From: Salinimicrobium sp.
GTDB taxonomy: Bacteria > Bacteroidota > Bacteroidia > Flavobacteriales > Flavobacteriaceae
DNA length: 35,947 nt
Direction of reading: 5' to 3'
Assembly (NCBI GenBank): GCA_024635665.1
Contig: JAGXIM010000002.1
Coordinates: forward strand, 1 to 35,947
Under the pieces are notes generated by a model. That model was not told the origin of the DNA. It ran no database searches and saw nothing but the letters and a program-made list of their open reading frames with translations. This document shows, piece by piece, positions 1 to 35,947 of this stretch; positions within the stretch are counted from its first letter, which is position 1; each line of letters starts with the position of its first letter. Position numbers and translations under genes: made by a program.

Positions 1-531
1 GCTTCCAATGCCTTTTCAGCTGAATTGCAGCAATACTTAAAAGAGCAGCATACCATTGCCCCCGAAGATACCCGTGCTATCAATATTAATAATTCCCTTG
101 AAAATGCCAAGAGGTTCTATGACCTTATGGATATGATCAAGTTCTTCTTCTGGGGAGTGGGAATTTGTACCATTATCGCCGGAGTCGTTGGGGTGAGCAA
201 TATTATGCTCATTATTGTCAAAGAAAGGACGCGGGAAATTGGGGTTAGAAAAGCATTGGGTGCAGAACCTTTGTCAATTGTTGTGATGATTCTTCATGAA
301 TCCATTTTTGTCACTGCAATAGCCGGTTTTATTGGTCTAATAGCAAGCCTCGCACTTCTGGAATTGGTAGGACCCATGATTGAGACCAACTACATTGCAA
401 ATCCTTCAGTGAATTTTACGGTTGCGCTAACCACTGTGTTTATCCTGGTAATTGCAGGTGCACTGGCAGGATTTTTTCCGGCCTGGCGGGCAGCTAAAAT
501 CAAACCTATTGTAGCATTAAGAGATGAATAG
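1..531 (+). CDS. ABC transporter permease, MacB/FtsX-like (C-terminal part; 5' end outside window)
   Basis: Frame is open from base 1; 'GVVGVSNIMLIIVKERTREIGVRKALGAEP' and 'FFPAWRAAKIKPIVALRDE' are typical of MacB-type FtsX permeases. Confidence 0.93.
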   Translation, partial: ASNAFSAELQQYLKEQHTIAPEDTRAININNSLENAKRFYDLMDMIKFFFWGVGICTIIAGVVGVSNIMLIIVKERTREIGVRKALGAEPLSIVVMILHESIFVTAIAGFIGLIASLALLELVGPMIETNYIANPSVNFTVALTTVFILVIAGALAGFFPAWRAAKIKPIVALRDE

Positions 532-533
532 CC

Positions 534-1799
534 ATGTTTAGCAAGGACAATTGGGACGAGATACTTGAGGCTTTAAGCGCCAATTGGTTTAGGACAATCC
601 TCACTGCCTTCGGGGTATTGTGGGGGATCTTTATTTTGGTGATCCTCCTGGCGGCAGGGAAAGGTCTGGAAAATGGCGTGAAACAGGGCTTTGGTGGAAT
701 GGCGACAAATTCCATGTTCATGTGGACGCAAGTGACTTCCAAACCTTATAAAGGCCTTCCGAAAGGCAGGCGCTATGAATTTAAAACAGAGGATGTGACT
801 GTTCTCAAACAGGAAATCCCCAATCTCCGATTTGTTTCCCCGCGAAATCAGTTGGGCGGCTTTGGCGGGGCGAACAATGTGGTAAGAGGGTTAAATACAG
901 GAGCATATAACGTGTACGGGGATTACCCGGAGATCATTCAGCAGGAACCCATGGATATTACTTCTGGAAGGTTTTTGAATTATTCAGATATCGACCAAAA
1001 AAGGAAAATTGCGGTGATTGGGCAGGGGGTGCAGAATGATTTATATGAAAAGGGCGAAGAAGTAATTGGATCCTACTTAAAAATAAATGGAGTGAACTTC
1101 ATGGTGGTGGGAACCTACAAGAAAAAAGGCGGGGGCAATGGAAACGTTGAAGAAGCCCAGAAACAGATTTTTGTCCCATTCACAGCTTTTTCACAAGCCT
1201 TCAACAGGGGGAATAATGTAGGCTGGATGGCAATAACCGCACAAGATGGTTCTTCTATCACCCAACTTAAAAGCAAGGTATTTGAAATAATAAAATCCCG
1301 TCATTCCATTCATCCCGAAGATGAACGTGCCATAGGAAATTTTGATCTTTATGAGGAATTCAGCAAGATCAACGGATTGTTCGTAGCCTTAAAAGGGGTA
1401 GCTTATTTCGTAGGGGTACTTGTGTTGCTTTCAGGAATCATCGGGATTAGCAATATCATGTTGATCGTGGTAAAAGAACGTACCAACGAAATTGGAGTGA
1501 GAAGGGCACTCGGGGCGACCCCATGGGCGATACGCGGCCAAATCCTCACTGAATCTATTTTCCTCACCATAATTTCTGGTATGGCCGGGATCGCACTTGC
1601 AACAGGCGTCATTGCTCTTATCAATATAGCTTTGAGTGGGATGGATACTTCCGAAATGATGTTCGCAAATCCCAGTGTCGATCTGGGGGTTGTGATGATA
1701 GCACTGGGAATCCTGGTGGTTTCTGGGTTATTAGCGGGATTGATCCCTGCACAAAATGCCATCAAAGTAAAACCAGTTGATGCCTTAAGAACCGAATAA
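534..1799 (+). CDS. ABC transporter permease, MacB-like with periplasmic domain
   Basis: N-terminal TM, MacB_PCD-like region, C-terminal FtsX motif 'GISNIMLIVVKERTNEIGVRRALGATPWAI'. Confidence 0.94.
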   Translation: MFSKDNWDEILEALSANWFRTILTAFGVLWGIFILVILLAAGKGLENGVKQGFGGMATNSMFMWTQVTSKPYKGLPKGRRYEFKTEDVTVLKQEIPNLRFVSPRNQLGGFGGANNVVRGLNTGAYNVYGDYPEIIQQEPMDITSGRFLNYSDIDQKRKIAVIGQGVQNDLYEKGEEVIGSYLKINGVNFMVVGTYKKKGGGNGNVEEAQKQIFVPFTAFSQAFNRGNNVGWMAITAQDGSSITQLKSKVFEIIKSRHSIHPEDERAIGNFDLYEEFSKINGLFVALKGVAYFVGVLVLLSGIIGISNIMLIVVKERTNEIGVRRALGATPWAIRGQILTESIFLTIISGMAGIALATGVIALINIALSGMDTSEMMFANPSVDLGVVMIALGILVVSGLLAGLIPAQNAIKVKPVDALRTE

Positions 1800-1823
1800 A
1801 AACAAAAAGTAAATAATTCAACA

Positions 1824-2939
1824 ATGAAAAGATTTGTCACCATTTCAATCCTGGTCCTTATAGCTGTAGCGTTTATAGGATCTTTGTACTACTTGTACGC
1901 TAAAAACCAGGAAGACCCCACCGTTTATGAGACCGAGCAGCCTTCTAGGCAAACGATCATGAAGAAAACTGTGGCCACTGGGAACATCGTACCGAAGGAA
2001 GAAGTACTTATCAAGCCGAACATTTCAGGAATTATTGATGAGATCTATATCGAAGCCGGGGAGCGGGTAAACGCGGGCGACCTTATTGCGAAAATCCGGG
2101 TGATCCCAAACGTTTCTTCCTTGCAAAGTGCAAAAGACGCAGTACAATCTGCTAAGATCAACCTGGACGATCAAAGAAAAAACTTTGAGCGTCAAAATGC
2201 CCTTTTTGAGAAGGGAGTGATTTCTGCAAACGAATATGAGGCGGCAGATGTGGCTTTTAAGCAGGCGCAACAAAATTACCGTTCGGCACAGCAAAATTAC
2301 GAGATTGTACGAACCGGTACCACCAGCGGCCTGGGGACTGCAGCCAATACTATGATTCGGTCCACAGTTAGTGGAATGGTGCTCGACGTACCTGTGAAAG
2401 TGGGGAACCAGGTGATTGAAAGCAACAATTTTAATGAAGGGACAACGATCGCAATCCTTGCCGATGTGAACAAAATGATCTTCGAAGGAAAAGTAGATGA
2501 AAGTGAAGTAGGAAAAATCAAAGAAAATCTGCCGCTGGAAGTAACTGTTGGGGCCATAGAAAACAAAACCTTTGATGCAATCCTGGATTATATTGCGCCC
2601 AAAGGAATAGAAGAAAATGGGGCCATCCAGTTCGATATTGAGGGAACCCTGGACAAAGCCGATACTACTTTTATAAGGGCAGGACTAAGTGCAAATGCTT
2701 CGATCATCCTGGCACGTGCCGATGATGTTCTGGCGATCAAAGAGGCTTTGGTGCAGTTTGATCCCAAGACACAGCAGCCTTTCGTGGAAGTGGCCACGGG
2801 TGACCAGCAGTTTGAACGCAGGGATATTGAGCTGGGCGTAAGTGACGGAATCTATGTGGAAGTCAAAAATGGCATTTCAGAAGGCGATAACATTAAAGTT
2901 TGGAACCAATTGAAGCCGGCGGAATTTAATGCCCAATAA
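1824..2939 (+). CDS. Efflux periplasmic adaptor (HlyD/RND-MFP family)
   Basis: N-terminal TM, lipoyl-like 'KPNISGIIDEIYIEAGERVNAGDLIAKI', coiled-coil hairpin, beta-barrel region. Confidence 0.93.
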   Translation: MKRFVTISILVLIAVAFIGSLYYLYAKNQEDPTVYETEQPSRQTIMKKTVATGNIVPKEEVLIKPNISGIIDEIYIEAGERVNAGDLIAKIRVIPNVSSLQSAKDAVQSAKINLDDQRKNFERQNALFEKGVISANEYEAADVAFKQAQQNYRSAQQNYEIVRTGTTSGLGTAANTMIRSTVSGMVLDVPVKVGNQVIESNNFNEGTTIAILADVNKMIFEGKVDESEVGKIKENLPLEVTVGAIENKTFDAILDYIAPKGIEENGAIQFDIEGTLDKADTTFIRAGLSANASIILARADDVLAIKEALVQFDPKTQQPFVEVATGDQQFERRDIELGVSDGIYVEVKNGISEGDNIKVWNQLKPAEFNAQ

Positions 2940-2987
2940 TCGTAACATTTCCAACAAAACAAAGACTTACCTTTTACAACCGCAATT

Positions 2988-4424
2988 ATGAAAAAAATCT
3001 TCTTGTCTGCAGCTTTCCTTTTCTTAGGAATTTCTGCAAACGCACAAAATGATGAATGGACCCTTCAGGAATGTATAGCATATGCATTGGACAACAACAT
3101 TTCCATTAAGCAATCTGCCCTTGACGTAGACCTTGCGGATATTCAGATATCAGATGCCTTCGGAAATTTCCTCCCCGGGCTCAATGCTAACGCTTCCAAT
3201 TTTTGGAACACCGGACTAACGCAAAATATCACTACCGGGATCCTTCAGACGCAAACCACCCGTAACTTTTCGGCCGGTGTTACTGCCGGTGTCAGCCTGT
3301 TTGACGGGTTGAGGAACATAAAGCAGTACCAGTACGCAAAAATGGCAAAATTGGCCAGCCAATATTCGCTGGAGCAAATGAAAGATGATATTGCCCTTTT
3401 TGTCGCGAATTCTTACTTACAAGTTCTTTTTAACAAAGAAAACCTAAAGGTTATCCAGTCGCAATATGCCATCACGATGGAGCAGTTGGAGAGGGTGGAA
3501 GAATTGGTGGAAGCCGGTGCAGTCCCCAGGGGCGACCTGTTGGAAATAAAAGCGAACGCAGCCAGCGAAGAACAACGCATGATCGTTGCCGAAAACCAGA
3601 TTGAAATTTCGCTTGTAGCTTTAGCGCAAACTCTCCTGATCGAAAATTATAAAGATTTTGATATTGCTGAAAGGGATTACGATGTTTTTGGACATGAAAT
3701 CCTTGACGTGCCGGTTTCTGAAGTGATCGAGACAGCCGAAGAGGAGCGGTATGAAGTGAAAGTAGCCGAAATGAACCAGGAACTCAGTAAAAAAGAACTG
3801 GAGATCGCCCGCGGCGCCTATTATCCTACCCTTGATGGTTTTTTTAGGTATAACACCCGGGAATCAGATGCTGGAAGGTTCGTGGCTGGTGGTTTGGATC
3901 CCGACGAACCTTACCGGGAAATTGGATTTGTGGAAGGCACAAGGGAAGTTGTGGTAGCCCCTAACCAAATGACTACACTTGGAGATCCGCTTCCGTTTTT
4001 TGAGCAACTCCAATTGAATGACGGGATCTCTTACGGGGTTCAGCTCAATGTTCCCATTTTCAATGGTTTTGCCACCCGCAACAGCGTGAAACGTAGTAAA
4101 GTAAATGTGTTGAGGTCAGAATATCAACTGGAGCAAACCAGGCTCGATTTGGAGGCTAATGTTTACCAGGCCTACACCGATGCAAAAGGCGCGATTAAAG
4201 CCTATGAAGCGGCATTGGTAGCACTGGACGCCCAGGTTTTAGCTTATGATTATGCCACAGAGCGTTACAACGTAGGCCTAACCAATGCTTTTGATTTTAG
4301 CCAGGCCAAGTTCAACCTGGAAAATGCCCAAAGCGAGGTGCTTCGGACTAAATATGATTATATATTCAAACTAAAAGTATTGGAACTCTATTTTGGAGTC
4401 CCTGTCACTGATCTTAAATTTTAA
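2988..4424 (+). CDS. TolC family outer membrane efflux protein
   Basis: Signal peptide 'MKKIFLSAAFLFLGISANAQ', 'LQECIAYALDNNISIKQS', repeated coiled-coil halves, location between adaptor genes. Confidence 0.95.
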   Translation: MKKIFLSAAFLFLGISANAQNDEWTLQECIAYALDNNISIKQSALDVDLADIQISDAFGNFLPGLNANASNFWNTGLTQNITTGILQTQTTRNFSAGVTAGVSLFDGLRNIKQYQYAKMAKLASQYSLEQMKDDIALFVANSYLQVLFNKENLKVIQSQYAITMEQLERVEELVEAGAVPRGDLLEIKANAASEEQRMIVAENQIEISLVALAQTLLIENYKDFDIAERDYDVFGHEILDVPVSEVIETAEEERYEVKVAEMNQELSKKELEIARGAYYPTLDGFFRYNTRESDAGRFVAGGLDPDEPYREIGFVEGTREVVVAPNQMTTLGDPLPFFEQLQLNDGISYGVQLNVPIFNGFATRNSVKRSKVNVLRSEYQLEQTRLDLEANVYQAYTDAKGAIKAYEAALVALDAQVLAYDYATERYNVGLTNAFDFSQAKFNLENAQSEVLRTKYDYIFKLKVLELYFGVPVTDLKF

Positions 4425-4427
4425 ATA

Positions 4428-5702
4428 ATGAAGAAAAACAACCTTTATATTATAATAGGAATTGCCCTGGTGGTCATCATTTTGCTGGTAGTTGGAAAAA
4501 AAGCGGGATGGTTTGGCAAATCGGGGAATTTCAAGGAAGTTGAGATCACCAAAGTTGAAAGAATAGATATTATTGAAACAGTTTCTGCAACAGGGAAAAT
4601 CCAGCCAGAAATTGAGGTGAAACTTTCTTCGGAAGTTTCCGGGGAGATTATTGAACTTCCGGTGGTGGAAGGGCAACAGGTCCAAAAAGGGGACTTGTTG
4701 GTGCGTGTCAACCCAGAGCTTTACCAGTCGAGCCTCGAAAGATCCAGGGCTGGCCTGCAGAATATTCGCGCCGGGCTCTCCCAAACAGAGGCAAGTTTGA
4801 GGGAAGCAGAAGCAAATTATGAACGCAACAAATCCCTTTTTGAAAAAGGTATTATTTCCAAAGCCGAATGGGATAGGATTGTTTCGGCTTATGAAGTTGC
4901 ACAAGCGAACCGCCAATCGGCTTTTTATAATGTGAAAAGTGCTCAGGCCAGTGTAAATGAAGCACTCGAAAATTTAGGACGCACCAATATTTATGCACCT
5001 ATGTCTGGAACCATTTCTTCGCTTGATGCAGAGCTTGGCGAAAGGGTAGTTGGAACTCAGCAAATGGCCGGTACAGAGATCCTTCGGGTTGCAGATCTCT
5101 CAAACATGGAAGTGGAAGTGGATGTAAATGAAAATGATATTGTGAAAATCTCAATTGGGGATTCTACTATTGTCGAAGTAGATGCTTATCTGGGACAGGA
5201 ATTTAGAGGTGTAGTCACTGAAATTTCAAATTCTGCAAATGCAACTGCTACTGCCGACCAGGTGACCAACTTTAAGGTGAAAGTGCGCATTTTGGAGGAA
5301 TCCTATGAGCACCTGCTGGAAGGAAAGCCAGATAATTATTCCCCTTTTCGCCCTGGAATGACAGCAACGGTAGATATCATCACCAACAGGAAAGACGGTG
5401 TGATTGCAGTGCCAATTAGTGCGGTGGTTGTGAAAAGCGATACAACCGCGGGTCGCAGTACCGGCGGGCAAAACAGTGCAGTGGCTACAAATCAAAAGTT
5501 TGAAACTGTTTTTGTGAAGGAAGGTGATGAAGCTGAATTGCGTGTAGTGGTGACGGGAATCCAGGATGATAGAAACATTGAGATCACTCAGGGTCTTGAA
5601 GAGGGGGAAGAAGTGATCACAGGGCCTTACAACACCGTTACCAGGAGCTTAAAAGCTGGTGACAACGTGGAGGTGGTAAGTACAGAGGAATTATCTGAAT
5701 AG
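4428..5702 (+). CDS. Efflux periplasmic adaptor (HlyD/MacA-like), second copy
   Basis: 'KLSSEVSGEIIELPVVEGQQVQKGDLLVRV' lipoyl half, 'FRPGMTATVDIITNRKDGVIAVPISAVV' barrel; starts 3 nt after tolC stop. Confidence 0.94.
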   Translation: MKKNNLYIIIGIALVVIILLVVGKKAGWFGKSGNFKEVEITKVERIDIIETVSATGKIQPEIEVKLSSEVSGEIIELPVVEGQQVQKGDLLVRVNPELYQSSLERSRAGLQNIRAGLSQTEASLREAEANYERNKSLFEKGIISKAEWDRIVSAYEVAQANRQSAFYNVKSAQASVNEALENLGRTNIYAPMSGTISSLDAELGERVVGTQQMAGTEILRVADLSNMEVEVDVNENDIVKISIGDSTIVEVDAYLGQEFRGVVTEISNSANATATADQVTNFKVKVRILEESYEHLLEGKPDNYSPFRPGMTATVDIITNRKDGVIAVPISAVVVKSDTTAGRSTGGQNSAVATNQKFETVFVKEGDEAELRVVVTGIQDDRNIEITQGLEEGEEVITGPYNTVTRSLKAGDNVEVVSTEELSE

Positions 5703-5710
5703 AAAAAGCT

Positions 5711-6373
5711 TTGGGACACATTCTTTGCATTGAAACAGCCACAACCAATTGTTCGGTTGCCATTGGAAAGGAAGGCAAAGTTGTGGCCTTAAAGGAAGAT
5801 TACAGCGATAACTATTCCCACGCCGAAAGGCTTCACCTTTTCATACAGGAGGTTTTAAAGGAGAACAACCTGCAGCCAACAGATCTTGCGGCTATTGCCG
5901 TAAGCAAAGGTCCTGGATCCTATACGGGTCTGCGGATTGGCGTTTCGGCTGCAAAAGGACTTTGTTTTTCACTGGACCTGCCGCTTATTTCCATTCCTAC
6001 CCTCACTTCCCTGGCCTGGCAGGTGCCAGAAGAAAAAAGTACGTTCATTGTGCCACTTTTGGATGCCCGCAGGATGGAAGTTTATACCGCCGGGTTCACA
6101 GTATCCAAAGAGCAAATCTTTGACACCCGGGCGGAGATACTTGAACCGAATTCTTTCGCTAAATATCTGGACAAAGGAACCGTGACCTTTATCGGTAGTG
6201 GGGTGGAAAAATTCAGGAACATTTGTGGGCACGAAAATGCCCGGTTTATGGAAGGAAAATTGCCATCGGCCCAGGAAATGGTGCCGCTTGCTGAAATAAA
6301 GTTCCAAAAAAGGGATTTTGAGGATGTGGCTTATTTTGAGCCTTATTATCTGAAAGATTTTATGGTGGGGTAA
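5711..6373 (+). CDS. tsaB: tRNA t6A biosynthesis protein TsaB
   Basis: 'ILCIETATTNCSVAIGKEGKVVALKE...VSKGPGSYTGLRIGVSAAKGLCFSLDLPLISIPTL'; start codon is TTG at 5711. Confidence 0.93.
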   Translation: MGHILCIETATTNCSVAIGKEGKVVALKEDYSDNYSHAERLHLFIQEVLKENNLQPTDLAAIAVSKGPGSYTGLRIGVSAAKGLCFSLDLPLISIPTLTSLAWQVPEEKSTFIVPLLDARRMEVYTAGFTVSKEQIFDTRAEILEPNSFAKYLDKGTVTFIGSGVEKFRNICGHENARFMEGKLPSAQEMVPLAEIKFQKRDFEDVAYFEPYYLKDFMVG

Positions 6374-6420
6374 TTAACCTGCTTGATTGGCAGAAGAAGT
6401 TACGTTTCTCTTTTATAGTA

Positions 6421-6459
6421 TAACAAAACGGCCACAGGAATCCTGTGGCCGTTTTGTTA
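6421..6459. terminator. Bidirectional hairpin between convergent tsaB and mscS-like genes
   Basis: TAACAAAACGGCCACAGGA-a-TCCTGTGGCCGTTTTGTTA: perfect 19-bp arms, T-rich tract on either strand. Confidence 0.9.
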
Positions 6460-6478
6460 TTCAAAAATGTGCTTTTCT

Positions 6479-7330
6479 TTACTTATTTTCGGCCGGAGCT
6501 TCTTTGCTGTGATTGAAGAAATGTACGTCGCGCTGCGGGAAAGGAATTGTGATCCCGGCAGCTTCAAGCCTTGTTTTGCTTTCTTCGATAGTGTACCAAT
6601 GCCGATCCCAAAACACTTCATTCCTTGCCCAAAACCTTACTGAGAGGTTCACTGAACTGTCGGCCAACTCTTTCACCACTACTGCGGGTGCTGGATCGGT
6701 GAGTATATCCTCCTGTTCCTTCAGGAGATCCATGATCACATCTTTGGCCACTTTGATATTGCTTTCATATGAAATCCCAATGGTAATAGCGTCCCGTCTT
6801 GTTTCTTCCCCCGAATAGTTGATGATATTCTCGTTGGATAGTTCCCCGTTGGGAATAATAGCAAGTTGGTTTCCGAAAGTGTTGAGCTTTGTGTAAAACA
6901 TGGAAATGTCTTTCACGCTGCCCGAAATGCCATTGACTTCAATCCAATCGCCAAGCTTAAACGGTTTCAATAAAATGATGAGCACGCCGCCGGCAAAATT
7001 GGAAAGTGAACCCTGTAATGCCAGTCCTATTGCCAAACCTGCCGCCCCTAAAACAGCAATAAATGAGGTGGTCTGAATCCCCAGCATTCCAATTACGCTT
7101 ATTAATAAAAGAACGAGGAGGGCACCGTTGGCCAGGTTGAGAAGGAATTTGGTCAAAGCTGGATCGTGTCCTTTCTTGTCGAAAAAGCGTTTCATGTACT
7201 TGATCAACAATTTTATGATCCACCAGCCAACGACCAGCCATAACAGCGCTCCTATTAGATCTGGTAATAAAAGAATAAATCGGTCGAAATATTCTTCAGT
7301 AATAGTTTTTATATCGTCAATTTCCTCCAT
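6479..7330 (-). CDS. Small-conductance mechanosensitive ion channel (MscS family)
   Basis: 'AVLGAAGLAIGLALQGSLSNFAGGVLIILLKPFKLGDWIEVNGISGSVKDI' MscS pore and beta-domain signature. Confidence 0.96.
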   Translation of the reverse strand: MEEIDDIKTITEEYFDRFILLLPDLIGALLWLVVGWWIIKLLIKYMKRFFDKKGHDPALTKFLLNLANGALLVLLLISVIGMLGIQTTSFIAVLGAAGLAIGLALQGSLSNFAGGVLIILLKPFKLGDWIEVNGISGSVKDISMFYTKLNTFGNQLAIIPNGELSNENIINYSGEETRRDAITIGISYESNIKVAKDVIMDLLKEQEDILTDPAPAVVVKELADSSVNLSVRFWARNEVFWDRHWYTIEESKTRLEAAGITIPFPQRDVHFFNHSKEAPAENK

Positions 7331-7446
7331 TCAGAATGTTTTGCTGCAAAAATTATATTTTTAACGCTTTTTTTACGTTTAAGTTCTGTTAAATCTACAG
7401 CAAAGAGTCTTTTAAAACTCACCAGAGGTTAGGCTAGAAATAAAAA

Positions 7447-7467
7447 AAGCTCCCATAACAGGAGCTT
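7447..7467 (-). terminator. Rho-independent terminator of the dodecin gene
   Basis: AAGCTCC-cataaca-GGAGCTT followed by T-run on minus strand. Confidence 0.8.
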
Positions 7468-7492
7468 CGTCAACTAATTAAAACTGCCTGCT

Positions 7493-7696
7493 CTAGGCTC
7501 CCACTTCAAAAGTAATCTTAGTGATCACCCTGTAATCGGTAATGTTATCACCGGAAACGTTCGCGGTTTGCTCCTTCACGTAAACAGAGCGGATATTTTT
7601 AATTGATTTTGCTGCGGTTTTTACTGCATTCTTGACGGCTTCTTCCCAACTTTTATCAGAATTAGCCATTATTTCTACAACTTTTAAGACTGCCAT
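7493..7696 (-). CDS. Dodecin family protein
   Basis: 'MAVLKVVEIMANSDKSWEEAVKNAVKTAAKSIKNIRSVYVKEQTANVSGDNITDYRVITKITFEVGA'; the internal Met at 7696 is the likely start, not the ORF-track start. Confidence 0.93.
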   Translation of the reverse strand: MAVLKVVEIMANSDKSWEEAVKNAVKTAAKSIKNIRSVYVKEQTANVSGDNITDYRVITKITFEVGA

Positions 7697-7873
7697 AATA
7701 CTTTGTTTTTTATTGGTTAATAAATTTCTTAAATGATTCATTATCAATTTACAAAATCATTATCCTTTTATAAGCAAAGAATTGTTAAACCTTCGGGAAT
7801 TTTAAAGACAGGCATTGGCAAGTCATTCTCTTAAATAATCTGTATTTTGCATTTGCAAAAACAGTTTTGGATT

Positions 7874-10162
7874 ATGGAGGATATCTACATTGTTATGCTC
7901 GTTGCCCTTTTTGCTTTGGCGGTCACCGATTTGGTGGTGGGAGTTAGTAACGATGCCATTAATTTTCTCAGTTCTTCTATCGGTTCCCGGGCTTTTTCCT
8001 TGCGTAACATCCTCATAGTTGCCAGTATTGGTGTAGGGGTTGGAGCAATTTTCTCCAGCGGATTAATGGAAGTTGCGCGAAAAGGAATTTTTCTGCCCGG
8101 GCAGTTTTATTTTGAAGAAATCATGATCATTTTCATGGCCGTCATGATTACCGATGTGCTTTTGCTCGACTTTTTCAACTCCCTTGGATTACCAACTTCC
8201 ACAACAGTTTCTATTGTTTTCGAACTTTTGGGGGCGGCAGTGAGTATGGCTGCGATCAAGGTTTATTCCGCCTCTGGAAACCTGGGTGACATACTTGACT
8301 ATATCAATACCAGTAAAGCGACCGAGATTATTGTTGGGATCCTCATGGCTGTGGTCGTGGCGTTTGTCATTGGTGCCTTTGTGCAATATTTTTCCCGTCT
8401 CATATTTTCTTTTCAGTATGAGCGAAAAATAAAGTATGCAGGTGCCATTTTTGGAGGGTTTTCCCTTACAGCAATACTTTATTTCATCCTGCTCAAAGGG
8501 CTTAAATCGGTTACTTTTATTTCTGAAGGTGTTCAGGATTATATTGATAATAACACCTTGATTATTATCGGCGGTGGTCTGGTACTTTTCTCAATACTCT
8601 CTCAGGTACTTATGAGTTTCTTTAAAGTCGACATTTTAAAGGCCGTTATTTTAGTGGGTACTTTTTCCCTGGCCCTTGCTTTTGCCGGTAATGACCTGGT
8701 CAACTTTATTGGTGTGCCTATTGCGGCATGGCAATCTTTTGTGCTTTGGCAGGACGCTTTCCATGCGACTGGCGTGATCCCATCAGAATTTTTAATGACC
8801 GATCTACAGGGACAGGTGCCCACGCCTCCGTTCCTGTTAGTTGCGGCCGGTGGGGTCATGATAGCCACCCTTTGGTTTTCAAGTAAGGCCCGATCTGTGG
8901 TGGAAACCGGGGTCAACCTTTCGAGACAGGGAGAAGGCAGTGAACGTTTTGAACCTAATTTTCTTTCTCGCGGGATTGTCAGGTATTCGGTTTTCTTCGG
9001 AAATGTGGTGGGGGCAATAACCCCAAAAGTCATTCGTAATAAAATTGAGGAGAAATTCACAAAGCCGCAAGGGTTCCGGGAAAATGCTGAAGAAGCACCG
9101 GCTTTCGACATGGTGCGCGCTTCTGTCAACCTCGTGGTGGCCAGTATCCTCATCTCCATTGGTACAAGCTTAAAACTGCCACTTTCCACTACTTATGTAA
9201 CTTTTATGGTTGCCATGGGTACATCTTTGGCCGATAGGGCCTGGGATAGGGAAAGTGCTGTTTATAGGGTGGCGGGTGTGGTTAATGTGGTGGGTGGATG
9301 GTTTATTACAGCTCTGGTTGCTTTCACCGCCGCTGCTATTTTTGGGGTGATTATTTTCTATGGAGGCATAATAGCGATCTCCGTGCTCCTGGCATTTGCT
9401 GTGTTTATGGTGACCCGGAATATTGTTCTCCACAGCCGGAAAGAAAAGGAAAAAGCCCGCAAAAAGCCTTTTAGCAGGAAAGACATCAGCACCATTAATG
9501 ATATTGTCACCGAAAGCTCAAAAAATATCTCCACGGTTATTGGTGGGGTGAACCAAATGTTCTCAAAAACAGTGAAAAACCTGGGCTACTATGACAAAAA
9601 TAAGCTTAAGAAGAACAAAAAAGCCATAAAAACGCTGGAAAGGGAGATTGATGAGCTCAAACGGAATATTTTCTACTTCATTAAAACAATTGAGGAAAAT
9701 TCTCTCGACTCCAACCGTTTTTATATACTTATCCTGGATTATCTACAGGATATGGTTCAGTCAATTGGATACATTACGAGGAATAGCTACAACCATGTGA
9801 ACAACAACCACAAAAACCTGAAATTTAATCAGATTAGAGACCTCAAAAAAGTCGATAATAAGATCCAGATGTTGTTCGACGAAATAGGAGCCATTTTTGA
9901 CGAACAGGATTTTGGCAGGATCGAAAAAGTTCTGGCTGAAAAGCAGGATTTGCTGGACGAAGTCGCGGAATTGATTGAAAAACAGATAAGCAGGATACGA
10001 ACTTCCGAAAGTAGTCCGAAAAATTCTGAACTTTACTTCGGATTACTCCTGGAAACAAAAGATTTAGTGACTTCTACCATGAACCTGCTCGAATTGTACC
10101 GGGAATTTGATTTGGTTATACAAACCGCTTCTCTTGGGAGACTGGAAAAAAATGAAAGCTAA
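7874..10162 (+). CDS. Inorganic phosphate transporter (PiT family) with C-terminal PhoU-like helical domain
   Basis: 'VTDLVVGVSNDAINFLSSSIGSRAFSLRNILIVASIGVGVGAIFSSG' and 'GNDLVNFIGVPIAAWQS', TM-rich core, then charged helical tail; start at MEDIYIVML more likely than 7847. Confidence 0.94.
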   Translation: MEDIYIVMLVALFALAVTDLVVGVSNDAINFLSSSIGSRAFSLRNILIVASIGVGVGAIFSSGLMEVARKGIFLPGQFYFEEIMIIFMAVMITDVLLLDFFNSLGLPTSTTVSIVFELLGAAVSMAAIKVYSASGNLGDILDYINTSKATEIIVGILMAVVVAFVIGAFVQYFSRLIFSFQYERKIKYAGAIFGGFSLTAILYFILLKGLKSVTFISEGVQDYIDNNTLIIIGGGLVLFSILSQVLMSFFKVDILKAVILVGTFSLALAFAGNDLVNFIGVPIAAWQSFVLWQDAFHATGVIPSEFLMTDLQGQVPTPPFLLVAAGGVMIATLWFSSKARSVVETGVNLSRQGEGSERFEPNFLSRGIVRYSVFFGNVVGAITPKVIRNKIEEKFTKPQGFRENAEEAPAFDMVRASVNLVVASILISIGTSLKLPLSTTYVTFMVAMGTSLADRAWDRESAVYRVAGVVNVVGGWFITALVAFTAAAIFGVIIFYGGIIAISVLLAFAVFMVTRNIVLHSRKEKEKARKKPFSRKDISTINDIVTESSKNISTVIGGVNQMFSKTVKNLGYYDKNKLKKNKKAIKTLEREIDELKRNIFYFIKTIEENSLDSNRFYILILDYLQDMVQSIGYITRNSYNHVNNNHKNLKFNQIRDLKKVDNKIQMLFDEIGAIFDEQDFGRIEKVLAEKQDLLDEVAELIEKQISRIRTSESSPKNSELYFGLLLETKDLVTSTMNLLELYREFDLVIQTASLGRLEKNES

Positions 10163-10240
10163 AAATGCCCTTTTTGAATGGGTAGCTTCCGGACTTTTTC
10201 TGGAGCGAAGTGGAAGCTATCTTTTAGATTTTTCAATCAT

Positions 10241-10262
10241 GGCCGGCAAATAGCAGCCGGCC
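10241..10262. terminator. Hairpin between convergent phosphate transporter and NifU-like gene
   Basis: GGCCGGC-aaatagca-GCCGGCC followed by 'gtttctctt' on plus strand. Confidence 0.55.
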
Positions 10263-10272
10263 GTTTCTCTTG

Positions 10273-11181
10273 TTATCCGTTGATGGCCTCCACCCGTGAG
10301 ACTTTGTCCTGAAGCATTTCCTTCAGCATATTTTCAATTCCGTTCTTTAGGGTGAGAGTAGAAGAAGGACAACCACTACAGGCTCCCTGTAGAATTACCT
10401 TCACCACCTTTTCATGAGGATCGTAAGATTCGAACAAAATATTTCCCCCGTCACTGGCGACTGCGGGTTTGATGTATTCATCCAGGATAGCAACAATTTC
10501 TTTGGAAGTATCATCCAGCTGGACTCCTTTAATTGCTGTTTTCTCTTTAGCCTGGGTTTGACTGGGAAGAGTATGGTCTTCGGTCAAAACCTCTTTTCCC
10601 TGCTCGAGATATTGCCTGATGAATTCTCTTAGCTCCAGAGTGATGTCTTCCCATTCGGCAATGTCAAATTTCATGATGGACAAATAGTTGTCATCGAGAA
10701 AAACTTCTTTTACGAAAGGAAAGTGAAAAAGTTGTTTGGCCAATGGGGCATTTTTAGCTTCATCAATATTTTTGAATTCCACCGTTTCCAATACGAGTTT
10801 TTTATTAGAAACAAATTTCATGACCGTAGGGTTCGGCGTACTTTCAGCATAGACCGTTACCGGGATCTTCTTGTTTTTATGTTCGGAATCAATGGCAACA
10901 ATGCCGCCATTGTTCAGAAAAGATTCAATTTGGTCAGCGATTTCCTGCTGAACATCTTTCCAATGTACAATGTTATATTTTTCAATCGCCACAAAGTTCT
11001 GTGCGATGTAAACGGTCTTAACAAAAGGAAGATGAAAAAGCTGCTGGGCAAGTGGCGATTTTCCGGCTTCCTCGATATTATGGAATTCAAAGTTCTCATG
11101 TTTTGTTAGAAACTTATTGGCTTCAAACTTAACAATGGTAGGTTTGGTGGTGGGCTGTATATTGATGGTCAATTTTTGCAT
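10273..11181 (-). CDS. NifU/Nfu-like Fe-S scaffold protein with two N-terminal Nfu domains
   Basis: C-terminal 'VKVILQGACSGCPSSTLTLKNGIENMLKEML' with CxxC; two N-terminal repeats containing 'APLAKQLFHFPFVKEVF' and 'SPLAQQLFHLPFVKTVY'; start at MQKLTINIQ. Confidence 0.93.
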   Translation of the reverse strand: MQKLTINIQPTTKPTIVKFEANKFLTKHENFEFHNIEEAGKSPLAQQLFHLPFVKTVYIAQNFVAIEKYNIVHWKDVQQEIADQIESFLNNGGIVAIDSEHKNKKIPVTVYAESTPNPTVMKFVSNKKLVLETVEFKNIDEAKNAPLAKQLFHFPFVKEVFLDDNYLSIMKFDIAEWEDITLELREFIRQYLEQGKEVLTEDHTLPSQTQAKEKTAIKGVQLDDTSKEIVAILDEYIKPAVASDGGNILFESYDPHEKVVKVILQGACSGCPSSTLTLKNGIENMLKEMLQDKVSRVEAING

Positions 11182-11259
11182 CGTAAAAAATTTCAGCAAA
11201 AGTACGAAATCATATCAACTCCCTGGAAGGTTATTTAGAATCATTCCTGTTAAACCAGC

Positions 11260-12048
11260 TTAAAAATCCAGGTAGGATACCGAAAAGTTTTCTGAAGGCT
11301 TTGAAATTAGATTTCTGAGAATTTCAGGATTCCCATTGCTGAAGAATTCCGGAGGCTTTTGCTGCTGCTCTGTCAAAAGATCCATGCTTTGTAATACCAG
11401 CTTTGTTTGCCGGGCGACCGCCATCCCCGAGTCGAGGATTTGAACGTGTTGCGGGAGGATCTCCTTGAGCGTGGGAATGAGGTATGGGTAGTGACTGCAG
11501 CCTAGTACCAGGTAATCTATTCCTGCCTCGATCATGGGTTTCAGAAGTTCTATTAGCATGGCCTTCAAAAAAGGGGAATCCTTTTGCCCTTTTTCGATCT
11601 CCTGTACCAGCCCTGTGCCCACCACTTCTATGACCCTGGTGTTTTTCGAATAAAGATCGGAGGTTTTTGCAAATAGGTCACTGCTCAAGGTTCCTTTCGT
11701 GGCGAGGATACCTATACATTTTGTTTGGGTGTGCAAAGCTGCCGGTTTAATTGCCGGTTCAATCCCAATCAAAGGGATGTCGTAGGAGGATCGTAAGGTT
11801 TTGATCGCGTTGGTAGTTGCTGTATTACAAGCTACCACAATTATTTTCACGCCCATTTCGAGAAGTTTCTCGGTGTTTTTAATGCTGAGGCGCAGGATTT
11901 CTTCCCTGGGTTTTTCACCATAAGGGGCATTGGCGCTATCGGCCAGGTAGATGGTGTGCTCGAGGGGAAGTAGGTGGTGTACCTCTTTCCAAATGGAAGT
12001 TCCGCCTACACCAGAATCAAAAATACCTATTGGGCTGTCTTTCTCCAT
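11260..12048 (-). CDS. murI: Glutamate racemase
   Basis: 'IGIFDSGVGGTSIWKEV', 'VVACNTATTNAIKTLR', 'DYLVLGCSHYPYL' catalytic Cys motifs. Confidence 0.97.
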   Translation of the reverse strand: MEKDSPIGIFDSGVGGTSIWKEVHHLLPLEHTIYLADSANAPYGEKPREEILRLSIKNTEKLLEMGVKIIVVACNTATTNAIKTLRSSYDIPLIGIEPAIKPAALHTQTKCIGILATKGTLSSDLFAKTSDLYSKNTRVIEVVGTGLVQEIEKGQKDSPFLKAMLIELLKPMIEAGIDYLVLGCSHYPYLIPTLKEILPQHVQILDSGMAVARQTKLVLQSMDLLTEQQQKPPEFFSNGNPEILRNLISKPSENFSVSYLDF

Positions 12049-12060
12049 TCCTGTAAAAAT

Positions 12061-12091
12061 AAAAACTGCGCATCAAGGATGCGCAGTTTTT
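12061..12091 (-). terminator. Terminator between ompH and murI
   Basis: AAAAACTGCGCATC-aag-GATGCGCAGTTTTT perfect 14-bp arms. Confidence 0.85.
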
Positions 12092-12115
12092 CAATCTTTT
12101 TTTAAGAAGAAGTGC

Positions 12116-12625
12116 TTAGATACCCAAATCTGTCTTTACGTCTGCCATCAAATTGTAACCGTCGGCCATGATCACTCCAGTTCCGGTAGTGGAATCAAGA
12201 ACATAGTCAAAACCTTTTGCACGGGCTACTTTTTGAATGGTGGTACGGGCTTTCTCCAAAACAGGTCTTAGCAGTTGTACTTCTTTTTCTTGCAGTTTCT
12301 GCATAGCGTCCTGACGATATTCCCCAATTGATCTTTGGGTTTGTTGAAGTTCATTCGCCCTTCTTTGGTTTTCTTCATCAGTCTTTGTCTGAGCTTCTGC
12401 CTCATATCGTTTCATGGTGCCTTGTGCTTCGGTCACCATATCTTTGATCTCTGTATCGTAGGTCTTTTGCAGTTTTTCCAATTGGTTCATGGCTGCTTTA
12501 TAGCTGGGCATTTGCTCGATGAGTTCCTGAGTGGCAATATGTGCTACTTTGGATTGAGCGTTAGCGAATGAAGTTGCACCTAAAGTTAAGGCTACAGCTA
12601 TTAGAAGGGTCTTGAATTGTTTCAT
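12116..12625 (-). CDS. OmpH/Skp family periplasmic chaperone
   Basis: Signal peptide 'MKQFKTLLIAVALTLGATSFANAQ', 'KVAHIATQELIEQMPSYKAAMNQLEKL', coiled coil, 'GFDYVLDSTTGTGVI'. Confidence 0.94.
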   Translation of the reverse strand: MKQFKTLLIAVALTLGATSFANAQSKVAHIATQELIEQMPSYKAAMNQLEKLQKTYDTEIKDMVTEAQGTMKRYEAEAQTKTDEENQRRANELQQTQRSIGEYRQDAMQKLQEKEVQLLRPVLEKARTTIQKVARAKGFDYVLDSTTGTGVIMADGYNLMADVKTDLGI

Positions 12626-12687
12626 TTTAAAAGTATTTGTTATTGATTTATTGATTTTCATTATTGAGATGCCGAAAATTCGGCGGG

Positions 12688-13494
12688 TTAATCATTTTCT
12701 TTTTGTTCTTCCCTCACCTTTGCGATCGAATCTTTTTTTCTTTGCCGTTCTTTCAGGATTTCAGCTTTTTGTTGCTCATAAGCTTCTTTTTTTGCTGTCC
12801 TGACGGAATCCCTCACCCGGCGTCGCTCTTCCAGCAGTGCCTGTCGTTCATTTTTTCGTTGCTCCTGAAGGATCTCCCTTTCAGAAACAGCAGCATCCTG
12901 TTCGACGTTTTTTGATTCGTCGCGGATCAATTCCCTTTTTTCTTGTCTTGAATCCAGTTCTTCCCTGTTTGAAGCCCTGGTTATGCTGCGCAATACCTGG
13001 TCACTTACATCCAGCCTGTCGGCGGCATATAACGTGATGACATCTGCAGATTTATCAAAAATAAGATCGTAATCCCTGTTTCGGGCTATTTCCTGTACCG
13101 CTACAAAGACCTGGTCTTGTATTGGTTTTACCAGTTGTAACTTCTGCGTAATAAGATCCCCATTTGGGCCAAACCTTTTTTGTTGGTATTGGAGGATCTT
13201 CTGTTCTTCAAATTTTATTTCATCTTCGCGTTCCTCGATCAATTCAGTTGTTAGGAGTGGCTTTTCATTGGCCAGTTCCTGCTTCATCTTTTCAATACGC
13301 GTAAGCTCGGTCTCAATCTCTTCTTTCCACTGCTGAACCTTTTTGTCCAACTGTGAGGAAGCCTCCTGATATTCCGGAACATTTTCCAGAATGTACTCCA
13401 TATCCACATAACCAATTCTCACTGTTTGCTGCGCCTCGACGGTGAAACCAGTAAGGAATATTAGGACAAGGTTAAAAAGAATCGATTTTTTCAT
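12688..13494 (-). CDS. OmpH/Skp family protein with long charged C-terminal coiled coil
   Basis: Signal peptide, 'RIGYVDMEYILENVPEYQEASSQLDKK', 'NRDYDLIFDKSADVITLYA', then about 100 aa Glu/Arg/Lys/Gln-rich tail. Confidence 0.92.
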   Translation of the reverse strand: MKKSILFNLVLIFLTGFTVEAQQTVRIGYVDMEYILENVPEYQEASSQLDKKVQQWKEEIETELTRIEKMKQELANEKPLLTTELIEEREDEIKFEEQKILQYQQKRFGPNGDLITQKLQLVKPIQDQVFVAVQEIARNRDYDLIFDKSADVITLYAADRLDVSDQVLRSITRASNREELDSRQEKRELIRDESKNVEQDAAVSEREILQEQRKNERQALLEERRRVRDSVRTAKKEAYEQQKAEILKERQRKKDSIAKVREEQKEND

Positions 13495-13527
13495 GTTATT
13501 TGGATAATAGAAAATACCGTGCCAAAA

Positions 13528-16221
13528 TTAGAATTGTTGACCAATTATAAAGTGGGTTTCCCATCCATTGCGTTCAGTTTCTCCGGGAACAGGATCAAAT
13601 CCATATCCAAAATCGATTCCCAGTAATCCGAAGGCTGGCATGAAAATACGCAACCCGGCACCGGCCGATCTATTCAACTGGAAAGGATTGAAGTCCTGGA
13701 ACCCGTCGTAAGACGCACCTGCTTCAACAAAAGTTAAAGCAAAAATGGAGGCTGTAGGTTTTAAAGTAATAGGATACCTCAGTTCCAAAGAATATTTGTT
13801 ATAAATGGTCGCACCATCGTTACTGGTGGCACTGCTCATTATCCCTCTATCCACCGGAACAAGTGATTGGTTGGGATATCCCCTCATCGCAATAGCTTCC
13901 CTGCCGTCAAGGCTGTAGGTCCCCATCCCGTCACCTCCAAGATAGAACCTCTCGAATGGAGGAATGCCACGCTCATTGTTGTAGGCGCCCAGGAAGCCGT
14001 ATTCGGCATGGGTACGCATAACCAGCTTCTTATAAAGGTTAGTGTACCAGGTACCATTAAATTTTATTTTGTAGAACTCCAGCCATTTATATTTCTCCTG
14101 GTCGATTTTTGATTGGTCGGCTACAGGATCTTCTCCAGGACGAAGTGGTCGTCCCTGGCGGTTGATCAACACGCCATTTTCATTTTGTAGTTGAAATTCC
14201 TCCTGTTCCCCTAAATTTCCGTAGTCTACGTCGTTGAAGAGGGAAAAAGGCGGAGTGAATTTTGCCAGGATCTCGAATTTAGAACCTCCCATTGGGAAAA
14301 TAGGGTTGCTAAAAGTATTGTCCCTGGTAAGCCCAATAGTGTATGAAAGGTTGTTCGAATATCCATCCCCAAAAGTGAAGAGGCCGGTATTGTAGTTGCT
14401 TAGATTATAATGCTGAAAACTGAGAGCATGGGACAACACAAAATAATCATCGGGTACCCTTAATCTCTTGGCAAGTCCAAAAGTCACCCCTGTAATGGAG
14501 AACTTCCGGTCCCTGTCTGCTCTTCTGTTGCGGTAATCATAGAAATACTGCTCGGTATGCTGGAAAGAAGTAGACAGTCGTACCGGTTTTCTTCCGCCCC
14601 ACCATGGTTCTGAGAAAGATAAACTATAAGTTTGATAGTATGTACTCGCCTGTGCCCGCAAAGAAAGCGTTTGGCCGTCGCCCATTGGAAGGGGGCGATA
14701 GGCATCTTTATCAAAAATTCCGGCGAGTGAAAAGTTGTTAAAGGAAAGTCCCAAGGTTCCAACAAATCCGCCGCCACCATATCCTCCCTGGAGCTCGATT
14801 TGGCTGGCGCCACTTTCCACCACAGAATATTCCAGGTCAAGCGTTCCAGAATTGGGGTCTACATTTTTGAATTCCGGGGTGAGGTTTTCTGCATCAAAGA
14901 ATCCAAGTTGCCCAAGTTCCCTGATAGTCCTAACCACATCCTGTTTGCTGTATTTGTTGCCGGGCTTCGTCCTCATTTCCCGGTAAATGACATGATCTTT
15001 TGTCTTGTCGTTCCCGATTACTTTGACCTGGTCAAAATAAGCCACTTTTCCTTCCCTTATTCGTATCTCGAAATCAATAGTGTCATTGTACACTTTTACC
15101 TCTACCGGGTTTATATTAAGGAACAGATATCCATTGTTCTGGTATAGGTTCGTAAGATCGGGTGCATCAGGTTTGCTAACATCAGCGATTTGTTTTTCCA
15201 GCAGTACGCCGTTGTAGACATCTCCTTTGTTGATCCCCAAAACCCGCTGCAGTTGCTGATCTGTATAAACACTGTTGCCAATAAAATCAATATTTCCGAA
15301 GTAATAACGTTCTCCTTCTTCAATATTCAGCCTTAATGCTACATTGTCTTCGTCCACATTGATAAGCGTGTCCGACACAATACGTGCGTCCCTGAAGCCT
15401 CTCTCTTTGTAAACGTTTACCAGGTTTTGTTTGTCGTTTTCATACTCTTCAGGAATGAACTTGGATCTTTTCCAAAACCTCAGGAAATTCTGTTCCTTCG
15501 TTTTCTTCATGGTTCGCTTCAATCGCCTGTTAGAAAGGGCTTCGTTCCCCTGTATGTCAATATCCTCTATTTTCACCCGCTCGCCCCTGTCAATGTTCAC
15601 AACCAGGTTTACCAGGTTCGTGTTGAGAGTGTCTTCAACGGGAATGGCATTTAAATTCACTTTTGTGTTTAAATATCCATCCTCACGGTAGGTGTTTTCA
15701 ATGTAGTTTTTTGTGGTGGTAAGCAGGTTTTCTGTGACTTTGGCGCCAGGAGAGAGCTTGTTTTCTTTTATCAACTCCTGCTGTTTCTTTTTCTTGACGC
15801 CCTGTATTTTTACATCGGCCAATGAAGGGACTTCCTGGATTTCCAGTTCCAGGTTTGCGGTTTCGCCTTCTATACTGGTTACATAAATATTGATATCACT
15901 AAAAAGACCGAGATCCCATAGTTTTTTTAAAGCTTTACTAATGCGGTCCCCAGGGATATAGATTCTTTCTCCTGGTCTCAAGCCCGTGTAAGCAATCACT
16001 GTCTGCTCGTTATAAGAAACTGTTCCGGTCACATTGATCTCGCCTATAATGTATTCTTTTCCATCTGCAAGGGGTAAGTCCTGGGCTGTTGAGGTAAGGC
16101 TGCTAAAAAGGCAAAATGCCAAAAGTGCTAAAATATGTTTTGTGGTAAAGGCACTAACTAAGTTGCTCACTTGTTTTTCCAAATCGTCTTTCTCTGTTTT
16201 GATAATTAAAAATAGCCTCAT
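13528..16221 (-). CDS. bamA: Outer membrane protein assembly factor BamA
   Basis: POTRA repeats ('GNEALSNRRLKRTMKKTKEQ', 'GNSVYTDQQLQRVLGINKGDVYN') and barrel ending 'GIDFGYGFDPVPGETERNGWETHFIIGQQF'; N-terminus uncertain (ATG 16221 or TTG 16182), overlapping the uppS 3' end either way. Confidence 0.95.
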   Translation of the reverse strand: MRLFLIIKTEKDDLEKQVSNLVSAFTTKHILALLAFCLFSSLTSTAQDLPLADGKEYIIGEINVTGTVSYNEQTVIAYTGLRPGERIYIPGDRISKALKKLWDLGLFSDINIYVTSIEGETANLELEIQEVPSLADVKIQGVKKKKQQELIKENKLSPGAKVTENLLTTTKNYIENTYREDGYLNTKVNLNAIPVEDTLNTNLVNLVVNIDRGERVKIEDIDIQGNEALSNRRLKRTMKKTKEQNFLRFWKRSKFIPEEYENDKQNLVNVYKERGFRDARIVSDTLINVDEDNVALRLNIEEGERYYFGNIDFIGNSVYTDQQLQRVLGINKGDVYNGVLLEKQIADVSKPDAPDLTNLYQNNGYLFLNINPVEVKVYNDTIDFEIRIREGKVAYFDQVKVIGNDKTKDHVIYREMRTKPGNKYSKQDVVRTIRELGQLGFFDAENLTPEFKNVDPNSGTLDLEYSVVESGASQIELQGGYGGGGFVGTLGLSFNNFSLAGIFDKDAYRPLPMGDGQTLSLRAQASTYYQTYSLSFSEPWWGGRKPVRLSTSFQHTEQYFYDYRNRRADRDRKFSITGVTFGLAKRLRVPDDYFVLSHALSFQHYNLSNYNTGLFTFGDGYSNNLSYTIGLTRDNTFSNPIFPMGGSKFEILAKFTPPFSLFNDVDYGNLGEQEEFQLQNENGVLINRQGRPLRPGEDPVADQSKIDQEKYKWLEFYKIKFNGTWYTNLYKKLVMRTHAEYGFLGAYNNERGIPPFERFYLGGDGMGTYSLDGREAIAMRGYPNQSLVPVDRGIMSSATSNDGATIYNKYSLELRYPITLKPTASIFALTFVEAGASYDGFQDFNPFQLNRSAGAGLRIFMPAFGLLGIDFGYGFDPVPGETERNGWETHFIIGQQF

Positions 16222-16894
16222 AAAGATCATCTTTGCGATAATCTGGCCATAGTATTTCTGAAAAATATAGTTCAGCGTACGCAATTTGCCATAAAAGGAA
16301 ATTACTAATCCGCTGTTCGCCACTGGTCCTGATCAACAGGTCCACGTTCGGCAAATTTCGGGTGTAAAGATGCTTATTTATAACCGATTCATCAATAGCT
16401 TTTACAGAAATCTCCCCGTTTTTCACTTTTTCTGAAATTTCTTTGATAACATGGGTTATTTCCTCCCTGGATCCATAACTCAAGGCCAGGGTAAGGGTCA
16501 TGCGGTTGTTGTTCCCGGTCTTTTCGATCACTTCTTTAAGTTCTGCCCGGGCTTTTGTCGGTAAATTATCAAGGCAGCCTATGGCGTTGAGCTTGATATT
16601 ATTTTCTTCCAGGGTTTTGATTTCTTTTTTAAGGGAGGAGACCAATAACTTCATAAGGGTGTCGACTTCCAGTTTTGGTCGGTTCCAGTTCTCGGTAGAA
16701 AAGGCATACAAAGTGAGGTTTTTGACACCTATTTCGCTGGCTCCTTCCACGACTTCCCGAACTGCCTTTGTGCCTTTTTCGTGACCCATGGCACGCATCA
16801 ATCCCTTTTTTTTCGCCCACCTGCCGTTGCCGTCCATAATAATGGCAATGTGCTGAGGTAAATTATTGGGATTAATCTTTTCTTTAAAATTCAT
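16154..16894 (-). CDS. uppS: Isoprenyl (undecaprenyl) diphosphate synthase
   Basis: 'PQHIAIIMDGNGRWAKKKGLMRAMGHEKGTKAVREVVEGA', 'LLIRTSGEQRISNFLLWQIAYAELYF'; start at MNFKEKINPNN. Confidence 0.97.
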   Translation of the reverse strand: MNFKEKINPNNLPQHIAIIMDGNGRWAKKKGLMRAMGHEKGTKAVREVVEGASEIGVKNLTLYAFSTENWNRPKLEVDTLMKLLVSSLKKEIKTLEENNIKLNAIGCLDNLPTKARAELKEVIEKTGNNNRMTLTLALSYGSREEITHVIKEISEKVKNGEISVKAIDESVINKHLYTRNLPNVDLLIRTSGEQRISNFLLWQIAYAELYFSEILWPDYRKDDLYEAIFNYQNRERRFGKTSEQLS

Positions 16895-16895
16895 T

Positions 16896-17615
16896 TTAGT
16901 ACTTGTTGTAACAGTCCCTATGGCCAAAATTAAAGGTGAGATAAATTCCTGTGAACATATACCAGTCGGTGGTATTGCGGTTTCCAAAGTCCCTGGTGCG
17001 ATAGTATTCACTACGATCCACACCGGAAGGGTGGCTTCCATCCAGGTTATCACTAAAGGTGTACCTGGCCCCAATTTCAATCCCTGCAGCCATAAAGGAG
17101 TTGAGCGTTTGTTTGTAGCCCATAACAAGCGGTATTGAGAATTCCCAGTTGTTACCTGCTTCTTCTAATCTATTCGCCTTGGGATTTGTGAAGGCCGGGT
17201 TCATTAACATAAAATGTTTAGCATAATAGTAATTGATTCCGCTGTAAAGGTACGGCGTAGATTGGTAAGTATTGGCATGGAGGTCCCATTCCCAAAAAGT
17301 AAATTCCAGCCCCATGGAAGCTTCGGCCAAAGTACTGGAGAATGAGTAGCCCCTAAACTGTCTGCGGGTGTCATCGGCTTTCGCATCATCGGCTTCCAGC
17401 TTTGCGTAAAGCAGCGAAAACCTGAAAGAATGCCGGTCACTCCGGTTCCATTTGAGCAATCCACCAAAAACGGGAGTATTTGGATTGATATAGGTAGTAT
17501 TGCCAACATCTCCAATATAATTGGCTCCACCAATAAATGGACCTATCTCAAAATTTTGGGAATTTGCCTGGTTGTCACAAAAACAAAATAGAACCATAAC
17601 AACTATATACCTCAT
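16896..17615 (-). CDS. Outer membrane beta-barrel protein, DUF6089-like
   Basis: Signal peptide, 'FEIGPFIGGANYIGDVGNTTYINPNTPVFGGLLKWN', aromatic-alternating strands, next to uppS/bamA. Confidence 0.8.
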   Translation of the reverse strand: MRYIVVMVLFCFCDNQANSQNFEIGPFIGGANYIGDVGNTTYINPNTPVFGGLLKWNRSDRHSFRFSLLYAKLEADDAKADDTRRQFRGYSFSSTLAEASMGLEFTFWEWDLHANTYQSTPYLYSGINYYYAKHFMLMNPAFTNPKANRLEEAGNNWEFSIPLVMGYKQTLNSFMAAGIEIGARYTFSDNLDGSHPSGVDRSEYYRTRDFGNRNTTDWYMFTGIYLTFNFGHRDCYNKY

Positions 17616-17632
17616 AGGTTTTCAAAAGTTTG

Positions 17633-17664
17633 CAAATATAACAATATTGTTTGCCCCACAACAA
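17633..17664 (-). promoter_or_regulatory. Candidate Bacteroidota sigmaA promoter for the DUF6089-uppS-bamA series
   Basis: Minus strand TTG-N21-TATATTTG, 18 nt before the start codon. Confidence 0.5.
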
Positions 17665-17715
17665 TTTGGGCAGAATTGTCCTCTAGCATTAACAAAATTC
17701 GGGGCTATTTATTGT

Positions 17716-18600
17716 CTAATTGCGCTTATCTTCTCCCCACAAGAGCTTTTTACGAAGGGTTTTCAGGAAAGTGTCCCCAGTGAATTCAACCATCTTTAGC
17801 TTAAACGGGGATTTTTTTATTACGATAGTGGTGTTGTTTTTTAGAGAAGTTACCCTGGAATCCATGGAAACCATGTATTCATCCTCTCTTCCGGAAACTT
17901 TGAGGGTGATTTTTGTATTGTCCTTTATAATAAGGGGGCGGGCATTGAGATTGTGTGGAGCAATTGGGGTAATGGCAAGGGCCTTTGTAGCCGGGGTAAT
18001 CACAGGGCCACCGCAGCTTAAGGAATAACCGGTAGAACCTGTTGGAGTAGAAATTATCAATCCGTCTGCCCAATAAGCAGTGAGGTACTCATCATTAAGC
18101 CAGGTGTCAATGGTGATCATAGAGGTAGTGTTTTTACGACTCACCGCAATCTCATTGAGGGCAAAATTCTCGTGACTGGCCTCAGGATCTTCGGGGATAG
18201 TGGAGAAGTAAAGCAGGGAGCGTTCAGAAACACAATAATCCCCGGCTATCAATTGTAGGATGGTTTCCCTTATAGATTCTTTGTTCACAGTGGCCAGGAA
18301 ACCCAGTCTTCCTGTATTTATCCCCAGTACGGGAATGTTCATATCTTTAATGTAACTGGCAGCCTTGAGGATGGTCCCATCCCCGCCAACACTTATCAGG
18401 AAATCGTAAGAAGGATCGAGTTGTTTAAAAGTTTGAAAATGCCGGTAATCTTTTTCAATGGCTTTGTTCTCGTCAATAAGTTTAAAGAATTCATTTTCGA
18501 TTGCGACTTCTGCTTTTTCAGTTTCCAGTACATTCAGGAGCTCCTCAATGTAGATATCTGAATTGGGATGGTAGAACTGGCCATAGATACCTATCTTCAT
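17716..18600 (-). CDS. nadK: NAD kinase
   Basis: 'DFLISVGGDGTILKAASYIKDMNIPVLGINTGRLGFLA', 'ADGLIISTPTGSTGYSLSCGGPVI'. Confidence 0.97.
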   Translation of the reverse strand: MKIGIYGQFYHPNSDIYIEELLNVLETEKAEVAIENEFFKLIDENKAIEKDYRHFQTFKQLDPSYDFLISVGGDGTILKAASYIKDMNIPVLGINTGRLGFLATVNKESIRETILQLIAGDYCVSERSLLYFSTIPEDPEASHENFALNEIAVSRKNTTSMITIDTWLNDEYLTAYWADGLIISTPTGSTGYSLSCGGPVITPATKALAITPIAPHNLNARPLIIKDNTKITLKVSGREDEYMVSMDSRVTSLKNNTTIVIKKSPFKLKMVEFTGDTFLKTLRKKLLWGEDKRN

Positions 18601-18602
18601 AT

Positions 18603-19259
18603 TTATATGTTTAAATATTTATCAAGATACTTTGACCGTTCTTCCAGGTTCGAAGAGAAATCGTCTTCTATATGTGAGGAAACCACTTTGTAACCATATC
18701 TCCTAAAGGCTTGTAAAATGGCATTAAAAGGGGTGCTTCCCGTTTTGAGGGTTATTTGTGCCATATCCTTTTCTATTTTTGAAACAAATGCCCCCAATAA
18801 ATGCGCCCCATTCGATTCCACGATTTGGGAAATTTCACTAAAAGAATAGTCGTTATAGCCTTTTTCCACAACCAGTATTCCACCGGGGCTGCTGAGAAAA
18901 GGAGCTTCGGTGAACAGGTTCATGATATCCTGTAATTCAAGATATCCCAAATATTTGTTCTGGGAGTCCAGGACTGGCATTATATCAGACTTGTTCTTTG
19001 AAAAGCTGTGCAGAACATCGATCCAGTTATCATTGTCGCGCACGAAAAAACCTTCCAGGGCATACTGGTACCTCTCAATTTCTTCAGAAGCATCAAAAGC
19101 CATTACGTCATTGCTTGAAATGCTACCCATGAAAACCCCTTCCTGCTGGATGGGGATATGTGAATAGCCAAACTCCTGAAAAAGGGTTCGGATTTCACTC
19201 ACCGGGCGTGTAATTTCGGGCATTTTCAAATCATTAGTGATGTAGGGCTGAATGTTCAT
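18603..19259 (-). CDS. CBS domain-containing protein
   Basis: Paired CBS-like repeats 'GYSHIPIQQEGVFMGSISSNDVMAF' and 'SDIMPVLDSQNKYLGYLELQDIMNLF', ACT-like C-terminal part; start at MNIQPYITN. Confidence 0.85.
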   Translation of the reverse strand: MNIQPYITNDLKMPEITRPVSEIRTLFQEFGYSHIPIQQEGVFMGSISSNDVMAFDASEEIERYQYALEGFFVRDNDNWIDVLHSFSKNKSDIMPVLDSQNKYLGYLELQDIMNLFTEAPFLSSPGGILVVEKGYNDYSFSEISQIVESNGAHLLGAFVSKIEKDMAQITLKTGSTPFNAILQAFRRYGYKVVSSHIEDDFSSNLEERSKYLDKYLNI

Positions 19260-19299
19260 AGCGCTTCCTGTTTTCTGCAAATTAATTAAAATAATGTAC

Positions 19300-19328
19300 T
19301 TTGTTGCCTATTCAACTTTGTATTTTTG
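19300..19328 (+). promoter_or_regulatory. Candidate sigmaA promoter of pdxJ
   Basis: TTTG-N17-TATTTTTG, 20 nt before pdxJ ATG. Confidence 0.55.
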
Positions 19329-19347
19329 TCTGAAAAATGTGTCAAAA

Positions 19348-20064
19348 ATGACAAAATTAAGCGTAAATATTAATAAAGTTGCCACCCTGCGGAATGCCCG
19401 CGGAGGAGATATCCCCAATGTGGTGCAGGTCGCCAAAGATGTTCAAAAATTCGGGGGGCAGGGGATCACAGTCCACCCCCGGCCAGACGAACGACACATT
19501 ACCTATCAGGATATCTTCGATTTGCGGCCTGTGGTGACCACCGAATTCAATATTGAAGGAAATCCAATCAAGAAATTTATAGACCTTGTTTTGAAAGCCA
19601 AACCTGAACAAGTCACCCTGGTGCCCGATGCCGAAGATGCTATTACCTCCAACGCGGGATGGGACACGAGAAAGCATCAGGATTTTCTGAAAGAAGTGAT
19701 TGCTGAATTCAAGCGGAACAACATTCGAACCTCAATTTTTGTCGATCCAGACCCAAAAATGCTGGAATCGGCTGTAAGAACGGGAACCGACCGGATTGAA
19801 CTCTATACTGAAGCCTTTGCAAGGGAATATGAAAAAGGAAACAAAGCCGGGGTGAAGAGCTACGCTGACTGTGCCAAATTAGCCAATGAATTTGGGCTGG
19901 GAATAAATGCAGGTCACGACCTTTCGCTTGAAAACATCAGGTATTTTAAAGAAAATGTTCCCGGATTGCTGGAAGTTTCAATAGGCCATGCCCTCATTGC
20001 CGAGTCCCTTTATCTCGGTCTTGAAAACGTGATCCAACAATATTTAAAACTGCTAAAAGACTAA
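19348..20064 (+). CDS. pdxJ: Pyridoxine 5'-phosphate synthase
   Basis: 'LSVNINKVATLRNARGGDIPNVVQVA', 'GITVHPRPDERHI', 'INAGHDLSLENIRYF', 'EVSIGHALIAESLYLGLENVI'; start at MTKLSVN. Confidence 0.97.
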   Translation: MTKLSVNINKVATLRNARGGDIPNVVQVAKDVQKFGGQGITVHPRPDERHITYQDIFDLRPVVTTEFNIEGNPIKKFIDLVLKAKPEQVTLVPDAEDAITSNAGWDTRKHQDFLKEVIAEFKRNNIRTSIFVDPDPKMLESAVRTGTDRIELYTEAFAREYEKGNKAGVKSYADCAKLANEFGLGINAGHDLSLENIRYFKENVPGLLEVSIGHALIAESLYLGLENVIQQYLKLLKD

Positions 20065-20825
20065 TGGAGCTATATTCAAACATCATCGGTGAAGGCCGGC
20101 CTTTATTGATCCTCCATGGGTTTTTGGGAAGTGGCGATAACTGGAAGACCCTGGGCGGGGAATTTGCCGAGGCAGGTTATGAGGTGCACCTAATTGACCA
20201 GCGTAACCACGGTCGCAGTCCGCATTCCAAAGAATTTAATTATTTGGAATTGGCAAAAGATGTAAAAGAATACATTGATGCCCGGTCACTCAAAAATGTC
20301 ATTTTATTAGGACATTCTATGGGTGGGAAAGCCGCTATGACCGCAGCTTCGTTGTTTCCGAATAAAATTGAAAAGTTAATCGTGGTCGATATTGCCCCAA
20401 AATATTATGCCCCGCACCACCAGCAAATCCTCAAGGGTCTAAAAGCGGTGGACGAGGCAAGCCTTTCTTCACGTGGGGAAGCCGAAGACGTGCTTTCAGA
20501 ATACATCAAAGAACCCGCCGTGCAAATGTTCCTGCTGAAAAACCTGTACTGGAAATCAAAAGGCAGGCTGGCACTTCGGCTTAACCTGGATTCCCTTATA
20601 AATAACATCGAAGCTCTGGGGGCAGCCTTGCCAGATGAATATAACTACAGCAAGCCAACCCTTTTTATAAAAGGAGAAAATTCAGATTATATTTCTTCAG
20701 AAGATAGAGAGCTAATCTCAAAACATTTTCCGGCTTCAAAAGTGGTCAAAGTTCCTAAGGCAGGCCACTGGGTACACGCTGAAAACAAGAAAGGTTTTTA
20801 CCAGGCGGTAATGGATTTCTCGTAA
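20064..20825 (+). CDS. Alpha/beta hydrolase (YbfF-like)
   Basis: 'LLILHGFLGSGDNWKTLG', nucleophile elbow 'LLGHSMGGKAAM', 'KVPKAGHWVHAENKKGF'. Confidence 0.93.
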   Translation: MELYSNIIGEGRPLLILHGFLGSGDNWKTLGGEFAEAGYEVHLIDQRNHGRSPHSKEFNYLELAKDVKEYIDARSLKNVILLGHSMGGKAAMTAASLFPNKIEKLIVVDIAPKYYAPHHQQILKGLKAVDEASLSSRGEAEDVLSEYIKEPAVQMFLLKNLYWKSKGRLALRLNLDSLINNIEALGAALPDEYNYSKPTLFIKGENSDYISSEDRELISKHFPASKVVKVPKAGHWVHAENKKGFYQAVMDFS

Positions 20826-20872
20826 TTTTACCCTAAAAACATTGTGCGTGCATAATAAATATAAGGTTTTTA

Positions 20873-20902
20873 TTGCGTTATATCCAATTTATGTTATTTT
20901 TG
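20873..20902 (+). promoter_or_regulatory. Bacteroidota sigmaA promoter upstream of the FadL-like gene
   Basis: TTG-N19-TATTTTTG matches TTG-N19-TAnnTTTG. Confidence 0.7.
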
Positions 20903-20938
20903 ACTATTGATCATTCATTATAACCTACAAACTTAATT

Positions 20939-22195
20939 ATGAGAAAAATTCTATTCCTAGCGGTATTTGCATTAGCAAGTGCTGTGACTTATGCCGGTGG
21001 ATATCGGGTAGGTGTCCAGGGTCAGCGCGCGCTTGCCATGGGGCACACCGGGGTAGCCGTTGTTAACAGTGCCGAGCTCGGGTTTTTCAACCCATCTGGG
21101 CTTGTTTATTTGGAAAACCAATTAACCATTTCTGCCGGTGTAAGTGCGGTCTTCGCGGAAGTCGCCTGGCAAAACGAGACCACCGGGGCGGTTGCCCGTA
21201 CAGACAATCCTGTAGGAACGCCCTTCTACTTTAACGCATCCTACAAAATAAATGACTGGGTGGCAGTAGGACTAAGTGTGACTACCCCATATGGAAGTAC
21301 TGTGGAGTGGGAGGATGACTGGGAAGGTTCCCACCTCGTGAACAATATTGCTTTGCAGGCAATTTATATTCAGCCTTTGGTTTCTGTTAAAGTAGCCGAA
21401 TGGTTTAGCGTGGGAGGTGGTCCTATTTATGTAACTGGTGCTGTTAACTTCAATCGAAACCTAAGCCGTACCTTGACAGATATTGATGGCAACCGTGCAA
21501 ACGTGACTGTTGATGCCTCTGGGGTGAACGAATGGGGATGGTCTGCCAGTGCGATGTTCACTGCGACCGATGATCTAAGGATTGGGGTTAACTACCGTTC
21601 CGAAATCATAATGAATGCTGAAGGTGGGGAAGCCGACTTTGAGAATGTTCCAAATACTCCTGTTAACGGTCTCGATCAACTTACCGATACGACTTTTGAT
21701 GCGCAATTACCCCTGCCAGCCGAACTAACTGTAGGTCTTTCATATCAATTTAATGAAAAGTGGTTATTGGCTTTTGATTTCAACCGAACCTTCTGGAGCG
21801 TTTATGAATCCCTTGATATTACCTTTGGCAATGGCAGGGTTTCTTCAAATCCACGTGCCTATGAAGATTCTAACACCTGGAGATTTGGAGCCCAGTACAC
21901 CGCGACAGATAAACTTACTCTACGTGCAGGATATTACCTTGATGAGTCCCCGGTGCAACCCGGTTACTTCGCTCCCGAGACCCCGCGTAATGACTCAATG
22001 GGCTTCACTGCGGGACTTTCTTTGGAGGTAACTTCAAGATTGGCAATAGATGCTTCTTTTGCCTATATAAGATTTGATGAAGTAGATGCTTCTTACGATC
22101 AGTATGTTGATGAGAATGGACAAAATGTTCCTTTTGGAGGAACCTACAAATCTGTAGCCTTTATCCCGGGACTAGGGGTAACTTATAAATTGTAA
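20939..22195 (+). CDS. OmpP1/FadL family outer membrane transporter
   Basis: Signal peptide, 'GGYRVGVQGQRALAMGHTGVAVVNSAELGFFNPSGLVYLE', FadL barrel with 'TTPYGSTVEWEDDWEGSH'. Confidence 0.93.
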   Translation: MRKILFLAVFALASAVTYAGGYRVGVQGQRALAMGHTGVAVVNSAELGFFNPSGLVYLENQLTISAGVSAVFAEVAWQNETTGAVARTDNPVGTPFYFNASYKINDWVAVGLSVTTPYGSTVEWEDDWEGSHLVNNIALQAIYIQPLVSVKVAEWFSVGGGPIYVTGAVNFNRNLSRTLTDIDGNRANVTVDASGVNEWGWSASAMFTATDDLRIGVNYRSEIIMNAEGGEADFENVPNTPVNGLDQLTDTTFDAQLPLPAELTVGLSYQFNEKWLLAFDFNRTFWSVYESLDITFGNGRVSSNPRAYEDSNTWRFGAQYTATDKLTLRAGYYLDESPVQPGYFAPETPRNDSMGFTAGLSLEVTSRLAIDASFAYIRFDEVDASYDQYVDENGQNVPFGGTYKSVAFIPGLGVTYKL

Positions 22196-22204
22196 TAAAA
22201 GAAA

Positions 22205-23797
22205 TTGAATATGAAAAACTATATAAAATATATCGGAATTCTTGCCCTGGGGATGGTTGCCTGTGAGCCGGAATTCGAGAACCCGGTAGACTCGGGTGAT
22301 CTTTATACAAATGGGGAAGCAGATTTCTCGAACTATGTGGCTCTAGGAAATTCCTTAACTGCGGGTTATGCAGATGGAACGATATACCTTACCGGACAAC
22401 TGAATTCATATCCTAATATTCTGGCTCAACAATTTGCGGTTGTACAGGAAACCCAGGAATTCACCCAACCTTTGGTGGCTAACAATGCAGGTGGTTTATT
22501 AATGGATGGTGTCCAACTACCAGGCTATAATACGAGACTAGTACTTGCGTTTGATGCTGAGGGTAATGCTGCACCTAAATATTATGCAGGAACTATAGAG
22601 ACAGATATTAGCAATATTCTTACTGGTCCTTTCAGTAATATGGGTGTTGCCGGGGTAAAAAGTTATGAAATGCTGGCAGAAGGATATGGTAATATTGCGG
22701 GGATGCAGGCTGAGATGGCAAATCCATGGTTTGTGCGTTTTGCCTCCAGTCCAAATACTTCAGTATTGGCTGACGCAGTTGCTCAGAATCCTACTTTTTT
22801 TACTTCTTGGATTGGGAGTAATGACGTATGGTTATACGCGGGTTCAGGAGGTACGGGAACCGATCATACGGGAAATATGGATCCTACAACTTATGGTAGG
22901 AATGATATCACCGATCCTACTGTTTTTGCAGGAGCGTATGCCCAGATCGTAAACTCCATGGTCCAGGCCGGAGCAGAGGAGGGGGTTTTGATAGGTCTGC
23001 CGAGTGTCACATCTATACCATTTTTCACAACTGTTCCCTACGCGCCTTTAAGCCCGGCTAACCCTAATTTCGGTCCTATGATTCAAACTTTGAATACGAC
23101 TTATTCACAGTTAAACCAGGCTTTCGCCTTTTTAGGGGTACCAGAACGCTCTATTTCATTTTCTGAAACAGGAGCCAGCGCAGTTGTTATCAAAGACGAA
23201 TCTTTGGCAGATATTTCACAACAATTAACTCAGGTTCTCATGGGTGGTGGAATGGATCAGGGCACTGCGACGATCTATGGTATGCAATATGGACAGGCCA
23301 GGCAAGCTACTCCTCAAGATCTTTTACTACTCACCAGCAGCTCCGTAATAGGGCAGGTGAATATGACTCGTGTGCAAGAGCTTATGGCCTTTGGTGTGCC
23401 TCAGGAACTAGCTGGCCAGCTTTCTGTTAATGGGGTAACTTATCCTATGGAGGATCAGCATGTGCTTATCCCTGAGGAAATCCAGAATATTAGTGAAGCT
23501 ACAACTGCTTATAACCAGGCAATCAAACAAATTGCAGAGGCAAATGACCTTGTATTCATTGACCCAACTGTTCTAATGGCGCTTACACAGGGTGTTCCTT
23601 TTGATGGAGGAGTGCTTTCCTCAACTTTTGTATTAGGTGGTGCATTTTCTTTAGATGGTGCGCATATGACACCTCGGGGATACGCTTTTGTTGCTAATAA
23701 AATTATTGAAGGGATTAATAGCAAATACAATGCGACCGTTCCCAAAGTGAACATAGGAAATTATAATACTATCACTCCAAGTAACAATGTGCAGTAG
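22205..23797 (+). CDS. SGNH/GDSL-type hydrolase lipoprotein
   Basis: Lipoprotein N-terminus 'ILALGMVACEPEFENP'; SGNH blocks 'VALGNSLTAGYADG', 'WIGSNDVW', 'SLDGAHMTPRGYAFVANKII'. Confidence 0.88.
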   Translation: MNMKNYIKYIGILALGMVACEPEFENPVDSGDLYTNGEADFSNYVALGNSLTAGYADGTIYLTGQLNSYPNILAQQFAVVQETQEFTQPLVANNAGGLLMDGVQLPGYNTRLVLAFDAEGNAAPKYYAGTIETDISNILTGPFSNMGVAGVKSYEMLAEGYGNIAGMQAEMANPWFVRFASSPNTSVLADAVAQNPTFFTSWIGSNDVWLYAGSGGTGTDHTGNMDPTTYGRNDITDPTVFAGAYAQIVNSMVQAGAEEGVLIGLPSVTSIPFFTTVPYAPLSPANPNFGPMIQTLNTTYSQLNQAFAFLGVPERSISFSETGASAVVIKDESLADISQQLTQVLMGGGMDQGTATIYGMQYGQARQATPQDLLLLTSSSVIGQVNMTRVQELMAFGVPQELAGQLSVNGVTYPMEDQHVLIPEEIQNISEATTAYNQAIKQIAEANDLVFIDPTVLMALTQGVPFDGGVLSSTFVLGGAFSLDGAHMTPRGYAFVANKIIEGINSKYNATVPKVNIGNYNTITPSNNVQ

Positions 23798-23820
23798 ACA
23801 CTACTGATATAGTATTCTTA

Positions 23821-23846
23821 AAACGCCGGATATATTTCCGGCGTTT
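23821..23846 (+). terminator. Terminator of the FadL-SGNH pair
   Basis: AAACGCCGGA-tatatt-TCCGGCGTTT followed by TT. Confidence 0.88.
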
Positions 23847-23885
23847 TTCATTCAAAATGCTATCTTAGTATCCAAATAATAAATT

Positions 23886-24227
23886 ATGATCTTCCTATTA
23901 CGTATTCTCCTCACTGCGATCGTCGTGGTGTTTTTGTCAAAATTCCTCCCCGGGGTGGAAGTGGCAGGTTATGGAACTGCAATTGTGGTAGCCCTCGTGC
24001 TGGCCTTGCTCAACCTTATTGTGAAACCTATTCTTGTACTGTTGACCCTGCCCGTTACCATTGTTACCCTTGGACTTTTTCTTATTGTTATTAACGCAAT
24101 TATTATCCTCCTCGTAGATGCCTTCGTTGGCGGATTCGAAGTAAGCGGTTTTTGGATTGCAGTGCTTTTTAGCTTATTGTTGTCCATTATTCAATCTTTG
24201 TTTTACTCTATTGCCGAAAGGAATTAA
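23886..24227 (+). CDS. Phage holin family (4_2-type) small membrane protein
   Basis: 113 aa, about four TM segments, 'LNLIVKPILVLLTLPVTIVTLGLFLIVINAIIILLVDAFVGGFEVSGFW'. Confidence 0.88.
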   Translation: MIFLLRILLTAIVVVFLSKFLPGVEVAGYGTAIVVALVLALLNLIVKPILVLLTLPVTIVTLGLFLIVINAIIILLVDAFVGGFEVSGFWIAVLFSLLLSIIQSLFYSIAERN

Positions 24228-24256
24228 ACCCTTCTGAATTTCAGGTTTTTGAAACT

Positions 24257-24286
24257 TTGCTTGTGCTCAAAAAAGTTGTACTTTTG
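24257..24286 (+). promoter_or_regulatory. Bacteroidota sigmaA promoter upstream of tig
   Basis: TTG-N19-TACTTTTG, 26 nt before the ATG. Confidence 0.7.
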
Positions 24287-24312
24287 CAGACCAATTTTTA
24301 TAAGAGTTTGTA

Positions 24313-25626
24313 ATGAATATAACTAGAGAGAACATTGATGAGCTGAATGCCGTAGTTAAAGTTGATATTGACAAGGAAGACTACAGTAGCAAAGTTGAAA
24401 AGATCTTAAAGGATTACCGCAAAAACGCTAATATTCCTGGGTTCAGGAAAGGCCACGTCCCAATGGGAATGGTGAAAAAGCAATATGGAAAGTCCGTTTT
24501 GGTGGATGAAGTGAACAAGTTGCTTCAGGATAGCCTCAACAAGTACCTTACTGAAGAGAAGCTGGATGTTCTCGGGAATCCGTTGCCAAAAGAACAGGAC
24601 AGCCTGGACTGGGACAGCGAGACTTTTACATTTGAATTCGAGCTGGGGCTTTCCCCACAGTTTGAAGTGAGCCTGGACAATAAGAAGCCTATTACTTATT
24701 ATAAGATCGTTGCCGGTGAGGAAATGATCGAAAATCAAATTAAGACCATGCGTAAACAGTATGGCAAACTCACTTCCAAAGATGTTGCTAAAGAAGACGA
24801 CCAGGTAGCTGGTACTTTCAAAAATGAAGAAGAAGGGATTGATTCCACGACTACTTTGCCGTTGGAAAAAGTGAAGAATAAGGAGAAGTTTATCGGTGCC
24901 AAAGTTGGGGATGTAATCACCTTGAATACAAAAGAACTTTTTGAAGATGACCATGACCTAATGGAAGTCCTTAAAGTGGAACACGATAAAGCCCATGGCC
25001 TTGATGTTGATTTAGAATTCACAGTTTCTGAAATCAATCACCAGGAGTTGGCAAATTTGGATCAGGAATTTTTTGACAAGCTCTTCGGAACAGGGGAAGT
25101 TACTTCTGTAGATGAACTTAAGGAAAAGATCAAGGAAGATGCTGCAAAACAGTTTGAGCAGCAAAGTGACCAGCAGTTCCTAAATGATGTGACTGAAATG
25201 TTGATCGAAAATACTGAGTTTGACCTTCCGAAGGAATTTCTTCAAAAATGGATACAAACTGCTGGAGAGAAAGAACTTTCAGAAGAAGAAGCAAAAGAAG
25301 AGTACGAAAAAAGCGAAAAAGGACTAAGATTTCAGTTGATCGAAGCTAAGTTGGTCAATGAGAATAATCTTGAAGTTAAATTTGAAGACTTAAAAGCTTT
25401 TGCTATTGACCGCATCAAAGAGCAAATGGCACAATTTGGGCAAATGGATCCTTCAGAAAAAGAGTTGGATGATATTGCTGCACGTATTTTGTCCAGTCAG
25501 GATGAAGTGAAACGTTTGTCGGAGCAATTGATGAACCAAAAGTTGCTCGAGCTATATAAAGAGAAAGTGAATTTGGAGGAGAAAGAAGTGACATACGAAG
25601 AATTTGTTAAAGAGGTCTACCAATAG
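24313..25626 (+). CDS. tig: Trigger factor
   Basis: 'VDKEDYSSKVEKILKDYRKNANIPGFRKGHVPMGMVKKQYGKSVLVDEVNKLL' ribosome-binding signature GFRxG; position upstream of clpP-clpX. Confidence 0.95.
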   Translation: MNITRENIDELNAVVKVDIDKEDYSSKVEKILKDYRKNANIPGFRKGHVPMGMVKKQYGKSVLVDEVNKLLQDSLNKYLTEEKLDVLGNPLPKEQDSLDWDSETFTFEFELGLSPQFEVSLDNKKPITYYKIVAGEEMIENQIKTMRKQYGKLTSKDVAKEDDQVAGTFKNEEEGIDSTTTLPLEKVKNKEKFIGAKVGDVITLNTKELFEDDHDLMEVLKVEHDKAHGLDVDLEFTVSEINHQELANLDQEFFDKLFGTGEVTSVDELKEKIKEDAAKQFEQQSDQQFLNDVTEMLIENTEFDLPKEFLQKWIQTAGEKELSEEEAKEEYEKSEKGLRFQLIEAKLVNENNLEVKFEDLKAFAIDRIKEQMAQFGQMDPSEKELDDIAARILSSQDEVKRLSEQLMNQKLLELYKEKVNLEEKEVTYEEFVKEVYQ

Positions 25627-25653
25627 AACTTTTGTAAATTAATACTTATCTTT

Positions 25654-25690
25654 AAGGCGTTAAACCAAATACGGGATAACGCCTTTTTTG
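25654..25690 (+). terminator. Terminator after tig
   Basis: AAGGCGTTA-N13-TAACGCCTT followed by TTTTG. Confidence 0.85.
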
Positions 25691-25756
25691 ACAACTAAAA
25701 CGAAGGTTTTTCATTCACAAAAATCCTTCTAAACAAGAAAAAAGAAAAGCAATTAA

Positions 25757-26431
25757 ATGGACTACGGAAAAGAATTTGAAAAATACGCTACCAAGCACCA
25801 CGGGATCAACTCAAACTATTACGAAAAGATAATAAGCAGCATGAACCCAATGGGAATGACTCCCAATATTATTGAAGAAAGGCAGATGAATATTGCCATT
25901 TTTGACGTCTTTTCGAGGCTCATGATGGATAGGATAATCTTTTTAGGAACCGGTATAAATGATCAGGTGGCCAATATTATACAGGCGCAATTGTTGTTCC
26001 TCGAGAGCACAGATGCTTCCAAGGATATCCAAATTTATATCAATTCTCCCGGGGGCAGCGTTTATGCAGGCCTTGGGATCTATGATACTATGCAGTTCAT
26101 TAAGCCCAATGTTGCTACAATTTGTACAGGAATGGCCGCTTCCATGGGAGCTGTGCTTTTATGTGCAGGGGAAAAAGGCAAACGAAGCGGGTTGCCACAT
26201 TCGCGGGTGATGATACACCAGCCAATGGGAGGCGCACAGGGACAAGCCAGTGATATTGAAATCACTGCCCGCGAAATTCTTACCCTTAAAAAGGAATTGT
26301 ATGACATTATTGCCAAACATTCTGGCCAGTCCTTTGACAAAGTCCAGGAGGATAGTGATCGGGATTTCTGGATGAAAGCCGATAAAGCTTTGGAATATGG
26401 GATGATAGATGAAATCTTAACGAGGACATAG
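25757..26431 (+). CDS. clpP: ATP-dependent Clp protease proteolytic subunit
   Basis: 'IQIYINSPGGSVYAGLGIYDTMQFIKPNVATICTGMAASMGAVLLCAGEKGKRSGLPHSRVMIHQPMGGAQGQASDIEI' with catalytic Ser and His. Confidence 0.98.
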   Translation: MDYGKEFEKYATKHHGINSNYYEKIISSMNPMGMTPNIIEERQMNIAIFDVFSRLMMDRIIFLGTGINDQVANIIQAQLLFLESTDASKDIQIYINSPGGSVYAGLGIYDTMQFIKPNVATICTGMAASMGAVLLCAGEKGKRSGLPHSRVMIHQPMGGAQGQASDIEITAREILTLKKELYDIIAKHSGQSFDKVQEDSDRDFWMKADKALEYGMIDEILTRT

Positions 26432-26503
26432 AGTTTAGAATTGGTTCTTAAAAAAAGAATGAAGGAAAAGGTTCCTGGAGGCCAGGCACTGAAATAAAAA
26501 ATT

Positions 26504-27736
26504 ATGGCGAAAGATGAATTAGAATGTTCCTTTTGTGGAAGGAAAAAACCCGAAACCAATTTGCTTATTGCAGGTTTGGACGCACATATTTGCGACCGCT
26601 GTATTGAGCAGGCTCACGGTATTGTAATCGAAGAATCCAAGCAGGAAGGGACCAGCGAGTTGTCTTCAGAGCTTAAACTTCGCAAGCCCAAGGCCATAAA
26701 AGACTTTTTGGATAGTTATGTGATAGGTCAGGAGCACACGAAAAAAGTGCTTTCTGTGGCTGTTTACAACCACTACAAGAGGTTGCTGCAACCAGTATCC
26801 GATGATGATATCGAGATCCAGAAGAGTAACATTATCATGGTAGGAGAGACCGGTACTGGTAAAACATTAATGGCGAAAACCATTGCCAAGATGCTCAACG
26901 TGCCTTTGGCGATCGTGGACGCAACCGTTTTGACCGAAGCCGGTTATGTTGGGGAAGATGTGGAAAGCATTTTGACCCGCTTGCTCCAGGCAGCCGATTA
27001 CAACCTTGAAAAAGCCCAACACGGGATTGTGTTTATCGATGAGATCGACAAGATCGCGCGTAAAAGCGATAATCCCTCCATAACCCGCGACGTTTCCGGG
27101 GAAGGTGTGCAACAGGCTTTACTTAAACTTCTGGAAGGGACTACTGTGAACGTCCCGCCAAAAGGAGGCAGAAAGCATCCCGACCAAAAATTCATAGAAG
27201 TGGATACCGAAAATATCCTGTTCATTACCGGCGGCGCATTCGACGGAATTGAAAGAAACATCAGTAAACGTCTAAATATGCAGGCGGTAGGGTTTAGTGC
27301 TTCTAAGAGCGAAGACACGATTGAGCGGGAAAACCTGCTGAAATATATAATCCCGAAAGATTTGAAGGATTTTGGGTTGATCCCCGAAATCATTGGCCGA
27401 CTTCCTGTGCTTACGCACATGAACCCGTTGGACAAAAAAACTTTGCGTTCTATTTTGACCGAGCCCAAAAATGCCATTATAAAGCAGTATCAGAAGCTTT
27501 TTGAAATGGATGATATAGAATTCTCCATTACCGATGGAGCCCTGGATTTTATTGTTGAAAAAGCAGTGGAGTACAAACTGGGGGCTAGAGGACTACGCTC
27601 ATTATGCGAAGCCATTCTAACCGATGCTATGTTCGAGATGCCCGAGGGCAAGCTGAATAAACTGGAGGTCGACCAGGAATATGCAGAAGCGAAACTCGAC
27701 AAATCGGGGATCAAGAGGCTAAAAGCAGTTTCATAA
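26504..27736 (+). CDS. clpX: ATP-dependent Clp protease ATP-binding subunit ClpX
   Basis: Zinc finger '[26 protein letters not shown]', Walker A '[13 protein letters not shown]', '[15 protein letters not shown]'. Confidence 0.98.
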
Positions 27737-27758
27737 AAAGATAAAAATCATTTACTTT

Positions 27759-27791
27759 AAAGCCATTCTGGTAACGGAATGGCTTTTTTTA
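27759..27791 (+). terminator. Terminator after clpX
   Basis: AAAGCCATTC-N8-GAATGGCTTT followed by a T-run. Confidence 0.9.
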
Positions 27792-27890
27792 TGGCTGCTT
27801 TTGAAATTCGCTAACATTTTTTTAATAGAATTATATTTTCATATTTCGGTATTAAATGTAAATTAGACTGTAATGTATTGAAATTGAGTT

Positions 27891-28340
27891 GTGATGATAA
27901 AACTAAATCCCTACTTGACGTTTCCCGGTAATTGTGAGGAGGCGTTTGAATTTTACAGATCTGTGTTTGGAGGCGAATTCCTGTATAAAACCAGATTTTC
28001 TGATATTCCCTCTAATGATGAGGTGACTTTTCCAGAATATAAGATGAACCGTATCATGCATATCGCCCTTTCGGTTGGGAAAGATAACATCATTATGGGT
28101 GGTGATTCCGATGAAGAATGGGGTTCAGAAAAGGTGCAGGCAGGGAATAACATGTCCCTTTCAATAACTACCAGGAACAAAGAAGACGCCGATCGATTCT
28201 TCGAAGGGCTCTGTGGCCAGGGGAAAATGACCATGCAAATTGGCGATGTATTTTGGGGAAGCTATTTCGGCATGTGTACAGATAAATATGGGATTAACTG
28301 GATGGTGAAATATGATAACCATGAGGAGCAGCAGGTATAA
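27891..28340 (+). CDS. VOC family (PhnB-like glyoxalase/bleomycin-resistance fold) protein
   Basis: 'LNPYLTFPGNCEEAFEFYRSVFGGEFLYKTRFSD', 'FWGSYFGMCTDKYGINWMVKYD'. Confidence 0.92.
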   Translation: MMIKLNPYLTFPGNCEEAFEFYRSVFGGEFLYKTRFSDIPSNDEVTFPEYKMNRIMHIALSVGKDNIIMGGDSDEEWGSEKVQAGNNMSLSITTRNKEDADRFFEGLCGQGKMTMQIGDVFWGSYFGMCTDKYGINWMVKYDNHEEQQV

Positions 28341-28378
28341 GACCGCGAACTACTAATCAATTCATGTAGCATATAACA

Positions 28379-28837
28379 ATGGACGCTTTAAAAATTAGTA
28401 CTACAATTCAAATAAGCAAGCCGCAAAACGAGGTTTTTGAAGCTATTGTGGATCCCGCAAAGATGTCTCGTTATTTTATTTCTGAAAGTACCGGAAGGAT
28501 GGAAGAAGGCACAAACCTCGAGTGGAAATTCCCCGAGTTTGCCGAGGAAATACCTGTAACCATAGTGGAAGTATCCAAAAATGAATATGTCTCCTTTACC
28601 TGGGAAGGTGCAAGGGGAGAAAAATTGTTAGTGGAAATCACACTTTTGGAAGTTCCTGAAAATTCCACCCTCGTAAAGATAACAGAAAGGGAAATGCCTA
28701 ATAATAAAAAAGGAATAAAGTGGCTGGCGCAGAATACAGAAGGTTGGGCCAATTTCCTTGTCTGCCTCAAAGCTTATCTGGAACACGGGATCAACCTTAG
28801 AAAGGGGGCTTTTGATTTTATGAAGGAAATCAAGTAG
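28379..28837 (+). CDS. SRPBCC/AHSA1 family protein
   Basis: 'ISTTIQISKPQNEVFEAIVDPAKMSRYFISESTGRM', 'YVSFTWEGARGEKLLVEITLLEV', 'GWANFLVCLKAYLEHG'. Confidence 0.9.
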   Translation: MDALKISTTIQISKPQNEVFEAIVDPAKMSRYFISESTGRMEEGTNLEWKFPEFAEEIPVTIVEVSKNEYVSFTWEGARGEKLLVEITLLEVPENSTLVKITEREMPNNKKGIKWLAQNTEGWANFLVCLKAYLEHGINLRKGAFDFMKEIK

Positions 28838-28889
28838 GAACTAAAATTCCAAATCCCAAATTCCGAATTCATAGAACAAATAAAATTGT

Positions 28890-28911
28890 TGTCAAAAATG
28901 TCATTTTTGGA
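28890..28911. repeat. TGTCAAAAATGTCATTTTTGGA palindromic element, copy 1
   Basis: AAAAATG-T-CATTTTT inside TGTCA-AAAA-TGTCA; 21/22 identical to the copy at 29016. Confidence 0.7.
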
Positions 28912-29015
28912 TGATATTTTCATCCCGAAAAGGAATTTCAGCCCTAAAACCTGAATAGCCTTAGATCCCAAAACCCAGCAATCTTGGGAAAATGTCTAAT
29001 CTCTATTTACTCGGG

Positions 29016-29037
29016 TGTCAAAAATGCCATTTTTGGA
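29016..29037. repeat. TGTCAAAAATGCCATTTTTGGA palindromic element, copy 2
   Basis: 21/22 identical to 28890-28911, 126 bp away in the same orientation. Confidence 0.7.
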
Positions 29038-29106
29038 AGTTTTTTTTTGTTGAAGGTTTTTAGAGTCAAAGAGATTTTTCATTTTCTGAATGAAAGAAGC
29101 AATAAA

Positions 29107-29134
29107 AAACCCGCCTCAATTAAGAAGCGGGTTT
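29107..29134 (-). terminator. Terminator downstream of groEL
   Basis: AAACCCGC-N12-GCGGGTTT; the minus strand continues into TTTATT. Confidence 0.8.
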
Positions 29135-29173
29135 AACTATTCAGATAAGCAAGTTTCAGTAGACTTTTTTCAA

Positions 29174-29208
29174 CTTACAGTCTACAGTCTACAGTCTACA
29201 GTCTATCG
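29174..29208. repeat. Short tandem repeat, 7-bp unit TCTACAG
   Basis: ctTACAG-TCTACAG-TCTACAG-TCTACAG-TCTAtcg: three perfect copies with degenerate flanking copies. Confidence 0.9.
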
Positions 29209-29222
29209 CCTAACGTCTATTC

Positions 29223-30863
29223 TTACATCATTCCGGGCATTCCGCCGCCCATTCCTTGTGGCATTCCGCCGCCACCGGAGTTTTCTTCTTTAATATCCAC
29301 TAAAGAGCATTCGGTAGTAAGGATCATTCCAGCGACTGAAGCAGCATTTTCAAGGGCTACCCTTGTTACTTTCTTAGGATCGATAATTCCTGCTTTCATC
29401 ATGTCGACGAAAGTATTGGTTTTGGCATCATAACCGTAGTTGCCTTTGCCTTCAAGCACTTTGTTGATCACAACCGAACCTTCGCCACCGGCGTTTTCAA
29501 CGATTGTTCTCAATGGGCTTTCAATGGCACGGCTTACGATCTTGATTCCGGTAGCTTCATCTGGATTGGCAGCTTTAAGGCTTTCAAGTACAGCTTTTGC
29601 ACGTACAAGCGCTACGCCACCTCCGGCAACGATTCCTTCTTCCACAGCCGCGCGGGTTGCGTGAAGGGCATCATCCACACGGTCTTTCTTCTCTTTCATT
29701 TCAACTTCAGAAGCTGCGCCCACGTAAAGTACGGCAACCCCGCCAGCCAATTTGGCCAAACGTTCCTGAAGTTTTTCCTTATCATAATCAGAAGTTGTGG
29801 TCTCGATTTGGGATTTGATCTGGTTCACACGGGCTTTGATAGCTTCGTTGTCACCAGCACCGTTTACCACAGTTGTATTATCCTTGTCAATAGCTACTTT
29901 TTCAGCAGTACCAAGTTGATCGATGGTTGCGTTTTCAAGGGTGAAACCTCTTTCTTCAGAAATCACAGTACCGCCAGTAAGGACAGCGATGTCTTCCAAC
30001 ATTGCTTTTCTTCGGTCACCAAATCCTGGCGCCTTCACAGCAGCGATTTTTAGTGAACCTCTTAATTTGTTCACAACTAAAGTAGCAAGGGCTTCGCCGT
30101 CAACATCTTCAGCAATGATCAAAAGTGGCTTTCCGCTCTGGGCGACAGGTTCCAATACTGGAAGCAGGTCTTTCATGGCAGATATCTTCTTGTCATAGAT
30201 AAGGATGTAAGGGTCCTCAAGATCTGCAGTCATTTTCTCGCTGTTGGTCACGAAGTAAGGAGAAAGATATCCGCGGTCAAACTGCATTCCTTCCACAACA
30301 TCCACGTAAGTATCAGTTCCTTTGGCTTCTTCAACAGTAATAACGCCTTCTTTTCCTACTTTTTGGAAAGCTTCAGCAATCAATTCACCAATATGCTCAT
30401 CATTGTTGGAGGAAATAGCAGCTACCTGCTTGATTTTTTCTGAAGAATCGCCTACCTGTTGAGCTTGTTCCTTAAGGTGGGCAACCAAAGCTTGTACTGC
30501 TTTGTCAATACCTCTCTTAAGATCCATTGGGTTTGCACCGGCAGCAACATTTTTAAGGCCTTCTTTTACGATTGCCTGTGCAAGTACGGTTGCTGTGGTT
30601 GTACCGTCACCGGCGATATCATTGGTTTTGGAAGCAACTTCCTTCACCATTTGCGCGCCCATATTTTCCAGCGCATCTTCCAATTCTATTTCTTTTGCAA
30701 CGGTCACCCCATCTTTAGTGACCACAGGGGCACCAAAAGATTTGTTGATGATCACGTTACGCCCTTTTGGGCCTAGAGTTACTTTTACAGCGTTTGCCAG
30801 TGCATCCACACCGCGCTTGATCCCGTCACGGGCTTCAATGTCGTATCTAATTTCTTTAGCCAT
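29223..30863 (-). CDS. groL: Chaperonin GroEL
   Basis: '[61 protein letters not shown]', C-terminal GGM tail. Confidence 0.99.
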
Positions 30864-30971
30864 TTTAATTTAAATTTTTCTCCCGAAACATCGGGAATTA
30901 GTTAGTTTTTTAAAAATTATTGGATAAAACCGCCTTTTTGGATAGCAAGTAAAGCGGTTAGGCCATAGTGA

Positions 30972-31247
30972 TTAAACTACAGCAAGTATATCGTCCTCCC
31001 TCATTATCAGGTATTCTGTGCCCTCAAGTTTGAGTTCGGTACCCGAATATTTTCCATAAAGTACGGTATCACCAACTTTAACAGTCATTTCGTGATCTTT
31101 TTTTCCGCCACCTACAGCTACTACTTTACCTTTTTGTGGTTTTTCTTTAGCCGTTTCGGGAATGTAAATACCTGATGCAGTCTGAGTCTCAGCTGCTACA
31201 GGCTCAACAAGTACTCTGTCTGAAAGAGGTTTAATGTTTAGTGCCAT
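30972..31247 (-). CDS. groS: Co-chaperonin GroES
   Basis: '[44 protein letters not shown]' and '[33 protein letters not shown]'. Confidence 0.99.
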
Positions 31248-31297
31248 TTTACAAAATTATTTTAGTTAATGAATTCTTTGATTGAACAAGCAGTAAG

Positions 31298-31312
31298 TCG
31301 AAAATTGTGCCA
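31298..31312 (-). promoter_or_regulatory. Candidate sigma54-like promoter element upstream of groES
   Basis: Minus strand TGGCAC-N5-TCGA, about 50 nt before groES ATG; -24 half matches the consensus, -12 half deviates from TTGC. Confidence 0.4.
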
Positions 31313-31313
31313 C

Positions 31314-31337
31314 TTGATAAATGCTGACATTTATCAA
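31314..31337. promoter_or_regulatory. Perfect inverted repeat upstream of groES, candidate operator
   Basis: TTGATAAATG-CTGA-CATTTATCAA, 10-bp perfect arms, 1 bp from the TGGCAC element. Confidence 0.5.
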
Positions 31338-31370
31338 AAAAAAATGCCAGCTTGTCATAAGCTGGCATTT
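31336..31370 (-). terminator. Terminator of secG (separates it from groES)
   Basis: AAATGCCAGCTT-GTCAT-AAGCTGGCATTT, 12-bp perfect arms, then a T9 tract on minus strand. Confidence 0.9.
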
Positions 31371-31393
31371 GTATAAACAAAAGAGTGTATTTT

Positions 31394-31732
31394 CTAGTCC
31401 TGTGTACCCGGATTTTGTACCGGAGCTTGAATTGGCGCAGGAACGTTGCTTTCAACTTCGGGTTCCCCGCCCATTATTTTAGATTCTCCAATGCTGTTCC
31501 CGTCCATAATAGTAACGTTGGAAAGCAGGATAAGCACCAAAAGAAGCGTAGCCAGTGCCCAGGTACTTTTGTCAAGGAAGTCTGAAGTTTTTTGGACACC
31601 ACCAACCTGGTTGGCACCTCCGCCAAAGGCAGAAGATAATCCGCCACCTTTAGGATTTTGCACCATAATTACTACTACGAGTAAAAATGCCACGATAATG
31701 ATTAATGCTAAAAAGATTGTAAACGTGCTCAT
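31394..31732 (-). CDS. secG: Preprotein translocase subunit SecG
   Basis: 'FTIFLALIIIVAFLLVVVIMVQNPKGGGLSSAFGGGANQVGGVQKTSDFLDKSTWALA'. Confidence 0.97.
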   Translation of the reverse strand: MSTFTIFLALIIIVAFLLVVVIMVQNPKGGGLSSAFGGGANQVGGVQKTSDFLDKSTWALATLLLVLILLSNVTIMDGNSIGESKIMGGEPEVESNVPAPIQAPVQNPGTQD

Positions 31733-32580
31733 TATTGTAAACTATTATTTTCTTGTAATTTTTCGATCGCCCGAATTTGGTCTGCAAAGGAACCACTTTT
31801 TTCGGGATTTTTCAAAATTAAAATTTTATATGCCTGAATAGCTTTTCTGTAATTTTTTTGTTCGAGGTAAACCCGCGCTAAAGTCTCTGTCATTAAGGAC
31901 TCAGGGTTGGTAAGACTCTCTTCGGCAAGGTTGGCTTTTTTTCCACTTTTTGAGGGATTGATCTTTGGGTTTTTTGTAATAAATTCGTTAATCAATTCAA
32001 ACTTTCTGGACTTGGCCTCATTTTGTTCGGGACTGGTCTTTTCCCGTTCAATTGGTTTTGCAGAAGCCAGTTTCAGCCATTCCGAGAAAGAATGGTTTTC
32101 CTTTTTGTTGAACGACAAGGGTTCGCCCAACTTTAAAGGATCTTCTTCCAACGGTTTTTCTTCTGTTTCTTTCCTGCGGAAAATTCCGGGATCAAACACC
32201 TGTTCCGATTCGCGTAACTTCATCTTGAGTGCCTTGTCCAGGCTCAGGTTTTCATCTGCTTCTGCTTTTTCAGAAATTGAAGTTGCCACTTGTTTTTGTT
32301 CGCGTTCCTGCTTTCTTATTTGGTTTGCTATTTCATTCTGGTTGAATTCTTCCGAGGTAATAAAATCGAACAGGATGCTGCGGTCTGTGGTATAAGCGGC
32401 TGTATTTTTTAGCTCCTTGTTGTAATGAAGGCTGTTTGCGTTTTTCAGCCCTTTTAGCCGTACCGCACGTGCTGCCTGGAAATAAGGATATTTGTGTAAA
32501 ACATCTTTTAGTGCTGCGGTTTCTTCAAAAGTTATCGCAGCAGGGTTTTGTAGCAAATATGTTATTTCTTCTTGTTTCAT
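31732..32580 (-). CDS. Hypothetical protein with C-terminal TPR-like repeat
   Basis: 'TETLARVYLEQKNYRKAIQAYKILILKNPEKSGSFADQI' TPR-like; charged low-complexity centre. Confidence 0.85.
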   Translation of the reverse strand: MKQEEITYLLQNPAAITFEETAALKDVLHKYPYFQAARAVRLKGLKNANSLHYNKELKNTAAYTTDRSILFDFITSEEFNQNEIANQIRKQEREQKQVATSISEKAEADENLSLDKALKMKLRESEQVFDPGIFRRKETEEKPLEEDPLKLGEPLSFNKKENHSFSEWLKLASAKPIEREKTSPEQNEAKSRKFELINEFITKNPKINPSKSGKKANLAEESLTNPESLMTETLARVYLEQKNYRKAIQAYKILILKNPEKSGSFADQIRAIEKLQENNSLQ

Positions 32581-33083
32581 TACCAGTTTGTGAGGGTCGC
32601 ATTAAAAATATCCTGCGTAATACGGGTAAATATCTCTTCGAGGGCCGCTGCCAAAACAGCTCCGCTCAGCTGGGCATTTGCAGGATAATCGTAATAGAAG
32701 GAGAACCTGCGCTCCAGGTCTTTTTCCGGGTCGAGGGTGTTGTAATACCGAACGTTCACCACCACAGTCAACCGGTTTTGAGCTGCTGTACTTTGTGCAG
32801 TCGCACTCATGGGGGCAACATAATAATCAATAATCTCGCCTTCATAAATCAGGTCGCCATTGGAATCGGTGAGGCTTAGGTTAGTTTGGCTCTGGATCAA
32901 GTCCTGTAGCTGCAGGGTGAAGGTGCGGTCGATGCCCGGCTCCACCTGGGCAGCGGCATTTTGAAAATAATTCACCTGAAAAGTTTCTGCGGCACCCGTG
33001 TCGGCTCCAGAAAAAGAATAGATCCCACAGGATTGCAGGGTAAAAAAGAGCAGGCCAAGAAGAAGGATTGGTATTTTTTTCAT
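32580..33083 (-). CDS. lptE: LptE-like LPS assembly lipoprotein
   Basis: Lipobox 'LLGLLFFTLQSCGIYSFSGADTGAAETFQVNYFQN', position and size typical of Bacteroidota LptE. Confidence 0.82.
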   Translation of the reverse strand: MKKIPILLLGLLFFTLQSCGIYSFSGADTGAAETFQVNYFQNAAAQVEPGIDRTFTLQLQDLIQSQTNLSLTDSNGDLIYEGEIIDYYVAPMSATAQSTAAQNRLTVVVNVRYYNTLDPEKDLERRFSFYYDYPANAQLSGAVLAAALEEIFTRITQDIFNATLTNW

Positions 33084-33109
33084 AAAAGCATAGGTGTCAA
33101 AAAGGGCAT

Positions 33110-34363
33110 TTACAGGTCATATTGTTTGATCTTTCGATAGAGGGTGCGCTCGCTAATCCCGAGTTCATCGGCGGCGGCTTTGCGTTTTCCATTGTGACGC
33201 TCCAGGGATTTCTTGATGAGTTCCAGTTCTTTGTCATGCAACGAAAGGGTTTCTTCCTCCTCAATTTCTTCTGCAAAGTAATATTTATCCTGTTTTTCGG
33301 GTGAATTTTGCTGCGGAAGTTGTAACACTTCCAACTGTTCATCGGTTAATTCTTCAGAATCTATGTCCTCTTCATCGTTTCCATAGATCTTTTGGATAAG
33401 GCTTTCGTTTTTTTCCTTGACGTTTTTGTGTCCATCATTATCCATCAATTCGAGGGTCAGTTTTTTGAGGTCATGGAGGTCACTTTTCATATCAAAAAGG
33501 ACTTTGTACAAAATTTCCCGTTCATTGCTGAAGTCGTTTTCCTTCTTTTTCTCCTCAATCACCGCTGGCAGATTGCTGCCAATGCCCGGGAGGTAACTTT
33601 TCAACAATTGCCCATCAATATTTCTTTCCTGTTCCAGGACAGAAATCTGTTCGGCGATATTTCTCAACTGCCGTACATTGCCGTTCCAGCGGTACTTTTG
33701 CAAAAGTGCAACGGCATCATCTTCCAGTCGCACAGTTGGCATTTTGTACTTCATGGCAAAATCTGAAGCGAATTTCCTGAACAATAAATGAATGTCTTCT
33801 TTTCGCTCCCGTAACGGCGGAAGGTGAATTTCCACAGTACTTAACCTGTAGTAAAGATCTTCGCGGAATTTCTCTTTTTTGATAGCTTCGAACATTTCCA
33901 GGTTTGTGGCGGCAACAATGCGCACATTGGTCTTTTGCACTTTTGAAGAACCCACTTTAATGAATTCCCCGTTTTCCAGAACCCGCAACAAGCGCACCTG
34001 AGTGGTGAGAGGTAATTCCCCAACTTCATCCAGAAAAATGGTACCGCCATCGGCTACTTCAAAGTAACCATTCCTGGATTGGGAAGCACCTGTAAAAGCG
34101 CCTTTTTCATGCCCAAACAGTTCACTGTCTATAGTCCCCTCAGGAATAGCCCCGCAGTTCACAGCGATGTATTTTCCATGTTTGCGATGGGAGAGTGCAT
34201 GAATGATCTTGGGAATGCTCTCTTTTCCCACCCCGCTTTCCCCTGTAACTAGTACAGAGATATCTGTGGGCGCCACTTGAATGGCTTTTTCAACCGCCCG
34301 GTTTAATTTTTCGTCATTCCCCAGAATTCCGAAACGCTGTTTTATAGCCTGTACACTTTCCAT
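33110..34363 (-). CDS. Sigma54-interacting AAA+ transcriptional activator, no receiver domain
   Basis: Walker A 'GESGVGKE', sigma54 loop 'GAFTGA', Walker B 'GTIFLDEVGELP', C-terminal Fis HTH 'KRKAAADELGISERTLYRKIKQYDL'. Confidence 0.96.
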   Translation of the reverse strand: MESVQAIKQRFGILGNDEKLNRAVEKAIQVAPTDISVLVTGESGVGKESIPKIIHALSHRKHGKYIAVNCGAIPEGTIDSELFGHEKGAFTGASQSRNGYFEVADGGTIFLDEVGELPLTTQVRLLRVLENGEFIKVGSSKVQKTNVRIVAATNLEMFEAIKKEKFREDLYYRLSTVEIHLPPLRERKEDIHLLFRKFASDFAMKYKMPTVRLEDDAVALLQKYRWNGNVRQLRNIAEQISVLEQERNIDGQLLKSYLPGIGSNLPAVIEEKKKENDFSNEREILYKVLFDMKSDLHDLKKLTLELMDNDGHKNVKEKNESLIQKIYGNDEEDIDSEELTDEQLEVLQLPQQNSPEKQDKYYFAEEIEEEETLSLHDKELELIKKSLERHNGKRKAAADELGISERTLYRKIKQYDL

Positions 34364-34425
34364 TCGTTATTCAAGATTCAAAATTCGGAATTCAAAATTT
34401 CTTTAATTCCAATATTCACTGATCA

Positions 34426-35871
34426 TTAATTATTCTCGCTGTAACCAACTGCCTCCCCTTTCAAAGTGGCGCTGGTGCAATCATTAATTTTTACATTCAC
34501 AAAATCACCCACTTCGTAATTATCCTTCGGAAAAACGGCTACCGTGTTTTGGGTAGTTCTTCCACTCCAGTGGGCATTCGATTTTTTTGATTCTTTCTCG
34601 ATCAAAACCTCGACAGTTTTTCCAACGAACTGCTGAGTCCGGTAAAGGCTATGATCCCGTTGAAGGCTAACTATTTCTGTAAGTCTTCTTTTCTTTACTT
34701 CTTCGGGCACATCGTCCTCGAGTTTCCGGGCAGCCATTGTTCCCGGTCTTTCAGAATATGCGAACATAAATCCGTAATCATACTTCACATATTCCATGAG
34801 AGATAAAGTGTCCTGGTGATCCTCTTCAGTTTCAGTAGGGAATCCGGTGATCATATCCTGGGAGATGGCAACATCGGGAATCATTCTTTTGATGTTATCT
34901 ATCAAGGTGAAATATTCTTCGCGGGTGTGCAGGCGGTTCATTTCTTTTAAGATGCGGTCACTTCCGCTTTGTACCGGGAGGTGGATATACTTGCAAATAT
35001 TTGGGTATTTAGCCATCGCTTCGATAACGTCCAGCGTCATATCCTGCGGATTGGAAGTAGAGAAGCGAATTCTCATTTTTGGATGGGCTTCAGCAACCAG
35101 CCGAAGCAACGCAGCAAAATTGGTAGCTGTTGCTTTCTGCATTTCAGAAGCGGTTTTGAAGTTCTTTTTAAGGCCGCCGCCATACCATAAATAGCTATCC
35201 ACATTTTGCCCCAAAAGTGTGATTTCTTTAAAACCTTTTTCCGCGAGGTCGTTCACTTCTTCCAGGATGCTTTGTGGGTCTCGGCTTCGCTCCCTTCCAC
35301 GGGTGAACGGCACCACACAAAATGTGCACATATTGTCGCAGCCACGCGTGATGGAAACAAAGGCAGAAACCCCATTGCTTTGCAGGCGCACCGGCGAAAT
35401 GTCTCCATAAGTTTCATCTTTTGAAAGGATCACATTCACTGCATTCCTACCTTCCTCCACTTCGTTGATAAGATTTGGCAGGTCTTTATATGCATCGGGC
35501 CCCACTACGAGGTCCACGATTTTCTCCTCCTCAAGGAATTGTGCTTTAAGGCGTTCGGCCATACAACCTAACACGCCGACTTTCATTTTTGGATTTATCT
35601 TTTTTACAGCATTGTATTTTTCAAGCCTTTTGCGGATGGTTTGTTCGGCCTTGTCCCGAATTGAGCAGGTGTTAATAAGGACCAGGTCGGCCTCTTCCAG
35701 GTTTTGGGTAGTGCTAAAACCTTCTTTTGCAAGAATAGAAGCCACAATTTCGCTATCACTAAAATTCATTTGGCAACCATAGCTCTCGATCATCAGCTTA
35801 CGGCCGTTTTTGACCTTCGGCTCCAAAACCAAAAAACTTCCCTGTTGTTTTTCGTCTATTATCTTCTCCAT
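34426..35871 (-). CDS. miaB: tRNA-2-methylthio-N6-dimethylallyladenosine synthase MiaB
   Basis: '[21 protein letters not shown]', radical-SAM '[24 protein letters not shown]', C-terminal TRAM region. Confidence 0.98.
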
Positions 35872-35905
35872 AATTCAAATAAGTAGCATTGGCTAATTGA
35901 ACGCG

Positions 35906-35936
35906 CAAAGATACGGTTTTAGTTGTGATGTGACAA
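35906..35936 (-). promoter_or_regulatory. Bacteroidota sigmaA promoter upstream of miaB
   Basis: Minus strand TTG-N20-TATCTTTG. Confidence 0.65.
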
Positions 35937-35947
35937 AGTGACAGTAA

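Follow-up and report, generated by a model that had tools for sequence, protein, structure and literature searches.

A conserved sigma54 promoter, phased dyads and a linked candidate activator at groESL of a flavobacterium

The activator gene is linked to groESL

The window, a stretch of 35,947 nt from a Salinimicrobium sp. assembly of 2.16 Mb and 76% completeness, carries on its minus strand, in this order, miaB, a sigma54 activator gene, lptE, a gene labelled as a TPR protein, secG, a terminator, groES and groEL. The genes groES (30972–31247) and groEL (29223–30863) were identified by Pfam Cpn10 and TIGR02348, respectively, and secG (31394–31732) by TIGR00810. Between secG and groES lies the strong intrinsic terminator of secG (31342–31370, minus strand), with a stem of 12, a loop of 5 and a T run. 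The gene at 31732–32580 gave no Pfam or NCBIfam match and is recognised by its syntenic homologs, "TPR protein" being a label only; its position between lptE (32580–33083; PF04390) and secG is kept across the order. The first gene of the activator operon is miaB (34426–35871; TIGR01574), and the same genome encodes rpoN (PF04552 match, E 6e-53). A second activator-secG-groES locus is present in the same assembly (G000 contig C24, 1–5872; L102, L131, L134), with 84% identity to the window for the activator and 88% for groES. Sibling genomes have one copy, so C24 probably represents contamination with DNA from a relative.

A sigma54 promoter stays silent unless an activator acts on it. The gene at 33110–34363 (minus strand) encodes an enhancer-binding protein of 417 residues, which consists of an AAA+ domain with GAFTGA, an AAA lid and a Fis-type HTH, and has no N-terminal sensor domain. 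The AAA+ domain scores 224 bits against PF00158, with GESGVGKE at residue 41, GAFTGA at 88 and FLDE at 110, and the DNA-binding domain matches HTH_8 at residues 378–415. Identity as a PspF equivalog was rejected, as the protein scores 271.6 bits and the curated cut-off is 443.55. Across 91 copies, the recognition helix SERTLYRKI hardly varies. Residues ~270–310, between the AAA lid and the HTH, are also conserved (EREILYKVLFDM around 281; EREILYKVLFDMK-DL-DLK); this stretch is common to distant families, gave no Pfam match and may be a regulatory or oligomerisation segment.

An ortholog of the activator is present in 116 of 119 relatives, and the three assemblies that lack it also lack groES. 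In 99 of the 116, the gene shares its strand with groES and lies 0.3–4.7 kb upstream of it, and the order miaB-activator-lptE extends to other orders of the class. Since nearly all relatives have rpoN (119 of the 120 genomes of the search), a test based on rpoN absence is uninformative. Genomes as small as 0.34 and 0.6 Mb retain both the activator and rpoN, and the activator is their sole match at the cut-off used; in G087 (0.34 Mb), G098, G107 and G115 (0.6 Mb) this one activator is kept close to groES. We regard the product of 33110–34363 as the likely activator of the groESL sigma54 promoter. A second clear sigma54 activator is encoded outside the locus, on contig C51.

The groES promoter and its upstream dyads are conserved and helically phased

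The groES upstream regions compared here come from the genus itself, from its family, from further families of the order and from other orders of the class. Their inspection identifies a sigma54 -24 element, TGGCAC, at 31307–31312 (minus strand) and a -12 region, TCGAC, at 31297–31301, with a constant G at 31299. The motif TGGCAY-N7-G occurs in 177 of 180 Flavobacteriales groES upstream regions and also in the class-wide set across Bacteroidia, with the consensus TGGCAY-A-n-TTT-Y-T-G, which has the spacing of a -24/-12 promoter. A G stands at this spacing in all 177 promoters; the scoring rewards a -12 G, so that this full constancy arises partly by construction, which does not apply to conservation of the element as a whole. 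The base after the G is A in 41% of relatives, C in 36% and T in 22%, and neither this promoter nor those of most relatives have the C that follows the G in the classical consensus. Every element named in the preliminary description lies where that description placed it, and its TGGCAC-N5-TCGA corresponds to TGGCAC at 31312–31307, followed by AATTT-TCGA. One correction concerns TCGA, which it had taken for a failed -12 half. Only the G is constant in relatives, and because the base after it may be A, C or T, TCGA is within the normal range. The groES promoter (TGGCACAATTTTCGA) thus has the -24 GG and the -12 G at the right spacing, and both TGGCAY with its downstream G and the TGTCAG upstream of it are conserved family-wide far beyond chance. 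From the usual distance between -12 and +1, transcription is predicted to start at 31286 (minus strand), giving a leader of ~39 nt.

Two side observations concern these alignments. In several Flavobacteriaceae (L110, L111, L124 and L129), an inverted repeat, AACGCTTAAGCGTT, lies just 3' of the -12 element, near the predicted groES start. One record, L048 (CALPUN020000006.1), is titled Bifidobacterium breve; its public label looks wrong because its groES locus is Flavobacterium-like.

In F. psychrophilum, the mapped starts of groESL, dnaK, grpE-dnaJ, lon, htpG and clpB have been assigned a sigma54-type motif (PMC9723704), and the same enrichment emerges in Bacteroidota from a computational survey (PMC12316311). 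Sigma54 control of groESL is thus an established feature of the family, to which this locus adds a new instance. What the preliminary description offered as a hypothesis, the use of sigma54 at groES, is borne out by class-wide conservation, by rpoN in the genome, by the activator gene in the window and by the groESL start mapped in F. psychrophilum (PMC9723704). That groESL of this flavobacterium has a real, deeply conserved sigma54 promoter is strongly supported.

A candidate activator dyad, TTGAT-AAA-TGTCA, lies at 31325–31337 (minus strand), 17 nt upstream of TGGCAC. Its right half, within TGTCAG (31324–31329), is conserved, and in 103 of 121 promoters TGTCAG is separated from TGGCAY by a gap of 11; its left half is degenerate in this genus. 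In other families, the sequence upstream of groES contains TGWCA-N3-TGWCA, of which TGACATTATGTCA is an example. Outside the family, 73% of 44 promoters have a gap of exactly 3, versus 1.3% of shuffles, and no other gap exceeds 16%; class-wide, 49 of 72 promoters have a dyad with this gap versus 0.8% of shuffles. The dyad also occurs upstream of dnaK, where a perfect copy stands at exactly 17 nt in 11 of 11 same-genus relatives, and of clpB, where weaker copies stand at 17 and 49 nt. Scanned strictly for TGTCAG-N10-12-TGGCAY, the genome itself matches at its two groES promoters only, and the groES-only element that this suggested was corrected by the relaxed dyad at dnaK and clpB. In the very small genomes the groES dyads are intact, and dnaK and clpB of G087 have no clear dyad.

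Distances between the dyads and the -24 element cluster at 17, 28, 38–39, 47–49 and 69–70 nt. For the chaperone promoters, collapsed by family and gene, these distances follow a 10.5-bp period with R 0.85. The same period recurs, with R 0.83, in a second, class-wide set of 86 promoters, almost all of which belong to other families, and the phase agrees between the two sets (6.6 class-wide, 6.5 in the first set). Rayleigh values of 1e-14 to 1e-17 for this phasing overstate the certainty because the families are related and the sequences are not independent; the repeat of the phasing in the second set is strong. A period of 10.5 bp is what a protein facing the sigma54 polymerase would be expected to show. 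The proximal dyad is centred ~45 nt upstream of the start, closer than a usual sigma54 enhancer, which counts against its reading as an activator site.

A distal candidate dyad, TGACA-AGC-TGGCA (TGACAAGCTGGCA), is embedded in the secG terminator at 31345–31357 (minus strand), 37 nt upstream of TGGCAC, a distance that keeps it in phase with the proximal dyad and on the same helical face. Near-perfect terminator dyads are present in 86 of 135 Flavobacteriaceae promoters, this one included, either at 36–39 nt or, in an alternative arrangement, at 47–49 nt, and both arrangements are in phase; the other 49 have no distal dyad. A trade-off between the distal dyad and the left half of the proximal one, which is good in 34 of these 49 versus 29 of the 86 with a distal dyad, was set aside as confounded by ancestry. 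The terminator dyads suggest that the secG terminator may double as an operator, with shared ancestry as a partial alternative.

The operon of the activator itself begins with a sigmaA promoter, TTG-N20-TATCTTTG, at 35906–35936 (minus strand), as the preliminary description had recognised at miaB. A perfect dyad, TGTCA-CTT-TGTCA, covers the -33 TTG of this promoter (35931–35943, minus strand) and is present in 9 of 9 genomes in which the region was readable. Its placement over the -33 box suggests autorepression, that is to say, that the activator may repress its own operon.

Proposed control of groESL and competing explanations

The promoter and the dyads are conserved, the dyads are helically phased with the -24 element, and the activator gene is linked to groESL. 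The best explanation of the whole, which we hold to be quite probable, is that the linked protein binds the dyads, drives the chaperones via sigma54 and limits its own synthesis. The region upstream of groES serves as a sigma54 promoter through its -24 TGGCAC (31312–31307) and -12 G (31299), and the enhancer-binding protein encoded four genes upstream would switch it on, answering, we infer, to heat or misfolded protein. At groES it would bind TGWCA-N3-TGWCA dyads at two sites on one helical face, 17 nt (proximal) and 37 nt (distal) upstream of the -24 element. With dnaK and clpB arranged alike, stress would raise all these chaperones together. At miaB, the dyad that covers the -33 box would let the activator limit its own synthesis, and the secG terminator would have a second use as an operator. 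The degenerate left half of the proximal dyad in this genus, the 49 of 135 family promoters without a distal dyad and the second sigma54 activator on contig C51 count against this explanation.

Transcription of groESL could instead begin at a sigmaA promoter, or arrive by read-through from secG, with TGGCAC incidental. A TAnnTTTG box, TAATTTTG, does lie directly 5' of the groES ATG (31252–31259, minus strand), and a similar box (TACATTTG) is kept there in most sibling species. It stands nearly on the start codon, however, and the -33 TTG is missing 19–21 nt upstream, so that the absence of a usable sigmaA box reported in the preliminary description holds; we rejected the box as a promoter, and it may be part of the translation start region. 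The strong terminator argues against read-through, and both the class-wide conservation of the sigma54 element and the sigma54-type start mapped in F. psychrophilum (PMC9723704) make this origin of groESL transcripts very improbable. A CIRCE element was likewise rejected: the best match at groES has 8 mismatches in 18, in agreement with the earlier observation that CIRCE is absent. The assembly, at 76% completeness, yielded no hrcA. The preliminary description further proposed that a perfect inverted repeat at 31314–31337, which reads exactly TTGATAAATG-TCAG-CATTTATCAA on the minus strand, could be the operator of some heat-shock regulator. Its arms of 10 are perfect, it is found once in the 2.16-Mb assembly, and perfect inverted repeats with arms of at least 10 occur at 6 places in the window versus 0–4 in Markov-1 random copies; because such repeats are rare, base composition by itself would not be expected to produce the palindrome. 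Alignment of related groES upstream regions, which upheld the conservation of TGGCAY (177/180), did not uphold that of the repeat: pairing falls from 10/10 here to 1–8/10 in eleven sibling sequences, and the centre is crossed by the conserved TGTCAG, which belongs to the different dyad TGWCA-N3-TGWCA. An operator probably lies in the palindrome region, but the palindrome itself is scarcely credible in that role.

Two further explanations accept the sigma54 promoter and concern what the dyads are. Another regulator, such as an RprY-type response regulator or a repressor, might bind them, in which case the activator would act at other places or have no need of these sites. In EMSA, RprY of P. 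gingivalis binds the promoters of groES, dnaK and clpB, which it appears to repress, although the report gives no RprY binding motif (PMC3646045), and the Salinimicrobium genome does encode another sigma54 activator. Against this stand the 10.5-bp phasing of the dyads with the -24 element, the presence of a dyad at the miaB promoter, which heads the activator operon, the linkage of the activator to groESL and an activator HTH as conserved as the dyad, in view of which we judge a different reader of the dyads to be improbable. The dyad in the secG terminator raises a separate question, as it could be a by-product that reflects terminator sequence and common descent, leaving the proximal site as the only operator. 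Two main terminator forms are common to the family and 49 of 135 promoters lack the distal dyad, both of which are consistent with a by-product. A gap of 3 is nevertheless by far the commonest, the distances keep to one helical phase in both arrangements, which differ by a turn, and L054, L055, L084 and L109 keep the dyad despite a decayed 5' terminator arm; a by-product is therefore a serious but rather unlikely account of the distal dyad. Binding of the dyads by the linked activator remains our preferred reading.

Significance and relation to known systems

Chaperone induction in Bacteroidota without CIRCE is poorly known; sigma54 has been implicated, and in the literature searched the activator is unnamed. 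The present analysis supplies one candidate activator, together with its putative operator and a rule for the spacing. In the literature searched, which covers few subscription journals, neither the activator nor the dyad nor the phasing was found described, and prior work may exist. We lean towards the wider view that Bacteroidia have their own form of chaperone control, in which a sensor-less sigma54 activator encoded beside groESL and kept in genomes of 0.3–0.6 Mb would bind phased TGWCA-N3-TGWCA dyads at groESL, dnaK and clpB, repress its own operon and, in many Flavobacteriaceae, use the secG terminator as an operator. In flavobacterial endosymbionts with tiny genomes, the retention of rpoN has been called unusual and guessed to concern nitrogen (PMC3971599); chaperone control would offer a reason for it.

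The closest known case is the set of SM4 promoters of F. psychrophilum (PMC9723704), which share the family, the target genes and the -24/-12 elements and whose starts are mapped there. In its accessible part, that study leaves the activator open among three PF00158 proteins and does not describe an upstream dyad or a spacing rule.

HrcA/CIRCE resembles the proposed system in its target genes, groESL, and in its stress logic. That system uses a repressor, in contrast to the activator and sigma54 proposed here, where CIRCE is absent and HrcA was not found in the assembly. PspF and other sensor-less sigma54 activators likewise have an AAA+ domain with GAFTGA at the N-terminus and a Fis-type HTH at the C-terminus. 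Unlike PspF, the activator of the window has a long conserved segment between AAA lid and HTH and is linked to groESL rather than to psp genes. NorR-type enhancers have the form GTCA-N3-TGAC. The dyads share with them two half-sites and a gap of 3, bound by the Fis-type HTH of a sigma54 activator, here a candidate one. The activator of the window falls well below the NorR model cut-off (291.6 vs 476) and, unlike the half-sites of NorR enhancers, those found here are TGWCA in any orientation.
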